Assembly: GCA_016188005.1 (NCBI GenBank)
Contig: JACPIQ010000045.1
Span: forward strand, 1 to 64,000
DNA: 64,000 nt
From: Candidatus Rokuibacteriota bacterium
GTDB taxonomy: Bacteria; Methylomirabilota; Methylomirabilia; Rokubacteriales; CSP1-6
Direction: 5' to 3'
The position numbers and the translations under genes were made by a program. The notes beneath the pieces were generated by a model. That model had not been told where the DNA came from, did not search any database, and saw only the letters and a list, made by a program, of their open reading frames with translations. Each line of letters begins with the position of its first letter. Position 1 is the stretch's first letter. Positions 1-64,000 of the stretch are shown here, one piece after another.

Positions 1-1
1 C

Positions 2-631
2 CGCGGGTATCTCCAGGCCGATGCCTACGCGGGCTACGATGCTCTCTACGCCACCGGGCGCGTCATCGAGGTGGCCTGTTGGGCGCATGCCCGCCGCTAC
101 TTCTGGGACGCCAAGGCCTCGGACCCGGCGCGCGCGCTGCTGGCGCTCGGGTTCATCCAGCAGCTCTACGCGGTGGAGCGCGCGGTGAAGGGGGCCGACG
201 CCGAGACCCGCCGCGCCCGGCGGGCGGAGCAGGCCATGCCCGTGCTGGACCGCATCCGAGGCTGGCTGGACGAGCAGGCCGATGTCGTGCTGCCCAAGAG
301 CCCGATCGGCGAGGCCGTGGGCTACGCGGGGGCGCAGTGGACCGCGCTGACGCGGTACTGCAAGGATGGCGATCTCGCGATCGACAACAACGTCTCCGAA
401 CGCGCGATGAGGAAGGTGGTCACGGGCCGAAACAATTGGCTCTTCTGCGGCAGCGACGCCGGGGGCCACCGGGCCGCGATTCTCTACAGCCTGGTGGCCA
501 CGTGTAAGGCCCACGGGATCGATCCGTGGGCGTATCTGCGCGATGTGCTCGAGCGGATCTCCACGCACCCCAATCGCCGCCGCGCCGAGCTGCTGCCGCG
601 GCACTGGAAGGCCGCCCAGATCGCGACCTAG
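2..631 (+). CDS. tnpC: IS66 family transposase, C-terminal part (5' end outside window)
   Basis: The frame is open from base 2 and ends at a TAG at 629-631, so about 209 C-terminal residues of the transposase are present. It reads YLQADAYAGYD, then CWAHARRYF, then DNNVSERAMR with the catalytic Glu of the DDE set, then NWLFCGSDAGG and a closing YLRDVLERISTHP/LPRHWK segment, the usual IS66 C-terminal order. The enzyme catalyses cut-and-paste movement of the element. The N-terminal zinc-finger and helix-turn-helix part and the companion tnpA/tnpB genes would lie upstream of the window. I could not identify the element's right terminal repeat with confidence. Confidence 0.93.
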   Translation, partial: RGYLQADAYAGYDALYATGRVIEVACWAHARRYFWDAKASDPARALLALGFIQQLYAVERAVKGADAETRRARRAEQAMPVLDRIRGWLDEQADVVLPKSPIGEAVGYAGAQWTALTRYCKDGDLAIDNNVSERAMRKVVTGRNNWLFCGSDAGGHRAAILYSLVATCKAHGIDPWAYLRDVLERISTHPNRRRAELLPRHWKAAQIAT

Positions 632-682
632 CCGTAACCCGCCGCACCCCGGCCGGCTCAACCGCTGAGCCAGCCTGCGTCG

Positions 683-1003
683 TCACCGTCGCCTTTGCCC
701 CCCCGTCCCACCCCGCCACCCTGGGGTGGGGTTCTCCGGACGGTTACGCGTCCAGGAGCGCCCGCACGCGCGCCGGGCACACCGCACCCGCTGCAGCGGC
801 AGCCCCTCCGCCGGGCGCTGGGGCTGGCCCTCCACCAAGAGCGTGATCCAGACCAGGCGCCAGCCGTTGAACCAGACCCGAGCGCCCTCGCAGAACACGC
901 AGTGCGCCGGTCGCGCCGGCCGCCCCCGCCCCGGCCCGATTGCCGCCACATACCCCTTGAAGTCGGACCACGCCAGCGCGATGCTCATGAGGCGCTCCTC
1001 CAT
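683..1003 (-). CDS. Small zinc-ribbon protein, IS-associated (hypothetical)
   Basis: A 106-residue frame starting at ATG 1003 (MEERLMSIALAWSDF). The middle carries two Cys pairs, HCVFCEG (CX2C) and RCARRACGRSW (CX4C), separated by about 40 residues, as in the zinc-ribbon proteins that travel with transposases (DUF6431-like). The tail after CGRSWT is Pro/Gly/Arg-rich and does not look like a continuing domain, so the gene may be clipped at its 3' end by rearrangement. It lies between the IS66 gene and the broken Rhs gene, pointing against the IS66 gene. The family assignment rests on the Cys spacing only. Confidence 0.4.
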   Translation of the reverse strand: MEERLMSIALAWSDFKGYVAAIGPGRGRPARPAHCVFCEGARVWFNGWRLVWITLLVEGQPQRPAEGLPLQRVRCARRACGRSWTRNRPENPTPGWRGGTGGQRRR

Positions 1004-1033
1004 GCCGCTGCCAAACGGGTCGAGGACGCACAG

Positions 1034-1064
1034 ACGCCCCGGGTGTGGCAAGCACCCGGGGCGT
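1034..1064. repeat. Perfect 12-bp inverted repeat between IS remnant and Rhs gene
   Basis: ACGCCCCGGGTG at 1034-1045 is followed by a 7-nt loop (1046-1052) and its exact complement at 1053-1064. No T-tract follows on either strand, so a Rho-independent terminator is unlikely. The position, just outside the small zinc-ribbon frame and before the truncated Rhs end, suggests a structural part of the mobile element or a rearrangement boundary. Confidence 0.5.
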
Positions 1065-1128
1065 CGCCCTGTCTGGAGGAGCCGAGTCTATCGCGTCAGC
1101 GGCTGAAGGACTACGCGGGCAGGAACGG

Positions 1129-4101
1129 TCAGATCACTGCAAGGCAGCGCGCGCGGCTACAGCTGTCGGGGTGGCGCACCTGCACGGGGCGGCCCAGGGC
1201 GTCGTAGGTCATCGTGGTCCACAGGGCGCCCTCCGTGATGAAGCGGGGGGCGGAGCGCTGAGCCACCAACCCGCGCGCGTCGAAGGTGGTTTCGCTCACG
1301 ATGACCTGGCCGCCGGGCCCCTCGGCCTGCGTCATGTAGACGCGCCCGAGGCCATCGAAGTACTGGGCGCTCCAGAGCACCTCTGCTGTGCCATGCTGCT
1401 CGGTGCGGTAGGTCACGGTGCGGTAGGTCACGATGCGCTGGAGCGAGAGGTCGCCCAGGCTCTTGTAGAAGGTGCTCACCGAGCCATAGGTCGACCCCGT
1501 GTCGAAGGGCCCCGTCACCCGGGTGAGCCGGCCGAAGACGTCGTAGGTGGAGGTGGTGGTCTGGTCATTCGGGTCGGTGAGGCTCGTGCGCACCCCGAAG
1601 CGGGCGTCATGGGTGAAGGTCGTGGTGTGGCCGAGGCAGGTCGTGGCGGAGGCGGGATAGACCTGCCCGTCCTCGAAGGTGGTGGTCGTCGTGCAGCCGC
1701 GGGGGTCGGTGGTCGCAGTCCGGTTGCCGGAGGCGTCGTAGGCGTGGGTGACGACGGGATTGCCCGCGATGCCGCGGGCGCCGGCCAGCCGGGCCTCGTC
1801 GCGGGTGAGCAGGCCGCGGGCGCCCAGGCTGCCCCAGCCGAGGCCGTCATAGGACAGCCAGTGCTCGCGGAGCAGCGCCCCGGCGCCGTCGTGGAGCGCC
1901 ACGCGGGTGGGGCGCATCAGCCAGGAGGCGGTGTCGACGGCCCAGTCGGTGCGTTCGTCGCGCTCGTCCCCGCTCACCGCGACATCCCCCAGGCTGACCG
2001 CACGGATGCGGTTGCCGTAGGCGTCGTACTCGAAGGTCATGGCCGTCTGCTTGGCGGTGGAGCCCCCCTCGTAGCTGTAGGCGTCGGTGCGGTCGAGCCG
2101 GACGAAGGTCACGCCGGGATAGGGATTCGTGGTGGACCACGTGCTCGACACCCGGGTGTAGAGGGCGCCCGACTGGCCCCGCGTCTCCGCCGCGTAGGGC
2201 CGGCCCTTCTTGAAGTCGTCCTGGTAGAACCAGGTGTCGGTGTAGTTGCCGAGCGCGTCGATCGCGCGCACTGCGCCGTGACCGCGGAACTCGGTGCCGT
2301 TGGGGCTCAGGCCGAGGTCGCGATAGTCGTATGCCATGGTCACGGTCCCGCCCCGCCCATCGGTGACCAGGCGCTGGCTGACGCGGTAGCGGTCGAGCGC
2401 GCTGAGGTAGGAGTGGCCAACCAGCGTTGAGAAGCCCCAGCCATCCGGGGCGGTGGCGCCGGTCCAGTCGGCGCACCCCACGGCCTGGTAGAATTCGTCC
2501 AGTCTCGCCATCTTGCAGGCCGAGAACAGTTGCCACATGCCGATGATGCTATTGCCCTCGGCATGCCCGAGCAGGGTCGAGAAGCCCCAGCCGTCGGGCG
2601 CGCTGCCAAGGCCGAACTCCACGCACGACGGCGGGCCGATGATATTGCCCCACTCGTCCCGCGGATACGTTGCAGAGGTGCAGGCGCGGTAGAGCGGCAC
2701 CGTCTCCCAGTCCGCCGCGGAGAGGATGTGGCCCACCGAGACGGTGTAGCCGTACGGATCGGCGCTGAGGCTCGGCGCCCATCTCCCGCAATCAACCACG
2801 TAGCCGAGCTCGTCCGTCTGATAGGCCTCGCACGACGAATAGAGGGGCCGGGTCTGCACGTGCTCGTAGGTGAAGCTCACGCTGCCGCCGAGGCCATTGG
2901 AGGCCGTGCTCAGCCGCGCGTTGGTGTAGCTGAAGCTGGCCGGGGGCAGCGTGGAGGCATTGTCGCTGCCGACGACTATCACCGTGCGCAGGGTGAGGTC
3001 GCCCGGGGTGCCGTCGCCCCAGGTCCCGCTGGGGTCGCGGTCCGCCGAGTAGTCGTAAGCGAGCGCGTACCGGCGCACGAGGCTCGCGCCGACCCGCACC
3101 TCGATGGCGTCGAGGCGCTGGGTCTCGAAGAAGGCCATCCCCTGGGCGGCGCTGCTGTCGGTGTAGTCCCCCCGCGTGCCGCTCCGGACGAAGCGCACCT
3201 CGCGCGTGGCACCCACCGCGCCCCCACCCGAGTAGGCCCAGGTGATCAGGTCCGGGTACACGGCGCGGTCGTAGACGCGCGTGGTGCCGTACACCATTGC
3301 CGTCTGCTTGGCATGGGCATAGCGCACGGCGACGCCGCTGGCGGTCTTCACCTCGTCGAGGAAGTACTTGTAGACCACCGGGGTGACGAGATCGGGGCGG
3401 TAGGCATTGGCCCGGCTGTCGGCGTTGTAGCCGAAGCGGTGGACGGCGCCGTCCTTCGTGGTCAGCGTCCAGTAGTCCGTCCCGCCCGAGGTGTCGTACC
3501 TGAGCCGCACGAAGGTCTCGTCCTTGGTGCGGTAGAGCTTCTGGACGCTGTCCACCAGCACCAGGTCATGGGCGCGGCCGCCGTAGACCATCCGGAAGCT
3601 ATCGTCCGCGGTGTTGCGCAGGATGAAGCCGCCGAGGTCGAGCGTCCAGCCCAGGCCCGGCCCCTGCCACTGGTCGGTCTGGGGCAGGTCGTCGACCGGG
3701 GTGCTGTTGTAGCGGAGGCGAATGACGGGGGCCACGCCCCCGGCCCCTGGGGGCACGGCGATGGCGATCTCGGAGGTGGCCCCGCCGGTGAAGAGGTCCG
3801 TCTGGAAGGATTCCAGCGAGAACGTCGCCGTGGGGGTGACGGCCCCGCTGGAGGCGCTTGCGGTCTGCACCTCGCCGCCTCCCCTGGGAGGCCTGGCGGG
3901 GGCTCTCGGGGGCGGATCGGCGGCTGCGGCGAGAAGGGCCGGCCTCTCGCCTGGCGGGGCGGGCGCCGATGCCGCGTCACGCTCCGCCGCCCCGGCGATC
4001 GGTGGGCCGAGCGCGGAGAAGATGAGGAGAAAACCTGACAGTGAGGGGGACATACCTGAGAACGCGCGCCGGATCGAGGAGGGAACGGGCAAAGGTGCCA
4101 T
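1129..4101 (-). CDS. Rhs/YD-repeat secreted protein, 3'-truncated
   Basis: A 990-residue protein starting at ATG 4101 with a good AAGGAGG 8 nt upstream and a signal peptide (FSGMSPSLSGFLLIFSALG) ending near AGAAE. A Pro-rich linker leads into an SpvB/TcaB-like beta region (FQTDLFTGGATSEIAIAVPP, LRYNSTPVDDLPQ, GPGLGWTLDLGGFI). Around residues 440-560 sit two or three Cys/Trp-rich repeats sharing APDGWGFSTL-GH. The last 200 residues carry YD repeats (YDASGNRTATTDPRG, YDVFGRLTRVTGP, FDGLGRVYMTQ, YDALGRPVQVRHPD). Full Rhs proteins continue with many more YD repeats, a core motif and a toxin tip; this one stops 9 residues after VRHPD in unrelated sequence (SCSRARCLAVI) next to the IS debris. I read it as broken at the 3' end and probably not a working toxin carrier. 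Confidence 0.85.
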   Translation of the reverse strand: MAPLPVPSSIRRAFSGMSPSLSGFLLIFSALGPPIAGAAERDAASAPAPPGERPALLAAAADPPPRAPARPPRGGGEVQTASASSGAVTPTATFSLESFQTDLFTGGATSEIAIAVPPGAGGVAPVIRLRYNSTPVDDLPQTDQWQGPGLGWTLDLGGFILRNTADDSFRMVYGGRAHDLVLVDSVQKLYRTKDETFVRLRYDTSGGTDYWTLTTKDGAVHRFGYNADSRANAYRPDLVTPVVYKYFLDEVKTASGVAVRYAHAKQTAMVYGTTRVYDRAVYPDLITWAYSGGGAVGATREVRFVRSGTRGDYTDSSAAQGMAFFETQRLDAIEVRVGASLVRRYALAYDYSADRDPSGTWGDGTPGDLTLRTVIVVGSDNASTLPPASFSYTNARLSTASNGLGGSVSFTYEHVQTRPLYSSCEAYQTDELGYVVDCGRWAPSLSADPYGYTVSVGHILSAADWETVPLYRACTSATYPRDEWGNIIGPPSCVEFGLGSAPDGWGFSTLLGHAEGNSIIGMWQLFSACKMARLDEFYQAVGCADWTGATAPDGWGFSTLVGHSYLSALDRYRVSQRLVTDGRGGTVTMAYDYRDLGLSPNGTEFRGHGAVRAIDALGNYTDTWFYQDDFKKGRPYAAETRGQSGALYTRVSSTWSTTNPYPGVTFVRLDRTDAYSYEGGSTAKQTAMTFEYDAYGNRIRAVSLGDVAVSGDERDERTDWAVDTASWLMRPTRVALHDGAGALLREHWLSYDGLGWGSLGARGLLTRDEARLAGARGIAGNPVVTHAYDASGNRTATTDPRGCTTTTTFEDGQVYPASATTCLGHTTTFTHDARFGVRTSLTDPNDQTTTSTYDVFGRLTRVTGPFDTGSTYGSVSTFYKSLGDLSLQRIVTYRTVTYRTEQHGTAEVLWSAQYFDGLGRVYMTQAEGPGGQVIVSETTFDARGLVAQRSAPRFITEGALWTTMTYDALGRPVQVRHPDSCSRARCLAVI

Positions 4102-4286
4102 GCGGCCTCCTTACCTATGGAGACGGATACTCATGATTCCGGATCTCCCAGCCACGGTCCTTACCTCGACCCGCAGGAACATGTCAAGCTATTTGTTGTC
4201 AAGAATCATGGGTGAGACGTGGAACCACGCGGGCGGCAGGGCGAGGCAGGGGATGGAGGGGCGCTGCGCCCTCGACTACAGCTCGG

Positions 4287-5510
4287 CTACAGCGGGATCT
4301 CGGTGATCGAGAAGATCGCCATCAGCATGGCGACCACGATGAAGCCCACCACGAGGCCCACCGCCAGGATGATGCTCGGCTCGAGCAGGCTGGTCAGCCG
4401 CTTGACCGTCCGTCGCACCTCGACGTCCAGGGTCTCTCCGAGCTTGAGCAGCATGTCCTCCAGCCGGCCGGTCTCCTCGCCCACGCGCACGAGATGGAGG
4501 GCCAGGGGCGGGAACACCCCCGTCTCGGTCATGGCGGCGGACAGGCCCGTGCCCCGCCGGACCTGGTCGCCCAGCCGGCCGACCGCGCGGCGCAGGACGC
4601 TGTTCGAGGCCGTGTCCTCGGCCGCGCCCAGCGCGGCGAGGATCGGCACCCCGCCCCTCAGGAGAGTGCCGAGGATGCGGGCGAACCGGGCCACCTCCGC
4701 CCTGAGAAGGATGCCGCCGGCCAGCGGCAGTCGCAGGGCGACGCGGTCCCACCACTTCCGTCCGGTCTCGGCGCTGAGCAGTGTCCACGCGCCGAGCAGC
4801 CCCGCGGCGCAGGCCAGCAGCACGCCCCACCAGTGGCGCTGGAGCGCCTCGCTGGTGACCAGCAGCGCCTCGGTGGGCAGCGGCACGGGCTGGCCGAGGT
4901 CGCGGAAGATCTCGGCGAACCGCGGCACGACGAAGGCCATGAGGAAGGCCACCGTGACGGCGCCCACCGCCATGAGCAGCGCGGGGTAGATGAGCGCCGA
5001 GGCGACGGTGTCCCGGAACTCCTGCGCTTCTTCCAGGACGCGCGCCAGGCGACTGAGCGTGGTCTCCAGCGCGCCGCTCTTCTCGCCGGCGCGGACCATG
5101 CTCACGTACAGGCGCGAGAAGGGACGCGGATGGTGCTTCGCCAGCGCCTCGCTGAGCGAGCTGCCCCCCTGGATGCTCCCGAGCAGGTCCTTGGTGATCG
5201 CGACGAGATGGGACCCGGAGGAAGTCGCCTGCAGGATGCCCAGCGCCCGGTCCACGGGAAGGCCCGCCTCGAGGAGGCTCGCGAGCTGCTGGGTGAAGCC
5301 GACGATCTCCTGGCGCGTGACCGCGTGACGCCCGAGGCGGAGTCGCGCGAAGGGGGAGATGTGCTCGGGGCCCTGCTCGGGGGCGACGTGCACCGGGAAG
5401 TAGGAGTCGCGCTGCAGCCGCTCCACCACGGCCCGGGCATCGGCGGCCTCCATGACCCCGGTGATCGCATGTCCGCTCCGATCGAGAGCCCGGTAGAGGA
5501 AGGTCGCCAT
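4287..5510 (-). CDS. gspF: Type II secretion / type IV pilus inner-membrane platform protein
   Basis: A 407-residue protein from ATG 5510 (MATFLYRALDRSGHAITGVM), the usual GspF/PilC length. Both T2SSF domains are present: the first around residues 65-190 (RQEIVGFTQQLASLLEAGLPVDRAL and FSRLYVSMVRAGEKSG), the second around 270-395 (VARFARILGTLLRGGVPIL and ALHLVRVGEETGRLEDML). Membrane segments lie near residues 165-190, 215-240 and at the C-terminus. The protein anchors the cytoplasmic ATPase to the inner membrane and helps pseudopilus assembly. It begins 8 nt after the gspE stop on the same strand, so the two are co-transcribed. No pseudopilin or secretin gene is next to them; the rest of the machine must be elsewhere. 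Confidence 0.95.
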   Translation of the reverse strand: MATFLYRALDRSGHAITGVMEAADARAVVERLQRDSYFPVHVAPEQGPEHISPFARLRLGRHAVTRQEIVGFTQQLASLLEAGLPVDRALGILQATSSGSHLVAITKDLLGSIQGGSSLSEALAKHHPRPFSRLYVSMVRAGEKSGALETTLSRLARVLEEAQEFRDTVASALIYPALLMAVGAVTVAFLMAFVVPRFAEIFRDLGQPVPLPTEALLVTSEALQRHWWGVLLACAAGLLGAWTLLSAETGRKWWDRVALRLPLAGGILLRAEVARFARILGTLLRGGVPILAALGAAEDTASNSVLRRAVGRLGDQVRRGTGLSAAMTETGVFPPLALHLVRVGEETGRLEDMLLKLGETLDVEVRRTVKRLTSLLEPSIILAVGLVVGFIVVAMLMAIFSITEIPL

Positions 5511-5518
5511 GCCCGCCC

Positions 5519-7210
5519 TCAGCTCTCCTCCCGGCTCACCCGGACGACCTCCTCGACCGTGGTGATGCCGTCCCGGGCCTTGGCCCAGCCGTCCTCGGCC
5601 AGGGTGGTCATGCCCGCCTCCACGGCCTGGCGCCGGATCGCTCCGGCGGGCGTCTTCCTGAGGATGAGGCTCCGCACCTCCTCGGTGATCGCGAGCAGCT
5701 CGTAGATCCCTGTCCGGCCCCGGTAACCGGTGCCGCGACAGGCCTCGCACCCCCGGCCGCGCCACAGCTCGACGCCGCGGGTGTCGGTGTGCCCCAGCGC
5801 CAGCAGATCGGCCGGATCGGGGAGGTAGGCCTCGCGGCACTGCGCGCACACGCGGCGCACCAGCCGCTGGGCCAGCACGCCGGCGAGGACGGAAGAGATC
5901 AGGTAGGGCTCCGCGCCCATGTCCTCGAGGCGGGTCACGGCGCTCGGCGCGTCGTTGGTGTGCAGTGTCGAGAACACCAGGTGGCCCGTGAGGGCGGCCT
6001 GGATGGCGATGTCGGCCGTCTCCAGGTCGCGGATCTCTCCCACCATGATCACGTCCGGGTCCTGGCGCACGATGTGCCGCAACCCGTTGGCGAAGGTGAG
6101 GCCGATCTTCGGGCTCACGGGGATCTGGTTGACGCCCGTGAGCTGGTACTCCACCGGGTCCTCGATGGTGATGATCTTCTTGTCGGGCGCATTGATCTTG
6201 TCCAGCGCCGCGTAGAGGGTCGTGGTCTTGCCCGAGCCCGTGGGCCCCGTGACGAGCGTGATGCCGTGCGGCCGCCGGATGAGCCGCCCGAGGTCCTCGG
6301 CCATGGCGGCGGCGAGCCCGAGCCGCTCGAAGGGAAGGAAGACCGAGGAGCGGTCCAGCAGGCGCATGACGATGGACTCGCCGTGGACGGTGGGAATCGT
6401 CGAGACCCGGATGTCGATGCGGCGGCCCTGGGTCGTGACGCGGATGCGCCCGTCCTGCGGCAGTCGCCGCTCGGCGATGTTCATCTCCGCCATGAGCTTG
6501 ATGCGGGAGGCCAGGGCCGCCTGGAGCCGGCGCGGCGGCGCCTCCTGATCGTAGAGCAGCCCGTCGATGCGGTAGCGCACGCGCAGCGCGCTCTCGAAGG
6601 GCTCGATGTGGATGTCGGAGGCATCGGCGTTCACCGCCTCCTCCAGCAGGAGATTGACCAGCCGGACCACGGGGGCTTCGAGCGCGAGGTCCCGCAGATA
6701 GGTCACGTCCTCCTCGAGCTCCCCGGCCGGGGAGGCGACGCCCGCGACGATCTGCTGCAGCGCGCTGGGCGGCGTGACGCCCCAGGTGCGCTCGATGGCG
6801 GCCAGGATCGCCTCCCCGGGCGCCACGCAGACGGTCAGCCGGGCTCCGAGCGCCTGGCGCAGGTCGTCCAGCAGGACCACGTTGGTGGGATCCGCCGTGG
6901 CGACGGTGACGCTGGCGCCATCCACCGCCACCGGGCAGACCGAGTACTGGCGCATGTACTTCGGGGAGAGCGCGTCGAGGACGGGCAGCGTGGAGGGGAT
7001 CTCGTCGCCCGACAGGAAGGTCAGGCCGCGCTGCAGCGCGAGCGCGCGGGCGACGTCGTCCGCGCTCGCCCCGCCCAGGGCGACCAGCGCCTCGCCCAGC
7101 CGCTCGCCGCTCCGGCGCGCGCGGTCCAGCGCCGCCTCGAGGGCCTCGGGCGTAATCATGCGCGCCTCCAGGAGGATCTGGCCGAGCAGGCGGTGAGCCG
7201 GAGCGCTCAT
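5519..7210 (-). CDS. gspE: Type II secretion / type IV pilus assembly ATPase
   Basis: A 563-residue ATPase that drives pseudopilus or pilus assembly from the cytoplasm. The N-terminal T2SSE_N/MshEN region (RLLGQILLEARMITPEALEA, ALALQRGLTFL) is followed by the ATPase core: Walker A GPTGSGKTTTLYAAL, the Asp box ITIEDPVEYQL, Walker B DPDVIMVGEIRD, the His box TGHLVFSTLHTNDAPSA, and a CX2C/CX2C zinc module (CAQC, CEACRGTGYRGRTG). I chose ATG 7210 (MSAPAHRLL). An ATG 9 bases upstream is possible, but a TAGAAT -10-like box at 7218-7223 overlaps it, which would give a nearly leaderless mRNA starting at 7210. gspF follows after 8 nt. Confidence 0.95.
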   Translation of the reverse strand: MSAPAHRLLGQILLEARMITPEALEAALDRARRSGERLGEALVALGGASADDVARALALQRGLTFLSGDEIPSTLPVLDALSPKYMRQYSVCPVAVDGASVTVATADPTNVVLLDDLRQALGARLTVCVAPGEAILAAIERTWGVTPPSALQQIVAGVASPAGELEEDVTYLRDLALEAPVVRLVNLLLEEAVNADASDIHIEPFESALRVRYRIDGLLYDQEAPPRRLQAALASRIKLMAEMNIAERRLPQDGRIRVTTQGRRIDIRVSTIPTVHGESIVMRLLDRSSVFLPFERLGLAAAMAEDLGRLIRRPHGITLVTGPTGSGKTTTLYAALDKINAPDKKIITIEDPVEYQLTGVNQIPVSPKIGLTFANGLRHIVRQDPDVIMVGEIRDLETADIAIQAALTGHLVFSTLHTNDAPSAVTRLEDMGAEPYLISSVLAGVLAQRLVRRVCAQCREAYLPDPADLLALGHTDTRGVELWRGRGCEACRGTGYRGRTGIYELLAITEEVRSLILRKTPAGAIRRQAVEAGMTTLAEDGWAKARDGITTVEEVVRVSREES

Positions 7211-7256
7211 GGCGGGCATTCTAGCACCCGGGACCTGGCCGCCCGGTCGAGGGCGG

Positions 7257-10127
7257 TCAGCGCCCCAGGAGATCGGCGAGGTAGTCCTCCTCCGGGCCGG
7301 ACGGCGCATCGCCTCGCAGTTCGGCGAGCTGGAGGCGCGCGACGGCGCGGCGGATTCGCGGATCCTCCGGCGCCAGCGTCGCGGCGCGCTCGAGGAAGGC
7401 GAGCGCCTCGGCCCGGCTGTGGAGCCGCTCCGCGGCGAGCCCGGCCAGGAGCAGGGCCTGTGCGCTGCGCGGCTCCCGCTGGATCGCCCTCCTGGCGAGG
7501 GACAGCGCATCGGCCGGCCGGCCGACGCTCAGCGATGTGGCGCTGGCCTGGAGCAGGGCGAGGGCATGGTCCGGCGAGAGCTCCAGGGCGCGGCCGAACC
7601 TGGCGAGCGCCTCCCCCGAGGAGCCTCGCCTCAGCAGCCCCAGGCCGAGCCCGTACCACGCGTCGGCCGTCGCCAGCTCGCGCTCCGCGGTGACCGGCGG
7701 GAACTCCGCGGTGCTGAAGCCTCGGACCAGCCGGAAATTCCGCTGGGTCGTGTCGACGTAGAGGGCGCGCGGCGCCGCGAACTCCAGCGGGAGCCGGTCG
7801 TCCGTGTTCAGTGGTCCATGACCGGGGAGCTTCTCCGCATCGGTCTCGCCGAGGGCGAAGTAGCCGAGGATGCCCGACCACACGGGCAGTCCGAGACGCT
7901 CGAAGTCACGCCGGAGCCCGGCGCTGGCCTCGTGGCGGGCCTTGACCCGGGCCAGGTCGATGCGGACCGGCTCCGCGGCCCCGAGCAGCAGGAAGTCGCC
8001 GCCGGACGTCTGCCAGATGCTGGTGGCCGGGAAGGCCGTGCGAAAGGTCCGGACCACCATCTTCAGATCGTCGGGCTCGAGGTTGTAGCCCTGGACCCAC
8101 TGGAGCATGAGTCCCCCGGCTCGCAGGTGCTCGCGCGCGAGGCGAAAGAACTCCACGGAGAAGAGGGAGGCCAGGCCGCTGATCCAGGGATTCGAGGGCT
8201 CCGAGATGATGACGTCGTAGCGTTCGCGCGTGGTCAGGAGGAAGTTCCGCCCGTCGGCCACGGCCGTCCGGAGGCGCGGATCCTTCAGGACATCGCCGTG
8301 GAGGTGGGCGAAGAATCGGGAGGCCTCCACCACGCCCGGCTCGATCTCCACGACATCGACGCGCTCCACCGGGTGGCGGGCCACCGCGCCGGCGGTGATA
8401 CCGCTGCCCAGGCCGATGATCAGCACCTGCCTCGGGTCGGGGTGGACCAGGAGGGGAAGATGGCCGGACATGATCTGGGTCGGCATGTCCCCTCCCGTCG
8501 AGGCATCCGTCTTGCCGTTCACCCGGAGGACGATGCGCTCTCCCATGCGGTGCACGGCCACGGTCGCACTGGGCCCGTCGCGGTAGTACAGCATCTCCTT
8601 GGACCGCATCGCCCGCCGCAACGCCGGGACCCCGCCCTCGCGGAGATAGCTCTTGCCGTAGATGGCGGGGCCGCTCGCCATCACCCCCTGATCCCAGGGC
8701 GGCAGGACGGACATCGCCAGCGCGACGGGCAGGGCGGTGGCGAGGGCGGCCCAGCGCCAGGCCCGGAGCGGGTAGGGAGGGTACGCGAGCAGTACGGCGG
8801 CCAGCAGCAGGTTGACCGCGACCCCGGCCTTCAGTGATCCGTGAACCCCGAGGAGAGGAACGAGCGCGAAGCCCCCCAGCATCGCCCCGGCGATGGCCCC
8901 GGCGGTGTTCGCCGCATAGACCCGACCGACGGCATGCCCCGCACGGCTGACCTCGCGCGCGGCCATTGCCACGGCACAGGGGAATGTCGCCCCGATGAAC
9001 AGCGTCGAGGGGAGGAGCGCGGCCACGCTCACCACGACCTGGAGCAGCTGCACGAAGGCCGGCGAGTCAGACCAGGCGAGCCCGGCCAGGAATAGGGCCG
9101 GCATCTGCTCGAACAAGAGGACGGTCAGCGCAGTGGCCAGCCCTGTCCCGGCCTGGAGCACTCCGAACGAGGCCGCGGAGGCCGGCCGGCGTCCCCACAG
9201 CAGAGAGTAGAGCGCGCTGCCTCCTGCGATCCCGAGGAGGAAGGCGATGAGCATGGCCGTGAAGGCGTAGGTCGAGCTCCCGGTGACCAGGGACAGCGCG
9301 CGGGTCCACGCCACCTCGTAGACCATGGACACGGCCCCGGACACTCCCAGCGCCGCCAGGGCAAGCCAGGCGGGCGAGGGAGGATCAGTGGGCCAGTCGA
9401 GCTCGGCGCCGGGATCGGGCGGGCCCGCAGCCTCGAGCGCGCCGCCAGGGGCCTCGACCTTCACTCGGACCGCCCGGCTGTACGCGATTGCCAGGGCCCC
9501 CACGGCCAGGTTGGCAGCCGCCGCCACCCAGACGGACAGGCGATTCCCGGCCATGGGAATCAGCACGTAGCCGGCCAGCGCTACCCCGGCGAGCGCTCCG
9601 AAGGTGTTCAGAGCATAGAGGGCGCCGATCGTCCGGCCGAGACCCCCCGCGTCTCTGGCCAGCGCCTGGCTCAGCACGGGCAGCGTTCCCCCCATCAGCG
9701 TCGTCGGCACCAGGAGCAGCGCGAAGACGAGCAAGAACTGGATGAGGCTGAACGTAGCGTGGGAGGTACCCCACTCGCGCTGAAGTCCCAGGTACGCGGC
9801 GGAGGCTGCCCAGAGAAGACCGGGCAGCAGCGCGCAGTACAGGCCGATACCGACCTCGAGCCAGCCGTAGGCGCCGATCAGGTTGTCGATGCGGTGGGCG
9901 CGGCGCCCCAGCAGGAAGCTCCCGAGGCCGAGCCCCGCCATGAAGGCGGCCAGCACGGTGGTGATGGCGTACACCGTGTGTCCGAAGACGAGCGAGAGCA
10001 GACGGAGCCACACGACCTGGTAGACGAGGCCCGTGGCGCCCGACAGGAAGAAGCAGACCGCCACGATACCGAGGCCGGCCCACCCCATGGACTCAGGCTC
10101 CTCCTGCGTCGCCGCGAACGCCGGCAT
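7257..10127 (-). CDS. Membrane-bound spermidine synthase-like protein with C-terminal TPRs
   Basis: A 956-residue three-part protein. Residues 15-470 are a transporter-like membrane region (GATGLVYQVVWLRLLSLVFG, GSFLLGRRAHRIDNLIGAYG, repeated at AVSMVYEVAWTRALSLVTGS) of about 14 segments. Residues about 500-770 form a Rossmann aminopropyltransferase-like domain with LIIGLGSGITAGAV, VDVVEIEPGVVEAS, DGRNFLL and DVIISEPSNPWISGLASLFS. Residues about 820-930 are TPR repeats. Family members are annotated fused MFS/spermidine synthase, but few have proven polyamine activity. The context next to gspE gives no substrate. A CATAAT box precedes the start; no strong Shine-Dalgarno is visible. An alternative start is Met14. 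Confidence 0.85.
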   Translation of the reverse strand: MPAFAATQEEPESMGWAGLGIVAVCFFLSGATGLVYQVVWLRLLSLVFGHTVYAITTVLAAFMAGLGLGSFLLGRRAHRIDNLIGAYGWLEVGIGLYCALLPGLLWAASAAYLGLQREWGTSHATFSLIQFLLVFALLLVPTTLMGGTLPVLSQALARDAGGLGRTIGALYALNTFGALAGVALAGYVLIPMAGNRLSVWVAAAANLAVGALAIAYSRAVRVKVEAPGGALEAAGPPDPGAELDWPTDPPSPAWLALAALGVSGAVSMVYEVAWTRALSLVTGSSTYAFTAMLIAFLLGIAGGSALYSLLWGRRPASAASFGVLQAGTGLATALTVLLFEQMPALFLAGLAWSDSPAFVQLLQVVVSVAALLPSTLFIGATFPCAVAMAAREVSRAGHAVGRVYAANTAGAIAGAMLGGFALVPLLGVHGSLKAGVAVNLLLAAVLLAYPPYPLRAWRWAALATALPVALAMSVLPPWDQGVMASGPAIYGKSYLREGGVPALRRAMRSKEMLYYRDGPSATVAVHRMGERIVLRVNGKTDASTGGDMPTQIMSGHLPLLVHPDPRQVLIIGLGSGITAGAVARHPVERVDVVEIEPGVVEASRFFAHLHGDVLKDPRLRTAVADGRNFLLTTRERYDVIISEPSNPWISGLASLFSVEFFRLAREHLRAGGLMLQWVQGYNLEPDDLKMVVRTFRTAFPATSIWQTSGGDFLLLGAAEPVRIDLARVKARHEASAGLRRDFERLGLPVWSGILGYFALGETDAEKLPGHGPLNTDDRLPLEFAAPRALYVDTTQRNFRLVRGFSTAEFPPVTAERELATADAWYGLGLGLLRRGSSGEALARFGRALELSPDHALALLQASATSLSVGRPADALSLARRAIQREPRSAQALLLAGLAAERLHSRAEALAFLERAATLAPEDPRIRRAVARLQLAELRGDAPSGPEEDYLADLLGR

Positions 10128-10169
10128 TATGCCCCATCATGGCGGGAGGCGCTGCGCGAAGGGGGGCCG

Positions 10170-10209
10170 AAAAAAAACCGCAGGCGCCAGGAGTTTCCGG
10201 CGCCTGCGG
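10170..10209 (-). terminator. Rho-independent terminator of the PEP-CTERM gene
   Basis: A perfect 11-bp stem (CCGCAGGCGCC at 10178-10188, complement at 10199-10209) with a 10-nt loop. On the minus strand it is followed by eight T's (10177-10170). It lies 30 nt beyond the stop of the minus-strand PEP-CTERM gene and separates that gene from the spermidine-synthase-like gene downstream. Confidence 0.92.
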
Positions 10210-10238
10210 GCCCGAGCGGCCGCCACTCCCGGTGAGGC

Positions 10239-11363
10239 CTATCTCGTGCGGCAGCGCCTCAGCCCGAGAAGGCTCAGGGAGAGGAGGGCGGCGCCCAGCA
10301 GCACAACGGTCGCCGGCGCGGGAACGGGCGGCGTGACCGACTGCAGGGCGGCGATGAAGATCTGCTCGAAGCCGTTGTTCGAGTCGCCAAAGGCGAACCG
10401 GATCTGCATCACGGTATAGGGGTTGCTCGGGTCCTTGAGCTGGTTGTTGAGCTCGGGGGAAAAGAGGGCGAAGGCCGCCTCGTCGGCGCCGAGGTTATGG
10501 TTGACGGTGATGGCTCCCGGGGTGCTGCAGGGCACCTGGACGGCCGGGGGACCCGGCAGGAGGCATACCTGGCCGGCGGAGAAGGAGAACTCTCCGGGGT
10601 TCGCCGTGTTGAGGAAGTCCCCGCCGTTCATGTCGGTCAGCGGGTTGAACGCCCCGCCGGGTGGGCCGGTGTGGGCGCAGTCTCCGGTGAAGGCGAGAAA
10701 GCCGATCTGGGAGGCGTTGAACTCGTAGCACTTCGGGGTGGCAGTGCCGCCGGCCGGGTCAGTGTCGATCAGGGTCACGTAGCCCCAGCCGAAGATGTCC
10801 TGGGAGGTGTTGTTCTGGTTCTGGTTGAAGAAGAAGACCAGATCCGACCCCGCCAGGAAGGATTCCAGGGTGCTGATCTTGACATCCCAGGTCCCGGCCA
10901 CATCGCCGGTGAACTCCCCGGTCCCGCCGGGATCCTTCGCCCCGACGAACTTGAAATCCGCGCCAGAGCCGGTGTAGTCGGCGCAGCCCGGTATGCCCCC
11001 GGTCTTGCTCTGGCAGATGGTGTCGTAGTTGATGCCTGACCCGGCGTTGATGGTCTCGTAGGCATCGTCCCCGTTGTTCTTGCCGAGCACGTCCTCGTTG
11101 TTCCTGCCGGCCGCCGGAAAGCTTCCGATCACCACGAAGTCCTTGATCTTTCCCGGGGAGCTGTCAACCGAGAAGGACCCGGGCCCGTTGAAGTTCTGGT
11201 CGCCGAAGAAGAAGAGGTTCATGAGGGGAATCGAGTAGGCCTGGAAGTCCCCGTTGTTCCCGGCATATGGGCCAAACGGCGGCAACGTGAAGGCATTTGC
11301 CGCAGGAGCTATCGCCATCGCCAGCCCCGCGGCAATCACCAGCACCGCGATCTGCCTCTTCAT
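10239..11363 (-). CDS. PEP-CTERM sorting domain protein
   Basis: A 374-residue exported protein from ATG 11363, with GGGAGGGA upstream. It has a signal peptide (MKRQIAVLVIAAGLAMAIAP, cleavage after ANA) and an Asn/Gly/Phe-rich body, and ends with the sorting signal: VPAPAT, a hydrophobic stretch (VVLLGAALLSLSLLGL) and the basic tail RRCRTR. Such proteins are cut by a membrane exosortase and released to the surface or exopolysaccharide matrix. The body has four or more Cys (TICQSKTGGIPGCADY, ATPKCYEF, GDCAH, VCLLPG) and no enzyme motif I recognise. Regulation: a -24/-12 promoter at 11438-11454 gives a leader of about 64 nt. It is divergent from a PrsT-like TPR lipoprotein. Confidence 0.88.
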   Translation of the reverse strand: MKRQIAVLVIAAGLAMAIAPAANAFTLPPFGPYAGNNGDFQAYSIPLMNLFFFGDQNFNGPGSFSVDSSPGKIKDFVVIGSFPAAGRNNEDVLGKNNGDDAYETINAGSGINYDTICQSKTGGIPGCADYTGSGADFKFVGAKDPGGTGEFTGDVAGTWDVKISTLESFLAGSDLVFFFNQNQNNTSQDIFGWGYVTLIDTDPAGGTATPKCYEFNASQIGFLAFTGDCAHTGPPGGAFNPLTDMNGGDFLNTANPGEFSFSAGQVCLLPGPPAVQVPCSTPGAITVNHNLGADEAAFALFSPELNNQLKDPSNPYTVMQIRFAFGDSNNGFEQIFIAALQSVTPPVPAPATVVLLGAALLSLSLLGLRRCRTR

Positions 11364-11437
11364 CCGTCCCTCCCCAGGTTCAGAGTCCGCACCGAACCCT
11401 CTGGGCATTCACCGCCGGCGGTCGCCGCCGACTATCA

Positions 11438-11454
11438 AGCAGGCGACGTGCCAG
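11438..11454 (-). promoter_or_regulatory. Sigma-54 (-24/-12) promoter of the PEP-CTERM gene
   Basis: On the minus strand the sequence reads CTGGCACGTCGCCTGCT, matching YTGGCACG-N4-TTGCW at every position but one (C for T at the first T of TTGC). GG and GC are 10 bp apart as required. The predicted start is near 11427, giving a leader of about 64 nt to ATG 11363. Sigma-54 promoters need an activator; see the upstream motif at 11516-11532. Confidence 0.8.
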
Positions 11455-11515
11455 CTGCAAGACGCTAGCGAAATTAATCTATTCGGCCGCATGCCTCGGG
11501 CAGCCGGTCCGGGAT

Positions 11516-11532
11516 CGTAAAGCGAGCCGACA
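11516..11532 (-). promoter_or_regulatory. Putative activator (UAS) site upstream of the PEP-CTERM promoter
   Basis: The minus strand reads TGTCGGCTCGCTTTACG. It shares TGTCSG-N4-CTTTACG with 11585-11601 (plus strand, facing the TPR lipoprotein) and 25584-25600 (plus strand, before the second PEP-CTERM gene). Its 3' end lies exactly 64 bp from the GG of the -24 element, the same distance and orientation as at the second PEP-CTERM gene. Binding by a PrsR-type regulator is inferred. Confidence 0.65.
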
Positions 11533-11584
11533 GCGTTCCCTGGAGCGCAGCGCGCCCGATCCGGATGCAACCACCGGCCTCAAG

Positions 11585-11601
11585 TGTCGGCAAACTTTAC
11601 G
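11585..11601 (+). promoter_or_regulatory. Putative activator (UAS) site facing the PrsT-like gene
   Basis: Reads TGTCGGCAAACTTTACG on the plus strand, the divergent twin of the site at 11516-11532. Its 3' end is 67 bp from the GG of a weaker -24/-12 candidate at 11667-11682. Confidence 0.55.
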
Positions 11602-11666
11602 CTCCTGCCGCGCCGGGGGAAGCGCCGGGGCAGGTTGCTCGACCCCGGGAGTCCTGGCTGTCCGGG

Positions 11667-11682
11667 CGGCGCTGATCTTGCC
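11667..11682 (+). promoter_or_regulatory. Candidate sigma-54 promoter of the PrsT-like gene (weak)
   Basis: CGGCGCTGATCTTGCC has GG-N10-GC spacing and a good -12 (TTGC), but the -24 half keeps only GGC. A palindromic GGAGTATACTCC at 11708-11719 contains a TATACT box that could serve as a sigma-70 -10 instead. Placed here mainly because the activator-like site at 11585-11601 faces it. Confidence 0.35.
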
Positions 11683-11786
11683 CGGTGCGGGGAGTCGGTA
11701 CGGCCCCGGAGTATACTCCAGGGGCGCGCAGGCTCGGAGCGCGTGGAGAGATGACCCCGACCCATTCACGAGGCCACGACAGCGGC

Positions 11787-14700
11787 ATGGCAAGGCCCCG
11801 AGGCATGAGGCTGCTCCACCTCCTCATGCTGGTCCTGCTGGTCGCCGGCGCCTGCTCCGAGACCCCGGCCGTGAGGAAGCAGAGGTCACTGGAGCGCGGC
11901 TTGCGGTATCAGGCCGAGGGCAAGTACAGCGAGGCGGTCATCGAGCTGAGGAATGCGCTGCAGATCGCCCCGGACTTCGTTCCGGCCCTGCAGGCCCTGG
12001 GCGCCGCCTATCGCGGGAAGTCCTTCTTCGGGGATGCGCTGCGGGAGCTGCAGCGGGCCCTCAGGCTCGAGCCGGACTCGCTCCCGGTCAGGGCCGAGCT
12101 GGGACAGGTCTTCCTCGCGGTCGAGGCGTGGGATGAGGCCGAAACCCAGGGCAAGGCCGTGCTCGAGAAGGAGCCCGGAAACGCCTACGGGATGTTCCTG
12201 GTGGGCGCGGCCCACAGCGGCAGGGGGGAGCCGAAGAAGGGGATAGAGCTCCTGTCCCGCGCCGCCGAACTGGCTCCCGCGGTCCCTGAAATCCAGAGCG
12301 CGTACGGCGAGGCCCTCGCGGCGCTGGGTCGGCCGGAGGAAGCCGAGAAAGCCTATCAGGCGGCGGTGGCCCTGAGGCCGCGACATGCCGATGCGCTCAT
12401 CGGCCTGGCGAGCCTCCTGCTTCGCCAGAAGAAGATGGAGGCAGCAGCACAGGCGCTGGCCCGGGCAAAGGCGGCCGATCCCGGGAGCACCAAGGTGAGG
12501 ATCGCCCTGAGCACTCTCCTCGGCGCCCAGGGCCGGTTCCCCGAGGCGATCAAGGAGCTGGAGGATCTTCCGCCCCAGAGCTGGTCCCCGCGCTACCTCC
12601 TGACACTGGGTAGCTTCTACGTCAGGGCCGGCCGTTTCGCAGACGCGATCTCGCCCCTCCGCTCCCTGGTGGATCGCTTCCCCGACCTGCTCATCGCCCG
12701 GCACCTGCTCGGTCATGCGGCCCTGCGGGCCGAGAGGATTGACGAGGCGCTGGCGCAGTTCCAGGAAATCGTCAGGCAGGCGCCGGCTCTGGCGCAGGGG
12801 CGGTACAGCCTGGCCCTGGCGCATCTCGCGGCCGGCCGGCCGGTGGAGGCCCTGAAGGAGCTCGAGGCGGTCGCGAAGCCCCTGGGGAGGTACCCCGAGT
12901 ATCACGTCCAGGTGGGGCGGGCCGCCCTCATGCTGGGCCGGTGGGACGAGGCGATCAGGGCCGCTGACAGCGCCAGGCGCCTGGCTCCGGGAAGCCCGCA
13001 GCCCTGGGGACTACTCGGCCAGATCCACGCGGCCCGGAGCGATCCCGCCAAGTCCCAGGCGATGTACGCGAAGGCCCTGGACCTGGACCCCGACTTCGTC
13101 CCGGCGCACCTGGCTCTCGGCCGCCTTTTCTACCTTCAGCAGAAACCCGAGGCGGCGATCGCGGAATACGAGGCGGCCCTCAAGGTGGACCCGAGGAATC
13201 GCCCCGCCATCGCGTCAAAGATCGCGACGCTCATGAGCGCGGGCCGGGCCGATGAAGCCCTCGGGTTCCTCCGGTCGAAGCTCCAGGAGGACGCGCAGAA
13301 CCCCCACCTCCTCACCATGCTGGGCAGCCTCCACCTCGTCAACAAGGAGGCGAAGCGGGCCGAGGAGGCCTATCAGCGGGCGCTCAAGGCCGACGAGAAG
13401 TTCATCCCCGCGCGCTTCCAGCTGGCCCGGCTCGCCGCGGGCTCGGGGAGGGCCCCCGAGGCCATCGGTCACCTGGAGCGGATCGTGGCGGAGCGGCCTG
13501 GCCATGTCCCCGCCGTGGGCATGCTGGTGGCGCTCAACATGCGCGACGGCCGATTCGACCGCGCGATCTCCGTACTCGAGGCGGCGGTGGAGGCGACCCG
13601 GGAACAGCCCGAGCTCGTCCTGCGGCTGGGCGAGGCCTATCTGAGGCATGGTCGCCACGACCAGGCCATCGCCAGGCTCTCGCCGATCGTGGCGTCGAGC
13701 CCCGGCCTGGTGGAAGCCCGACTGCTGCTGGGGCTGGCCTATCTGGAGAAACAGGTGCCGGTGGAGGCGCTGCGCCACTTCGAGCAGGTCCGGAAGCTGA
13801 ACCCGAAGCTCGCCCTCAACCATTACTACCTCGGGCGGGCACTCCTGGCGCGTGGTGACGTGCCGGGCGCCATGAAGGCCTACCGGCAGGCGCTGCAAGT
13901 GGACTCCGGCCTCAGGCAGGTCCGGCTGGAGCTGGCGGGGCTGTCAGGCGAGAAGCCGGACGAGGCGCTGCTGGCCGGCCATGTCCAGGAGCTCCGGCGC
14001 GCGCTGGAGGCGGACCCGCGGAACGTGTCCACCCGGTACGCCTTCGCGCGGGCCCATCTCGCCCGTGGCGATCGCAAGGCGACGGAGGCCGAGCTCAGGC
14101 GGATCCTCGACGCCGCCCCGCTGTTCCAGCCCGCCAACATGCTCATGGCGCTGTTCCGGACGCTCGAGCGAAAGCCGGATGAGGCCGCCGAGCACCTCAA
14201 GGCGGTGCTCCGGGCGAATCCCGCTCACGTGCAGGCGAACCTGCTCCTGGGAGGCTATTACGAGCAGCGGGGGCAGCTCTCGCTGGCGATCCAGCACCTG
14301 GATGCCGCGCTCCGGGCAGGGCCGCCTCGCGACGACCTGAAGCTGCGCCTGGCCGACCTCTACGGTCAAGTCGGTCGCCTGGACGACGCCGTCGCCCGAG
14401 CGCAGGAGGTGGTGGCGGCGCGGCCCGGCCTTGCAGCGGCCCAGTACGTGCTGGGTGGCCTGCATCTGAAGCGGAACAGCTTGCCGCCGGCTGTGGAGGC
14501 CCTGAGCGCAGCGGCCCGTCTGGCGCCCACCAACGGCGTGACGCATCTCGCCTTGGCGGGGGCCTACGAGCGAGCCGGCGAGGTGGACAAGGCCCTGGCG
14601 GCCTACAAGCGCACCCAGGCCCTGATGCCGAGCGACCCGCGCCCCTACAACAACGCCGCGTGGCTCCTCGCGGTGCAGGGCAAGAACCTCGAGGAGGCGC

Positions 14701-15014
14701 TGGCGCTGGCACGGAAGGCCCATGAGATCACCCGCAGCGCGCCTGGCCTGGCCTCTGGCTTGCCGGGGGTCCTGGACACGCTGGGGTTCGTGCACTATCG
14801 CCGGGGAGAATACGCGCAGGCCGAGCCGCTCTTCCGGCAGGCCGCCGAGCTGGCCACGGACAGCGCCACCGTGCACTACCACCTCGGCCTCACCTATCAC
14901 CGGCTCGGACGCAAGGGTGAGGCGGCCACCTGGCTGCGCCGCTCGCTCCAGCGCGGGGCACAGTTCGCCGAGGCCGATCAGGCACGCCAGCTTCTCGCCG
15001 AGCTGGGAGGCTGA
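11787..15014 (+). CDS. prsT: PrsT-like TPR-repeat lipoprotein of a PEP-CTERM system
   Basis: A protein of about 1075 residues made almost wholly of TPR repeats after a lipoprotein-type signal (MRLLHLLMLVLLVAGACSET, lipid Cys after AGA). The first repeat (YSEAVIELRNALQIAPDFVP) and the overall size match the PEP-CTERM system TPR protein PrsT, a likely scaffold at the inner or outer membrane for exopolysaccharide or exosortase work. Divergence from a PEP-CTERM gene with a shared regulatory region supports this. The start is uncertain: ATG 11751, 11787 and 11805 are in frame; 11787 gives the most normal signal peptide, while 11751 has an adjacent GGAGAG. A paralogue begins at 63302. Confidence 0.82.
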   Translation: MARPRGMRLLHLLMLVLLVAGACSETPAVRKQRSLERGLRYQAEGKYSEAVIELRNALQIAPDFVPALQALGAAYRGKSFFGDALRELQRALRLEPDSLPVRAELGQVFLAVEAWDEAETQGKAVLEKEPGNAYGMFLVGAAHSGRGEPKKGIELLSRAAELAPAVPEIQSAYGEALAALGRPEEAEKAYQAAVALRPRHADALIGLASLLLRQKKMEAAAQALARAKAADPGSTKVRIALSTLLGAQGRFPEAIKELEDLPPQSWSPRYLLTLGSFYVRAGRFADAISPLRSLVDRFPDLLIARHLLGHAALRAERIDEALAQFQEIVRQAPALAQGRYSLALAHLAAGRPVEALKELEAVAKPLGRYPEYHVQVGRAALMLGRWDEAIRAADSARRLAPGSPQPWGLLGQIHAARSDPAKSQAMYAKALDLDPDFVPAHLALGRLFYLQQKPEAAIAEYEAALKVDPRNRPAIASKIATLMSAGRADEALGFLRSKLQEDAQNPHLLTMLGSLHLVNKEAKRAEEAYQRALKADEKFIPARFQLARLAAGSGRAPEAIGHLERIVAERPGHVPAVGMLVALNMRDGRFDRAISVLEAAVEATREQPELVLRLGEAYLRHGRHDQAIARLSPIVASSPGLVEARLLLGLAYLEKQVPVEALRHFEQVRKLNPKLALNHYYLGRALLARGDVPGAMKAYRQALQVDSGLRQVRLELAGLSGEKPDEALLAGHVQELRRALEADPRNVSTRYAFARAHLARGDRKATEAELRRILDAAPLFQPANMLMALFRTLERKPDEAAEHLKAVLRANPAHVQANLLLGGYYEQRGQLSLAIQHLDAALRAGPPRDDLKLRLADLYGQVGRLDDAVARAQEVVAARPGLAAAQYVLGGLHLKRNSLPPAVEALSAAARLAPTNGVTHLALAGAYERAGEVDKALAAYKRTQALMPSDPRPYNNAAWLLAVQGKNLEEALALARKAHEITRSAPGLASGLPGVLDTLGFVHYRRGEYAQAEPLFRQAAELATDSATVHYHLGLTYHRLGRKGEAATWLRRSLQRGAQFAEADQARQLLAELGG

Positions 15015-15085
15015 CGCGCCGGTCGGGCGCCTGGCCGTTGGGCCGGTTGCCGGGGCCCGACGTCCCGGTGTAACCTGTAGTGCCA

Positions 15086-15595
15086 ATGACTGCTCGCGCG
15101 CCGCGTCCCGTCCTCGTCCTCCACGGCCCGAACCTGAACCTGCTCGGCCGGCGCGAGCCGGCCGTCTACGGTCGCGTCACGCTGGCCGAGGTGAACCGGG
15201 CCGTCGAGCGCCACGCGGCGGCCCGCGGGACAAGTGCCGTCTGCCGGCAGTCGAACCACGAGGGCCAGCTGGTGGACTGGATCCAGGGCGCCGCGGAGGA
15301 GGGCTTCGGCGCCATCGTCATCAACCCGGGGGCGCTCACTCACTACTCGATCGCGCTGCGCGACGCGCTGAGCGCCGTCGCCGTGCCGGCGGTCGAGGTG
15401 CATCTCTCGAACATCCACGCCCGGGAGGAGTTCCGGCACCGCTCGGTGACGGCGCCCGCTGCCGTGGGGCAGATCGCGGGGTTCGGCGCGACGAGCTACA
15501 TCCTCGGAGTCGATGCGGCCCTGGCGGTCGCGGCGCAGCGCACGCAGGCGGGCTCCACGAAGGCGCGCCGCCGGCCCCGGCGCCCCATGCGGTGA
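15086..15595 (+). CDS. aroQ: Type II 3-dehydroquinate dehydratase
   Basis: A 169-residue cytoplasmic enzyme of the shikimate pathway that removes water from 3-dehydroquinate. The signature is intact: [18 protein letters not shown] (active-site Arg and Tyr), [44 protein letters not shown] and the closing [15 protein letters not shown]. The C-terminal 20 residues are an Arg-rich extension beyond the usual 145-150. I chose ATG 15086; a GTG two codons upstream is also in frame. It begins 71 nt after the TPR lipoprotein gene and has no shikimate neighbours here. Confidence 0.95.
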
Positions 15596-15642
15596 ATGAG
15601 CGCTCCCTCGGCCGCGTCTAACTGCCAGAATGACAGGCGGGC

Positions 15643-16821
15643 GTGACTTCTCCGGCGACTCCTGCAGGGCCCTCCGGTCCCCCGCCCCCGCCGCGCCCCA
15701 CCGGGTCGCACGGTGCCGGCGCGGCCCCGACGCCGGACGACGAGACGCTGGTCCGCCGCTGCCGGGCGGGAGAGGTGGCCGCCTTCGAGCCCCTCGTGGA
15801 GAAGTATCGCCAGAGGGTGTGGCGGCTCGCGTATCAGGTTCTGCGGGACCGAGAGGAGGCATGGGATTGCGCCCAGGAGGCCTTCGTCCGGGCATTCCAG
15901 TCGCTGCCGGCCTTCCGCGGCCAGTCGGCCTTCTACACGTGGCTCTTCCGGATCACCCTCAACCTTGCCACCGACCGCCACCGCGCGCGGGGGGCGCGCG
16001 CGCGGGCCTTCGGCGCCGAGCGGATGCCCGAGGAGGAGTGGGCGCGCACCGCGCCGGACTCCGGCGCGACGCCCGAGCAGGCCGCGATCGGGGCCGAGAA
16101 GCGCGAGCGCATCCGCGCCGCACTGAACGCATTGCCGCTCAAGTTCCGAACGATTATCATGCTGAGTGATGTCGAAGGGCTGTCGTACCGCGAGATCGCC
16201 CAGGTGCTGAACTGCCCGATCGGGACGGTGATGTCGAGGCTCCACAACGCGCGGCGGCGACTCCGCGCCATCCTGGGGCCGATGCTGGGGGCCGTGCTCT
16301 GGCTCGCTGTCACGCTCCTCGCCCCCGCGCCGCCCGCGCAGGCGGAGCAGATGATCCGCTTCGGCGTGCGGGTGCTCCAGGCCTCGAGCCCGGCCCCGGC
16401 GCCGCCTCCGACCGCGGCGCCGGGGCAGCGCCACCTCGCGCCGCCCTCGGCCGCCCCCGCGCCGCCGGCAGCACCGCCGGAGGCCGAGACCGACGAGCGG
16501 CTCCGCCGGATCCTGCCACGCCTCCGCACCCTCTTCCGCTACACCGAGTACACGACGCTGGACCGCCAGCGGGCCGAGGTCGCGCTGGGCACCCAGCAGC
16601 GCTTCCATCTCCCGGGGGCGCGCCAGCTCGAGGTCACGCCCGACCAGCTCCACGGCCAGTCGGTGCGCATGCGGGTCCGACTCCTGCGCGGCGAGCAGCC
16701 CGAGCTGCGCACGAACATCGTGGCCGCGCCCGGGGCCCCGGCGGTGCTGGGGGGGCCGACCTACGGCGACGGGGTCCTGATCATCATCCTCTGGGCCAAT
16801 CCCAACCCGTCTGATCGCTAG
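15643..16821 (+). CDS. ECF sigma factor fused to a membrane segment and exported domain
   Basis: A 392-residue single frame from GTG 15643. Residues 32-115 are sigma region 2 (PLVEKYRQRVWRLAYQVLRD, DCAQEAFVRAFQSLPAFRG, YTWLFRITLNLATDRHR) and 160-212 region 4 (LPLKFRTIIMLSDVEGLSYR, EIAQVLNCPIGTVMSRLHNA). The protein then runs straight into MLGAVLWLAVTLLAP ending PAQA, which looks like a signal peptide or anchor, a Pro/Ala linker, and a beta-rich domain of about 110 residues (YTEYTTLDRQRAEVALGTQQ, RMRVRLLRGEQPELRTNI, GVLIIILWANPNP). ATG 16282 lies in frame at the start of the hydrophobic stretch, so the tail may also be made alone. It could sense envelope state. No anti-sigma gene follows; the next gene starts 7 nt after the stop. 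Confidence 0.85.
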   Translation: MTSPATPAGPSGPPPPPRPTGSHGAGAAPTPDDETLVRRCRAGEVAAFEPLVEKYRQRVWRLAYQVLRDREEAWDCAQEAFVRAFQSLPAFRGQSAFYTWLFRITLNLATDRHRARGARARAFGAERMPEEEWARTAPDSGATPEQAAIGAEKRERIRAALNALPLKFRTIIMLSDVEGLSYREIAQVLNCPIGTVMSRLHNARRRLRAILGPMLGAVLWLAVTLLAPAPPAQAEQMIRFGVRVLQASSPAPAPPPTAAPGQRHLAPPSAAPAPPAAPPEAETDERLRRILPRLRTLFRYTEYTTLDRQRAEVALGTQQRFHLPGARQLEVTPDQLHGQSVRMRVRLLRGEQPELRTNIVAAPGAPAVLGGPTYGDGVLIIILWANPNPSDR

Positions 16822-16828
16822 GTCCCCC

Positions 16829-18352
16829 GTGAGCGAGGAGCGGTACTTCAGGGAGCGCGCGCGCATCGAGCAGGGGCACGTCAGGTACCGCGAGAAGCTC
16901 AAGGAGGAGGGCAAGCTCTTCGTCCGGGACCGGCTGAAGCTCCTCCTCGATCAGGGATCGGAGTTCCAGGAGGACTTCCTCTTCGCGCGCAACCAGGAGG
17001 CGGACACGCCCGCGGACGGCGTGGTGACGGGCGTCGGCATGGTGGGGGGGCGTCCCGTCTGCCTCATGGCCAACGACTACACGGTGAAGGCCGGCTCCTG
17101 GGGGGAGAAGACGGTCCAGAAGATCATCCGCATCCAGGAGCGCGCCCAGCGGCTGCAGGTTCCGATGCTCTACCTGGTCGATGCCGCGGGTGGGCGCATC
17201 TCGGAGCAGATCAAGATCTTCCCCGGACGCTCGCATGCCGGCCGCATCTTCTACAACCTGGTCCAGCTCTCGGGCGTGGTGCCGCAGGTCTGTATCCTGT
17301 TCGGGCCGTCACCAGCGGGCTCGGCCTATCTGCCGGCCCTCACCGACATCGTCATCATGGTGGACGGCAAGGCGAGCCTCTACGTGGGGTCGCCCCGCAT
17401 GGTGGAGATGGCCATCGGCGAGAAGGCCTCCCTCGAGGAGCTGGGCGGGGCGCGGATGCATTGCGAGGTCTCGGGATGCGGGGACGTGCTGGTGAACACC
17501 GACGCCGAGGCCATCGAGGCCTGCAAGCGATACCTCTCCTACCTGCCCGGTTCGTGGCGGGACCGGCCGGTCGCGGTGGAGGCGGCAGCGCCCCGGCCCG
17601 GACGGCCCATCGACCAGATCGTCCCCTACGACCAGCGCAAGTGGTTCGACATGTACGAGGTGGTCCACCAGGTGATCGACGCGGGCTCCTTCTTCGAGGT
17701 CAAGCGCCTCTTCGCCCAGGAGGTGATCGTCGGGCTCGCGCGGCTCGGGGGGCGGGCCGTGGGGATCGTGGCCAACCAACCCAAGGTCAAGGGCGGCGTC
17801 CTCATGGTGGACTCCTCCGACAAGGCCGCGCGCTTCATCTGGCTCTGCAACGCCTTCAATGTCCCGCTCGTCTACCTCGCCGACGTGTCGGGCTTCATGG
17901 TGGGCGGCAAGGCGGAGCGGGCGGGCATCATCCGCCACGGGGCCAAGATGATCTTCGCCACCTCCCAGGCCACGGTGCCCAAGATCTGCGTGGTGGTCCG
18001 CAAGTGCTACGGGGCGGGGCTCTACGCCATGTGCGGGCCCGCCTTCGAACCCGACGCGGCGCTGGCCCTGCCGCAGGGGCAGGTGGCCATCATGGGGCCG
18101 GAGCCCGCGGTGAACGCCGTGTACTACAACAAGATCATGGAGCTTCCCGAAGGCGAGCGCGCGGCGTACGTCAAGCAGAAGCGTGACGAGTTCTCCGAGG
18201 ACGTGGACATCTACAAGCTGGCCTCCGAGATGCTCGTGGACGGCATCGTCGCCGGCTCCGAGTTGCGGGAAGAACTGATCAGGCGCCTGGCCTACGCCGA
18301 GGGCAAGCAGCACGAGTTCCCGCCCCGCCGCAACCCGGTCGCGCCGGTCTGA
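16829..18352 (+). CDS. Acyl-CoA carboxylase, carboxyltransferase (beta) subunit
   Basis: A 507-residue protein starting at GTG 16829. It belongs to the biotin-dependent carboxyltransferase family (propionyl-, methylcrotonyl- or related acyl-CoA carboxylases). Both crotonase-like halves are seen: the N half with VMANDYTV-type LMANDYTVKAGSWGEKT, LVDAAGGRISEQ and GPSPAGSAYLPALTD; the C half with GIVANQPKVKGGVLMVDSSD, LADVSGFMVGGKAERAGIIR and KCYGAGLYAMCGPAFEPDAA. It moves CO2 from carboxybiotin to an acyl-CoA. The biotin carboxylase/BCCP subunit is not adjacent, and substrate length cannot be told from the sequence by eye. Closest by feel to the PccB/MccB group. Confidence 0.9.
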   Translation: MSEERYFRERARIEQGHVRYREKLKEEGKLFVRDRLKLLLDQGSEFQEDFLFARNQEADTPADGVVTGVGMVGGRPVCLMANDYTVKAGSWGEKTVQKIIRIQERAQRLQVPMLYLVDAAGGRISEQIKIFPGRSHAGRIFYNLVQLSGVVPQVCILFGPSPAGSAYLPALTDIVIMVDGKASLYVGSPRMVEMAIGEKASLEELGGARMHCEVSGCGDVLVNTDAEAIEACKRYLSYLPGSWRDRPVAVEAAAPRPGRPIDQIVPYDQRKWFDMYEVVHQVIDAGSFFEVKRLFAQEVIVGLARLGGRAVGIVANQPKVKGGVLMVDSSDKAARFIWLCNAFNVPLVYLADVSGFMVGGKAERAGIIRHGAKMIFATSQATVPKICVVVRKCYGAGLYAMCGPAFEPDAALALPQGQVAIMGPEPAVNAVYYNKIMELPEGERAAYVKQKRDEFSEDVDIYKLASEMLVDGIVAGSELREELIRRLAYAEGKQHEFPPRRNPVAPV

Positions 18353-18374
18353 GGGCGCCGGCCCTCCCGAGGCA

Positions 18375-19121
18375 GTGGCGTCGCTGATCCTCGCCGTGCG
18401 CTTCCTCACCATCGTGCCGGTGCCTGGGCGCGAGGCGGTGGGGCCCGGGGCGCTGGGGCGCGCTGCCTGGTGGTTCCCCGCCGTGGGTCTGGGGCTGGGG
18501 GCGGGGCTCGTCCTCGCGGACCGCCTGCTCGCCCGCGCCTTCCCGCCGCTCCTCGCCGCGCTCCTCGTCGTGTCGGTGTGGAAGGTCGCGACGGGTGGGA
18601 TCCATCTTGACGGCCTGGCCGACTGCCTCGACGGGCTCGGCGGCCACGGCGCGGACCAGCGCCTGGCGATCATGCGGGATAGCCGCATCGGCGTCTTCGG
18701 GGCACTGGGACTGATCCTGACGTTCCTCATCGGGGTGACGGCTCTCGCCGAGCTACCGGGGGAGGCGAGGTGGCGCGCGCTGCTGCTGGCGCCCGTTGCC
18801 GGGCGGCTCTCCCCGCTGGTGGCCGCGGCGTGTTTCCGCGCCGCGACGCCGGGGGCGGGCGCAGGGGGTGCCTTCATGGTGTCGCTCTCGCCCTGGGCCG
18901 CGGCGGCGGGCCTCGTCGCGACCGGGCTGCTGGCAGCATGGCTCTTCGGGCTGCCGGGCGCGCTGGCGGTGGCCGCAGCCCTCGTCGGTGTGCTCCTCTG
19001 GTCGGGCTTCCTCTCGAGCCGCCTCGGCGGGCTGACGGGGGACGTGCTCGGCGCCGGCGTGGAGCTGGCCGAGCTGGGAACCCTGCTGGCCCTGGCCGCC
19101 GCATCTGGGGTCAGGTCTTGA
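18375..19121 (+). CDS. cobS: Adenosylcobinamide-GDP ribazoletransferase (cobalamin synthase)
   Basis: A 248-residue polytopic membrane enzyme from GTG 18375 that joins GDP-cobinamide and alpha-ribazole to make adenosylcobalamin (phosphate). The hallmarks are TIVPVPG, GIHLDGLADCLDGLGGHG (acidic metal-binding motif), RLAIMRDSRIGVFGALGL, LLAPVAGRLSPLVAAACF and GGLTGDVLGAGVELAEL. The last four residues and the stop codon (GVRS, TGA) come from the left end of a small inverted-repeat element at 19107-19209. cobC follows directly after the element. The rest of the cobalamin genes lie 15 kb away in riboswitch-controlled units; no riboswitch is seen before cobS. Confidence 0.93.
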   Translation: MASLILAVRFLTIVPVPGREAVGPGALGRAAWWFPAVGLGLGAGLVLADRLLARAFPPLLAALLVVSVWKVATGGIHLDGLADCLDGLGGHGADQRLAIMRDSRIGVFGALGLILTFLIGVTALAELPGEARWRALLLAPVAGRLSPLVAAACFRAATPGAGAGGAFMVSLSPWAAAAGLVATGLLAAWLFGLPGALAVAAALVGVLLWSGFLSSRLGGLTGDVLGAGVELAELGTLLALAAASGVRS

Positions 19122-19209
19122 AATCCGACACGGCGCACGGTGACCAGGGCACTGCCCATGCCAGAATGCAAGACCGCTCTCCCGATGTCGTAATGCAAGA
19201 CCTGACCCC
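19107..19209. mobile_element. Small MITE/REP-like element with 14-bp terminal inverted repeats
   Basis: GGGGTCAGGTCTTG at 19107-19120 is mirrored by CAAGACCTGACCCC at 19196-19209; the similarity continues inward less perfectly (AAATCCGACA against CATTACGACA). A second partial copy of the right arm (AATGCAAGACC) begins at 19165. The element is about 103 bp, has no gene, supplies the stop codon of cobS and lies across the start of cobC. The GGGGTCAGGTCTTG type of end is typical of short palindromic elements moved by REP-associated tyrosine transposases, which is background knowledge; no transposase is present here. Confidence 0.72.
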
Positions 19210-19825
19210 TACGGTGGTGTATCTCGTGCGCCACGGCGCCGTGGCGGGCGCCGAGCGACGGCGGTTCATCGGGCACCTCGACGTGCCCCTGTCCCCGGTC
19301 GGGGAGGCGCAGATCGAGGCGCTGGCGCGGCAGCTCGGCAGGACGCGCCTCGACGCGGTCTACTCGAGCGACCTGGTCCGCACGCGCCGAAGCGCCGAGA
19401 TCCTCGCCGCGCCCCACGGCCTTCGCGCGGAGCCCCTGGCGGATCTCCGCGAGTTCGCCATGGGCCGCTGGGAGGGGCTCACCGCCGAGGAGATCCGCGC
19501 CCGGGATCCCGCGGCCTTCGAGGAGTGGATGGCGGATATCGGCCGCTTCCAGTTCCCCGGCGGCGAGAACCTCGCTCAGGTCGTCGACCGCGCGTGGCGC
19601 GCCTTCGAGCGGATCGTGGCCGCCCGTCCTGGACAGCGCGTGGCCGTGGTGGCCCACGGCGGAACCAACCGCGCCATCCTCTGCCGGGCGCTGGGGATCC
19701 CCGTGGAGAGAATCCTCACCCTCGGCCAGGACTATGCCGCCCTGTCGGTGGTCGAGTCAGTGGACGGGGGCTGGCGGTTGCGGCTGCTGAACCACTGCGA
19801 GCCTCTGCCGGAGGCTCTGCTATAA
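19193..19825 (+). CDS. cobC: Alpha-ribazole phosphatase-like histidine phosphatase
   Basis: A 210-residue phosphoglycerate-mutase-fold phosphatase. Key residues are visible: VVYLVRHGAV (catalytic His), FIGHLDVPLSPVGEAQIEAL, VYSSDLVRTRRSAEIL (Arg), and VAVVAHGGTNRAILCRAL (second His). Next to cobS its likely job is removing the 5' phosphate from alpha-ribazole or cobalamin phosphate. The best start is ATG 19193 (MQDLTPTVVYLVRHG); ATG 19166 is also in frame. Both lie inside the inverted-repeat element, so the original start was probably displaced. The TAA stop sits within the TATAAT box of the next gene. Confidence 0.88.
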   Translation: MQDLTPTVVYLVRHGAVAGAERRRFIGHLDVPLSPVGEAQIEALARQLGRTRLDAVYSSDLVRTRRSAEILAAPHGLRAEPLADLREFAMGRWEGLTAEEIRARDPAAFEEWMADIGRFQFPGGENLAQVVDRAWRAFERIVAARPGQRVAVVAHGGTNRAILCRALGIPVERILTLGQDYAALSVVESVDGGWRLRLLNHCEPLPEALL

Positions 19826-19826
19826 T
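19821..19826 (+). promoter_or_regulatory. Consensus extended -10 box of the binding-protein operon
   Basis: TGC-TATAAT, a perfect -10 with the TGn extension, lies 28 bp before ATG 19854; its middle TAA is the cobC stop codon. No good -35 is visible at 17 bp, which fits extended -10 promoters. A GAGCCTC/GAGGCTC hairpin lies just upstream (19799-19817). Confidence 0.6.
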
Positions 19827-19853
19827 CGCGCCACTCTCACCCCGGAGGACGCC

Positions 19854-21482
19854 ATGAGCGACACGAGCACGAGCCTGATCCGACGCCGTGACTTCCTGAA
19901 GACGGTGGGCGCGGGAGCGGCCGCGGCGGCCACGGTGGCCCCCACGCGGGCCCGCGCCCAGCAACCGAAGCGGGGCGGCGTCCTCAAGCACATGGGCCTC
20001 GAGCCCCCCTCCTTCGACATCCACGGCAACATCTCCTACCAGACGCAGCTCATCTCCTCCTTCGTCCACCGGACGCTCTTCAAGTTCGTCAACGGGCCGA
20101 AGCACAGCCCCTCCGACTTCACGCTCGTCCCGGACCTCGCCCTCAAGGCGGAGGTCTCCAAGGACGGCCGGATGTACACCATCGCCCTGCGCCCGGGGGT
20201 GCGCTGGGAGAAGAAGCCCCCGGTGAACGGGCGGGAGCTGGTGGCGGCGGACGTGAAGTACTCCCTCGAGCGCGCCAGGAAGAAGTCGGGCTACGCGAGC
20301 CTCCTGGGTCAGCTCGAGGCCGTGGAGGTGGTGGACAAGCAGACCGTGCGCGTGCACTTGCAGGACGCCTTCGCGCCCTTCGTGCACAACCTGGCGGAGC
20401 CCTGGAACGGGATCCTGCCCAAGGAGATCGAGGACAAGTACGGGGACTTCAAGGCCGCGGAGACGCTGGTCGGCTGCGGGCCGTTCGTGCTGGAGCGCTA
20501 CGAGCCCGGCGTCAAGGCGGTGTTCGCGCGCAACCCGGACTACTTCCAGAAGGGGCTGCCGTACCTCGACAAGCTGGAGTGGCTCTTCGTCAAGGACCGC
20601 TCCACCCAGCTCTCGCTCTTTCGCGCCGGGCAGGTGGACATCCCGTTCTACGACGGGCGCATCCCGCGCGCCGACGTGGCGTCCTTCAAGAAGTCCAACC
20701 CGACGTACCCCGTCGTCCACTGGGACTGGCTGGCGGTGCGGAGTCTCGCCATGCGCACCGACAAGCCGCCCTACAACGACGTGCGGGTGCGCCGGGCGCT
20801 GTCGCTCGCCATCGACCGGAAGAAGTGGGTGAAGGAGTACCTCGACGGCCACGGGTACGAGGACCACGGGCCCGTCCCAACTCCCATGCGGGAATGGAAG
20901 CTTCCTCCCAAGGAGCTGGGTGACGGCGCCAAGTGGCTCGAGTACAACCCGGCACTGGCCAAGAAGCTCCTGGCGGAGGCGGGCCACCCCAATGGCTTCA
21001 AGGCCAGATGCGCGCACTGGCCCGGCTACGGCCCCGAGTACGTGGAGGACCTCGAGCTCCTGACCTTCTACCTCAAGCAGATCGGCGTGGAGCTGTCGAT
21101 CGTCAACGAGGAGTACGGCAAGTACATCTCGGGCACCTTCCTCGGCAAGTTCGACGAGACCACCTGGGGCCCCTCGTCCATCTTCACCGAGGTCGACGGC
21201 TACCTCTACAACTCCTACCGGACCGGCCAGCCCAACAACCGGAGCCACGTCTCCGACACCCAGCTCGACGTGATGCTGGACGCGCAGCGTCGCTACGTCG
21301 CCAAGTCCTCCCGCAAGAAGGCCATCGACGACATCCAGCGGTACGTGGCGGACCAGGTCTACTACGTGTTCACGCCGTACCCGAAGAACGTGTCCTCGTG
21401 GACGCCCTGGGTCAAGAACTACCAGCCGAAGAACTCCTTCGACCGCGGGGCGCAGCTCGAGGTGGTCTGGGTCGAGAAATAA
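19854..21482 (+). CDS. ABC transporter substrate-binding protein, family 5 (peptide/nickel type)
   Basis: A 542-residue periplasmic solute receptor with a twin-arginine signal (SLIRRRDFLKTVGAGAAAAA, cleavage near ARA-QQ). The family 5 order is clear: PKRGGVLKHMGLEPPSFDIH, TLVPDLALKAEVSKDGRMYT, LRPGVRWEKKPPVNGRELVA, ADVKYSLERARKK, VGCGPFVLERYEPG, RVRRALSLAIDRKKWV. It would hand a peptide, opine or similar solute to the two permeases that follow. It has a GGAGGAC ribosome site and a TATAAT box. The ligand is not predictable. Confidence 0.93.
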   Translation: MSDTSTSLIRRRDFLKTVGAGAAAAATVAPTRARAQQPKRGGVLKHMGLEPPSFDIHGNISYQTQLISSFVHRTLFKFVNGPKHSPSDFTLVPDLALKAEVSKDGRMYTIALRPGVRWEKKPPVNGRELVAADVKYSLERARKKSGYASLLGQLEAVEVVDKQTVRVHLQDAFAPFVHNLAEPWNGILPKEIEDKYGDFKAAETLVGCGPFVLERYEPGVKAVFARNPDYFQKGLPYLDKLEWLFVKDRSTQLSLFRAGQVDIPFYDGRIPRADVASFKKSNPTYPVVHWDWLAVRSLAMRTDKPPYNDVRVRRALSLAIDRKKWVKEYLDGHGYEDHGPVPTPMREWKLPPKELGDGAKWLEYNPALAKKLLAEAGHPNGFKARCAHWPGYGPEYVEDLELLTFYLKQIGVELSIVNEEYGKYISGTFLGKFDETTWGPSSIFTEVDGYLYNSYRTGQPNNRSHVSDTQLDVMLDAQRRYVAKSSRKKAIDDIQRYVADQVYYVFTPYPKNVSSWTPWVKNYQPKNSFDRGAQLEVVWVEK

Positions 21483-21506
21483 CGCCTCCATCCCGGGGCG
21501 GCTGAG

Positions 21507-22457
21507 GTGGCGCGCTACGTCCTGAAGCGGCTGCTGCTCGTCGTCCCCACCCTCGTCCTGGTGTCGCTGTTCGTCTTCGGCATCATCCGGGCGATCCCGG
21601 GCGATGTGGTGGACATGATGCTGGAGCAGTTCCAGTACGGCAGGAACGCCGCCGAGCTCCGCGCCAAGCTGGGACTGGACCGGCCGCTCCTCGAGCAGTA
21701 CCTCCTCTGGGTCGGCGGTCTCGTCCGCGGCGATCTCGGGCAGAGCCTCTGGACCAATCGTCCCGCCGCCCAGGACATCGTCGCCCGCTTCCCGGTCACG
21801 ATCACGCTGTCGCTCATCTCGATCCTGATCTCGCTGCTGGTGGCCGTGCCCGTGGGGATCCTGGCCGCCGTGCGCCAGGACACGGCGGGGGACTACACGG
21901 CGCGCTCCTTCGCCATCGGGGCCCTGTCCATCCCGAACTTCTGGCTCGGGACCCTCATCGTCGTCATCCCGTCCTTCTACTTCAACTGGGCGCCCCGCAT
22001 CGGGGACTTCGCGCCACTCCGCCAGGACCCGCTGGGCTGGCTCGCGCAGTTCGTGCTGCCCGCCATCTGCCTGGGGATCACCCAGGCGGGGGTGATCCTG
22101 CGCATGACCCGCGGCATGATGCTCGAGGTGCTGCGCCAGGACTACGTGCGGACGGCCTGGGCGAAGGGGCTCGGCTCGCGGGTCGTGGTGCTGCGGCACG
22201 CCCTCCGCAACGCCATGATCCCCATCGTGACCGTCATCGGCGGGCAGATGCCCTTCTACTTCGGTGGCTCCATCGTCATGGAGCACATCTTCGGGCTGCC
22301 CGGGCTGGGCAGCTTCGTGCTGGAGGCCATCAGCCGGCGGGATTACCCGGTGATTCAGGCCGTGAACCTCTTCGTCGCGTTCCTCGTGATCCTCACGAAC
22401 CTCCTGGTGGACCTCTCCTACGGGGCCCTCGACCCGAGGGTGCGCCAGCATGATTGA
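21507..22457 (+). CDS. ABC transporter permease, DppB type
   Basis: A 316-residue inner-membrane permease from GTG 21507 with about six membrane helices. N-terminal MARYVLKRLLLVVPTLVLVS and IRAIPGDVVDMML are typical of DppB/OppB proteins; the coupling loop reads RQDYVRTAWAKGLGSRVVVL-RHALRNAMIPI, the EAA motif that docks to the ATPase; GGSIVMEHIFGLPGLGSFVL follows. It overlaps the next permease by 8 nt, so translation is coupled. Confidence 0.93.
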   Translation: MARYVLKRLLLVVPTLVLVSLFVFGIIRAIPGDVVDMMLEQFQYGRNAAELRAKLGLDRPLLEQYLLWVGGLVRGDLGQSLWTNRPAAQDIVARFPVTITLSLISILISLLVAVPVGILAAVRQDTAGDYTARSFAIGALSIPNFWLGTLIVVIPSFYFNWAPRIGDFAPLRQDPLGWLAQFVLPAICLGITQAGVILRMTRGMMLEVLRQDYVRTAWAKGLGSRVVVLRHALRNAMIPIVTVIGGQMPFYFGGSIVMEHIFGLPGLGSFVLEAISRRDYPVIQAVNLFVAFLVILTNLLVDLSYGALDPRVRQHD

Positions 22458-23295
22458 CGGGAGCGCGTGGGCTGGCCTGCGCCGGAAGCCGCTGGGGGTG
22501 CTGGGGGCCGTGCTCCTCGTGGGGATGATCGGGCTGGCGTTCCTCGCGGAGGGCGTCGCCCCCTACGGCTACGACGAGGCCGACATCTTCACACGGCTCA
22601 AGCCGTCGAGCCAGGCCCACTGGCTGGGCACCGACAACCTCGGCCGCGACCTGCTCTCACGCGTGATCCACGGCGCGCGCGTCTCCATGGCCGTGGGCTT
22701 CGGCGGCGTGGCGCTGGGGCTCCTGGGCGCCGCCAGCGTCGGCCTCGTCTCGGGGTACTTCGGCGGGCGGCTGGACATGGTGGTCCAGCGCGTGGTCGAC
22801 GCCTTCATGTGCTTTCCGCTCCTCCTGGTGGCGCTGACCATCATGGCGCTGCTGGGCCCCGGCCTCGTCAACGTCATCCTGACGCTCGGTCTCGTGCTGG
22901 CGGTGCGCGACTCCCGGGTGATCCGGAGCGCGGTGCTCAGCGTCAAGGAGAACCTCTATGTCGAGGCAGCGCGGGGCCTCGGTGCGGCGCACCGGGGGGT
23001 GATCCTCCACCACATCCTCCCCAACATCTTCGCGCCCATCATCATCCTCGCGACGGTGAACCTCGGCGCGGTGATCCTCATCGAGGCGGCGCTGTCCTTC
23101 CTCGGCTTCGGCGTGCCGCCGCCGCACCCGTCCTGGGGCGGCATGCTCTCGGGCGCGGGGCTCGTGCACATGCTCCGCGCCCCCTGGCTGGCGCTCTGGC
23201 CCGGGCTCGCGCTGTCGCTTGCGGTCTTCGGCGCCAACATGCTGGGTGACGCCCTGCGCGACGTCCTCGACCCGCGCCTCCGCGGCACCACCTGA
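22450..23295 (+). CDS. ABC transporter permease, DppC type
   Basis: A 281-residue partner permease from ATG 22450. The signature HWLGTDNLGRDLLSRVIHGA, the EAA loop ARGLGAAHRGVILHHILPNI and ALSFLGFGVPPPHPSWGGML are those of DppC/OppC. With the upstream permease it forms the membrane channel. No ATPase genes (DppD/DppF) follow; the next gene is a dehydrogenase subunit on its own promoter, so ATPases must be supplied from another locus. Confidence 0.93.
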   Translation: MIDGSAWAGLRRKPLGVLGAVLLVGMIGLAFLAEGVAPYGYDEADIFTRLKPSSQAHWLGTDNLGRDLLSRVIHGARVSMAVGFGGVALGLLGAASVGLVSGYFGGRLDMVVQRVVDAFMCFPLLLVALTIMALLGPGLVNVILTLGLVLAVRDSRVIRSAVLSVKENLYVEAARGLGAAHRGVILHHILPNIFAPIIILATVNLGAVILIEAALSFLGFGVPPPHPSWGGMLSGAGLVHMLRAPWLALWPGLALSLAVFGANMLGDALRDVLDPRLRGTT

Positions 23296-23314
23296 GCCCC
23301 ACTCGGCGCCGTGC

Positions 23315-23320
23315 TAGAAT
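23315..23320 (+). promoter_or_regulatory. Extended -10 box (TGC-TAGAAT) of the E1 alpha gene
   Basis: The TAGAAT box ends 10 nt before ATG 23331, so the mRNA would start about 4 nt before the start codon. No Shine-Dalgarno is present in that space (CGCCCGCGCC), which supports leaderless or near-leaderless translation. Confidence 0.5.
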
Positions 23321-23330
23321 CGCCCGCGCC

Positions 23331-24317
23331 ATGACCGAGGCGGCCGGCCCGGACCTGCTGCTCCAGATGTACGCGGCGATGCTCCGCGTGCGGCGCTTCG
23401 AGGAGCGCGCGCGCGAGCTGTACCACGCCGGGCGCATCCCGGGATTCATCCACCTCTCCGTAGGCCAGGAGGCCGTGGCCGTGGGCGCCTGCGCGGCGCT
23501 CCGGCACGACGACTACCTGCTCTCGACCCACCGCGGCCACGGCCACCTCATCGCCAAGGGCGGGTCGCTCCGCCGGCTCATGGCCGAGCTGTACGGCAAG
23601 GCCGCCGGCTGCTGCAAGGGCAAGGGCGGCTCGATGCACATCGCCGACACCTCCGTCGGGTACCTCGGCGCCAACGGCGTGCTCACCTCGGGCTGCGTCC
23701 TGGCGCCGGGTGTGGGGCTGTCCATCCGGATGCGCGGGACGGACCAGGTGGTGGCCGTCCTGTTCGGGGACGGAGCGGCCAACCGCGGCCCGTTCCACGA
23801 GGGCGTGAACCTGTCCGCGCTCTGGCGCGCCCCCGTGGTCTTCCTCTGCGAGAACAACGCCTGGGCCTCCACCACCGCGCAGGACCTCTCCACCGCGGGC
23901 GGCAGCATCGCCGCGCGGGCGGCAGGCTACGGCATCCCGGGTGTGGCCGTGGACGGCAACGACGCCGTGGCGGTGTACGCGGCGGTGGCCCGGGCCGTGG
24001 CGCGCGCGCGAGCGGGCGAGGGGCCGTCGCTCATCGAGGCGAAGACGGTGCGCTGGCTCGGCCACCACGAGGGGGACCCGCAGGCCTACCGGCCGAGGAG
24101 CGAGGTCGAGGACGGGCGGCGGCGGGACCCCATCGCGCGCCTCCGGGCCCATCTCGAGGCCAGCGCCCTGCTCGACGCGACGCACGCGGCGCGGGTCGCT
24201 GAGGGCATCGAGGCCGAGGTGGAGGACGCCGTCGCCTTCGCCGAGTCGAGCCCGCTCCCGGAGCCCGAAGCGGCGCTGGACGATCTCCTCGTCCACTACC
24301 CCTGGAGCGACCGATGA
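23331..24317 (+). CDS. Thiamine-dependent dehydrogenase E1 component, alpha subunit
   Basis: A 328-residue ThDP enzyme subunit of the pyruvate/acetoin dehydrogenase type. It has FIHLSVGQEAVAVGACAAL, LSTHRGHGHLIAKGG, ELYGKAAGCCKGKGGSMHIA, the ThDP motif GDGAANRGPFHEGVNLSALW ending in ENN, and EAKTVRWLGHHEGDPQAYR. It decarboxylates a 2-oxoacid or cleaves acetoin and passes the acyl group to a lipoyl E2. The beta subunit follows; neither E2 nor E3 is nearby. The CKGKGGSMH loop and short length fit acetoin dehydrogenase-like AcoA as well as PdhA, so the substrate is open. Confidence 0.92.
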   Translation: MTEAAGPDLLLQMYAAMLRVRRFEERARELYHAGRIPGFIHLSVGQEAVAVGACAALRHDDYLLSTHRGHGHLIAKGGSLRRLMAELYGKAAGCCKGKGGSMHIADTSVGYLGANGVLTSGCVLAPGVGLSIRMRGTDQVVAVLFGDGAANRGPFHEGVNLSALWRAPVVFLCENNAWASTTAQDLSTAGGSIAARAAGYGIPGVAVDGNDAVAVYAAVARAVARARAGEGPSLIEAKTVRWLGHHEGDPQAYRPRSEVEDGRRRDPIARLRAHLEASALLDATHAARVAEGIEAEVEDAVAFAESSPLPEPEAALDDLLVHYPWSDR

Positions 24318-24478
24318 GCCGGCCGTGCCAGATGCGCTGGGCGCCGGGGCGGGGGATCGCGGGGTCCGGGCTCGCGGCGGGGCCGGATCTCCTCGAGGGC
24401 GGGGTGGCCGAGGCCGGGGGCGCGGCCCCGCGAAATGAATGGGTGCTCGCACCCCCCGCTGGTCACTCATGCCGCTGA
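24314..24478 (+). CDS. Possible 54-residue coupled small ORF (doubtful)
   Basis: The 150-nt gap between the two E1 subunit genes holds a frame whose ATG overlaps the E1 alpha stop (ATGA) and whose stop overlaps the E1 beta start. The product is Gly/Ala/Pro-rich with no recognisable motif (PDLLEGGVAEAGGAAPR). It may only be a reading frame left open by chance in very GC-rich spacer, but the double overlap would allow translational coupling through the gap. Low confidence as a real protein. Confidence 0.22.
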   Translation: MSRPCQMRWAPGRGIAGSGLAAGPDLLEGGVAEAGGAAPRNEWVLAPPAGHSCR

Positions 24479-25440
24479 TGGATTTCGGGGAGGCCCTCAA
24501 CCTCGCCCTCGCCGAGGAGATGCGCCGGGATCCGCGCGTCTACTGTATCGGCGAGGACATCGTTCTGGGAGTGCCTTTCGGCGTCACCAAGGGCCTCGCC
24601 GAGGAGTTCGGCCTCGAGCGCGTCATCAACGCCCCGATCTCGGAGGCGGCCATCGTCGGCTCCTCCATGGGCGCGGCCCTCACCGGGCTCGTGCCCGTGG
24701 TGGACATGCACTTCGCCGACTTCGTCACCTGCGCCATGGACGAGGTGGTCAACCAGATCGCCAAGAGCCGGTACATGTTCGGCGGCCAGGTCGCCTGTCC
24801 GCTGACACTCCGCATGCCCTACGGAATCGGCAAGTCGGCGGGAGGGCACCACTCCAATTCCGTCGAGGCCTGGTTCGTGAACACGCCGGGGCTCAAGGTG
24901 TGCATTCCCTCGACGCCGGCCGATGCCCGGGGCCTGCTCAAGACCGCGATCCGCGACCCCGACCCCGTGCTCGTCTTCGAGCACCGCGCGCTCTATCGCG
25001 TGCGGGGGGAGGTGCCGGCGGAGGAGACGCTGGTGCCGCTGGGCTCGGCCGATGTGAAGCGCGCGGGCAGGGACGTGACCGTCATCGCCACGGCGCGGAT
25101 GGTGGGCGAGGCGCTCCTGGCGACCGAGATGCTCGCCGAGGAGGGGATCTCCGCCGAGGTGGTGGACCCGCGGAGCCTGGTTCCGCTGGACCGGGCAACG
25201 CTGGCGGCCTCGGTGGCCAGGACCCACCGTGTGGTCATCGCCGAGGAGGGACCCAGGCGCGCCAGCGTGGGCGCCTGGCTGGCGTGGGTCGTGATGGAGC
25301 AGAGCTTCGACGAGCTGGACGCGCCCATCGCACGCGTGGCCGCTCCCGATGTCCCCATCCCCTTCAGCCCGCCCATGGAGGCCTTCGTGACCGCTCACGC
25401 CGGCCAGATCGTGGCCGCCGCGCGTGAGCTGATGAAGTGA
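24469..25440 (+). CDS. Thiamine-dependent dehydrogenase E1 component, beta subunit
   Basis: A 323-residue partner of the preceding gene, from ATG 24469 (MPLMDFGEALNLALAEEMRR). Family motifs are CIGEDIVLGVPFGVTKGLAE, RVINAPISEAAIVGSSMGAA, VNQIAKSRYMFGGQ, LRMPYGIGKSAGGHHSNSVE, VCIPSTPADARGLLKTAIRD and the transketolase C-terminal domain VVDPRSLVPLDRATL. Alpha and beta form a heterotetramer with ThDP at the interface. The 150-bp gap from the alpha gene is unusually long for a pair that normally touch. Confidence 0.92.
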   Translation: MPLMDFGEALNLALAEEMRRDPRVYCIGEDIVLGVPFGVTKGLAEEFGLERVINAPISEAAIVGSSMGAALTGLVPVVDMHFADFVTCAMDEVVNQIAKSRYMFGGQVACPLTLRMPYGIGKSAGGHHSNSVEAWFVNTPGLKVCIPSTPADARGLLKTAIRDPDPVLVFEHRALYRVRGEVPAEETLVPLGSADVKRAGRDVTVIATARMVGEALLATEMLAEEGISAEVVDPRSLVPLDRATLAASVARTHRVVIAEEGPRRASVGAWLAWVVMEQSFDELDAPIARVAAPDVPIPFSPPMEAFVTAHAGQIVAAARELMK

Positions 25441-25556
25441 CGCCTGCCTTGCGCCGCCTCTCTGAGGCATGCCGCCCGCCTGCGCCGGCCGTGGCTCGGA
25501 TGCGGCCGCTGATCTGCTGATCTCCCCGGGGCCATGGCGACTGACGATAGTCCTCC

Positions 25557-25596
25557 CCAGACCTGTCCGAAACCTTCCAGACCTGTCCGGAACCTT
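25557..25596 (+). repeat. Two abutting 20-bp direct repeats upstream of a sigma-54 promoter
   Basis: CCAGACCTGTCCGAAACCTT (25557-25576) is followed with no gap by CCAGACCTGTCCGGAACCTT (25577-25596), 19 of 20 bases identical. They lie 68-107 bp upstream of the -24 element, the usual place for enhancer-binding sites, and the second copy runs into the shared motif at 25584-25600. Confidence 0.8.
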
Positions 25597-25600
25597 TACG
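25584..25600 (+). promoter_or_regulatory. Putative activator (UAS) site of the mini PEP-CTERM gene
   Basis: Reads TGTCCGGAACCTTTACG, the TGTCSG-N4-CTTTACG motif also found twice before the first PEP-CTERM locus. The 3' end is exactly 64 bp from the GG of the -24 element, as at the other PEP-CTERM promoter. Confidence 0.65.
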
Positions 25601-25661
25601 GTTTGCCACGGGGCCGACCGGCTGGACGCGGCAACGCCCTGTAAGGACAGAAGTTCTCGAT

Positions 25662-25678
25662 CTGGCATGGAGTGTGCT
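25662..25678 (+). promoter_or_regulatory. Sigma-54 (-24/-12) promoter of the mini PEP-CTERM gene
   Basis: CTGGCATGGAGTGTGCT matches YTGGCAYG-N4-TTGCW except one base (G for the first T of TTGC), with GG-N10-GC spacing. The start is predicted near 25689, about 52 nt before ATG 25741. Confidence 0.78.
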
Positions 25679-25740
25679 GCCGACAGTCGAGAAGAAGCTC
25701 ACGCCTCGGCCTGGGTGTCGACTCTGGAGGGGATGAGATC

Positions 25741-25920
25741 ATGGGAAAGAAGAGTCTCCTGTCCGGCGCGGTTCTGTTGACTGCGGCCTTCGTAGCTTTC
25801 GCTGACCCGGCGTTCGCAGGGGCGCCCCCACCCACAGTAAGCGTTCCGTTCCCTGGGACCCTGGTACTGCTCAGCAGCGGGGCCGTCGCGCTCGCTTGGT
25901 GGCTGGGCAGGAAGCGGTAG
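25741..25920 (+). CDS. Minimal PEP-CTERM-like protein (59 residues)
   Basis: A 59-residue product from ATG 25741 with GGAGGGG 8 nt upstream. It is almost entirely targeting signals: a signal peptide at residues 1-26 (KKSLLSGAVLLTAAFVAFA, cleavage after AFA), eight residues GAPPPTVS, then the sorting signal VPFPGT (35-40), a hydrophobic helix (LVLLSSGAVALAWWL) and the basic tail GRKR. If both signal peptidase and an exosortase cut it, only about 8-12 residues remain. It has its own sigma-54 promoter, a direct-repeat activator region and a terminator, so it is a stand-alone regulated gene and not a stray frame. Its function is unknown; a matrix peptide, a signal or a dummy substrate are all possible. 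Confidence 0.78.
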   Translation: MGKKSLLSGAVLLTAAFVAFADPAFAGAPPPTVSVPFPGTLVLLSSGAVALAWWLGRKR

Positions 25921-25953
25921 GCCCAGGCGCTTCACCGTTCTCAGCCGCACGCG

Positions 25954-25977
25954 GGCCCCGGGGATTTCCCTGGGGCC
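25954..25977 (+). terminator. Terminator-like hairpin after the mini PEP-CTERM gene
   Basis: A 10-bp stem with one G-T pair (GGCCCCGGGG against CCCTGGGGCC) and a 4-nt ATTT loop, 33 nt after the stop. The tail (ATGTCTCTTCC) is only moderately T-rich. Confidence 0.55.
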
Positions 25978-26016
25978 ATGTCTCTTCCTCCGCTCAAGCG
26001 GTAAAGTAACGACCCG

Positions 26017-26592
26017 ATGACCCGCCGCAGACTCCTCCAGATCGCGCTGGTTGCCCTGGGCGCGATGGCCCTCCTCATCTCATGGCGGCCGGCCTGGCTC
26101 GCGGGAGCCCTGGCGCGGCGCCTCCGGCCCCGACTCGATCCCTCATCTCCCACCGGGCTCCTGTCAGCGCAGGAGATTCAGACCATCGTGGCTTTCGCCG
26201 AGATCGTGGTGGGAGGGCGGGCCCTGGCGCCAGTGGAGCGCGGTTATGTCGAGGAGCATATCGGCGAGCGGACACAGGCCACGCCGGGATACCTCGCCCT
26301 CTACCGAAGCGCCTCGGTGCTTCTCGACTCTCTCGCCGGCAGCCCTTTCTGGGCGCTGGACCGGGCACGCCGAGCCGGGATTGTCTCCCGGCACAACCTG
26401 GGGAACGCAGATGTGAGGACACGGGAGTACCTCTGGCCCTTCCGGCGCCGGGCGCAGAGCGTCCGAGCGCTCGCCGTGCCCGACCTCATCGCCGGGTACT
26501 ACGCCTCGCCGGCCGGCTGGGCGCTGGTCGGCTACACCGTATTCCCCGGGCGCCCCGGCGATCTCGTCCGTTACACAAAGGCGGAAGCCTGA
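26017..26592 (+). CDS. Exported small subunit, gluconate 2-dehydrogenase subunit 3-like
   Basis: A 191-residue protein with a twin-arginine-like leader (MTRRRLLQIALVALGAMALL) and no cofactor motif. It lies directly upstream of a GMC oxidoreductase (4 nt apart). Small subunits of membrane GMC dehydrogenases (gluconate 2-dehydrogenase subunit 3 type) have this layout: a Tat leader, then LSAQEIQTIVAFAEIVV, then an all-alpha domain of about 150 residues. It would help export and maturation of the FAD subunit, which has no leader of its own. The sequence match is weak, so the call leans on context. The preceding bases include TAAAGT, a possible -10. Confidence 0.62.
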   Translation: MTRRRLLQIALVALGAMALLISWRPAWLAGALARRLRPRLDPSSPTGLLSAQEIQTIVAFAEIVVGGRALAPVERGYVEEHIGERTQATPGYLALYRSASVLLDSLAGSPFWALDRARRAGIVSRHNLGNADVRTREYLWPFRRRAQSVRALAVPDLIAGYYASPAGWALVGYTVFPGRPGDLVRYTKAEA

Positions 26593-26596
26593 CCGC

Positions 26597-28180
26597 ATGA
26601 GCGCGGCGGGGTACCAGGGCGAGACGGAAGTGTGCATCATCGGGGCGGGGCCGGCCGGCGGCATCATCGCGCTGGAGCTTGCCGGGCGCGGCATCCGCTC
26701 GGTCATCCTCGAGGCAGGCCCCCGGCACGACTTCGCCCGGCGCTTCGAGTACATGCGTCGCTTCCTCAAAGGGGAGAACCCTTGGAAGACCCCCCTCGCC
26801 GCGCTGGATCGCTACACGACCGGCGGGAGGACGCCCTACCGCCTCGAGGGGAACCGCGCCCGCGGGGTCGGCGGCAGCACGCTGTACTGGGAAGGCTACG
26901 CGCTCAGATTTCGAGCGGAGGACTTCCGCCTGAGAAGCCTCCACGGGGTCGCCGAGGACTGGCCGGTCTCCTACGAGGAGCTCGAGCCGTACTACACGCG
27001 GGCCGAGCGGGCGCTGGGAGTGGCAGGGACGGCTGACGATCCGTGGGCGTCGCCACGGAGCGGGGGGTTCCCGCTGCTGCCCTTCCCGCCGAGCTACTCC
27101 GACGGGCTGTTCGTCCCCGCCTGCCGCTCGCTGGGGATCACGCTGCACAGCCTCCCCCAGGCCCGCAACTCGATCCCCTACGCCGGACGGGCCCGGTGCC
27201 AGGGCTACAGCACCTGCCATGTCTGCCCGATCGGCGCCAAGGCGAGCGCGGATCTCAGCCACATTCTCCGGGCGGAGGCCACGGGGCACGCGCGGGTCCT
27301 GGCTGACGTCTCCGCGCTGAGGCTCGAAACGGGCCCGCCCGACCGGGTGCGGGCCGTCGTCTATGCCGGACACGATCGGCGCGAGCGCAGGCTCTCTGCG
27401 CGCCTCTTCGTCGTCGCGGCGGGAGGCGTCGAGACGGCCAGGCTGCTCCTGCTTTCCGCTTCCCGCGACGCCCCCCAGGGCCTCGCGAACGGCAGCGGGC
27501 TCGTCGGGCGGCACTTCATGTCCCATCCATTGCTCGACATCACGGGGCGCGTGGCCGAGCCGGTCTACCCGTACCGGATCGGCTTCTCGACGACCATGAC
27601 GGGCCAGTTCGCCGTGGGCCGAGACCGCCGGAGGCGGGGAGCCTTTTTCTTGGAGTTCCTGAACTCCGCGGGAGGCCCCCCGGCCCGGCTGGCCATCGCC
27701 AGCCGGACGTGGGGGCCGGCGCTCGAGAAGCACGTGAAGGAGGAGTTCGGACGGACGCTCGGGGTGCGGATCTTCTGCGAGCAGCTCCCGGACCCCGCGC
27801 GCTCCGTCTCGCTGAACCCCGGCGTCAAGGACCACTTCGGCCAGCCCGTGCCTCACATCAGCTGGGGCGTGGGCGACTACGCGCGCGCGGCGCTCGAGGA
27901 AGCACGCGGCATCGCCGAGCGAATCCTGAGGGGCGCCGGAGCCAAGGCCATCCGGGCGAGCCGTCTCGGCTACGCCTCGCACCAGATGGGGACTCACCGG
28001 ATGGGAACGGATCCCGACTCCAGCGTGGTGGACGCCAACCTCCGCGCCCACGATGTGTCCAATCTCTACCTCGTGGGGGGCGGTTGCTTTGTCACGGCCA
28101 GCGCGTTCCCGCCGACGCTCACCGTCGCCGCCCTCGCCATCCGGGCCGCCGAGCATCTCACGCGCGTCCTCCGCGGCTGA
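26597..28180 (+). CDS. GMC-family FAD oxidoreductase
   Basis: A 527-residue flavoenzyme. The N-terminal dinucleotide motif is CIIGAGPAGGIIALELAGRG with ILEAGP after it; RARGVGGSTLYWEGYALRF binds the flavin; the C-terminal GMC domain reads GYASHQMGTHRMGTDPDSSV and LYLVGGGCFVTASAFPPTLT (catalytic His and Asn-equivalent region). A Cys cluster CQGYSTCHVCPIGAK (C-X5-C-X2-C) resembles the iron-sulfur Cys set of glucose or fructose dehydrogenases, which passes electrons onward. With the small exported subunit before it, this looks like a periplasmic sugar or alcohol dehydrogenase feeding the respiratory chain. No cytochrome subunit is adjacent. Confidence 0.9.
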   Translation: MSAAGYQGETEVCIIGAGPAGGIIALELAGRGIRSVILEAGPRHDFARRFEYMRRFLKGENPWKTPLAALDRYTTGGRTPYRLEGNRARGVGGSTLYWEGYALRFRAEDFRLRSLHGVAEDWPVSYEELEPYYTRAERALGVAGTADDPWASPRSGGFPLLPFPPSYSDGLFVPACRSLGITLHSLPQARNSIPYAGRARCQGYSTCHVCPIGAKASADLSHILRAEATGHARVLADVSALRLETGPPDRVRAVVYAGHDRRERRLSARLFVVAAGGVETARLLLLSASRDAPQGLANGSGLVGRHFMSHPLLDITGRVAEPVYPYRIGFSTTMTGQFAVGRDRRRRGAFFLEFLNSAGGPPARLAIASRTWGPALEKHVKEEFGRTLGVRIFCEQLPDPARSVSLNPGVKDHFGQPVPHISWGVGDYARAALEEARGIAERILRGAGAKAIRASRLGYASHQMGTHRMGTDPDSSVVDANLRAHDVSNLYLVGGGCFVTASAFPPTLTVAALAIRAAEHLTRVLRG

Positions 28181-28198
28181 GCCTTCCTCGACGCTGGG

Positions 28199-28621
28199 CT
28201 ATCGTCTGAGGGCGAGGGCTCCGGCGCCGAGGAAGACCTGGGCCAGGGTGGCCGCGAGCATGAGCAGCGCGAACTCGTAGCCGCCCCTGGGCCCCATGAA
28301 GAAGCCCTCCCGCAGGTGGACCAGGAAGAAGGCGCCCGCCATGATCGGCAGGTTCACGAGTGCCGCCCAGCGCGTCCAGAGCCCCAGGATCAGGAGCGCG
28401 CCGCCGACGCCGTGAGCCAGGATCACGTACCAGGCCCCGATCTCGGGCAGGGGAAGGCCGAGGTTCCTCTGCATGGCCACCGTGGCGCGGGGACCGGCGA
28501 CGAAGAGCGCCAGGTAGGCGTGGCCGAGGTAGATGATACCGAGCGCGATCCTGAGGATCGTCGCACCGTAGCCGTCGATCCCGCCGCCGCCTCCCGGCGA
28601 TGGGCCGCCCCCCCTGGTCAT
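28199..28621 (-). CDS. DoxX family membrane protein
   Basis: A 140-residue protein with four membrane helices (ATILRIALGIIYLGHAYLAL, YVILAHGVGGALLILGLWTR, ALVNLPIMAGAFFLVH, GYEFALLMLAATLAQVFLG), the DoxX arrangement. The start is set at ATG 28621; longer frames upstream have no membrane character and overlap the next gene. It lies 25 nt downstream of the DUF3047 gene, with which it is probably co-transcribed. DoxX proteins act in thiosulfate:quinone oxidoreduction or redox complexes in some organisms; no role can be set here. Confidence 0.82.
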   Translation of the reverse strand: MTRGGGPSPGGGGGIDGYGATILRIALGIIYLGHAYLALFVAGPRATVAMQRNLGLPLPEIGAWYVILAHGVGGALLILGLWTRWAALVNLPIMAGAFFLVHLREGFFMGPRGGYEFALLMLAATLAQVFLGAGALALRR

Positions 28622-28646
28622 CGCCTCTGCCGGCCCCCGGGCGGGC

Positions 28647-29339
28647 TCACGGCTTGCGGAAGACGATCTCGCCGATGTAGGCCTCGGCGGCCGAATGGGT
28701 ATCGTTCGAGTCGATCGCGACGGACACGGCACCCACCTCCTCGCCGGGCTCCTCGCCGTAGATCCGCCTGTAGTCCTGGAGGATGTTACGCGTCTCGGTG
28801 AGCCAGCGCCCGGCTTCCGCCTCCCCGGAGCGCACGATCACGTAGGTGACGGTGCCGCTCTTCTCGCTCTTGACGACGGTGCCGGCGGGGGCCGTGGTGT
28901 CCCACACGTAGCCGATCACGCGCGAGCGCACCGCCGACGGGAAGCGCGGGAAGGTCACGTAGATCTGGCCGGCCTGATCGTCGGCCTCCTTCTTCCGAGA
29001 GTCGCCACCTCTGGGCAGCGCCACCACCTTCCAGCGCCACTGCAGGATCGGGTAGCGCTTGGCGTCCACCTTCACCTCCTTGCTGACAGTCGAGCCCTCG
29101 TCCCGGCTCTTGAGGTGGAGCGCCCTGGTAGGGCTCTCGTTGATGACGGTGAAGTCGTACTTCGGGCTCCCCCAGGTCTGTCCCTTCCACCCGTCGGGGA
29201 TGCCGGTCTTGCCCACCGGCTGGCGCGACCAGTCCTCGACCACGATGACCGAGGGGTCGGCTGCCCGCACCGGCGCCCCCGTCACGGCCATCAGCCCGGC
29301 ACCGAGCCCCAGCGCGATGCCGGCGAGCTTGGCGATCAT
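28647..29339 (-). CDS. DUF3047 domain exported protein
   Basis: A 230-residue protein from ATG 29339 with GGGAGAC upstream and a signal peptide (MIAKLAGIALGLGAGLMAV, cleavage after VRA). The DUF3047 body is recognisable by VEDWSRQPVGKTGIPDGWKG, ALHLKSRDEGSTVSKEV, PILQWRWKVVALPRGGDSRK, DDQAGQIYVTFPR, VIGYVWDTTAPAGT and NILQDYRRIYGEEP. This is a periplasmic beta-sandwich family of unknown function. An upstream ATG (29360) would add seven residues. It is divergent from the S4 protein gene across 159 bp. Confidence 0.85.
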   Translation of the reverse strand: MIAKLAGIALGLGAGLMAVTGAPVRAADPSVIVVEDWSRQPVGKTGIPDGWKGQTWGSPKYDFTVINESPTRALHLKSRDEGSTVSKEVKVDAKRYPILQWRWKVVALPRGGDSRKKEADDQAGQIYVTFPRFPSAVRSRVIGYVWDTTAPAGTVVKSEKSGTVTYVIVRSGEAEAGRWLTETRNILQDYRRIYGEEPGEEVGAVSVAIDSNDTHSAAEAYIGEIVFRKP

Positions 29340-29498
29340 GCGTCTCCCGTCCACCACCATATTGTCCCCCAGGACGGGAGCCTCGACTGGTCGAAAAGAG
29401 CCAGCGCCCCAGGTCCCCATCGTGCCCCCATCCCCAACGCTCCGGCGCGCTCGGCGGGGGCGAGTATAGCGCACCCGCCATGTTACCGTAAGGACGGC

Positions 29499-29864
29499 AT
29501 GGGCGAGTTGCGCCTCGACAGGTGGCTCTGGGCGGCGCGCTTCTTCAAGAGCCGGACGCTGGCCGCGACGGCCTGCAGTGGCGGCAAGGTCGACGTCAAC
29601 GAGCAGCGGGCCAAGCCCTCCCGGCTCTTGCGGGCCGGGGACCTGGTCCACGTCACGCTCCCGCGCGGCAAGCGGATCGTCCGGGTGGTGACGCTCTCCG
29701 ACAGGCGCGGGCCGAGTGCCCACGCCGCGCTCCTCTACGAGGATCTCACGCCGCCTCCGCCCGCGCGGGCGGCGCGCATCCCGCCGCCGGTCTATCGCCC
29801 CCGCGGCGCCGGTCGTCCCACCAAGCGGGACCGCCGGCTTCTCGACCGTATCTCCGGCGCGTGA
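29499..29864 (+). CDS. hslR: S4-domain RNA-binding protein, Hsp15-like
   Basis: A 121-residue protein with the S4 fold at residues 1-65 (LRLDRWLWAARFFKSRTLAA, GGKVDVNEQRAKPSRLLRAG, DLVHVTL) and a basic Pro/Arg-rich tail (RGAGRPTKRDRRLLDR). This is the Hsp15 layout; in other bacteria Hsp15 binds stalled 50S subunits carrying nascent chains and helps recycle them. It sits alone between DUF3047 (divergent) and a TPR membrane protein. Promoter candidate: TATAGC at 29465-29470. Confidence 0.87.
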   Translation: MGELRLDRWLWAARFFKSRTLAATACSGGKVDVNEQRAKPSRLLRAGDLVHVTLPRGKRIVRVVTLSDRRGPSAHAALLYEDLTPPPPARAARIPPPVYRPRGAGRPTKRDRRLLDRISGA

Positions 29865-29888
29865 CGGCCGGGTGCGCTGCTGGCTGAC

Positions 29889-31886
29889 GTGCGACCTCCC
29901 CTCCACCCGGCGCTCGTCGCCCTCGTCTGCCTCGTCTCCTTCGCCGCCTTTCTCCCGGCCCTTGGGGCAGACTGGGTCAACGGGGACGACCCCGAGAACT
30001 TCCTGAAGAACGAGGGGTACCGGGGGCTGGGCCGGGCGCAGCTCCGGTGGATGTTCACGGCCTTCCACATGGGCCACTACCACCCGCTCACCTGGATGAC
30101 GCTCGGCGCCGACTTCGCGATCTGGGGGCTCAACCCCTTCGGCTTCCACCTCACGAGCCTGCTCCTCCACTCCGCGGCAGCCGTGGCCTTCCTGCACGTC
30201 GCGCGGCGGCTGCTCCGGGCGGCGCAGCCCGCGGGAGCCGGCGAGGCCGCGCTCGGCGTCGGGGCCACGGCCGCGGCACTCCTCTTCGCCGTGCATCCAC
30301 TGCGGGTGGAATCCGTCGTGTGGATCTCAGAGCGCCGGGACGTGCTCTCCGGGCTCCTCTACCTCATGGCCGTGCTGGCCTACCTCGAGGCCGTCGCCGC
30401 GCGCGCGGCGGGCGCCGTCCCGCGCGGCCGGCGCTGGTACGGTGCTTCCCTCGTCCTCTTCGTCGCCGCGCTCCTCTCCAAGGCGCTGGTCGTCAGCCTC
30501 CCCGTGGTCCTCGTGATCCTGGACGTCTATCCGCTGAGACGGCTCGGCGGGGCGACCGGGTGGGGGACGGCGGCCGCGCGACGCGTCTGGGTCGAGAAGG
30601 TCCCCTTCGTCCTCCTCGCTCTGGCCGCCACGGTGGTGGCGTTCCTGGCGCGCGCGCCGGTGGGCGCCGCCGCGGGCCTCCAGGACTTCGGCATCGCCGA
30701 GCGCGTGTTGCTCTCACTCTACGGCTACGCCTTCTATCTCGGGAAGACGCTCTTCCCCTACCCGCTCTCGCCGCTCTACGAGATGTCCGAGAGCCTCGAC
30801 CTCTCCAGCACGCCCGTGCTCGGGAGCGCGGGGGCGGTGCTCCTGCTGGCCGCCGGGTCCGTGGCCCTGCGCCGGCGCTGGCCGGCGCTGTGCGCGGCGG
30901 CCGCGACGTACGCCGTCACGCTCCTGCCCGTGATCGGGGTGGTGCAGAGCGGGCCCCAGATCGCCGCCGACCGGTACACCTATCTCGCCTGTCTCGGCTG
31001 GGCGCTGCTCTTCGGCGCGGCTGTGGTCTGGGTGCTCAGGCGGCGCGAGGAGGGGCGTGTGGGCCGGGGCGTGATGCTCGCGGTGCTGGCCGCCTCGGTG
31101 CTCGCCACGGCGGGCCTGGGGTATGGGGCCTGGGAGCAGAGCAGGATCTGGCGCGATTCGGAGAGCCTCTGGCGGGTGGCCGTCGCCGCGGATCCCCGCT
31201 GCGTGGTCTGCCGCAACAACCTCGGCCATTCGCTGCTGGCCCAGGGCCGCCACCGCGAGGCGGAGCTGGAGTTCCGCGTGTCCGGCACTCTCCGGGGCGG
31301 CCGCGCGGCGGCCCACAACAACCTGGGCACCGCGCTCGCGTATCAGGGGCGCTACACCGAGGCGGAGGGCGAGTTCGCGGAGGCCATGCGTCTGTCCCCC
31401 CGGCTCGCGGACGCGCCGGCCAACCTCGGGGCTCTGCACGCCCGCCAGGGGCGCTACCTCGAGGCGATTCCGCTCCTGCGCCGCGCGCTGGCCCTCGCGC
31501 CCGACTTCCCCGGGGCGCGGGTCAACCTCGCCCACACCCTGAAGAACCAGGGGGCCGCGCTGGTTCGGGCGGGCCGGCTGGCGGAGGCCCTCGCGCTCTT
31601 CGCCGAGGCGGTGCAGCTGTCCGCGGACGACGCCGACACCTTCCTGAACCTGGGCAGGGTGCTGATGGAGCTCGGCCGGGAGCGCGAAGCGCTGGCCCCA
31701 CTCGAGCGCGCGGTGGCGGTGGCTCCGCGCGACGGTCCGGCGCGCTTCTGGCTGGCGCGGGCCCTGCTGCGCTCGGGCGACCTGACCGGGGCCGCGCGGC
31801 ACGCCGCCGTGCTCGACGAGATCGATCCCGCGCTGGGGGCCTCGCTCCGCTCGGCCGATCCTTCCTTTCCGCTCGCCTCGCCGTGA
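29889..31886 (+). CDS. Multi-pass membrane protein with C-terminal TPRs (TMTC/GT-C like)
   Basis: A 665-residue protein from GTG 29889. Residues 1-400 hold about ten membrane helices with the markers of this bacterial family: WVNGDDPENFLKN near the N-terminus (acidic loop typical of GT-C glycosyltransferases), HYHPLTWMTLGADFAIWGLN, PFGFHLTSLLLH, LFAVHPLRVESVVWISERRD and AADRYTYLACLG. Residues 430-640 are about six TPR units (AAAHNNLGTALAYQGRYTEA and repeats). Eukaryotic TMTC proteins with this layout are O-mannosyltransferases; for the bacterial ones transfer of sugars is an inference from fold. Confidence 0.8.
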   Translation: MRPPLHPALVALVCLVSFAAFLPALGADWVNGDDPENFLKNEGYRGLGRAQLRWMFTAFHMGHYHPLTWMTLGADFAIWGLNPFGFHLTSLLLHSAAAVAFLHVARRLLRAAQPAGAGEAALGVGATAAALLFAVHPLRVESVVWISERRDVLSGLLYLMAVLAYLEAVAARAAGAVPRGRRWYGASLVLFVAALLSKALVVSLPVVLVILDVYPLRRLGGATGWGTAAARRVWVEKVPFVLLALAATVVAFLARAPVGAAAGLQDFGIAERVLLSLYGYAFYLGKTLFPYPLSPLYEMSESLDLSSTPVLGSAGAVLLLAAGSVALRRRWPALCAAAATYAVTLLPVIGVVQSGPQIAADRYTYLACLGWALLFGAAVVWVLRRREEGRVGRGVMLAVLAASVLATAGLGYGAWEQSRIWRDSESLWRVAVAADPRCVVCRNNLGHSLLAQGRHREAELEFRVSGTLRGGRAAAHNNLGTALAYQGRYTEAEGEFAEAMRLSPRLADAPANLGALHARQGRYLEAIPLLRRALALAPDFPGARVNLAHTLKNQGAALVRAGRLAEALALFAEAVQLSADDADTFLNLGRVLMELGREREALAPLERAVAVAPRDGPARFWLARALLRSGDLTGAARHAAVLDEIDPALGASLRSADPSFPLASP

Positions 31887-31929
31887 GGCCCGGCTCCGCT
31901 CGCCCTGCTGGCTCCGCTACGCCTACTTC

Positions 31930-32181
31930 ATGCGCCACGTGGTGTGGCCGGCCACCGGCTCGGTGATGCGGCGGCTCGATGATGGCAAGGGCACCGCCGG
32001 CGGAAAGCCCGGCAACATGCACGAGTTCCTCGGCGGAACCAGCGAGGAGCGCGCCAGGAATCTGCAGACCATCAAGACCTGGCTCGGTGAGGGCGCGTGG
32101 AATACCAACCGCTGGCGAGCGCGCGGCAACGTGCCCGCCATCACCAAGGAGCAGCTCGACAGGATCAAGGCCAAGTACTGA
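31930..32181 (+). CDS. Hypothetical protein, possibly a gene fragment
   Basis: An 83-residue frame (ATG 31930) with normal high-GC third positions through to GNVPAITKEQLDRIKAKY, so it behaves like coding sequence. I do not recognise it. The frame stays open upstream of the ATG through GC-rich spacer (SPCWLRYAYF), and there is no Shine-Dalgarno, so this may be the surviving 3' end of a longer gene. Composition is polar with several Trp (EGAWNTNRWRARG); no membrane segment or metal motif. The 78 bp after it, up to the MFS gene end, hold nothing I can name. Confidence 0.4.
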   Translation: MRHVVWPATGSVMRRLDDGKGTAGGKPGNMHEFLGGTSEERARNLQTIKTWLGEGAWNTNRWRARGNVPAITKEQLDRIKAKY

Positions 32182-32259
32182 GTCGCCCTCCACATCCATT
32201 GGTGGAAGTGGGGCGACGCGCGTCACGGAGGCGGCGCGCGGAGCCCCTGGAGGAGTAAC

Positions 32260-33435
32260 TCAGGCCCCCTGGCGGCGACGCGCGGCGAGAAGCCAGAGGG
32301 TGGCCAGGGCGCAGCCTGCGAGGAATGGCGTGACGCTCCAGTTCATCACTTCCCAGCCTTCCCGCGTGAACACGAACCCCGACGCCGCCGACGTGAACGC
32401 CATTGTGACGAAGATCAGTGAGTCGTTGGCACCCTGCGTCTTGGCGCGCTCGGCCGGGGTATAGACCTCGGCGAGCAGCGTGGTCGCGCCGACGTACATG
32501 AAGTTCCACCCCACGCCGAGCAGCACCAGGGCGCTCCAGAAATGGACGACATCCAGGCCGGACTGCGCGATCACCACGCACACGAAGGTCAAGAGGACGC
32601 CGACCAGGATGGTCTGGAGCACGCCGAACCGCTGGACCAGCCGGCCGGTGAAGAACGAGGGCAGGAACATGCCCACGACGTGCCCCTCGATGACGAACGC
32701 CGCCGCCCGGTAGGGATGGTGGTGCATCATGGCCAGCGGGGTGGCGGTCATGAGCAGATTCATCGCGCCGTACCCCACCATTCCCGTGAGCGCCGCCACG
32801 ATGAACGCCGGCTGCGCGACGATCTCGGCGAGCGGCCGGCCCGGCGCCGCGCGCTCCGCCGCGGACAGGCCCGGGATCCGCAGCCACCACAGCACGACGA
32901 GCGCGAGCACGCCGAAGCCCACCAGCGAGAAATAGGAGCCGACGAAGGGGTGGCCGGCGAGCGCGTCCTTGGTGAGCTTGCTGGTCTCGGGTCCGAGGAT
33001 GCCGCCCAGGATGCCGCCCGCCAGCACCAGTGAGATCACGGTGGACCGGAACTCCGGCGCGGCGCTGTCCGCGGCGGCGAAGCGATAGTACTGGCCGGCG
33101 GCGTTGTAAGCGCCGGCCACGAAGGTGCCGAGACAGAGGAGCCAGAAGCTTCCAAGGTACGCCGCCAGGCCGCAAATGGACGCGCCGAGCATGCCGAGCC
33201 CGACGCCCAGCATGAAACCGGCCCGCCGGCCCAGCCGCCGCATGAGCAGCGACATCTGCATCGTGACCAGGGCCGAGCCCACCACGTACCCCGTCACCGG
33301 AAACGTCGCCATCCCCTTGTCGGGCGCGAGCACGAACCCGGCGAGGCCGTTGGTCGCGATCATGATGGAGTTATTGGTCAGGAGCAGGCCCTGCGAGAGG
33401 GACAGCAGCGCGACGTTCTTCCTGGTCGAATCCAT
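32260..33435 (-). CDS. MFS transporter
   Basis: A 391-residue twelve-helix transporter from ATG 33435 (MDSTRKNVALLSLSQGLLLT) with GGAGG 5 nt upstream. The MFS loop between helices 2 and 3 reads LLMRRLGRRAGFMLGVGLG; the matching loop in the second half is FTGRLVQRFGVLQTILVG. Sequence such as AAGQYYRFAAADSAAPEFRS is shared with a widespread family annotated only as MFS transporter. The substrate is unknown. A remnant of an alpha/beta hydrolase gene lies immediately upstream on the same strand. Confidence 0.87.
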   Translation of the reverse strand: MDSTRKNVALLSLSQGLLLTNNSIMIATNGLAGFVLAPDKGMATFPVTGYVVGSALVTMQMSLLMRRLGRRAGFMLGVGLGMLGASICGLAAYLGSFWLLCLGTFVAGAYNAAGQYYRFAAADSAAPEFRSTVISLVLAGGILGGILGPETSKLTKDALAGHPFVGSYFSLVGFGVLALVVLWWLRIPGLSAAERAAPGRPLAEIVAQPAFIVAALTGMVGYGAMNLLMTATPLAMMHHHPYRAAAFVIEGHVVGMFLPSFFTGRLVQRFGVLQTILVGVLLTFVCVVIAQSGLDVVHFWSALVLLGVGWNFMYVGATTLLAEVYTPAERAKTQGANDSLIFVTMAFTSAASGFVFTREGWEVMNWSVTPFLAGCALATLWLLAARRRQGA

Positions 33436-33461
33436 CGGCCTCCGTGCGGGGCGCGTGGTCG

Positions 33462-33557
33462 CTACGCCGCGATGCCGTCCAGGAAGGCGGCCATCGAAGA
33501 GACGAACGCGGCCGGTTGGTCGAGGGTGACGGGGTGATGCGCGCCAGCGAGTCCCAT
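33462..33557 (-). pseudogene. Remnant of an alpha/beta hydrolase gene (C-terminus only)
   Basis: About 31 codons ending at 33462 encode GAHHPVTLDQPAAFVSSMAA followed by FLDGIAA and a stop. Alpha/beta hydrolases commonly end with the catalytic His in G-H-x-x-x-x-E/DQP-x-x-F and then the last helix, which this resembles closely. The sequence further upstream in this frame (RRPCRRRAPRRDQHW) is not hydrolase-like, so only the tail survives. The MFS gene starts 26 nt downstream. Confidence 0.45.
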
Positions 33558-33719
33558 CGTAGCCAGGCACACGGGCGCCGTCAAGCGGCAGGCGGACCAG
33601 TGCTGATCGCGCCTCGGGGCGCGGCGCCGGCACGGCCTTCGGCTTGTGTGGTAGCGTGGGCGTACCGGGAAGGGGTCTTGGCGCTGAAACAGCTCCCAGG
33701 GGACCGAGGAGGTCAGCTC

Positions 33720-34511
33720 ATGCGGTATCTGCTCGTTTTCTCTCTGGTACTCGCGGTAGCGTGCAGCAACAAGCCCGGTGATGCCGATCCCAAGGTCGAG
33801 GCTCCGGGCAAGGTGGGCCAGCCCGCAGCTCCGACCGCCACGCCCGTGGCCAGCGCCGACAGGATCAGCGGCGAGGTGCTCGAGATCCAGAACGTGGCCT
33901 CTTACACCTACCTCAAGCTCAAGACCGACAGCGGCGAGGAGTGGGCTGCGGTCACCAAGGCCCCGGTCCAGAGGGGCGCCAAGGTCAGCGTGGTCAACGG
34001 CGCGCTCATGCGCAATTTCAGGAGCGAGTCGCTCAACAAGACCTTCGATCGCATCTACTTCGGCACCCTCATTCCGCCGGGTGGCGAGCCGACGGCCGGA
34101 GGTTCCTCGCCGGCTGGCGTTCCGGGCCTCGGCACGGAAGTGGCGCCCCACCCTGGAGGCATGGCGCTGGCCGCTGCCGTCGGTGAGATCAAGGTGGCCA
34201 GGGCCGAGGGCGACCGTGGCCGCACCGTGGCCGAGGTCCATGCTCAAGCGGCCGAGCTGGCCGGTAAGGACGTGGCCGTCCGCGGCAAGGTGGTCAAGTT
34301 CAACGCCAACATCATGGGCAGCAACTGGGTCCACATCCGCGACGGCTCGGGCTCGGCAGAAGGAAAGAATGCGGATCTCACGGTGACGACGGCCGACACC
34401 GTGGCAGTGGGCGACGAGGTGCTGGTTCGAGGAAAGGTCGCCCAGAACAAGCAAGTCGGCGCCGGCTACAGCTACGCCGTGATCGTGGAACAGGCCACGG
34501 TCCGGAAGTAG
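33720..34511 (+). CDS. Exported protein with two OB-fold-like domains (NrfJ/YdeI type)
   Basis: A 263-residue protein from ATG 33720, with GAGGAGGT 8 nt upstream. The leader MRYLLVFSLVLAVACSNKPG looks like a lipoprotein signal (Cys15). Two related segments follow: residues 48-118 (ISGEVLEIQNVASYTYLKLK, VNGALMRNF, FDRIYFGTL) and 180-262 (DVAVRGKVVKFNANIMGSNW, VHIRDGSGSAEGKNADLTVT, VLVRGKVAQNKQVGAGYSY). The pattern G-x-V ... W-V-H-I-R-D-G is that of small OB-fold periplasmic proteins near nitrite reductases (NrfJ); here they are in tandem in one chain. Role unknown; it ends just before the cobalamin operon promoter. Confidence 0.68.
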   Translation: MRYLLVFSLVLAVACSNKPGDADPKVEAPGKVGQPAAPTATPVASADRISGEVLEIQNVASYTYLKLKTDSGEEWAAVTKAPVQRGAKVSVVNGALMRNFRSESLNKTFDRIYFGTLIPPGGEPTAGGSSPAGVPGLGTEVAPHPGGMALAAAVGEIKVARAEGDRGRTVAEVHAQAAELAGKDVAVRGKVVKFNANIMGSNWVHIRDGSGSAEGKNADLTVTTADTVAVGDEVLVRGKVAQNKQVGAGYSYAVIVEQATVRK

Positions 34512-34556
34512 CTTCGGGTCAAATCATGTGCTCCCGACACTGTGCAGGCCCGGGCC

Positions 34557-34585
34557 TTGACCGCAGCGTAGGGGTCTGCTAGGTT
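34557..34585 (+). promoter_or_regulatory. Sigma-70 promoter of the cobalamin operon
   Basis: TTGACC (34557-34562), a 17-bp spacer, then TAGGTT (34580-34585) with a TGC extension. Transcription would start near 34592, right at the 5' edge of the riboswitch. Confidence 0.62.
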
Positions 34586-34591
34586 GCCCGC

Positions 34592-34772
34592 GTAGCCTGG
34601 AGTCCAGGGTGCCCGCCGGAGCGGGCTCCCCGGGAAGGCGGTGCGAATCCGCCGCGACCCCGTCACTGTAATCGGGGACGAAACCCACGGTGAAGCCACT
34701 GGTGCGCGGAAGCGTGCGCCGGGAAGGCGTGGGGAGTAGGACGATCCGAGAGCCAGGAGACCGACCCGGACT
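34592..34772 (+). ncRNA. Cobalamin riboswitch upstream of cobU
   Basis: The conserved core is present in order: GGGAAGGCGGTGCGAATCC, GACCCCGTCACTGTAATCGG, GAAGCCACTG, GGGAAGGC, and the B12 box GAGAGCCAGGAGACCGACC near 34749-34766. It binds adenosylcobalamin and lowers expression of the downstream genes. The 38 nt before GTG 34811 include GGTCTTCGAGGGAGGGCCCG, which could pair with the ribosome site; I see no T-tract, so control of translation is more likely than termination. Confidence 0.95.
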
Positions 34773-34810
34773 CCCAGACCAACCATACCGGTCTTCGAGG
34801 GAGGGCCCGG

Positions 34811-35374
34811 GTGCCGGCTCACCATTCATCTCACCTGATCCTGGGCGGCGCCCGCAGCGGCAAGAGCCGCTACTCGCTTGCCCTCGCCGGCAGCGCCCGC
34901 GCGCGCGTCGCCTTCGTCGCCACCGCCCGTGCCGGTGATGCCGACATGGCTGCGCGCATCGCCCGCCACCGGGCGGAGCGTCCGCCGTCGTGGCTCACCG
35001 TCGAGGAGCCCTTCGATCTCGTTGCGGCCTGCCGCCGCCTGAACGGCCGCGCCCCCCTCGTCCTCGTGGACTGCCTCACCCTCTGGGTGGCGAACCGGCT
35101 GCTCCGCGGTGACGACGACAAGGTGATTCTCCAGGGGGCCGAGGAGCTGGCTCGGTTCATGGGCGAGCGCGCGGTGTCCCTGGTCATCGTCTCCAACGAG
35201 GTCGGCGAGGGCGTACACCCTCCCACCGCCGACGGCCTGCGCTTCAGGGACCTCCTGGGCCTCGTCAACCAGCGAATCGCCGCAGCCGCCGACCGGGTCA
35301 CCCTGATGGTGGCCGGCATCCCCCTCACCGTGAAGGAGTCCATCCCCCATGAAGAGTCTTCACAGGCTCCTTGA
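34811..35374 (+). CDS. cobU: Adenosylcobinamide kinase / cobinamide-phosphate guanylyltransferase
   Basis: A 187-residue bifunctional enzyme from GTG 34811 that phosphorylates adenosylcobinamide and then transfers GMP. Walker A is ILGGARSGKSRYSLAL; the lid and active-site region reads ARIARHRAERPPSWLTVEEP (His that carries GMP in family members), then LVLVDCLTLWVANRLL and VIVSNEVGEGVHPPT. It is the first gene after riboswitch 1; its end overlaps the start of cobT by 26 nt. Confidence 0.95.
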   Translation: MPAHHSSHLILGGARSGKSRYSLALAGSARARVAFVATARAGDADMAARIARHRAERPPSWLTVEEPFDLVAACRRLNGRAPLVLVDCLTLWVANRLLRGDDDKVILQGAEELARFMGERAVSLVIVSNEVGEGVHPPTADGLRFRDLLGLVNQRIAAAADRVTLMVAGIPLTVKESIPHEESSQAP

Positions 35375-36425
35375 CCGCATCGCCTCGCCGGATCCCGCCG
35401 TGGGCGTCGCCGCCCAGGAGCGGCTCGACCAGCTCACGAAGCCGCCGGGGAGCCTGGGCCGGCTGGAGGAGCTGGCCCGACGGCTCTGTCTCATCACAGG
35501 GCGGTGCCCGGCCCGGATCGCCGATCCCGTGATCTTCACCCTGGCCGGGGATCACGGAGTGGTGGACGAGGGGGTCAGCGCGTATCCGCAGATAGTTACG
35601 GCCCAGATGGTCGAGAATTTCTTGAGGGGCGGAGCCGCCGTCAACGTGCTGGCTCGGCATGCCGGGGCCAGGGTGGTGGTCGCCGACCTCGGTGTGGCGA
35701 CCCCGCTGGGTGTCCATGAAGGTCTCGTCTCGAGGAAGATCGGCGCCGGGACGCGGAACATCGCCAGGGGGCCGGCAATGAGTCGCGAGGAGGCTGTCGC
35801 CGCCGTCGAGGCTGGGGCCACGCTCGTGGAGAGGGAGATCGCCGCGGGCGCCGATCTCGTGGGCACCGGAGAGATGGGCATCGGCAACACGACGGCAGCC
35901 AGCGCCGTGGTGGCGGCGATCACCGGAGCGCCGCCGGAGGAGGTCACCGGGCGCGGCACCGGGATAGACGCCGAGGGCTGGCGGCGCAAGGTGGAGGTCG
36001 TCGCGCGGGCGCTCGCGCTGAACCGGCCCGATCCGCGCGACGGCATCGACGTGCTGGCCCGCGTCGGAGGCTTCGAGATCGCGGGACTGACCGGTGTCGT
36101 CCTCGCCGGGGCAGCCCACCGCCTGCCCGTGGTCGTGGATGGCTTCATCGCGGGTGCAGCCGCGCTGGCCGCGGTCACCATCAAGCCCGAGGCGCGGGAA
36201 TACCTTCTCGCCGCCCATCGCTCGGTGGAGCCGGGGCACCGCCACGTTCTCGAGGCGCTCGCCCTGGAGCCCTACCTCGATCTCGCCATGCGCCTGGGCG
36301 AGGGGACAGGGGCCGCCCTCTGCATCGCGCTGGCGCGGGCGGCGCTGGCCGTGCTCACCGAGATGGCGACGTTCAAGTCCGCGGGGGTGTCCGATCGGTC
36401 CAGCGGCGAGGGGCCGCCGGCATGA
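35349..36425 (+). CDS. cobT: Nicotinate-nucleotide-dimethylbenzimidazole phosphoribosyltransferase
   Basis: A 358-residue enzyme that makes alpha-ribazole phosphate, the lower ligand precursor. Markers: LTKPPGSLGRLEELARRLC, VFTLAGDHGVVDEGVSAYPQ (here IFTLAGDHGV), GEMGIGNTTAASAVVAAITG, VDGFIAGAAALAA, AAHRSVEPGHRHVLEAL and LRLGEGTGAAL-type MRLGEGTGAALCIAL with the catalytic Glu. Overlaps cobU at the 5' end and cbiA (ATGA) at the 3' end. Confidence 0.96.
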   Translation: MKSLHRLLDRIASPDPAVGVAAQERLDQLTKPPGSLGRLEELARRLCLITGRCPARIADPVIFTLAGDHGVVDEGVSAYPQIVTAQMVENFLRGGAAVNVLARHAGARVVVADLGVATPLGVHEGLVSRKIGAGTRNIARGPAMSREEAVAAVEAGATLVEREIAAGADLVGTGEMGIGNTTAASAVVAAITGAPPEEVTGRGTGIDAEGWRRKVEVVARALALNRPDPRDGIDVLARVGGFEIAGLTGVVLAGAAHRLPVVVDGFIAGAAALAAVTIKPEAREYLLAAHRSVEPGHRHVLEALALEPYLDLAMRLGEGTGAALCIALARAALAVLTEMATFKSAGVSDRSSGEGPPA

Positions 36426-37828
36426 GGGAGGCCTCCTCCATCCCGGTGATCGTCGTCGCGGGGGCGGCGAGCGGCGTGGGGAAGACCACGATCACCCTCG
36501 GCATCCTCGAAGCGCTCAGGCGCCGCGGGCTCGCGCTGCAGGCCTTCAAGGTGGGACCGGACTTCATCGACCCGGCCTTCCACGCCCTCGCCACCGGTCG
36601 CCCCTCGCTGAACCTCGACGGCTGGATGTGCGGGCGCGAGCATGTCCTGGCCTCGGTGGTGCGCCATGCCGCGGAGGCCGACCTCGCCGTGGTCGAGGGG
36701 GTCATGGGCTGCTTCGACGGCTGCGAGGGGAGCCGCGAGACGGGCTCCACGGCGGAGGTGGCCAAATGGCTCGGCGCCCCGGCGCTGCTCGTGGTGGACG
36801 CGCAGGCCGCGGCCCGGAGCGCGGCCGCGGTGGTGCTGGGCTTCGAGCGCTTCGATCCGGATCTCGCTCTCGGCGGGGTGATCTTCAACCGCGTGGCTGG
36901 CCCCGTCCATCGCCGCGCGCTCTTGGAGGCGGTGGACGGGGCATGCCGGACTCCCGTGCTCGGGGCCGTCCCGGCGAGCGCGGGGCTCGCCCTGCCCGAA
37001 CGCCATCTCGGGCTCGTCACGGCAGCCGAGGGCGGCTACACGCCGGCGCTCCGCGAGGGGCTCGCGGCCCTCGTCGAGCGCCACGTGGACCTCGACGCCC
37101 TCGTGGGACTGGCCCGGAGCGCGATCCGCCGACCACCGGCGGACCGTGTGCCGGGCCCCGCAGAGGCTGAGCGCCTCCGGCCTCCTTCGCCTCACGCCCG
37201 GATCGCGGTGGCGCGGGACCACGCGTTCCAGTTCTACTACGCCGACAACCTGGAGGCCCTCGAGCGGGCCGGCGCCGAGCTGGCCTTCTTCTCGCCGCTC
37301 ACCGACGAGAGGCTGCCCGCCGCCGACGGGCTGTACATCGGGGGTGGCTATCCCGAGGTTCACGCCAAGGCGCTGTCGGCCAATACCGCCATGCGCCGGG
37401 CCGTGGCTGGCTTCGCTTCCTCCGGGCGCCCGACGTACGCCGAGTGCGGCGGCCTCATGTACCTGGCCGAGCTCCTGGAGGACGCCGGGGGCGTTGCCTG
37501 GCCCATGGTGGGGGTGCTGCCCGCGAAGGTGCGGATGCGGCCAGGCCCGCTCACGCTCGGCTACCGCGAGGTGGTGACCACGCAGCCCTCGCCGCTGGGA
37601 CCCGCGGGTGCCACGGCCAGGGGCCACGAGTTCCACTGCTCCACCCTGGAGGCGCCGCCGGCCTCGGTCAAGCGCGTCTACGCGGTGCAGGACCATGCTG
37701 GCAGCGGGGCGCGCCCCGAGGGCTTCCTCGTGGGCGCGGCCCTCATGAGCTATGTCCACCTTCACTGGGGACCCAGCCCCTCGATGGCCGCGGCCTTCGT
37801 GGATGCCTGCGCGAGGGCGCGCCGGTGA
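36422..37828 (+). CDS. cbiA: Cobyrinate a,c-diamide synthase
   Basis: A 468-residue glutamine- and ATP-dependent amidase of the CbiA/CobB family. The N-terminal dethiobiotin-synthase-like domain has VVAGAASGVGKTTITLGILE, KVGPDFIDPAFH and VEGVMGCFDG; the C-terminal triad glutaminase domain has ADGLYIGGGYPEVHAKAL, TYAECGGLMYL (nucleophile Cys) and GHEFHCST. It amidates cobyrinic or hydrogenobyrinic acid. It is the only corrin-ring tailoring enzyme left intact here; it has no substrate in a pure salvage route unless the ring is made elsewhere in the genome. Confidence 0.95.
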   Translation: MREASSIPVIVVAGAASGVGKTTITLGILEALRRRGLALQAFKVGPDFIDPAFHALATGRPSLNLDGWMCGREHVLASVVRHAAEADLAVVEGVMGCFDGCEGSRETGSTAEVAKWLGAPALLVVDAQAAARSAAAVVLGFERFDPDLALGGVIFNRVAGPVHRRALLEAVDGACRTPVLGAVPASAGLALPERHLGLVTAAEGGYTPALREGLAALVERHVDLDALVGLARSAIRRPPADRVPGPAEAERLRPPSPHARIAVARDHAFQFYYADNLEALERAGAELAFFSPLTDERLPAADGLYIGGGYPEVHAKALSANTAMRRAVAGFASSGRPTYAECGGLMYLAELLEDAGGVAWPMVGVLPAKVRMRPGPLTLGYREVVTTQPSPLGPAGATARGHEFHCSTLEAPPASVKRVYAVQDHAGSGARPEGFLVGAALMSYVHLHWGPSPSMAAAFVDACARARR

Positions 37829-38721
37829 CCCCCCTGGTCGGCTTCCTCACGGCCGCTCTCCTGCTCGCGACACCCCTGGCGGGCGCGGCGCTCACGCTCA
37901 CCGACCTGACGGGACGCACCGTGACGCTGCCGGCCATGCCCCAGCGCATCATCTCCCTCGTCCCCGGGGCCACGGAGATCCTCTTCGCCATCGGCGCCCA
38001 GGACCGCCTGGTGGGAGTCACTGACTTCTGCGACTACCCGCCCGAGGCGCGCCGCAAGCCGAGCGTCGGCGGCATGCTGGCGCCGAGCCTCGAGACCATG
38101 GTCGCCCTCAGGCCCGATCTCGTCGTGGCCACGCCCTCCGGCAATCGCGAGGAGACCGTCGCCCAGCTCGAGCGCCTGCGCATCCCCGTCTACCTCGTGA
38201 ACCCTGCCAGCGTGGCCGACGTGCTGAGGATGATGGAGGGGCTCGGGGCGGTCACCGGGAGGCGCGAGACGGCGCGGCAGACGGCGCAGGGGCTCCGGCT
38301 GCGGATCAAGGCCGTGGCCGAGCGGGTCGCCGCGCGGCCACGGCCGCGGGTGCTCTACGTCCTCTGGCCGGATCCGCTGATCGTCCCGGCGCGCGGGGCC
38401 GTCGTCACCGAGCTGATCGCGCTGGCGGGCGGCGAGTCGGTGACGGCCGGCGCCGGGGAGGGCTATCCGCGCTACAGCCTCGAGGCGGCGGTGGCGCAGG
38501 CGCCCGAGGTGATCCTGCTGGCCCGTCACAGCGTCGCGGTCGGGCCGGTGAGCCTCGAGAAGTGGGACAGGCTGACGAGCCTGGCGGCCATCAGGTCGGG
38601 ACGGCTGCACGCCGTGGACGGCGACCTCTTCCACCGCCAGGGGGCGCGGATCGCGGAGGCGCTCGAGGCGCTGGCGCGCCTCATCCATCCCGGGGCTTTC
38701 CCGCGGGCCGCGACCCGATGA
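37825..38721 (+). CDS. btuF: Corrinoid ABC transporter substrate-binding protein
   Basis: A 298-residue periplasmic binding protein from GTG 37825, overlapping the cbiA stop (GTGA). The signal peptide is LVGFLTAALLLATPLAGAAL; the fold II markers are DLTGRTVTLPAMPQRIISLV, PGATEILFAIGAQDRLVGVT, DFCDYPPEARRKPSVGG and LRPDLVVAT. Position between cbiA and btuC, behind a cobalamin riboswitch, makes a corrinoid the likely ligand rather than a siderophore. Confidence 0.92.
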   Translation: MTPLVGFLTAALLLATPLAGAALTLTDLTGRTVTLPAMPQRIISLVPGATEILFAIGAQDRLVGVTDFCDYPPEARRKPSVGGMLAPSLETMVALRPDLVVATPSGNREETVAQLERLRIPVYLVNPASVADVLRMMEGLGAVTGRRETARQTAQGLRLRIKAVAERVAARPRPRVLYVLWPDPLIVPARGAVVTELIALAGGESVTAGAGEGYPRYSLEAAVAQAPEVILLARHSVAVGPVSLEKWDRLTSLAAIRSGRLHAVDGDLFHRQGARIAEALEALARLIHPGAFPRAATR

Positions 38722-39833
38722 GCGGCGCCGGCGACGGGGCCCCGAGGACGACAGCCGCGAGACTCGCGGGGATCGTCGGCGCCCTGGGGCTCGTGCTGGC
38801 GGCCGCCGGGGCGGCGGCGCTCTTCGTCGGCAGCGCCGCCGTGACGCCAGCATCGGTCCTCGCCGTGCTGACGGGCCAGGAGACGGCGGAGGCAGTGGCG
38901 CGCGTGGTCGTGCTCGATCTGAGGCTGCCCCGCATCGCGGTGGCCGCGCTGGCCGGCGGTGCGCTTGCCGTGGCCGGAGTGGGGTTCCAGGCGCTCACGC
39001 GCAATCCCCTCGCGGAGCCCTCGGTGCTCGGCGTCTCCAGCGGCGCGGCCTTCGGCGTCGTCACGGGACAGCTCTTCGGGCTCGGGCTCACGGTGCTCCA
39101 GGCCTTCGGGCTCACGGCCCTGGCCTTTGCCGGCGCCTTCATCGCCGGAGGTGCCGTCTACCTGATCGCCAGCACGGCCGCCGGGCTGCCGGTGCACACG
39201 CTCCTGCTGGCGGGCGTCATCGTCGGGATCTTCTTCTCCTCGGCCATCACCGTGCTCATCTCCCTCGTGGACACCAACCGCCTCGGCGGCGTGATCCACT
39301 GGCTGCTCGGCAACGTGGCGCCCATCCCGGCCGGCCCGTTACTGGTCTTCGCCGGGCTCACGGCCGCCGGCGTCGCGCTCGTCGCCAGCCAGGCGCGCCG
39401 GCTCAATCTCCTCGCGCTGGGCGAGGAGGCGGCGCTGCAGCTCGGGGTGGATGCCGAGGCCCTGAAGCGACGGATCTTCGCAGGCGCGGCGCTCCTCACC
39501 GCCGCCGTGGTGGCCTTCGCCGGGCCCATCGGTTTCGTGGGGCTGATCGTTCCCCACGCGCTCAGGATGCTCCTGGGGCCGGATAACCGGGTACTGGTGC
39601 CGGCGGCCGCGCTGGGGGGCGGCGTGTTCCTCCTCGCGGCGGACACGCTGGCGCGCAGCGTCGTCGCGCCGGCGGAGGTGTCGGTGGGCGTGATCACCGC
39701 CTTCTGCGGGGCGCCGGTGTTCATCGCGCTGCTCCGATCGCGTGCTGCGATGGTAGGGCGAGCTGAGCCGTGCCTCACGGCGAGGCGAGCGAAACATGGA
39801 GACTCCCCGAGCGGAGCGAGGCTCCAACCGTGA
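38718..39833 (+). CDS. btuC: Corrinoid ABC transporter permease (FecCD family)
   Basis: A 371-residue permease with ten or so helices, from ATG 38718 (ATGA overlap with btuF). Family markers are RLPRIAVAALAGGALAVAGV, GFQALTRNPLAEPSVLGVSS, GLPVHTLLLAGVIVGIFFSS, RRLNLLALGEEAALQLGVDA, FAGPIGFVGLIVPHALRMLL and the end FCGAPVFIALL. The final 25 residues (VGRAEPCLTARRAKHGDS...) are read from a dispersed intergenic repeat and are not part of the normal protein, which suggests the repeat inserted over the old stop codon. Confidence 0.92.
   Translation: MSGAGDGAPRTTAARLAGIVGALGLVLAAAGAAALFVGSAAVTPASVLAVLTGQETAEAVARVVVLDLRLPRIAVAALAGGALAVAGVGFQALTRNPLAEPSVLGVSSGAAFGVVTGQLFGLGLTVLQAFGLTALAFAGAFIAGGAVYLIASTAAGLPVHTLLLAGVIVGIFFSSAITVLISLVDTNRLGGVIHWLLGNVAPIPAGPLLVFAGLTAAGVALVASQARRLNLLALGEEAALQLGVDAEALKRRIFAGAALLTAAVVAFAGPIGFVGLIVPHALRMLLGPDNRVLVPAAALGGGVFLLAADTLARSVVAPAEVSVGVITAFCGAPVFIALLRSRAAMVGRAEPCLTARRAKHGDSPSGARLQP
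39762..39829 (+). repeat. Dispersed GC-rich repeat at the btuC/btuD junction
   Basis: The segment contains GGCGAGGCGAGCGAAAC and CTCCCCGAGCGGAGCGAGG. The CCCCGAGCGGAGCGAGG core (itself a near-palindrome) and a GGCGAGGCG block recur in the longer repeat at 47446-47545. It provides the last codons of btuC and abuts the GTG of btuD. Confidence 0.6.
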
Positions 39834-40660
39834 GCCCTCTCCTGGAGGTACGCGACGTGAGCTTCGCCTACCCCTCGGCCGGGGAGGAGCGCGGGCGCGC
39901 CCCCTTCGAGATCCACGATCTCTCCCTCGCCGTGGAGCAGGGAGAGATCCTGGGTGTCATCGGTCCCAACGCCTCCGGCAAGACGACCCTCATCCGCCTC
40001 CTGTCCCGGGTCGTGGCGCCGGCGCGCGGCGAGATCCTCCTCGACGGCCTGTCGCTGATGCGGCTCGGGCGCGCGGCGGTGGCCCGCAGCGTGGCCGTGG
40101 TTCCGCAGGACGTGCCGCGGGGGTTCCCGTATACGGCCGGCGAGCTGGTGCTCATGGGCCGCTTTCCCCACGCGCCCGGACGCTTCTTCGAGAGCGAGGA
40201 GGACCGGGCCGCCGCGCGGGAGGCGATGGAGCTGGCGGGTGTGCTCGATCTCGCGCGCGAGCCGCTGGATCGGCTGAGCGGCGGCGAGCGCCAGCGTGTC
40301 GTGCTCGCGCGGGCTCTCGCCCAGCGGCCGCGGCTCCTGGTGCTGGACGAGCCCACCGCCCACCTGGACCTCCGCTACCAGGCGGAGTGCGTCGGGCTCC
40401 TGCGCCGCCTCAACGCGGAGGCAGGGCTCAGCGTGGTGCTCGTCTCCCACGATCTCAATCTCGCCGCGGAGGTCTCCCACTGCCTGCTCCTGCTCCACCG
40501 GGGCAGGGCGGTGAGCCTCGGCCCCCCCGAGTCCGTGCTGGAGGAAGCGACACTCGAGGCCGTGTACGGCTGCCGCGTCAGCGTCGAGAAGCACCCCTCG
40601 AGCCGGCGGCCCGTCGTGCACGTGGTCTGGCCTCAGCCGGACCCGGCGTCGAGGGGGTGA
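39830..40660 (+). CDS. btuD: Corrinoid ABC transporter ATPase
   Basis: A 276-residue ABC ATPase from GTG 39830 (GTGA overlap with btuC). Walker A is IGPNASGKTTLIRLLSRVVA, the Q-loop VAVVPQDVPRGFPYTAGELV, the signature LSGGERQRVVLARALAQ, Walker B LLVLDEPTAHLDL and the switch His LVSHDLNLAAEVSH. It completes the BtuFCD importer. The second riboswitch starts about 35 nt after the stop. Confidence 0.93.
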   Translation: MSPLLEVRDVSFAYPSAGEERGRAPFEIHDLSLAVEQGEILGVIGPNASGKTTLIRLLSRVVAPARGEILLDGLSLMRLGRAAVARSVAVVPQDVPRGFPYTAGELVLMGRFPHAPGRFFESEEDRAAAREAMELAGVLDLAREPLDRLSGGERQRVVLARALAQRPRLLVLDEPTAHLDLRYQAECVGLLRRLNAEAGLSVVLVSHDLNLAAEVSHCLLLLHRGRAVSLGPPESVLEEATLEAVYGCRVSVEKHPSSRRPVVHVVWPQPDPASRG

Positions 40661-40693
40661 TCCGGAAAGAGACCCTGGAGCAGACGCGGCAGG

Positions 40694-40890
40694 CGACATG
40701 CGGCGCCCCGGTCAAAGGGAAGCCGGTAGAGGCCCGGCCAACGGGCTGAATCCGGCACGGTCCCGCCACTGTGAGTGGGGAGTCACGTCCGACCCCCCGG
40801 AGGCCACGGCCTCGGGGGAGCCACTGGGAGCGATCCCGGGAAGGCCGGATCTGTGGCGACGATCCACGAGTCAGGAGACCTGTCCGGGGC
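40694..40890 (+). ncRNA. Cobalamin riboswitch upstream of btuB
   Basis: Core elements in order: AAAGGGAAGCCGGTAGAGG, GGGCTGAATCCGGCACGGTC, CCGCCACTGTGAGTGGGGAG, GGAGCCACTGGGA, CGGGAAGGCCGGAT and the B12 box GAGTCAGGAGACCTGTCCGG (40868-40887). The ATG of btuB is 42 nt further on. No separate strong promoter is seen before it, so it may be read from the upstream operon as an internal control point. Confidence 0.94.
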
Positions 40891-40931
40891 GCATGGTTCC
40901 CCACACACCTTTCGAGGCAAGAGGAGTGGTC

Positions 40932-42821
40932 ATGGCAAGGGACGCACGGATCAGGGGCTGGGTCGTCGCGGGACTGCTGCTCGCGGTGGTCCCCCCGCCA
41001 GCGACGGCGCAGGAGAGCAAGAGGGTTGACCCCGTGGTGGTGACGGCGACCAGGATCGAGACGCCGGCGGCCGAGGTCGGGGCCGCGGTGACGGTGGTGA
41101 CGGAGGAGGACTTCAGGACTTACCACTACGCGACGGTGGACGAGGCGCTTCGCAGCGTCCCCGGCCTCGAGATCCGCCGCTCCGGCAGCTTCGGCAAGAC
41201 CACCAGCCTCTCCATCCGGGGGGCGACGGCCAACCAGGTGCAGGTGCTCGTGGACGGCGTGCGCGTCAAGAGCCCGACCACGGGGCAAGCTGAGCTGTCG
41301 GACATCTCCCCGGACCTCATCGAGCGCATCGAGATCCTCCGGGGGCCCCAGTCGGCCCTCTACGGCGCCGACGCCATCGGCGGCGTCGTCAACATCATCA
41401 CCAGGCGCGGGAAGGGCCCCTTCAGCGGCTCCGTGCAGCAGGAGGTGGGCAACTACGACACGCTCCGCTCGCGGGTCTCCGGCGGCGGGCAGTGGCAGAT
41501 CCTCGACTACGCCTTTGCCGGCTCGCATCTCGAGAGCAACGGCCAGTTCAAGAACGACGGCTCGGAGGAGCGCGCGCTCTCCGGTCGGCTGGGGGTGGCG
41601 CTGCCCTGGGACAGCCAGCTCGCCTTCGTGGCCCGCTGGAACCGGACCGACACGGATCTGCCCGTGAAGTTCGTCTGCTGCGGCCCGCTGCCCGTGGAGC
41701 CGCTGATCGACGTCAACCAGCAGCAGCAGAGCGAGACGCTCGTGCTGAGTCTCGAGGGGAAGACGCGACCCGTGCCCTGGTGGGAGAGCCGCGGGCGCAT
41801 CTCCCGCTACGAGAACAGCTTGGGCTTCCAGGACGCTGTGGACCCGGGCTATGCCTTCGACATCCCCACGTTCTCGCAGATCAACGTCGAGCGCAGGGAG
41901 GCGGAGTGGATCAACGCCTTCCACCTGGGAAAGTGGAGCACGAGCACGGTGGGGCTCGAGTACCGCCACGAGGAAGGGGAGAACAAGGGCGTGTTCCGCT
42001 CGCGGACGCACACGCAGGCCCTCTTCTTCGAGGAGCAGCTCCGCTTCTTCGGCCGGCTCTTCCTCACGGGCGGCTTCCGCGTGGAGGACCACAGCGTCTT
42101 CGGCACCGAGACCACCGAGCGCGGCTCGCTGGCCTACCTGATCAAGGGCTGGGGCACGCGGCTGCGCGGCGGCGCGGGCTCGGGCTTCCGCGCCCCCACG
42201 CTCAACGACCTCTTCTTCCCGGGCTTCTCCAACCCGGCGCTCGAGCCGGAGACGAGCTTCTCCTGGGAGGTGGGCGCCGACCAGAAGCTCTGGCAGGAAC
42301 GGATCCGGCTCGGCCTCACCTACTTCCACAACGACTTCGACAACCTCATCCGGTTCGTGACGCTCCCGGCGCCCCCCTTCGTGGCCGTGGTCAACCTGGC
42401 CCGCGCGCGAACGTCGGGCATCGAGGCGATGGCCGAGGCGGATCTCCTCAAGAACCTCGTCGGCTCCGTCAACTACACCTACACCGACTCGGAGACCTCC
42501 GGGAGCAACCGGCCGCTGGCCCGCGAGCCGCGCCACCGCTGGCACGTGGGGCTGACCTGGGAGCCCCTGGCGGGGCTGTCGCTCTTCACCCAGGTCCACA
42601 CCTCCTCGCGCCAGTTCGAGGACGAGACGGTGGGCTACAACCGCGGCCACACCCGCGTGGACGTGGGCGGGACCTACCGGGTGCTGGACCGCTACGGGTG
42701 GCTGCAGGCCGTGGAGATCACGGCGCGGGTGCAGAACCTCCTCGACGAAGGGTATGCGGAGGTCCGCGGCTTCCCGGCCCTGGGCACCCAGGCCCTCGTG
42801 GGCGCGCGGGTGCGCTTCTGA
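40932..42821 (+). CDS. btuB: TonB-dependent outer-membrane corrinoid receptor
   Basis: A 629-residue outer-membrane receptor from ATG 40932 with GAGGAG upstream. The signal peptide is VVAGLLLAVVPPPATA; a TonB box DPVVVTATRIETP follows at residues 33-45; the plug has TVDEALRSVPGLEIRRSG, SLSIRGATANQVQVLVDGVR, LIERIEILRGPQSALYGADA and IGGVVNIITRRG; the barrel ends with QNLLDEGYAEVRGFPALGTQ and a terminal Phe (VRF). Riboswitch control and neighbours point to cobalamin or cobinamide as ligand. Confidence 0.94.
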   Translation: MARDARIRGWVVAGLLLAVVPPPATAQESKRVDPVVVTATRIETPAAEVGAAVTVVTEEDFRTYHYATVDEALRSVPGLEIRRSGSFGKTTSLSIRGATANQVQVLVDGVRVKSPTTGQAELSDISPDLIERIEILRGPQSALYGADAIGGVVNIITRRGKGPFSGSVQQEVGNYDTLRSRVSGGGQWQILDYAFAGSHLESNGQFKNDGSEERALSGRLGVALPWDSQLAFVARWNRTDTDLPVKFVCCGPLPVEPLIDVNQQQQSETLVLSLEGKTRPVPWWESRGRISRYENSLGFQDAVDPGYAFDIPTFSQINVERREAEWINAFHLGKWSTSTVGLEYRHEEGENKGVFRSRTHTQALFFEEQLRFFGRLFLTGGFRVEDHSVFGTETTERGSLAYLIKGWGTRLRGGAGSGFRAPTLNDLFFPGFSNPALEPETSFSWEVGADQKLWQERIRLGLTYFHNDFDNLIRFVTLPAPPFVAVVNLARARTSGIEAMAEADLLKNLVGSVNYTYTDSETSGSNRPLAREPRHRWHVGLTWEPLAGLSLFTQVHTSSRQFEDETVGYNRGHTRVDVGGTYRVLDRYGWLQAVEITARVQNLLDEGYAEVRGFPALGTQALVGARVRF

Positions 42822-42831
42822 GGCAGCGCGG

Positions 42832-43485
42832 ATGATCCAGGGACTCGCCGTGGAGATCGGGCCGGAGGCGGTCGTGATTTGCGCGGAGCTGCCGCTGCGG
42901 GCGCTCTCCTCCGCGGTCGTGGGCGGTGGGCTCGCTCAGGCCCGCGCCATCGTCAACCTGCACGTGCCCAAGGACGATCCCTGCGCGGACCCGGGAGCGA
43001 TGGTGGCGGACTTCGCGCGGCGCGCGGCCGTCCCCGAGCCCTACGTGGGCCTCCTCACCTCGGCCTGGACGGAGCAGGCCACGGTGGGCGAGGCCTCGGG
43101 CGGGGGCTTCGCGGCCGTGGCCGTCACCACCGTCGGGCTCAGCAATCGTATCGCCGCCGGCCGGAGCGCGACGCTCGGCTGGGCGCCCTCCACCATCAAC
43201 ACCATCGTCATCGTCGAGGCCGACCCGGAGCCCGCCGCCCTCGTCAACGCCGTGATCACCGTCACCGAGGTGAAGGCGTTGCTCCTGATGGAAGGTGGGA
43301 TCCGCGACGGTGACGGCGGCCCCGCCACGGGCACCTCGACCGACGCTGTCGTGATCGCCGCGACGGGCCGGGGGCCTCGCGCGCGCTTCGGCGGGCCTGC
43401 CAGCCCCCTCGGGTGGGTCATCGCCCGCGCCGCGAGGCAGGCGCTCGGAGAGGGTGTCCGTGGCTGGAGGGAGCGGAATCCATGA
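42832..43485 (+). CDS. cbiZ: Adenosylcobinamide amidohydrolase
   Basis: A 217-residue salvage enzyme that removes the aminopropanol arm from adenosylcobinamide (or pseudocobalamin) to give adenosylcobyric acid. Family markers: AVVGGGLAQARAIVNLHVPK, VGLLTSAWTEQATVGEASGG, VAVTTVGLSNRIAAG, PSTINTIVIVEADPEPAALV, ITVTEVKALLLMEGG and GPATGTSTDAVVIAATG. It sits between btuB and tonB, 10 nt after btuB, and overlaps tonB (ATGA). CbiZ lets cells rebuild imported corrinoids with their own lower ligand. Confidence 0.94.
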   Translation: MIQGLAVEIGPEAVVICAELPLRALSSAVVGGGLAQARAIVNLHVPKDDPCADPGAMVADFARRAAVPEPYVGLLTSAWTEQATVGEASGGGFAAVAVTTVGLSNRIAAGRSATLGWAPSTINTIVIVEADPEPAALVNAVITVTEVKALLLMEGGIRDGDGGPATGTSTDAVVIAATGRGPRARFGGPASPLGWVIARAARQALGEGVRGWRERNP

Positions 43486-44450
43486 GCGTGCGCCGGGCGG
43501 CGCTGCTGCTGGGTTCGGCGGGGCTCCATGCCGCCGTACTGGCGCTGCTGGCCCTGGTGGCGGTGAAGGCGGGCTTCCGCCCGGTCCTGGTGGTGCACCT
43601 CTCTGCGTGGGAGGCCGTCACGGTGCGGCCGGCCGTGGCCGCCCCCCCGTTGCGCCTGGGCTCCGATGGGGGGCCCGCGCGGAGGATGAAGGGGATGCGC
43701 TGGGCGCGTTCCCCAGGGCCCCCGTCCGTCGAGACCGCCGCCGACGCTTCCATGAGCGGGGCGCCGAGGCCCCGGCTCCACAGCCAGGATCCTGGCGACG
43801 CCTCCGAATCCGCGCCCTCGCGGGCCCGGGAAGGGAGCGCCACCGCGGAGCAGCCTCCGGAGCGCCATGGCGTCGCGCTCGAGCGCCCCCCGGCCGCGCC
43901 CTTGGAGGACGGTGCCCGGGAGCACTCGGCATCGGGGACGAGAGATGCGGTTCCTGGTGGCCCGACGGCGGCGGCTCCATCGGGTCCAGGCGCTCTCGCC
44001 GCCGCGGGGCATGGTGGCGCGGCGAGCGCGGGCCCGGGCGCGGCGGGGAGCCCGGCCGCGTGGGCATCGGGGGGCGGGCGCGACGGGAGCCGGGGTCTCG
44101 GACTGAGCGGGGGCTCGCGGGTCGCGCTCGTGGGGTCGGGTGACGGGCGGGGTGGCGTTCCACCCGAGTACGGCCCGTATCTCGCTCGCTTCCGGCAGCG
44201 GGTCCAGGACGCGCTCGTCTTCCCCCTGGCCGCGAGGCGACGGGGGCTCTCGGGCGCGGTGGAGCTCGACGTGCTGATCGACGCGGCCGGCAAGGTCGAG
44301 AAGGTGGAGGTGGCGTCCTCCTCGTCCCATGCCATGCTGGACGAGGCGGCGCTGGAGACGGTGCGAGAGATGGCGCCGCTGCCGCTTCCCGAGACGCTGC
44401 CCGCCCGCCCCCTCAGGGTCAAGCTCCCGCTGGTCTTCGAGCTGCGCTGA
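43482..44450 (+). CDS. tonB: TonB family energy transducer
   Basis: A 322-residue protein: an N-terminal membrane anchor (LLLGSAGLHAAVLALLALVA), a long Pro/Ala/Gly-rich periplasmic stretch of about 190 residues, and a C-terminal TonB domain (YGPYLARFRQRVQDALVFPL, GLSGAVELDVLIDAAGKVEK, LDEAALETVREMAPLPLP, KLPLVFELR). It transfers inner-membrane proton-motive energy to the receptor. Its place inside the btuB operon suggests a dedicated TonB for corrinoid uptake. ExbB/ExbD are not here. Confidence 0.88.
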   Translation: MSVRRAALLLGSAGLHAAVLALLALVAVKAGFRPVLVVHLSAWEAVTVRPAVAAPPLRLGSDGGPARRMKGMRWARSPGPPSVETAADASMSGAPRPRLHSQDPGDASESAPSRAREGSATAEQPPERHGVALERPPAAPLEDGAREHSASGTRDAVPGGPTAAAPSGPGALAAAGHGGAASAGPGAAGSPAAWASGGGRDGSRGLGLSGGSRVALVGSGDGRGGVPPEYGPYLARFRQRVQDALVFPLAARRRGLSGAVELDVLIDAAGKVEKVEVASSSSHAMLDEAALETVREMAPLPLPETLPARPLRVKLPLVFELR

Positions 44451-44460
44451 TCCTGCCGCC

Positions 44461-45372
44461 ATGACGGTGCTGCTGCTGGCGGTGGCGCTGGATCTGATGC
44501 TGGGAGAGCCGCCGAGCCGCTGGCACCCGGTGGCGTGGGCCGGGCGCCTCCTCGGTGCCGGCGCGCGCCTGGCCCCGCCGGGCCCGCCGTGGCTGCTCCG
44601 GCTCCACGGGGCCCTCCTCGTCGCCGGCGTGGCGGGGGCGGCCGCCCTCGCAGCCGGGATCGCCGCGGGATGGGCCGGACGGTGGGCGTGGCTCCAAACC
44701 CTGGTGGCCGCCTGCCTCCTCAAGTACACCTTCTCGGTGAGGCGCCTCTTCGCGGCGGTGGACGAGGTGCGGCGGGCCCTGGCCCGCGGCGACCTGGCGG
44801 AAGCCCGACGGGCGCTGGCCCTCCATCTGGTGAGCCGCCCGACCGGGTCGCTCGACGAGGGCGCTGCCGCCTCGGCCGCCATCGAGTCACTCGCAGAGAA
44901 CCTCACCGACAGCGTGGTGGCGCCCCTCTGTCTCTTCCTCGTGGGCGGGGTGCCGGCCGCATGGGCCTACCGCGCCGTGAACACGGCTGACGCGATGATC
45001 GGCTACCGGGACGGCCGCCTCGAGCACCTCGGGAAGGCGGCCGCGCGCCTGGACGACCTCCTCAACCTGATCCCGGCGCGGCTCGCGGCAGCGGCGCTGG
45101 TCGCGGGGGCGTGGTGCGCCGGGCAGTCCGCCCGGCCAGCCTGGGCGACGCTGAGAAGAGACGGCGGGCTCACCGCCAGCCCCAATGCGGGACGCACCAT
45201 GGCCGCCATGGCGGGCGCCCTCGGCGTCACGCTCGCCAAGCCCGGCCACTACCGGCTCGGCGCGGGCCCCGCGCCGGATGTCCGCGCGATCGAGCGAGGG
45301 CTTGCCGTCGCCCGCTGGGCTTGCGGGCTCTGGCTCGCGGCGGCCGCCCTCGCGCTGGCCGTGCTGTCATGA
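44461..45372 (+). CDS. cbiB: Adenosylcobinamide-phosphate synthase
   Basis: A 303-residue polytopic membrane enzyme (also called CobD in aerobic pathways) that joins cobyric acid with aminopropanol or its phosphate. Markers: LAVALDLMLGEPPSRWHPVA, WAGRLLGAGARL, VSRPTGSLDEGAAASAAIES, LAENLTDSVVAPLCLFLVGG, YRAVNTADAMIGYRDGRLEH and SPNAGRTMAAMAGALGVTL. In this operon it re-makes cobinamide from the cobyric acid released by CbiZ. The start of the cobQ remnant overlaps its end (ATGA). Confidence 0.94.
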   Translation: MTVLLLAVALDLMLGEPPSRWHPVAWAGRLLGAGARLAPPGPPWLLRLHGALLVAGVAGAAALAAGIAAGWAGRWAWLQTLVAACLLKYTFSVRRLFAAVDEVRRALARGDLAEARRALALHLVSRPTGSLDEGAAASAAIESLAENLTDSVVAPLCLFLVGGVPAAWAYRAVNTADAMIGYRDGRLEHLGKAAARLDDLLNLIPARLAAAALVAGAWCAGQSARPAWATLRRDGGLTASPNAGRTMAAMAGALGVTLAKPGHYRLGAGPAPDVRAIERGLAVARWACGLWLAAAALALAVLS

Positions 45373-45667
45373 GGCATCGCCCGCCGGCGCTCATGCTCCA
45401 GGCCACGGGCTCGCATGCGGGCAAGACCGTGCTCGTGGCGGGGCTCTGCCGGCTGCTGATGCGGCACGGCATCAGGGCGCTGCCCTTCAATCGGCGGCCT
45501 CGCGCGCGAGGCTGGCGGCCTGGGCACGCGGAAGCCAGGCGGTGCCAGCCAGTACAGCGGAGGATCACCGCGCCCGGCGCGAGACCGCCTACGAGATTCT
45601 CGCCGACGCGCTCGAGGCCGCCATCGGCCTGCCCCGCCTCCTGCGCCTCCTCGGGCTCTCAGCCTGA
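45369..45667 (+). pseudogene. cobQ: Cobyric acid synthase with an internal deletion
   Basis: The first 41 codons from ATG 45369 encode a normal CobQ/CbiP N-terminus: LMLQATGSHAGKTVLVAGLC (P-loop) and RLLMRHGIRALPF, where full proteins go on with KPQNMS. Sequence then breaks. From about 45560 a different frame encodes the normal C-terminal end: EDHRARRETAYEILADALEA and AIGLPRLLRLLGLSA, stop at 45667. The middle of the protein, normally some 400 residues including the glutaminase Cys and His, is missing and the frame is shifted. It cannot make a working enzyme. Its ATG overlaps the cbiB stop as in an intact operon, so this was once the last cobalamin gene here. An assembly collapse is the alternative. 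Confidence 0.8.
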
Positions 45668-45727
45668 CCCGAGAACCCCCCGCGCGCGCCGGTAATTTGT
45701 TCGCGGGCGCTGCGGGCGGGCGGTATC

Positions 45728-47440
45728 ATGAGCCATCGCCGCCATGGGCGGCGATTTGTATCTGCACGTGAGGAGACTGAACTGAAGGTCACGGAACTGC
45801 TCACACAGGCGTTCAAGCGAGCCCTCGAGAAGAAGAACCTGGTGCCGCCCGCGGATGTCATCTGGCAGGTGCCTCGAGGGGTACATCACGCCGACTACGC
45901 CACCCCGTCCGCCATGATCTACGCCCGTGAGCACGGCGTGCCGACCGAGGGGGTCACCGTCGTCGTCACGGAAGAACTGGAATCCCTTCCGCAGGTGGCG
46001 AGCGCGGTGGTCGCCGGCCCAGGCTTCATCAACGTCGTTCTGAAGCCGGCCTCCTGGGCCGATGAGCTTCGAGACATCCTCCTGCTCCCGGACTATGGCA
46101 AGGGCGAACAGGAGACGGGTCGCCGCTACCGCATCGAGTTCGTTTCGGCCAATCCCACGGGGCCGCTGGTCATCGTCAACGCGCGCGCGGCCGCGGTGGG
46201 CGATGCCCTGGCGCGCATCCTCCGCTCGCAGGGCGCCGGCGTGGAGTGCCAGTACTACGTCAACGACGCGGGGACGCAGTTCCAGGCCCTCGCCGCCTCC
46301 GTGGAGGTGCGGCTGCGCGAGGCGCTGGGCGAGCCCGCCGAGCTGCCCGAGAACGCCTATCCCGGCGAGTACCTCGTGGACCTCGCCCGGGACTATCTCG
46401 CGCGCGACCCGGCCGGCGCCCGCGCGGTGCTGGCGCTGCCGGCCGGCGAGCGCCTCGACCGGCTGGGCCGGATGGCGGTCGAGGCCATGGTCGCCGGCCA
46501 GCAGCGTGTCCTCGAGGCGTACGGCACGACCTTCGACCGCTGGGCCCGCGAGACCAGCGATGTGCGCGCCGCCGGCCTGCCCGAGCGGGCCATCGAGGAG
46601 CTCCGCGCCGCGGGCTTCCTCTTCGAGGACGAGGGCGCGCTCTGGTTCCGCTCCACCGCCCTCGGGGACGACAAGGACCGGGTCCTCAGGAAGTCGGACG
46701 GAGACCTCACCTACTTCGCCGTGGACATCGGCTTCCACCACTTCGGCAAGTTCGCGGGCGTCGATTGCGTGATCGATCTCCTGGGCCCCGACCATCACGG
46801 TTACATCCCGCGGCTCCGGGCCGCGATGAAGGCCCTCGGCCATCCCGAGGCGACCTTCGACGTCCTCATCGTCCAGCTCGTGACGCTCCTCCGCGACGGC
46901 CAGCCGGTCCGCATGTCCAAGCGGCGAGGGGAGTTCGTGCTCATGGAGGAATTGCTCGAGGAGGTGGGCCGGGACGCCGCCCGCTTCACCTTCCTCACCC
47001 GGCGCCACGACAGCCCGCTGGAGTTCGATCTGGCCGTCGCCACGCGCCAGAGTGCCGACAACCCGGTGTTCTACGTCCAGTACGCCCACGCGCGGGTCAC
47101 GAGCCTGTTCAGGACCGCGGCCCAGCAGGGCGTCGGGGTGCCGCCGTGGAGCGAGGTGGATTTCGGCCGCCTCGTGCTGCCCGAGGAGCAGGCGATCATC
47201 AAGCGCCTGCTCCAGTACCCCGAGCTGGTGGCCGGCGCCGCCCGTGCGCGCGAGCCACACCGGGTTGCCTACTACCTCGGCGAGCTGGCGGGGGCCTTCC
47301 ACCCCTACTACAAGGCGCACCGGATCCTCACGGAGGACAGGCCCCTCAGTCTGGCACGGCTCGGCCTCTGCGCCGCCGTGGGCCAGGTCGTGCGCAGCGG
47401 CCTCGGCCTCCTCGGCGTCTCCGCCCCCCAGAGCATGTAA
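45728..47440 (+). CDS. argS: Arginyl-tRNA synthetase
   Basis: A 570-residue class I synthetase that charges tRNA-Arg. Recognisable parts: N-terminal Add-1 domain (VAGPGFINVVL), the catalytic entry SANPTGPL, GVECQYYVNDAGTQFQALAA, LRKSDGDLTYFAVDIGFHHF, DCVIDLLGPDHHGYIPRLRA, QPVRMSKRRGEFVLMEELLE (KMSKS-like) and the DALR domain with ADNPVFYVQYAHARVTSLFR. Odd: where ArgRS proteins normally have the HIGH signature after PTGPL, this one reads VIVNARAAAVGDALARIL, without either His. The start may be later than ATG 45728, because the first 18 residues are not family-like. It is followed by a repeat and a SPOR protein. Confidence 0.93.
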   Translation: MSHRRHGRRFVSAREETELKVTELLTQAFKRALEKKNLVPPADVIWQVPRGVHHADYATPSAMIYAREHGVPTEGVTVVVTEELESLPQVASAVVAGPGFINVVLKPASWADELRDILLLPDYGKGEQETGRRYRIEFVSANPTGPLVIVNARAAAVGDALARILRSQGAGVECQYYVNDAGTQFQALAASVEVRLREALGEPAELPENAYPGEYLVDLARDYLARDPAGARAVLALPAGERLDRLGRMAVEAMVAGQQRVLEAYGTTFDRWARETSDVRAAGLPERAIEELRAAGFLFEDEGALWFRSTALGDDKDRVLRKSDGDLTYFAVDIGFHHFGKFAGVDCVIDLLGPDHHGYIPRLRAAMKALGHPEATFDVLIVQLVTLLRDGQPVRMSKRRGEFVLMEELLEEVGRDAARFTFLTRRHDSPLEFDLAVATRQSADNPVFYVQYAHARVTSLFRTAAQQGVGVPPWSEVDFGRLVLPEEQAIIKRLLQYPELVAGAARAREPHRVAYYLGELAGAFHPYYKAHRILTEDRPLSLARLGLCAAVGQVVRSGLGLLGVSAPQSM

Positions 47441-47445
47441 TGTTT

Positions 47446-47545
47446 GGCGAGGCGCAGCCGGAGGCGAGCCGAGCGGAGGTGGAGGTCCCCCGAGCGGAGC
47501 GAGGGGGCGAGGCGCAGCCGGAGGCGAGCCGAGCGGAGGTGGAGG
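47446..47545 (+). repeat. 60-bp-period tandem repeat between argS and the SPOR gene
   Basis: A 40-bp unit beginning GGCGAGGCGCAGCCGGAGGC occurs at 47446-47485 and again, identical, at 47506-47545; the 20 bp between (TCCCCCGAGCGGAGCGAGGG) carries the same core as the repeat at 39762-39829. It fills most of the gap between two co-directional genes and has no T-tract. Confidence 0.82.
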
Positions 47546-47565
47546 CAAGGGAATGAGGCGACCCT

Positions 47566-48261
47566 ATGACTCGTAACGGAGCAGGCGGCGGCCCAGGGTT
47601 CTTCCAGCGCGCAGGGTTCGGGGTGGCCGCGGTGGTGATTCTCGCCCTCACCTTCACGCTCGGCATGCTCGTGGGCCGGCAGTGGACGCGCCCGGCGTCC
47701 CAGGCCGCGACCCCGGATGCCGCCAGGAAGGGCGCGGTGCCGGTGCGGCGGGGCGGTCTGGGGGAGATGGAGGCGGAGCGGCCCAGGGGCCTTTCCGAGA
47801 AGCTCACGTTCTATCAGACCCTCACCGCGCCGCTGGGCCCCACCAACTCCCACGCCAAGGGCAAGTCCGAGGAGAAGGGCAGGCCGGAGGCCAGACCCAG
47901 GCCGGAGGCCGGGCCTGCGGCCGATGCTTCGCCCAAGGCGGAGGGCGTGGCGAGGCCCGTCACCGCGCCGGGCGAGCCCGGCGGGAGCCGGGTCGAGGGC
48001 CCCGGTCGAGCTTCCCCGGCCACCGGCACCGTGTGGACGGTACAGGTGGGGGCCTTCAAGAACCGCAAGCAGGCCGACGCCGTGCAGCGGGCGCTCAGCG
48101 GCGCCGGGTTCCCGGCCGAGATCACCGCCCTGACGGCGGAGGATGGCCAGCCGCGCCACCGGGTCCGCGTGGGGTGGTTCAAGACGCGCAGCGACGCCGA
48201 GCAGATGGCCGAGCGGCTGCGCGCGGAACGGGCGCTGGCCACCTACGTGACCGCCAACTGA
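47566..48261 (+). CDS. SPOR-domain membrane protein
   Basis: A 231-residue inner-membrane protein: short cytoplasmic tail, one membrane helix (FGVAAVVILALTFTLGMLVG), a low-complexity linker of about 110 residues, and a C-terminal SPOR domain (TVWTVQVGAFKNRKQADAVQ, RALSGAGFPAEI, HRVRVGWFKTRSDAEQMAER). SPOR domains bind denuded peptidoglycan at the division septum. argS followed by a SPOR gene is a common pairing in Gram-negative bacteria. Confidence 0.9.
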   Translation: MTRNGAGGGPGFFQRAGFGVAAVVILALTFTLGMLVGRQWTRPASQAATPDAARKGAVPVRRGGLGEMEAERPRGLSEKLTFYQTLTAPLGPTNSHAKGKSEEKGRPEARPRPEAGPAADASPKAEGVARPVTAPGEPGGSRVEGPGRASPATGTVWTVQVGAFKNRKQADAVQRALSGAGFPAEITALTAEDGQPRHRVRVGWFKTRSDAEQMAERLRAERALATYVTAN

Positions 48262-48282
48262 GCCGGTGGGGCCGGCGTCAGC

Positions 48283-48819
48283 ATGCCGCATCGGGTGGGC
48301 CGCATCCTCATCCCGCGCGAGGAGATCGCCGCCCGCACGAGCGAGCTGGGGCGGGCCATCGGCCACGACCTGGCCGGCAGGAACCCGCTCCTCGTGAGCG
48401 TGCTCAAGGGTGCGGTGATCTTCATGGCCGACCTGATCCGCGCCATCGGCGCTCCCATTGCGATCGACTTCATGGGGCTCTCCTCGTACGGGGCGAGCGC
48501 CCGGTCGTCTGGCGCCGTCCGTCTCACTGCCGATCTGTCCGTGTCCATCGAGGGCCGGGACGTGATCCTGGTGGAGGACATCGTCGATTCCGGACGGACC
48601 CTCGACTACCTCCAGCGCAACTTTGCCACCCGCCGGCCGAAGAGCCTGTCCGTCTGCGTGCTGCTGGACAAGGTCGGGCGGCGGGAAGTGGACGTGAAGC
48701 TCGACTACGTGGGCTTCGTGATCCCGGACCGCTTCGTGGTCGGCTACGGCTTCGATCTCGGAGGGCTCTATCGCGGCTTGCCCGACATCCACGTGCTCGA
48801 GGCGGGAGCGTCCGGCTGA
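48283..48819 (+). CDS. hpt: Hypoxanthine phosphoribosyltransferase
   Basis: A 178-residue purine salvage enzyme making IMP (and GMP). The fold is clear: ILIPREEIAARTSELGRAIG, NPLLVSVLKGAVIFMADLIR, IDFMGLSSYG, the PRPP loop VILVEDIVDSGRTLDYLQRN, LLDKVGRREVDVKLDYVGFV and FVVGYGFDLGGLYRGLPDI. It precedes ftsH, an order found in many bacteria (often with tilS). A GC hairpin (48821-48838) separates the two. Confidence 0.94.
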   Translation: MPHRVGRILIPREEIAARTSELGRAIGHDLAGRNPLLVSVLKGAVIFMADLIRAIGAPIAIDFMGLSSYGASARSSGAVRLTADLSVSIEGRDVILVEDIVDSGRTLDYLQRNFATRRPKSLSVCVLLDKVGRREVDVKLDYVGFVIPDRFVVGYGFDLGGLYRGLPDIHVLEAGASG

Positions 48820-48843
48820 CCGGCCCCCCCGGGGGCCGTATGC

Positions 48844-48849
48844 TATACT
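48844..48849 (+). promoter_or_regulatory. Extended -10 box (TGC-TATACT) of ftsH
   Basis: The TATACT box ends 10 nt before ATG 48859, so transcription would begin within about 3 nt of the start codon. The intervening TTTTGCACG has no Shine-Dalgarno. A CGGCCCCC/GGGGGCCG palindrome occupies the -35 position (48821-48838). Confidence 0.55.
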
Positions 48850-48858
48850 TTTTGCACG

Positions 48859-50679
<1,821 letters not shown>

Positions 50680-50863
50680 GCCGGGCCGGCCCGCGTCGCT
50701 CCGGTTCGCTCACGGTCGCCCCGCCACGTTCTCGGTCGGACGAGATGTCGCCGAGGGTTGCGACTCAGCGTGTTCTGCGGGGAGGGCCCCCGCCCCGGCC
50801 GGCGCCCGGCGTCCCGCCATTTCGGGCGGCGGCGGTGAGGGAGGGAATGGTATTTTTGTCTGC

Positions 50864-51727
50864 GTGGGAGCCGCGGCAAACCGGGCATGTCTGGCGGGGG
50901 TGAGGGTCGGCGACGGCCTCGACGTGGCAGTCATGGGGGCGATCAACGTGAGCCGCGACTCGTTCTACGGGGCTTCCGTGGCCCGCTCGGGCGACCACCT
51001 CCTGCGCCTCGCCGAGGAGATGACAGGCGCGGGGGCCGCCCTCCTCGACGTGGGGGCCATGTCCACGGCGCCGTACCGGCAGGGGGAGATCTCGGAGGCC
51101 GAGGAGACCGACCGCCTGACCTCGGCCGTCCAGCTGCTCGTCGGGAAGTTCGACGTCCCCGTGTCGGCCGACACGAGCCGGAGGGCGCCTGCCCGGGCGG
51201 CGCTCAAGGCCGGCGCTCGCGTCGTCAACGACGTGCGCGGGCTCGCCGGCGACCCCGGGGTGGCTCGGGCCGTGGCCGAGGCCGGAGCCGGGCTCATCGT
51301 CATGGCCTCGGAGCGGGACGGCCACGAAGGGCTGTCGCCGGCGGACACGGTGCTGGCCCTGCTCCGGGAGAGCCTGGCGATCGCCGCCCAGGCGGGGGTG
51401 CCAGGGGACGGGATCGTCGTGGATCCCGGGATCGGTTTCTTCAGGCGCCGCGGCATCCCGTGGCACGAGTGGGATTGCCAGGTGCTGGCCACTCTGCGCC
51501 ACCTGAGAGACCTGGGCCGGCCGGTCTGTGTGGGAGTGTCGCGGAAGTCCTTCATCGGCGCCCTGGCGGGTGAGGCTGATCCGGCGCGCCGCCTCCCGGG
51601 ATCGCTGGCCGCCGCGGCGGCGGCCGTGCTCGGCGGAGCGCACATGATCCGCTCCCACGACGTGGCCGAGACCGTGCAGGCCGTCAAGGTCGCACTGGCC
51701 ATCCGGCAGGCCGGGGAAGGGGCGTAG
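50864..51727 (+). CDS. folP: Dihydropteroate synthase (divergent)
   Basis: About 287 residues from GTG 50864 (GTG 50900 is equally possible; no clean ribosome site settles it). Pterin-binding TIM barrel markers are present but altered: VAVMGAINVSRDSFYGASVA in place of MGI-NVTPDSFSDGG, AALLDVGAMSTAPYRQGE in place of DIGGESTRPG, VPVSADTSRRAPARAALKAG, ARVVNDVRGLAGDPG, IVVDPGIGFFRRRGIPWHEW and VCVGVSRKSFIGALAG. The neighbourhood (ftsH before, cdaA-cdaR-glmM after) is where folP normally sits, so folate synthesis is the likely role; the sequence resembles the DHPS-related branch and another pterin reaction cannot be excluded. Confidence 0.8.
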   Translation: MGAAANRACLAGVRVGDGLDVAVMGAINVSRDSFYGASVARSGDHLLRLAEEMTGAGAALLDVGAMSTAPYRQGEISEAEETDRLTSAVQLLVGKFDVPVSADTSRRAPARAALKAGARVVNDVRGLAGDPGVARAVAEAGAGLIVMASERDGHEGLSPADTVLALLRESLAIAAQAGVPGDGIVVDPGIGFFRRRGIPWHEWDCQVLATLRHLRDLGRPVCVGVSRKSFIGALAGEADPARRLPGSLAAAAAAVLGGAHMIRSHDVAETVQAVKVALAIRQAGEGA

Positions 51728-51731
51728 GCCC

Positions 51732-52556
51732 GTGTGGGCTCTGCTCCAGTCCTTCCGGGTGCGCGACGCGGTGGACATCCTCCTCGTGGCTGTGGTCCTG
51801 CACCGCGTGCTCGTCATGCTCCGCGGCACGCGGGCGCTTCAGATGCTGGCAGGGCTGGGCGGGCTCATGGTGGCTTCCTTCCTGGCTCGCCGGCTGGAGC
51901 TGTTCAGCACCAGCTGGATCCTCGAGAACTTCTGGTCGGTGTGGGTGCTCGCCCTGGTGGTGCTCTTCCAGCCTGAGCTGCGGCGGGCGCTGGCGGAGAT
52001 CGGGCGGAGCCCCCTCTTCCAGGGGATGACCCGGGCCGGCCAGGAGCGGCAGAGCCACGTCATCGACGATGTGGTGAAGGCCGCCGACTCCCTGGCCGCC
52101 AAGCGTATCGGGGCCCTCATGGTGCTCGAGCGGACCACTGGGCTCAGGAACTACGCCGAGCTGGGCGTCCCGCTGGATGCCCTGGTGTCGGCCGACCTCC
52201 TCGTGAGCTTGTTCTTGCCCTACTCTCCCCTCCACGACGGAGCCGTTTTCATCCGCCACAACCGTGCCGTCGCTGCCGGGTGCTTCCTGCCCCTGTCCCG
52301 GAACACCCAGCTCGGACGGGCCATGGGGACGCGGCACCGCGCGGCCCTGGGGCTGTCGGAAGAGACCGATGCCGTGGTCCTTGCGGTGTCGGAGGAAACG
52401 GGGCGCATCTCGCTCGCGGTGGGGCGCCAGATGGAGACGCCGCTGGACCGCGAGCAGCTCCGTCAGCGGCTGGCAGAGCTGTTCGCGCTGGCCCCGGGGC
52501 CCTCACCCGGGCGCGCCCCCTGGTGGGTGCCGGCGCGGGGATGGCTGAGGAGATGA
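51732..52556 (+). CDS. cdaA: Diadenylate cyclase (c-di-AMP synthase)
   Basis: A 274-residue membrane cyclase from GTG 51732. Three N-terminal helices precede the DAC domain, where both catalytic motifs are intact: PLHDGAVFIRHNRAVAAGCF (DGA) and GTRHRAALGLSEETDAVVLA (RHR). It makes cyclic di-AMP, which controls osmolyte transport and cell wall balance. The next gene, its partner cdaR, overlaps by 4 nt (ATGA), and glmM follows: the standard cdaA-cdaR-glmM operon. Confidence 0.95.
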   Translation: MWALLQSFRVRDAVDILLVAVVLHRVLVMLRGTRALQMLAGLGGLMVASFLARRLELFSTSWILENFWSVWVLALVVLFQPELRRALAEIGRSPLFQGMTRAGQERQSHVIDDVVKAADSLAAKRIGALMVLERTTGLRNYAELGVPLDALVSADLLVSLFLPYSPLHDGAVFIRHNRAVAAGCFLPLSRNTQLGRAMGTRHRAALGLSEETDAVVLAVSEETGRISLAVGRQMETPLDREQLRQRLAELFALAPGPSPGRAPWWVPARGWLRR

Positions 52557-53254
52557 CGGCCCTCCTTCAACACTGGCAGCTCAAGGTCGCCGCGCTGGCC
52601 GTGGCCACCGCCCTCTGGGTGTTCGTGACGACCTCGGAGAAGGCGGAGGTGGTGGTCGCAGCTCCCCTGGAGATCGACGCCGTCCCGCCGGGCGTCCAGG
52701 TGGTCGGCGAGCGGCCCGACAGCGTGGACGTGCAGCTTCACGGGCTGCGCGCCATCCTGGGACGGCTCGGCCCCGACCAGGTGAGGGCGCGTGTGAGCCT
52801 GGCCGGCGTGCGGCCGGGCGAGGTGGTGCTTCGCGTGCTGCCCGAGCAGATCGTCGTCCCGGCCGGTGTCACCGTGCTGCGCGTGAGCCCCTCGCGGGTT
52901 CGGTTCGTCGTCGAGGCCTCCCGCTCCTCCCGGCTCACGGTGGTTCCGCGACTGACCGGCAGTCTGCAGGACGGTTATCGGGTCGTCGGCGTCAGCGTCA
53001 CGCCGGCGGACGTGCAGGTGGAAGGCCCCGCCTCGCAGGTGAACGGACTGACGGAGATCGCCACGGAGCCCGTGAACCTCTCAGGCGCCACGGCCACGAT
53101 CGAGCGGATGGTGGCCCTCGCCGCACCGGCGGGCTCGATCCGGATCGTCGGCGAGCGACGCGTCCGGGTCGTCGTCGAGGTCACCGGCGCCGGGACGAGG
53201 AACGGTGACTCCACGGGAGGGCGCTCGACCCTCCCCGGACGGGAGCGGACATGA
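52553..53254 (+). CDS. cdaR: CdaA regulator, YbbR-domain protein
   Basis: A 233-residue protein with one N-terminal membrane helix (LKVAALAVATALWVFVTT) and about two YbbR repeats outside (VPPGVQVVGERPDSVDVQLH, PAGVTVLRVSPSRVRFVVEA, VVGVSVTPADVQVEGPASQV). In Firmicutes CdaR binds CdaA and tunes it. It overlaps both cdaA and glmM by 4 nt, so all three are translationally coupled. Confidence 0.88.
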   Translation: MTALLQHWQLKVAALAVATALWVFVTTSEKAEVVVAAPLEIDAVPPGVQVVGERPDSVDVQLHGLRAILGRLGPDQVRARVSLAGVRPGEVVLRVLPEQIVVPAGVTVLRVSPSRVRFVVEASRSSRLTVVPRLTGSLQDGYRVVGVSVTPADVQVEGPASQVNGLTEIATEPVNLSGATATIERMVALAAPAGSIRIVGERRVRVVVEVTGAGTRNGDSTGGRSTLPGRERT

Positions 53255-54603
53255 GCCGCCTCTTCGGCACCGATGGGATCAGGGGGGTCGCCAATGCCGA
53301 GCCCCTCACCACCGAACTGGCCTTCCGTCTCGGGCGGCAGCTCGTCGCCACCCTCCTCGAGCACCACGGCGTCGAGAACGCGCGCTTGGTGGTCGGACGG
53401 GACACGCGGCTGTCCGGGCCCATGCTCGAGGGGGCACTGGTTTCGGGGGCTCTGTCGGCTGGCGGCGACGTGTACGCGGTCGGCGTGTTGCCCACGCCCG
53501 CCATCGCCTATCTCACCCGCGCCCTCGAAGCCCACGGAGGGGTGGTGCTCTCGGCCTCGCACAACCCCTTCGAGGACAACGGCATCAAGATCTTCTCCTC
53601 CGAGGGCTCGAAGTTCCCCGACGCCTGGGAGGACGAGATCGAGTCCCGGCTGAGGCAGCCCGATGCGGCGCCCAAGCCCACGGGGGCCAGCATCGGACGC
53701 CACTTGCCCCATGCCAGCGCCGAGGCGGACTACGTGGGCTATGCCATTGGCACCTGCCCGGTAAACCTCACCGGGCTCAGCATCGTGGTGGACTGCGCTC
53801 ACGGCGCCACCTACCGGGTAGCACCCCGTGTGTTCCGCGGACTCGGGGCCCGCGTGACGGTGCTCGGCGCCCGGCCCGACGGGCGCAACATCAACCTGGG
53901 CTCAGGGGCGCTGCATCCGGAGACGCTGCGGAGGAAGGTTCTCGCCCTGGGCGCCCACCTTGGCGTCGCCTTCGACGGCGACGGCGATCGTCTCATCTCC
54001 GTGGACGAGCGCGGCGAGATCCGCGACGGTGACTACGCGCTGGCCATCTGCGCCCGCCACCTGGCCGCGCAGGGGCGGCTCCGCGGCCAGGTGCTGGTGA
54101 CCACCGTGATGGCCAACCTCGGGCTCGACCGCGCGCTCGGCGAAGCCGGCATCCGAACGGTGAAGACTCAGGTCGGCGACCGCTACGTCCTGGAGGAGAT
54201 GCTGAGGCTCGGGGCGAACCTGGGCGGGGAGCAGTCCGGCCACCTCCTCTTCCTGGATCACGCGACCACGGGGGACGCGATCGTCTCGGCGCTGCAGCTC
54301 CTGACCGTCATGCGCGAGACCGGCAAGTCCCTGTCCGCGCTCTCGACGTGCCTCACCAAGTTCCCCCAGGTGCTGCTGAACGTGCCGGTGAGGGAGAAGC
54401 GGCCGCTGGAGGACATCCCAGGGCTCACCGCCTGCGCCGAGGGGCACGACCGCGAGATGAACGGTTCCGGGCGCATCCTGCTGCGGTACTCAGGGACCGA
54501 GGCGTTGCTGCGGGTGATGGTAGAGGGCGAGGACCAGTCACGGATCGAGCGCATGGCCGCCGAGCTGGCGGGGATGATCCAGCGGGAAATCGGGCGCAGA
54601 TAA
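53251..54603 (+). CDS. glmM: Phosphoglucosamine mutase
   Basis: A 450-residue enzyme converting glucosamine-6-phosphate to the 1-phosphate for peptidoglycan and LPS precursors. Markers: MSRLFGTDGIRGVANAEPLT, the phosphoserine loop VVLSASHNPFEDNGIKIFSS, the metal loop GVAFDGDGDRLISVDERG, the sugar loop GGEQSGHLLFLDH and the phosphate loop RYSGTEALLRVMVEG. In other bacteria GlmM binds CdaA, consistent with the operon. Confidence 0.97.
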   Translation: MSRLFGTDGIRGVANAEPLTTELAFRLGRQLVATLLEHHGVENARLVVGRDTRLSGPMLEGALVSGALSAGGDVYAVGVLPTPAIAYLTRALEAHGGVVLSASHNPFEDNGIKIFSSEGSKFPDAWEDEIESRLRQPDAAPKPTGASIGRHLPHASAEADYVGYAIGTCPVNLTGLSIVVDCAHGATYRVAPRVFRGLGARVTVLGARPDGRNINLGSGALHPETLRRKVLALGAHLGVAFDGDGDRLISVDERGEIRDGDYALAICARHLAAQGRLRGQVLVTTVMANLGLDRALGEAGIRTVKTQVGDRYVLEEMLRLGANLGGEQSGHLLFLDHATTGDAIVSALQLLTVMRETGKSLSALSTCLTKFPQVLLNVPVREKRPLEDIPGLTACAEGHDREMNGSGRILLRYSGTEALLRVMVEGEDQSRIERMAAELAGMIQREIGRR

Positions 54604-55017
54604 GTGACCAGCATCAAGGGCATCGGCGTGGACCTCGCCAGGATCCCGCGGATGCGCAAGGTGATCGAGCGCTGGAACGATCGCTTCCTCCAGCGCGTCT
54701 TCACGGAGGAGGAGATCGCGTACTGCCGGCGCCGGCGAGATCCGGTCCCGCACCTCGCCGCGCGCTTCGCCGCCAAGGAGGCCGGGCTCAAGGCGCTCGG
54801 CACCGGCCTGCGCATGGGGGTGAGGTGGAAGGAGCTCGAGGTGAGGCGGGAGCCGGGGCAGGCGCCAATCCTGGTGCTGTCGGGGCGCACGCGGGCGCTG
54901 GCGCACGCGAAGGGCGCCCGGCGGGCGCTCCTGTCGCTGACGCACGATGGCGACTACGCCCTGGCCCAGGTGCTGCTCGTCGGTGGGGAGCCGGATGGCG
55001 AGGCGGAGCGCGGGTAG
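54604..55017 (+). CDS. acpS: Holo-[acyl-carrier-protein] synthase
   Basis: A 137-residue phosphopantetheinyl transferase from GTG 54604, directly after the glmM stop. Markers: IKGIGVDLARIPRMRKVIER, RVFTEEEIAYCRRR, LAARFAAKEAGLKALGTGLR (metal Asp8 and Glu of the AAKEA motif) and LLSLTHDGDYALAQVLL. It loads CoA's arm on acyl carrier protein. Confidence 0.94.
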   Translation: MTSIKGIGVDLARIPRMRKVIERWNDRFLQRVFTEEEIAYCRRRRDPVPHLAARFAAKEAGLKALGTGLRMGVRWKELEVRREPGQAPILVLSGRTRALAHAKGARRALLSLTHDGDYALAQVLLVGGEPDGEAERG

Positions 55018-55771
55018 GCTCGTGCTGAGCCTCGCCCTGCTCCTCCAGGGTTGTGCCGGGCTGATCCCCGAGCCTGTCGTGAAGCCTCCGGCTCCCGGGA
55101 CCGCGCCCGTCGGGGGCAACTTTGCCGTCGAGCGTGGCCGTCCCGGCCTCGTGATCGCAGCCCCCCACGGCAGCTCCGACAGCGCCACGGACCTCATCGG
55201 CGCCGACCTGGCTCGCCTCACGGGGTGGAGCGCCGTGGTGGTCCGGGGCTTCTCTCGTCTCGACGTCGCCGGCCGCAGGCTCAACGTGAACCGCCCCACG
55301 GAGAGCGTGCCGGGAGAAGCGCCTCGCCTCGAGGCACACACCGCCGCCGCCCGGGAGACCTTCGACGCCTACCGCGCTCACGTGGCAGCGGCGTCCCAGG
55401 GTCCGTTGCGGCTCTACGTCGAGCTCCACGGCAATGGCCGGCAGGGCAGCGCCCAGCGCATCGAGATCGCGACGGTCGGCGTGACGCGCGACGAGGCCTG
55501 GCGGCTCAAGAGCCTCCTCGAGCTGGTGCGCGATGTCCACGTGCGGGGGCGAGACGGGCTGCCCCGGCTCGAGGTGCTCGTGGAGCCGCTCGATCCGCTG
55601 CATTACACGGCCTCGGCGGCCAAGGACGAGGGCGTCCTCAAGACGGCCGAGCGCGCGCTGCACATCGAGCTGCCGCGGGCGATCCGCACCACGCACCGGG
55701 AGGCCTACACCACACTGCTGGCGGATTTCCTCGCCCAGGCCGGCCGCCTCCTCGCGCCTCCCGGCAGGTAG
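54995..55771 (+). CDS. Lipoprotein with N-formylglutamate amidohydrolase-like fold
   Basis: A 258-residue protein from ATG 54995 (GGGGAG upstream), overlapping the end of acpS by 23 nt. The signal RLVLSLALLLQGCAGL has a lipobox-like LQGC. The body has PGLVIAAPHGSSDSATD, RGFSRLDVAGRRLNVNRPTE and LRLYVELHGNGRQGSAQRIE, reminiscent of the metal-binding His/Glu pattern of N-formylglutamate amidohydrolase-type hydrolases. It might cut an amide in the envelope; the exact reaction is unknown. It lies between acpS and nnrDE, a place where most genomes have no gene. Confidence 0.72.
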   Translation: MARRSAGRLVLSLALLLQGCAGLIPEPVVKPPAPGTAPVGGNFAVERGRPGLVIAAPHGSSDSATDLIGADLARLTGWSAVVVRGFSRLDVAGRRLNVNRPTESVPGEAPRLEAHTAAARETFDAYRAHVAAASQGPLRLYVELHGNGRQGSAQRIEIATVGVTRDEAWRLKSLLELVRDVHVRGRDGLPRLEVLVEPLDPLHYTASAAKDEGVLKTAERALHIELPRAIRTTHREAYTTLLADFLAQAGRLLAPPGR

Positions 55772-55773
55772 CC

Positions 55774-57375
55774 ATGCTCCCGGTGTTCACCGCGGCCGAG
55801 ATGCGCGCTCTCGACCTGCGGGCCACGAGCCAGCTCGGCATCCCGGGGCCGCGTCTCATGGAGGCGGCCGGCGCGGGGGCTGCCCGGCTGATCGCCGAGC
55901 GCTTCGCGCCCATCCGGGGCAAGGGCGTGCTCGTCCTCTGCGGGAAGGGGAACAACGGCGGCGACGGCTTCGTGGTCGCCCGCCACCTCAAGACCCGGGG
56001 CGCCGGGGTGAGGGTGCTCCTGTGCGGGCGACGCGCGGAGGTGAGAGGGGATGCAGCCCGGGCGCTCGGCCGATGGCGCGGGCGCGTCGAGGAGATCGTC
56101 ACCGTGGCCCAGGCCGCCGCTGTCGGGGATGCGGCCCGGGCGGCCGACGTCGTCGTCGACGGGCTCCTGGGGACAGGCCTCGAGGGGCCCGCACGCGGCA
56201 TCACCGCCTCGGTCATCGAGGCGATCAACGACTCCCGGGCGCCTGCGGTGGCGCTGGACCTGCCGTCGGGGCTCAGTGCAGACGGCGCAGAGATCTCCGG
56301 CCCCACGGTCAGGGCCCGCTTCACCGCCACCTTCGCCGGCTGGAAGCGGGCGCTTCTCGTGCATCCGGCCGCCGGCTACGCTGGGGAGGTGGCGGTGATT
56401 CCCATCGGCATCCCGGAGGCCGAGGTGGGCCGCGGGATCGGCACCTGGCTCCTCGAGGAAGCCGACATCAGGAGCCACTTCCCCGCCCGCCGTCGCGACG
56501 CGCACAAGGGCAGCTACGGCCATCTCCTGATCGTGGCGGGATCAGTGGGGAAGACCGGGGCGGCCGCCCTCGCCGGGCGAGCGGCGCTCAGGAGCGGGGT
56601 GGGGCTCGTCACCGTCGCCACCCCTGCCTCGCAGCAGCCCATCGTGGCGTCGCTCGGCATGGAGAGCATGACCGAGCCCCTTGCCGAGACCGCTGCGCAG
56701 ACTCTCTCCCTCAAGAGCAAGGGGCGGATCCTCGAGCTGGCCGGCCGCACCGAGGCCGTGGCGCTCGGCCCCGGCCTCTCCCTCGACCCGGAGACCCAGT
56801 CGCTGGTCCGGGAGCTCCTGCGCGAGCTCCCGAAGCCCATGGTGGTGGATGCTGACGGGCTCACCGCCCTGGCCGGCGCGTCCGAGCTGCTCGAGGGCGC
56901 CGCCGGTCCCAGACTCCTCACCCCGCATCCGGGAGAGATGGCGCGCATGCTCGGGGTCCCGGTGAGCCAGGTGCAGGCGGACCGCATCGAGATGGTCCGC
57001 GTCTTCTGTGCGCGTCGTCGGGTCTGGGCCGTACTCAAGGGAGCGGGAAGTGTGATCGGCGCGCCGGACGGGGACGTCTTCGTCAATCCCACGGGCAACC
57101 CCGGGATGGCGACGGGCGGATCGGGCGATGTACTCACCGGCATGGTGGGAGCCTTCCTGGCGCGGGGGCTGGATCCGCTCGCCGCGCTCCAGTCGGCGGT
57201 GTACCTGCACGGGCTGGCGGGCGACCTGGCCTGCGCCCGGTGGGGAGAGGAGGGCCTCATCGCCGGAGACATCATCGAAGCCATTCCTGGCACGCTGCGA
57301 CCCGAGACGCCGCCGGCTCGGCAGCCGGGAGCCGCCGGGCGGCGGGCCGGGGGGCGCCGCGACGACTCGCGATGA
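55774..57375 (+). CDS. nnrDE: Bifunctional NAD(P)H-hydrate epimerase/dehydratase
   Basis: A 533-residue two-domain enzyme that repairs hydrated NAD(P)H. The N-terminal YjeF epimerase half has GIPGPRLMEAAGAGAA, VLVLCGKGNNGGDGFVVARH and ALDLPSGLSADGAEI; the C-terminal carbohydrate-kinase-like dehydratase half has DAHKGSYGHLLIVAGSVGKT, DADGLTALAG, LLTPHPGEMARMLG and NPGMATGGSGDVLTGMVGAF. tsaE follows with an ATGA overlap, a very common order. Confidence 0.96.
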   Translation: MLPVFTAAEMRALDLRATSQLGIPGPRLMEAAGAGAARLIAERFAPIRGKGVLVLCGKGNNGGDGFVVARHLKTRGAGVRVLLCGRRAEVRGDAARALGRWRGRVEEIVTVAQAAAVGDAARAADVVVDGLLGTGLEGPARGITASVIEAINDSRAPAVALDLPSGLSADGAEISGPTVRARFTATFAGWKRALLVHPAAGYAGEVAVIPIGIPEAEVGRGIGTWLLEEADIRSHFPARRRDAHKGSYGHLLIVAGSVGKTGAAALAGRAALRSGVGLVTVATPASQQPIVASLGMESMTEPLAETAAQTLSLKSKGRILELAGRTEAVALGPGLSLDPETQSLVRELLRELPKPMVVDADGLTALAGASELLEGAAGPRLLTPHPGEMARMLGVPVSQVQADRIEMVRVFCARRRVWAVLKGAGSVIGAPDGDVFVNPTGNPGMATGGSGDVLTGMVGAFLARGLDPLAALQSAVYLHGLAGDLACARWGEEGLIAGDIIEAIPGTLRPETPPARQPGAAGRRAGGRRDDSR

Positions 57376-57821
57376 GGGTCGCCGAGACCTTGGTCTCCCG
57401 GACCCCGGAGGAGACCCGGGCCATCGGGGCGCGCCTCGGGGAGAGGCTCGGGCCGGGCGCCGTGGTCGGCTGCATCGGCGAGCTGGGCGCGGGCAAGACC
57501 TGCTTCCTCCAGGGGCTCGCCGCCGGGCTCGGCGTCACGTCGCCCGTCACGAGCCCCACCTTCGTGCTGGTGAACCATTACCGCGGCCGCCTGCCGGTGC
57601 ACCATCTGGACGCCTACCGGACCGAGAGCCTCGGCGAGCTTCTGGATCTTGGCGTCGAGGAGCTGTTCCACGGCGACGGGGTCACCATCATCGAGTGGGC
57701 GGACAAGCTGCTCCCGCTTCTGCCTCCCGCCGCCCTGATCGTCAAGATCTCGGGGCTCGGTGACGAGCCCCGGGAGATCATCATCGAGGGGCCGGGCGAG
57801 GGTGCGTCGCCTCGTGGGTGA
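57372..57821 (+). CDS. tsaE: tRNA threonylcarbamoyladenosine biosynthesis ATPase
   Basis: A 149-residue P-loop protein: VVGCIGELGAGKTCFLQGLA, SPTFVLVNHYRGRLPVHHLD, YRTESLGELLDLGVEELF, VTIIEWADKLLPLLP. With TsaB, TsaC and TsaD it makes the t6A modification next to ANN anticodons. tsaB, often the next gene, is absent here. Confidence 0.95.
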   Translation: MRVAETLVSRTPEETRAIGARLGERLGPGAVVGCIGELGAGKTCFLQGLAAGLGVTSPVTSPTFVLVNHYRGRLPVHHLDAYRTESLGELLDLGVEELFHGDGVTIIEWADKLLPLLPPAALIVKISGLGDEPREIIIEGPGEGASPRG

Positions 57822-59139
57822 CCCCGGGCGCCCCGCCGAGCGGGGGGTGCGTCCGGCCCGGCTCGTCCTGCTCGCCTACTGCGTGTTCGTCGTCTACGGG
57901 TCCTTCTTCCCCTTCAACTTCACCACCGATCCGGCCCTCATCGGTGCGCAGGCCTCGAAGATCGTGCTTCACCTGTTCGACGTCGGCGGGAAGCGCGCCT
58001 TCTCCATTCCCGACCTCGCCAGCAACGTCTTGCTGGGTCTGCCTGTCGGCCTCCTCCTCGTGGCAGGGAGGATGGTGGGCGGGTCACTTCCCGCGCGCCT
58101 GGCCGGCGTGGCGCTGCTCGAAGCGATGTTCGCGGCTGCCGTGGAGGCTGGCCAGGTCTTCACCCCAGGCCGGACGGCCTCGGCCGTCGACGCGGGGGCG
58201 CAGGTGGCAGGCGCACTCGCCGGCGCGGTGGCCGGGCTGGTGTTGCTCGGGGCGCGGAGCGAGGCCCTCGGGCGCCGGGTTGCCGGGATCATGCGCCGGA
58301 GTCCTGGCATCATCCTCGTGGCGGTGATCGCGCTGGCCCTGGCGGCGGAGTCGCTCTACCCGTATGCGGTGACGCTGGACGTGTCCACGGGCTGGGGAAA
58401 CCTCAAGCGCGGCCAGTGGGCTCCGCTGGCCAGCTTCACTCGCCACTTCTGGGGAGATCTCGTCGTCGAGCGGGGGCTTTCCTATGCGGCCCTTGCCGTC
58501 GCCGCGCGCTCGGCGCTGCGGCCGGCGGCGAGTGGCCGGGCAGGCGCCTGGATCTGGCTCCTCGCCAGCGGGCTCGCGGTGGGCCTCGAGGGAGCCACGC
58601 TCCTGGTCGTGGGTCGATCGCCGAACCTCGATCACGTGATCCTGGGCAGCGCCGGCGCTCTGCTGGGAGCCGTGGTGGTCGAGCCGCTGGCGCGCGCGGG
58701 GTGGGTTCGCGCTCACGCGCCCGCGCTCCTGATCGTGGCCGCCGCGTCGCTGCTGATCTACGAGGAGCTGACGCCCTTCGACTTCGTGCTCTCTCCGGGG
58801 ACCCTGCAGGCGAAGCTCCGGCGGGTCGACTGGATTCCCCTGGGCGCGTACTTCTTCGCGAGCAGCCAGGGCGCGCTCTTCGATCTGGGCAAGAAGGCCC
58901 TGCTCGGAGGTTTTCTCGGCGCAGCCCTCGGAGCCGGGGGGCGCCGCGCTCCGTGGGCGTGGACGCTCGGGCTCGGCGTCCTCCTCGAGGCCGCGCAGCT
59001 GCTCGAGCTCTCGCATGTGCCCTCCACCACGGATGCGCTCACGCTGGCGGCTGGCGCGGCTGCCGGGGCGGCGCTCCTGGCCCGGTACCGGCAACGCCCG
59101 GCGGCGCTGCCGGCGCACGCTCACCCTGTATCGGACTGA
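57802..59139 (+). CDS. Double VanZ-like membrane protein
   Basis: About 445 residues from GTG 57802 (GTG 57814 also possible), overlapping the tsaE stop. The chain holds two VanZ-like units: the first (VVYGSFFPFNFTTDPALIGA, DLASNVLLGLPVGLLL, LEAMFAAAVEAGQVFTPGRT, ASAVDAGAQVAGALAG) and the second (LLIYEELTPFDFVLSPGTLQ, DLGKKALLGGFLGAALG, GVLLEAAQLLELSHVPSTTD, ALTLAAGAAAGA). Each has the E-x-x-Q ... T-D pattern of VanZ. Single VanZ proteins give low-level teicoplanin resistance in some bacteria; the role of double forms is not known. Confidence 0.82.
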   Translation: MRRLVGDPGRPAERGVRPARLVLLAYCVFVVYGSFFPFNFTTDPALIGAQASKIVLHLFDVGGKRAFSIPDLASNVLLGLPVGLLLVAGRMVGGSLPARLAGVALLEAMFAAAVEAGQVFTPGRTASAVDAGAQVAGALAGAVAGLVLLGARSEALGRRVAGIMRRSPGIILVAVIALALAAESLYPYAVTLDVSTGWGNLKRGQWAPLASFTRHFWGDLVVERGLSYAALAVAARSALRPAASGRAGAWIWLLASGLAVGLEGATLLVVGRSPNLDHVILGSAGALLGAVVVEPLARAGWVRAHAPALLIVAAASLLIYEELTPFDFVLSPGTLQAKLRRVDWIPLGAYFFASSQGALFDLGKKALLGGFLGAALGAGGRRAPWAWTLGLGVLLEAAQLLELSHVPSTTDALTLAAGAAAGAALLARYRQRPAALPAHAHPVSD

Positions 59140-59181
59140 CGACATTGACCGGGTTCGGCGCCCCGTGATACCTGGGACGAC

Positions 59182-59868
59182 ATGGCGAGCGGGGCAGGGA
59201 TCGGCGAGTGGCCCGAGGAGGACCGGCCCCGCGAACGGCTCTATCACAAGGGTGCCGAGGCGCTGGCCGATGCCGAGTTGCTGGCCATTCAGCTCGGCTG
59301 CGGGGTGCGGGGGCAGAACGCGGTGGAGCTGGCGCGCGAGATGCTGATCCGGTACGGGTCGCTCTCGGCCCTGGCCGGGCGGGGCGTGGCGGAGCTGGCC
59401 GGGATCCGCGGGGTCGGGCGCGCGAAGGCGGTGCGGCTGGCCTCGGCCTTCGAGCTGACGCGGCGGCTGCGCTCGCGCAATGGCGCCGCGCGGGTGATTC
59501 TGAGCAGGCCCGAGCAGGTCTACGCCCGCTACGGGCCGCTCATGGAGGATCTCGACAAGGAGGTCTTCCGCATCGCGCTGCTGGATGCTCAGAACGGGCT
59601 CGTCAAGGACGTGGTGGTCTCCGAGGGCACGCTCTCTGCCAGCCTCGTGCATCCGAGGGAGGTGTTCAAGCCGGCGCTTCTCGAGCCGGCCGCTTCCCTG
59701 ATCCTCCTGCACAACCACCCGAGCGGTGATCCCACCCCCAGCCGGGAGGATGTCCGGCTCACCCGCCAGCTGGTCGAGTGCTCCCGGCTGCTGGATCTCC
59801 GGATCCACGACCACGTGGTGATCGGGCGGGGCCGCTTCGTGAGCCTTGCCGAGCGCGGTACCCTGTGA
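59182..59868 (+). CDS. radC: RadC family JAB/MPN-domain protein
   Basis: A 228-residue protein. N-terminal UPF0758 helix-hairpin-helix part (ERPRERLYHKGAEALADAEL, LAGIRGVGRAKAVRLASAFE), C-terminal JAMM metalloprotease-like domain with LLDAQNGLVKDVVVSEGTLS, SLVHPREVFKPALLEPAASL and the metal motif HNHPSGDPTPSREDVRLTRQ. Once thought a DNA repair protein; that role is not proven. Confidence 0.94.
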   Translation: MASGAGIGEWPEEDRPRERLYHKGAEALADAELLAIQLGCGVRGQNAVELAREMLIRYGSLSALAGRGVAELAGIRGVGRAKAVRLASAFELTRRLRSRNGAARVILSRPEQVYARYGPLMEDLDKEVFRIALLDAQNGLVKDVVVSEGTLSASLVHPREVFKPALLEPAASLILLHNHPSGDPTPSREDVRLTRQLVECSRLLDLRIHDHVVIGRGRFVSLAERGTL

Positions 59869-59881
59869 AGGGGAGGATGAG

Positions 59882-60325
59882 ATGAAGATCCAGGGCGTGG
59901 GACATGTCGTGCTGAAGGTGCGCGATCTGGAGCGTTCGGTCCGGTTCTACGCGGGCGTGCTCGGACTCAAGGAGGTCGGGCGTCTCGGGAACCGCATGGT
60001 CTTCTTCTCGGCCGGCGTGAACCACCACGACCTGGCCGTGCTCGGCGTGGGACCTGACGCGCCCGCGCCGCCTGCGGGGGCCGTGGGGCTCTACCACGTG
60101 GCCTTCAAGGTCGGCAACTCCCTGGCGGAACTCCGGGAGGCCAAGGCCCTGCTCGACGCGCGCGGAGTGCCCATCCGGGGGCTCAGCGACCACCGCGTGA
60201 GCCAGTCGATCTACACGGAGGACCCCGACGGCAACATGGTGGAGCTGTACGTGGACGCTGACCCGGCCATCTGGGCCGAGGATCCAGCCTCGGTCGCGAC
60301 GGCCGGGCCGCTAGCCCTTGGCTAG
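59882..60325 (+). CDS. VOC-family (glyoxalase/dioxygenase fold) protein
   Basis: A 147-residue protein from ATG 59882. It has the two beta-alpha-beta modules of the family: GVGHVVLKVRDLERSVRFYA, GVLGLKEVGR and HHDLAVLGVG in the first, LYHVAFKVGNSLAELREAKA and YTEDPDGNMVELYVD in the second. Metal ligands His9, His62-63 and Glu in MVELY are in place. The substrate is unknown. Its 3' end overlaps the convergent small gene by 15 nt. Confidence 0.88.
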   Translation: MKIQGVGHVVLKVRDLERSVRFYAGVLGLKEVGRLGNRMVFFSAGVNHHDLAVLGVGPDAPAPPAGAVGLYHVAFKVGNSLAELREAKALLDARGVPIRGLSDHRVSQSIYTEDPDGNMVELYVDADPAIWAEDPASVATAGPLALG

Positions 60326-60553
60326 CCGTTCCACTTCCTTCTTCGACAGGGTCTGGATCCGGGCGAGCAGGGTCTTCACCTTGCGCTCGGATGCATGGTC
60401 GGCGAGGATCAGCTTCTTCGACTTGGTCCCGTTGACGATGTAGGCGACCCAGTCGTCGAGGCGCGGCGTCCCCCGCCAGGCGACGGTGAGCCCGTTGAGC
60501 CGCATCCGTTTCTTGCCCTCGATCTTCGCGAGCGGCTTCCGGCTGGCTTCCAT
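60311..60553 (-). CDS. Small basic hypothetical protein
   Basis: An 80-residue protein from ATG 60553 with GGAGAGGA 8 nt upstream. Lys/Arg-rich, with KIEGKKRMRLNGLTVAWRG, DDWVAYIVNGTKSKKLILAD and RKVKTLLARIQTLSKKEVER. No domain I recognise. A good TTGACA promoter element lies about 140 bp upstream. The alternation of short beta-like and basic helical stretches would suit nucleic-acid binding, but that is a guess. Confidence 0.6.
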   Translation of the reverse strand: MEASRKPLAKIEGKKRMRLNGLTVAWRGTPRLDDWVAYIVNGTKSKKLILADHASERKVKTLLARIQTLSKKEVERLAKG

Positions 60554-60889
60554 GCGTGGAATCCTCTCCTGGCGGTGGTGACGGCGTCCTGCGCCTGCAT
60601 CATGTTCTGCGTCTGCCTCGCAGCCTTCGCGTCGAGCGCCACGGACCCCCGTGCAGCGCACCAAACTTATGGACCCGCGCCAGGGGTGTCAAGGCCTCGT
60701 TTCGCCGCGCCAGATGCGAGCGCGGGCGCGCCGGATTCGCTCCGCCCCCGTCAATGGCGGCTCCTGTGGACGGCCTCCACGCCGTGGACGGCCAGGCCGT
60801 CTGATACGGGCGGCGCGCCCGCGAAGGCGCGTCAGGCCGTCCGATTTTCGCCTCGGTGGATGGCTGTGGATAAGTGGATATCCTGTGGG
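60554..60889. other. 336-bp intergenic stretch with one promoter and a lone DnaA-box match
   Basis: Between the small basic gene and pyrD (both minus strand). It holds the minus-strand promoter at 60664-60692 and one TGTGGATAA (60865-60873), the complement of a perfect DnaA box. No clustered boxes or AT-rich unwinding region is present, so it is not an origin. No coding frame here is convincing. Confidence 0.5.
60664..60692 (-). promoter_or_regulatory. Sigma-70-like promoter of the small basic gene
   Basis: On the minus strand a perfect TTGACA (60692-60687) is followed after exactly 17 bp by TAAGTT (60669-60664), a weak -10. It would give a leader of about 100 nt to ATG 60553. Confidence 0.45.
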
Positions 60890-61879
60890 CTATTTCCCGG
60901 GCGCCAGGAGCTCGTCGAGGATGCGACGGGCCAGGAGTGGCCCCCGGGTGATGAGCCCGGTGAAGTACGCGCAGGCCGTGGCACCGCTCTGGAGTGCCAG
61001 GCGCGCCCTTTCCGGCGTGTCGATGCCGCCGGTCGCGATGATCTCGAGCTCCGCGCCGAAGCGCGCGCGCAGCCGTCGCACGTTCTCGAGCGTCGTGGGA
61101 AAGAGCGCGGGCCCGGAGAGCCCACCGGCCTTCTGCGACAGGCGCGGCTCGTCCACGCGGCGCGTGTTCCCGCAGTTCACGATACCGAGGCCCGCATCCA
61201 GCGCCGCCGGGATGATCTGCTCCTCGTTAGCCTCCCGGTAGTCCGGCGAGACCTTCACGATCACCGGCCTGGTGGTTGCCGCCCGGACGGCCTTGAAGAG
61301 CCGGGCGAGCTCGGAGGGCTTGCGCGACCACTCGTAGACGAGGCGCGTGTTGGGCGAGGAGATGTTGATCTCGACGAGATCGCCGAGCGGAGCGAGCCCC
61401 CGCACCACCTCGACGTGCTCCTCGATGCACTCGCCGGCGGCGGCCACGATGAGGGGAACGCGGTGGGGCAGGCGCGCCAGCGCGCGGCGGTAAGCCTCGA
61501 GGCCCGGGTTCCTGAAGCCGTTGCAGTTCACGAGCCCGGGGCCCTCGGGCGTGCGGATGCGGACGAGGTTGGGGTGCGGGTGGCCGGGGCGCGGGCGGAC
61601 CGTGATGCTCTTGGTGGTCACCGCGCCGAAGCCGAGCCCCATGAGGCGGCGCAGGATGGTCGTGTCGTAGTACATGGAGGAGAGGATCAGCGGGTTCGGC
61701 AGCGTGACCCCTCCGAGCGTCACGGCGAGCCGGGGGTCGGCCCTGCGGAAGACAGACAGCCGGTCGAGCGGGAGCAGCTTGAGCCCCCACTGGCCCAGCG
61801 GAACCGCCACGCGCTCCGGGAGGTGAGAGAGAACGCCGCCGTAAAAGGCGCGGTAGACGAGGTCGGCGGCGGCGGTCAT
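60890..61879 (-). CDS. pyrD: Dihydroorotate dehydrogenase family protein
   Basis: A 329-residue FMN TIM-barrel enzyme from ATG 61879. It resembles the class 2 (quinone-using) enzyme: an N-terminal helical segment that could dip into the membrane (LVYRAFYGGVLSHLPERVAV), VTLGGVTLPNPLILSS, VTTKSITVRPRPGHPHPN, NCNGFRNPGLEAYRRAL, VEINISSPNT with the class 2 Ser, VIVKVSPD, GIVNCGNTRR and EIIATGGIDTPERARLALQS. The first active-site loop differs: SSMYYDTTI where classical enzymes have A-G-F/Y-D-K-N. Pyrimidine synthesis is the likely job but a related dihydropyrimidine role is possible. No pyrimidine genes adjoin. Confidence 0.8.
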   Translation of the reverse strand: MTAAADLVYRAFYGGVLSHLPERVAVPLGQWGLKLLPLDRLSVFRRADPRLAVTLGGVTLPNPLILSSMYYDTTILRRLMGLGFGAVTTKSITVRPRPGHPHPNLVRIRTPEGPGLVNCNGFRNPGLEAYRRALARLPHRVPLIVAAAGECIEEHVEVVRGLAPLGDLVEINISSPNTRLVYEWSRKPSELARLFKAVRAATTRPVIVKVSPDYREANEEQIIPAALDAGLGIVNCGNTRRVDEPRLSQKAGGLSGPALFPTTLENVRRLRARFGAELEIIATGGIDTPERARLALQSGATACAYFTGLITRGPLLARRILDELLAPGK

Positions 61880-62001
61880 CACTCAGGGCTCCCGCCGAGC
61901 ATAAACGATCGGAGCGCTCCGGGCCAGCGCCCGGGCAGGGCCGCGCCACCTTTCACCGCGCCTTCGTTGACTCGCTGAGGGGGCTCCGATACAGTGGCTG
62001 C

Positions 62002-62418
62002 ATGACACGCGCGGTCAGCGCCGAGCAAGTCGCTCAGCGCCTCGCGGACCTTCCGGCAGACATCCCCGCGCTCGAGCTCCTCGTGCTATTCGGATCGGCG
62101 GCCAAGGGTCGGGCCAGCGCCGGTAGCGACGTCGATCTCGCCGTCAGATGCCAGGGCGCGGCCGACGTCGACGCCCTTTACCTCGCCATCGCCCCGCGGC
62201 TCGCGAGCGACCGTGTGGACCTGGTGGACCTTCGTCGCGCCGGGCCCTTGCTGGCCTTCGAGGTGGCCCGGACAGGCAAGCTCCTCTTCGAACGGCGCTC
62301 CGGAGCCTTCCGGGAGTTCCAGTCGCTGGCCTCACGCCGCTACTGCGACGCCGAGAAGCTCCGCCGCTCCCAGCGGCGGGCCATCCAGCTGTTTCTCGAA
62401 CGGGTGGGACTGGCGTGA
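62002..62418 (+). CDS. mntA: MNT-type nucleotidyltransferase antitoxin
   Basis: A 138-residue minimal nucleotidyltransferase. The motif LFGSAAKGRASAGSDVDLAV (GSX10DXD) is intact, with a third Asp region in DRVDLVDLRRAG. In characterised MntA-HepT pairs this enzyme inactivates the toxin by adding AMP units to a Tyr. Its GTGA end overlaps the toxin start, so the two are coupled. A tRNA gene follows the pair. Confidence 0.88.
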   Translation: MTRAVSAEQVAQRLADLPADIPALELLVLFGSAAKGRASAGSDVDLAVRCQGAADVDALYLAIAPRLASDRVDLVDLRRAGPLLAFEVARTGKLLFERRSGAFREFQSLASRRYCDAEKLRRSQRRAIQLFLERVGLA

Positions 62419-62849
62419 GTCCGGTGGACGCGGCCGTGATCCGGCGAAAGCTCGGGCACATCATCGCCTCTCTCGACGGCCTGCGCCCGATCGCTGACCT
62501 GAGCCTCCTCGAGTACCGCGCCCGCTTCTACGAGCGCAAGGCCGCGGAGCGGATCCTGCAGGAGGCCATCGAGGCCGCTCTCGACATCAACGCCCACCTG
62601 ATCGCGGAGGGCGGGGGCGAAATTCCCGACGACTACTACGGTGGGTTCGTGAGGATCGGGCAGATGGGAATCGTCGCTGTCGGGCTCGCCGATTCGCTGG
62701 CTCCATCAGCCGGACTCAGGAACCGGCTGGTTCACGAGTACGAGGCTCTCGACGACGCCAAGGTGCTGGGGGCCATCCGGACGACCCTGGAGGTCTACCC
62801 GCGCTACGTGCAAGCCATCGAGGCCCATCTCTCCAAGGCCGGTCTGTAG
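62415..62849 (+). CDS. hepT: HEPN-domain RNase toxin (HepT family)
   Basis: A 144-residue all-helical protein from GTG 62415, coupled to mntA. The HEPN signature is RNRLVHEYE: Arg-X4-His followed by Glu-Tyr, which is both the RNase active site and the RX4HXY Tyr that MntA modifies. Other family features are AAERILQEAIEAALDINAHL and GLRNRLVHEYEALDDAKV. This is a type VII toxin-antitoxin arrangement by analogy to known pairs. Confidence 0.88.
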   Translation: MSPVDAAVIRRKLGHIIASLDGLRPIADLSLLEYRARFYERKAAERILQEAIEAALDINAHLIAEGGGEIPDDYYGGFVRIGQMGIVAVGLADSLAPSAGLRNRLVHEYEALDDAKVLGAIRTTLEVYPRYVQAIEAHLSKAGL

Positions 62850-62895
62850 CTCCGAGTGTCCTCCTCCGATCAGCTGGGCTCCCGGCCGTGAGGAG

Positions 62896-62924
62896 TTGAC
62901 GATCATCCACCGACGCTGTAGATT
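62896..62924 (+). promoter_or_regulatory. Sigma-70 promoter of tRNA-Val
   Basis: TTGACG (62896-62901), 17-bp spacer, TAGATT (62919-62924). The start would fall about 3 bp before the mature tRNA 5' end. Confidence 0.65.
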
Positions 62925-62933
62925 TCCTCACGC

Positions 62934-63009
62934 GGACGATTAGCTCAGTTGGCAGAGCACCGGCCTCACATGCCGGGGGTCACTGGTTCAAGTCCAGTAT
63001 CGTCCACCA
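62934..63009 (+). tRNA. tRNA-Val (anticodon CAC)
   Basis: Acceptor stem GGACGAT/ATCGTCC, D arm TAGCTCAGTTGGCAGAGCA, anticodon stem CCGGC/GCCGG with loop CTCACAT (anticodon CAC at 62967-62969), T arm ACTGGTTCAAGTCCAGT, and an encoded ACCA 3' end. It reads GUG, a frequent Val codon in this GC-rich genome. Confidence 0.97.
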
Positions 63010-63016
63010 GATCCGA

Positions 63017-63048
63017 CGCGGAGCGCGCAGGCGCTCCGCGTTCTTCTT
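63017..63048 (+). terminator. Rho-independent terminator after tRNA-Val
   Basis: Nine-bp perfect stem CGCGGAGCG/CGCTCCGCG with a 6-nt loop, followed by TTCTTCTT. It begins 8 nt after the tRNA CCA end. Confidence 0.85.
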
Positions 63049-63301
63049 CGAGCGCCAGGCCCGTTGTCCCGGTGGCCCCGATCGTGCAGGCCTTCGTCTC
63101 CGGCCGGTGCGGGAGCGCACCCGGCAATTCTTGCGTGGTCGCGCAGCCGCGGGTCGGCGAGACGCGGCGACCGCCGGAAAGGCGGCGGGCGGAGAAATCA
63201 CCCATGATAGACTGCAGAGCGCGGACGCCCGAGATGCGCGCTTCGACGATCCACCAACCAGAGCCCGGGAGCATGCTCCCCCAGCCAGAGAGGTGCCAGG
63301 C

Positions 63302-64000
63302 GTGAACGCTATCTGCACGCGCGCGCTCCGCGTCGTCGCAACGGTTGTCGTCGTGGCCACGCTCCTGACGCTGGCCGGGTGCGGCCAGAGCCCCGAGGTC
63401 AAGAAGCAGAAGGCGGTCGAGCGGGCCGAGCAGTATCTCAAGGACGGAAAGCCCAACGAGGCCATCATCGAGCTGCGCACTGCGCTGCAGGTGGACAAGG
63501 ACTTCGTCCCCGCGCTGCACGCTCTGGGCCGGGCGTACTCGGCCAAGGCGTGGTACGCCGATGCCGCGCGAGAGCTGAGCCGCGCCCAGGCGCTGGCGCC
63601 GGACTCGGTGCCCGTGGCCACGCAGCTCGGGCGCGTGCTGGTGGAGCTGGGCGCCTGGTCGGATGCCGAGGCTGCCGCGGAGGTGGTTCTCTCGCGGGAG
63701 CCGGGGAGCGCGGACGGGGTCTTCGTCCGAGCGGCCACGCTCCTCGGACAGCGCCGGCTCGAGGAGGCGCTGGCAGTGCTGGAGACAGCCTCGCGGGGTG
63801 GTGTGACGTCGACGCCCGAGCTGCAGAGCGTGCGCGCCGAGGTCCTGCTCCTCCAGGGGAAGCCGCAAGAGGCCGAGCAGGTATACCAGGCGGTCATCGC
63901 CAGCAACCCGAAGGACGCTCGGAGCCTCGCCGGGCTCGCGGGGATCCTGCTTGCCCGCGGGAAGCCCGACGAGGCGGCCCGGCTCTACGCCGATGCGCGG
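63302..64000 (+). CDS. PrsT-like TPR lipoprotein, paralogue (3' end outside window)
   Basis: The frame is open from GTG 63302 to the window end (233 codons seen). The signal ALRVVATVVVVATLLTLAGC has a clear lipobox LAGC. The start of the mature protein (SPEVKKQKAVERAEQYLKDG, IIELRTALQVDKDFVPALHA) matches the large TPR lipoprotein at 11787 (SETPAVRKQRSLERGLRYQ, VIELRNALQIAPDFVPALQA) in order and spacing, so the two are paralogues. TPR units follow to the end. No TGTCSG-N4-CTTTACG site or good -24/-12 element is seen in the 250 bp upstream, so it may be regulated differently. Confidence 0.85.
   Translation, partial: MNAICTRALRVVATVVVVATLLTLAGCGQSPEVKKQKAVERAEQYLKDGKPNEAIIELRTALQVDKDFVPALHALGRAYSAKAWYADAARELSRAQALAPDSVPVATQLGRVLVELGAWSDAEAAAEVVLSREPGSADGVFVRAATLLGQRRLEEALAVLETASRGGVTSTPELQSVRAEVLLLQGKPQEAEQVYQAVIASNPKDARSLAGLAGILLARGKPDEAARLYADAR

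Follow-up and report, generated by a model that had tools for sequence, protein, structure and literature searches.

A predicted PrsR/sigma-54 switch, with nearly constant spacing, ahead of PEP-CTERM genes in Rokubacteria

In a 64,000-nucleotide stretch of a Rokubacteria draft genome (the whole stretch is hereafter the window), a conserved 17-nt box lies 63 bp ahead of a -24/-12 sigma-54 promoter at two loci, and each promoter is followed by a gene for a PEP-CTERM protein. The switch is common to about ten exported PEP-CTERM genes of this genome. We consider it very probable that box and promoter together form an enhancer-type switch through which PrsK, PrsR and sigma-54 control the PEP-CTERM gene set. 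The initial annotation of the window had arrived at the same sigma-54/PEP-CTERM reading, which is supported here, although it is not a new idea: the finding is a correct rediscovery of a published switch, because the box, the spacing, the sigma-54 site and the link to PrsR are already in Haft et al. 2006 (PMC1569441). What is new is the clear presence of the switch in Rokubacteria and its strikingly rigid spacing; our literature search found no earlier report of an extension to Rokubacteria or of a near-constant spacer.

Boxes and promoters in the window

The initial annotation had placed the motif TGTCSG-N4-CTTTACG at 11516-11532 (minus strand) and 25584-25600 (plus strand), each 64 bp upstream of a near-consensus -24/-12 promoter and followed by a PEP-CTERM gene. 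Coordinates and strands are both correct, and a promoter and a PEP-CTERM gene are indeed found 3' of each box. The 64 bp is counted from the last base of the box to the first G of the promoter; at both sites, 63 bases lie between the box and the GG.

At the first site (TGGCACGTCGCCTGCTT), the predicted PrsR box TGTCGGCTCGCTTTACG is read from 11532 to 11516 on the minus strand and is one of four perfect matches in the genome. The promoter TGGCACGTCGCCTGC (11439-11453, minus strand; GG at 11452-11451, GC at 11440-11439) begins 63 bp 3' of the box and is the top sigma-54-like site of the window. It precedes a gene on the same strand (10239-11363) for a 374-aa PEP-CTERM protein that ends in PVPAPATVVLLGAALLSLSLLGLRRCRTR and scores 16 bits with TIGR02595, equal to the cut-off of 16. 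Type II secretion genes adjoin this gene on its 3' side: the minus strand at 4287-10127 encodes a fused MFS/spermidine synthase with TPR repeats, GspE (655 bits, over the cut-off) and a GspF-like protein (395 bits, below the cut-off of 424).

At the second site (TGGCATGGAGTGTGCTG), the box TGTCCGGAACCTTTACG (25584-25600, plus strand) is likewise a perfect match and is followed after 63 bp by the promoter TGGCATGGAGTGTGC (25663-25677, plus strand; GG at 25664-25665, GC at 25676-25677). The gene downstream (25741-25920, plus strand) encodes a small protein of 59 aa with a signal peptide and VPFPGTLVLLSSGAVALAWWLGRKR. It is called PEP-CTERM because of this visible C-terminus; its PF07589 score of 14.5 bits is below the cut-off of 20.7, and NF041927 gives a C-terminal match. 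A partial copy of the box, TGTCCGAAACCTTCCAG (25564-25580, plus strand), was read directly from the sequence 20 bp 5' of the full one. Such a partial second box, with TGTCCG exactly 20 bp 5' of the main box, is present at two sites of this genome (window 25564-25600 and locus L023), and an Erythrobacter locus (L128) has TGTCAT 20 bp 5' of its box.

A third exact copy of the motif in the window, TGTCGGCAAACTTTACG (11585-11601, plus strand), was overlooked in the initial annotation. It is divergent from the box of the first site and faces prsT (11805-15014, plus strand), which encodes a 1069-aa TPR-repeat lipoprotein of the XrtA/PEP-CTERM system (TIGR02917, 439.1 bits; cut-off 312.2). A weaker -24/-12-like element, CGGCGCTGATCTTGC (11667-11681, plus strand), lies 66 bp 3' of this box.

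Genome-wide distribution and spacing

The genome is a 5.37-Mb draft in 140 contigs (completeness 98%, contamination 4.7%). The strict motif TGTCSG-N4-CTTTACG occurs in it four times, compared with zero for the reversed control and about 0.1 expected from simulation with an order-3 Markov model built on sequence from this genome. Three of the four copies precede PEP-CTERM genes and the remaining one precedes prsT. The copy outside the window, on contig C44, belongs to a gene whose product ends in GIPEPASALLLGAGLLLLAGAVRRRSRK and scores 21 bits with TIGR02595 (cut-off 16). When the motif is relaxed to the 16-mer TGTCNG-N5-TTTAC, 14 sites are found, against zero for the reversed control and about 0.9 expected under the same model. 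Base 17, left free in this pattern, is always a purine among the 14 sites, with G about as frequent as A, and the 17-nt motif thus ends in TTTACA or TTTACG throughout.

Nine of the 14 relaxed boxes precede genes that are PEP-CTERM-like by their C-terminus, one precedes prsT and one a FecR-domain gene; reading of the downstream frames identified no target for the other three. Hence unrelated genes do not have the motif before them as often: PEP-CTERM-like genes or prsT account for 10 of its 14 matches. Examples are a protein that ends in VPGPAAVILMGLGLLVLGIMRRRA and has a VWA domain, and one that ends in VPGPATLLLLGGGLAAIGVLGWAHRNA and has a CHRD domain. The family-model scores of the PEP-CTERM targets are formal for some and weak for several, because many targets have VPAP or VPGP instead of VPEP. 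An automatic filter for the PEP-CTERM C-terminus fired on 65 of 1153 frames (~5.6%), and targets in this genome were therefore assigned by reading the C-termini together with the model scores. The FecR-domain gene (L206:2122-5310, contig C99) is boxed and encodes a secreted protein of 1062 aa (FecR domain, 32.8 bits; cut-off 24) that is not PEP-CTERM; it is a candidate for a regulon member outside the PEP-CTERM family.

The spacing was examined with a home-made score for sigma-54 elements, for which the threshold was set at 17. In six of the 14 relaxed sites an element scoring at least 17 lies precisely 63 bp away, and in one it lies at 64 bp; further spacers are 66 bp (prsT) and 54, 84 and 87 bp, each seen once, with 87 bp belonging to the C44 site. 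With 61 offsets corrected for, the chance of six sites sharing one of them is ~2e-17. Scanning with the spacer set to 63 bp and an imperfect box tolerated yielded an additional PEP-CTERM gene on contig C47, whose box has one mismatch. An exception is a PEP-CTERM gene of the THxN family on contig C45, ~6 kb past the end of the window (L016:10003-11271; 140.6 bits, cut-off 85). It has a consensus -24/-12 site, TGGCACGGGCCCTGCA, and a degenerate box ~107 bp upstream, and it adjoins two prsT-like genes.

Regulatory genes and relatives

The regulators presumed in the initial annotation are all encoded. There is one rpoN gene (TIGR02395, 431.9 bits; cut-off 277), and contig C68 carries PrsR, as a full-length match (TIGR02915, 644 bits; cut-off 502.6), PrsK (TIGR02916, 421.5 bits; cut-off 300) and, directly adjoining PrsK, an exosortase (TIGR02602, 159.8 bits; cut-off 105.6), all within a polysaccharide-type cluster. 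Three PrsT-like proteins exceed the cut-off of TIGR02917 (439, 430 and 407 bits), the latter two being encoded on C45 past the window. PrsR has a receiver, an AAA+ domain with the loop GSFTGA, and a Fis-type helix-turn-helix with the helix SRPTFHEML; SRPT(F/L)(H/Y) is kept in most of the PrsR proteins compared. However, prsR (L014:9774-11222) contains a perfect in-frame tandem duplication of 87 bp (L014:10368-10541), absent from all 26 related proteins. It adds 29 aa to the AAA+ domain in the ESELFG...GSFTG region and takes in the greater part of the GAFTGA loop, which contacts sigma-54. An assembly error may account for it, or the protein may be decayed or altered.

Rokubacteria belong to the Methylomirabilota and not to the Proteobacteria, and Candidatus Rokubacteria GWA2_70_23 has an FtsH that shares 95% identity with the one encoded in the window, compared with at most 69% for the other named genomes tested. 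Across phyla, counts of the box alone carry little information in AT-richer genomes. The box was found 23 times in a deltaproteobacterial draft against zero for the control, but nine times in the AT-richer Nitrospirae genome G001, where the control also occurs nine times. Since the control is as frequent as the box in AT-richer genomes, the composite pattern of box plus promoter was used across phyla. This composite element is found in 14 of the 57 family genomes; several of the matches have spacers of 62-65 bp and precede PEP-CTERM genes, while others are chance-like. G001 has two sites that precede PEP-CTERM genes, with spacers of 63 and 66 bp. The composite element and PrsR co-occur in eight genomes (14 and 15 of 57, respectively, with PrsR of the present genome counted; P = 0.005, not corrected for relatedness). 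A protein search of the relatives for PrsR at too strict a cut-off returned only the self-match. PrsR was not found in two genomes of the same genus when only 24 of their candidates were scored, a search that also missed PrsR of the present genome.

Proposed mechanism and alternatives

By analogy with the NtrC family, a signal would lead the membrane kinase PrsK to phosphorylate PrsR, an NtrC-type activator, whose Fis-type helix-turn-helix would then bind TGTCGG-N4-(C/G)TTTAC(A/G). A DNA loop could span the 63-bp spacer (~six helical turns) and bring PrsR to RNA polymerase-sigma-54 at the -24/-12 site, where ATP hydrolysis by PrsR would drive open-complex formation. This would turn on about ten scattered genes for exported PEP-CTERM proteins, and probably prsT as well, and their expression may be coordinated with exopolysaccharide and exosortase functions. 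Several findings count against this model: the box of the THxN gene is degenerate, the C44 spacer is 87 bp, three of the 14 boxes are without an identified target, the duplication in PrsR spans the GAFTGA-loop region, the limited search of two same-genus genomes found no PrsR, and prsT of Aquincola is not RpoN-dependent. A bolder version, in which the regulon reaches well past the Proteobacteria as one conserved unit, Rokubacteria represent a rigid-spacing variant with prsT inside the regulon, and the loop duplication of PrsR is real and alters activation, strikes us as a long shot.

The box and promoter might be real and yet answer to an NtrC-type protein other than PrsR. NtrC-like activators number in the dozens in this genome (the PrsR model has 74 matches, many being partial), its PrsR has the duplicated GAFTGA region, and several of the family genomes that bear the element gave no PrsR match. 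Nevertheless, PrsR alone exceeds the curated cut-off, is enriched among the element-bearing family genomes and has a conserved recognition helix, and it was PrsR that the phylogenetic profile of Haft et al. 2006 (PMC1569441) singled out. Another activator is hence improbable, and PrsR remains the preferred one.

A second alternative is that the sites resemble each other because a single promoter region was recently duplicated together with its gene, and not because regulatory sites were under selection. PEP-CTERM genes do often adjoin prsT-like genes in this genome (twice on C45, and on C95), as duplicated units could. In the aligned sites, however, information is near zero at positions -7 to 0 and 18 to 25, so the motif is bounded at both ends and conservation is confined to 17 bp. 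Since the aligned sites were picked by the pattern, independent evidence comes only from the flanks and the positions that the pattern leaves free, and not from the invariance of the fixed ones. As there is no similarity outside the elements and the genes that follow are not related to each other (VWA, CHRD, unknown), recent promoter duplication was rejected as very improbable. That a loose -24/-12 pattern follows a short motif at two loci by chance, which GC-rich DNA might favor (GG-N10-GC is common there, with many such sites in the window), can be dismissed almost outright, given the genome-wide excess of boxes over the Markov simulation and the empty reversed control, the 63-bp spacing at six or more loci and the agreement among target genes.

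Relation to known systems

Haft et al. 2006 (PMC1569441) described, in Proteobacteria only, a 17-nt motif that ends in TTTACA, is sometimes repeated, and lies 62.8 +/- 10.6 nt from a -24/-12 sigma-54 motif. It was found upstream of 99 of 167 proteobacterial PEP-CTERM genes; PrsK, PrsR and PrsT emerged from the phylogenetic profile, and the link to PrsR was predicted. The present element shares with it the 17-nt box, the TTTAC(A) end, the spacer of ~63 nt (32-92) to -24(GG)/-12(GC), the position before single PEP-CTERM genes, and a genome that encodes PrsK, PrsR, PrsT, an exosortase and RpoN. It differs in its host, in a final base that is G about as often as A, and in a spacer of 63 at many sites. 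The proteobacterial distribution, which does not hold here, is a reported range and not a feature of the mechanism. The 2006 rule thus extends to Rokubacteria and to at least one genome of the Nitrospirae. For an uncultured lineage this means a predicted regulon for surface-protein sorting, and the almost invariant spacer provides an easy handle for testing the long-standing proposal that PrsR binds the box.

Enhancers of the NtrC family are typically paired sites at variable distance. The window elements resemble such systems in having a response-regulator enhancer-binding protein, an upstream box and a -24/-12 promoter, unlike them in that the box stands at a nearly fixed distance.

An experimental parallel is pepA of Aquincola tertiaricarbonis RN12 (PMC9850573), which is RpoN1-dependent and has a mapped start behind TGGCAC/CTGCTT; an upstream enhancer sequence is reported, and prsT follows pepA. 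The first site of the window likewise reads TGGCAC...CTGCTT, and its PEP-CTERM gene adjoins prsT. In the window, however, the PEP-CTERM gene and prsT diverge, with a separate box and a weak -24/-12-like site preceding prsT. Between that promoter-like element and the start of prsT, at 11708-11719, lies a perfect palindrome, GGAGTATACTCC, which is possibly the operator of another regulator.
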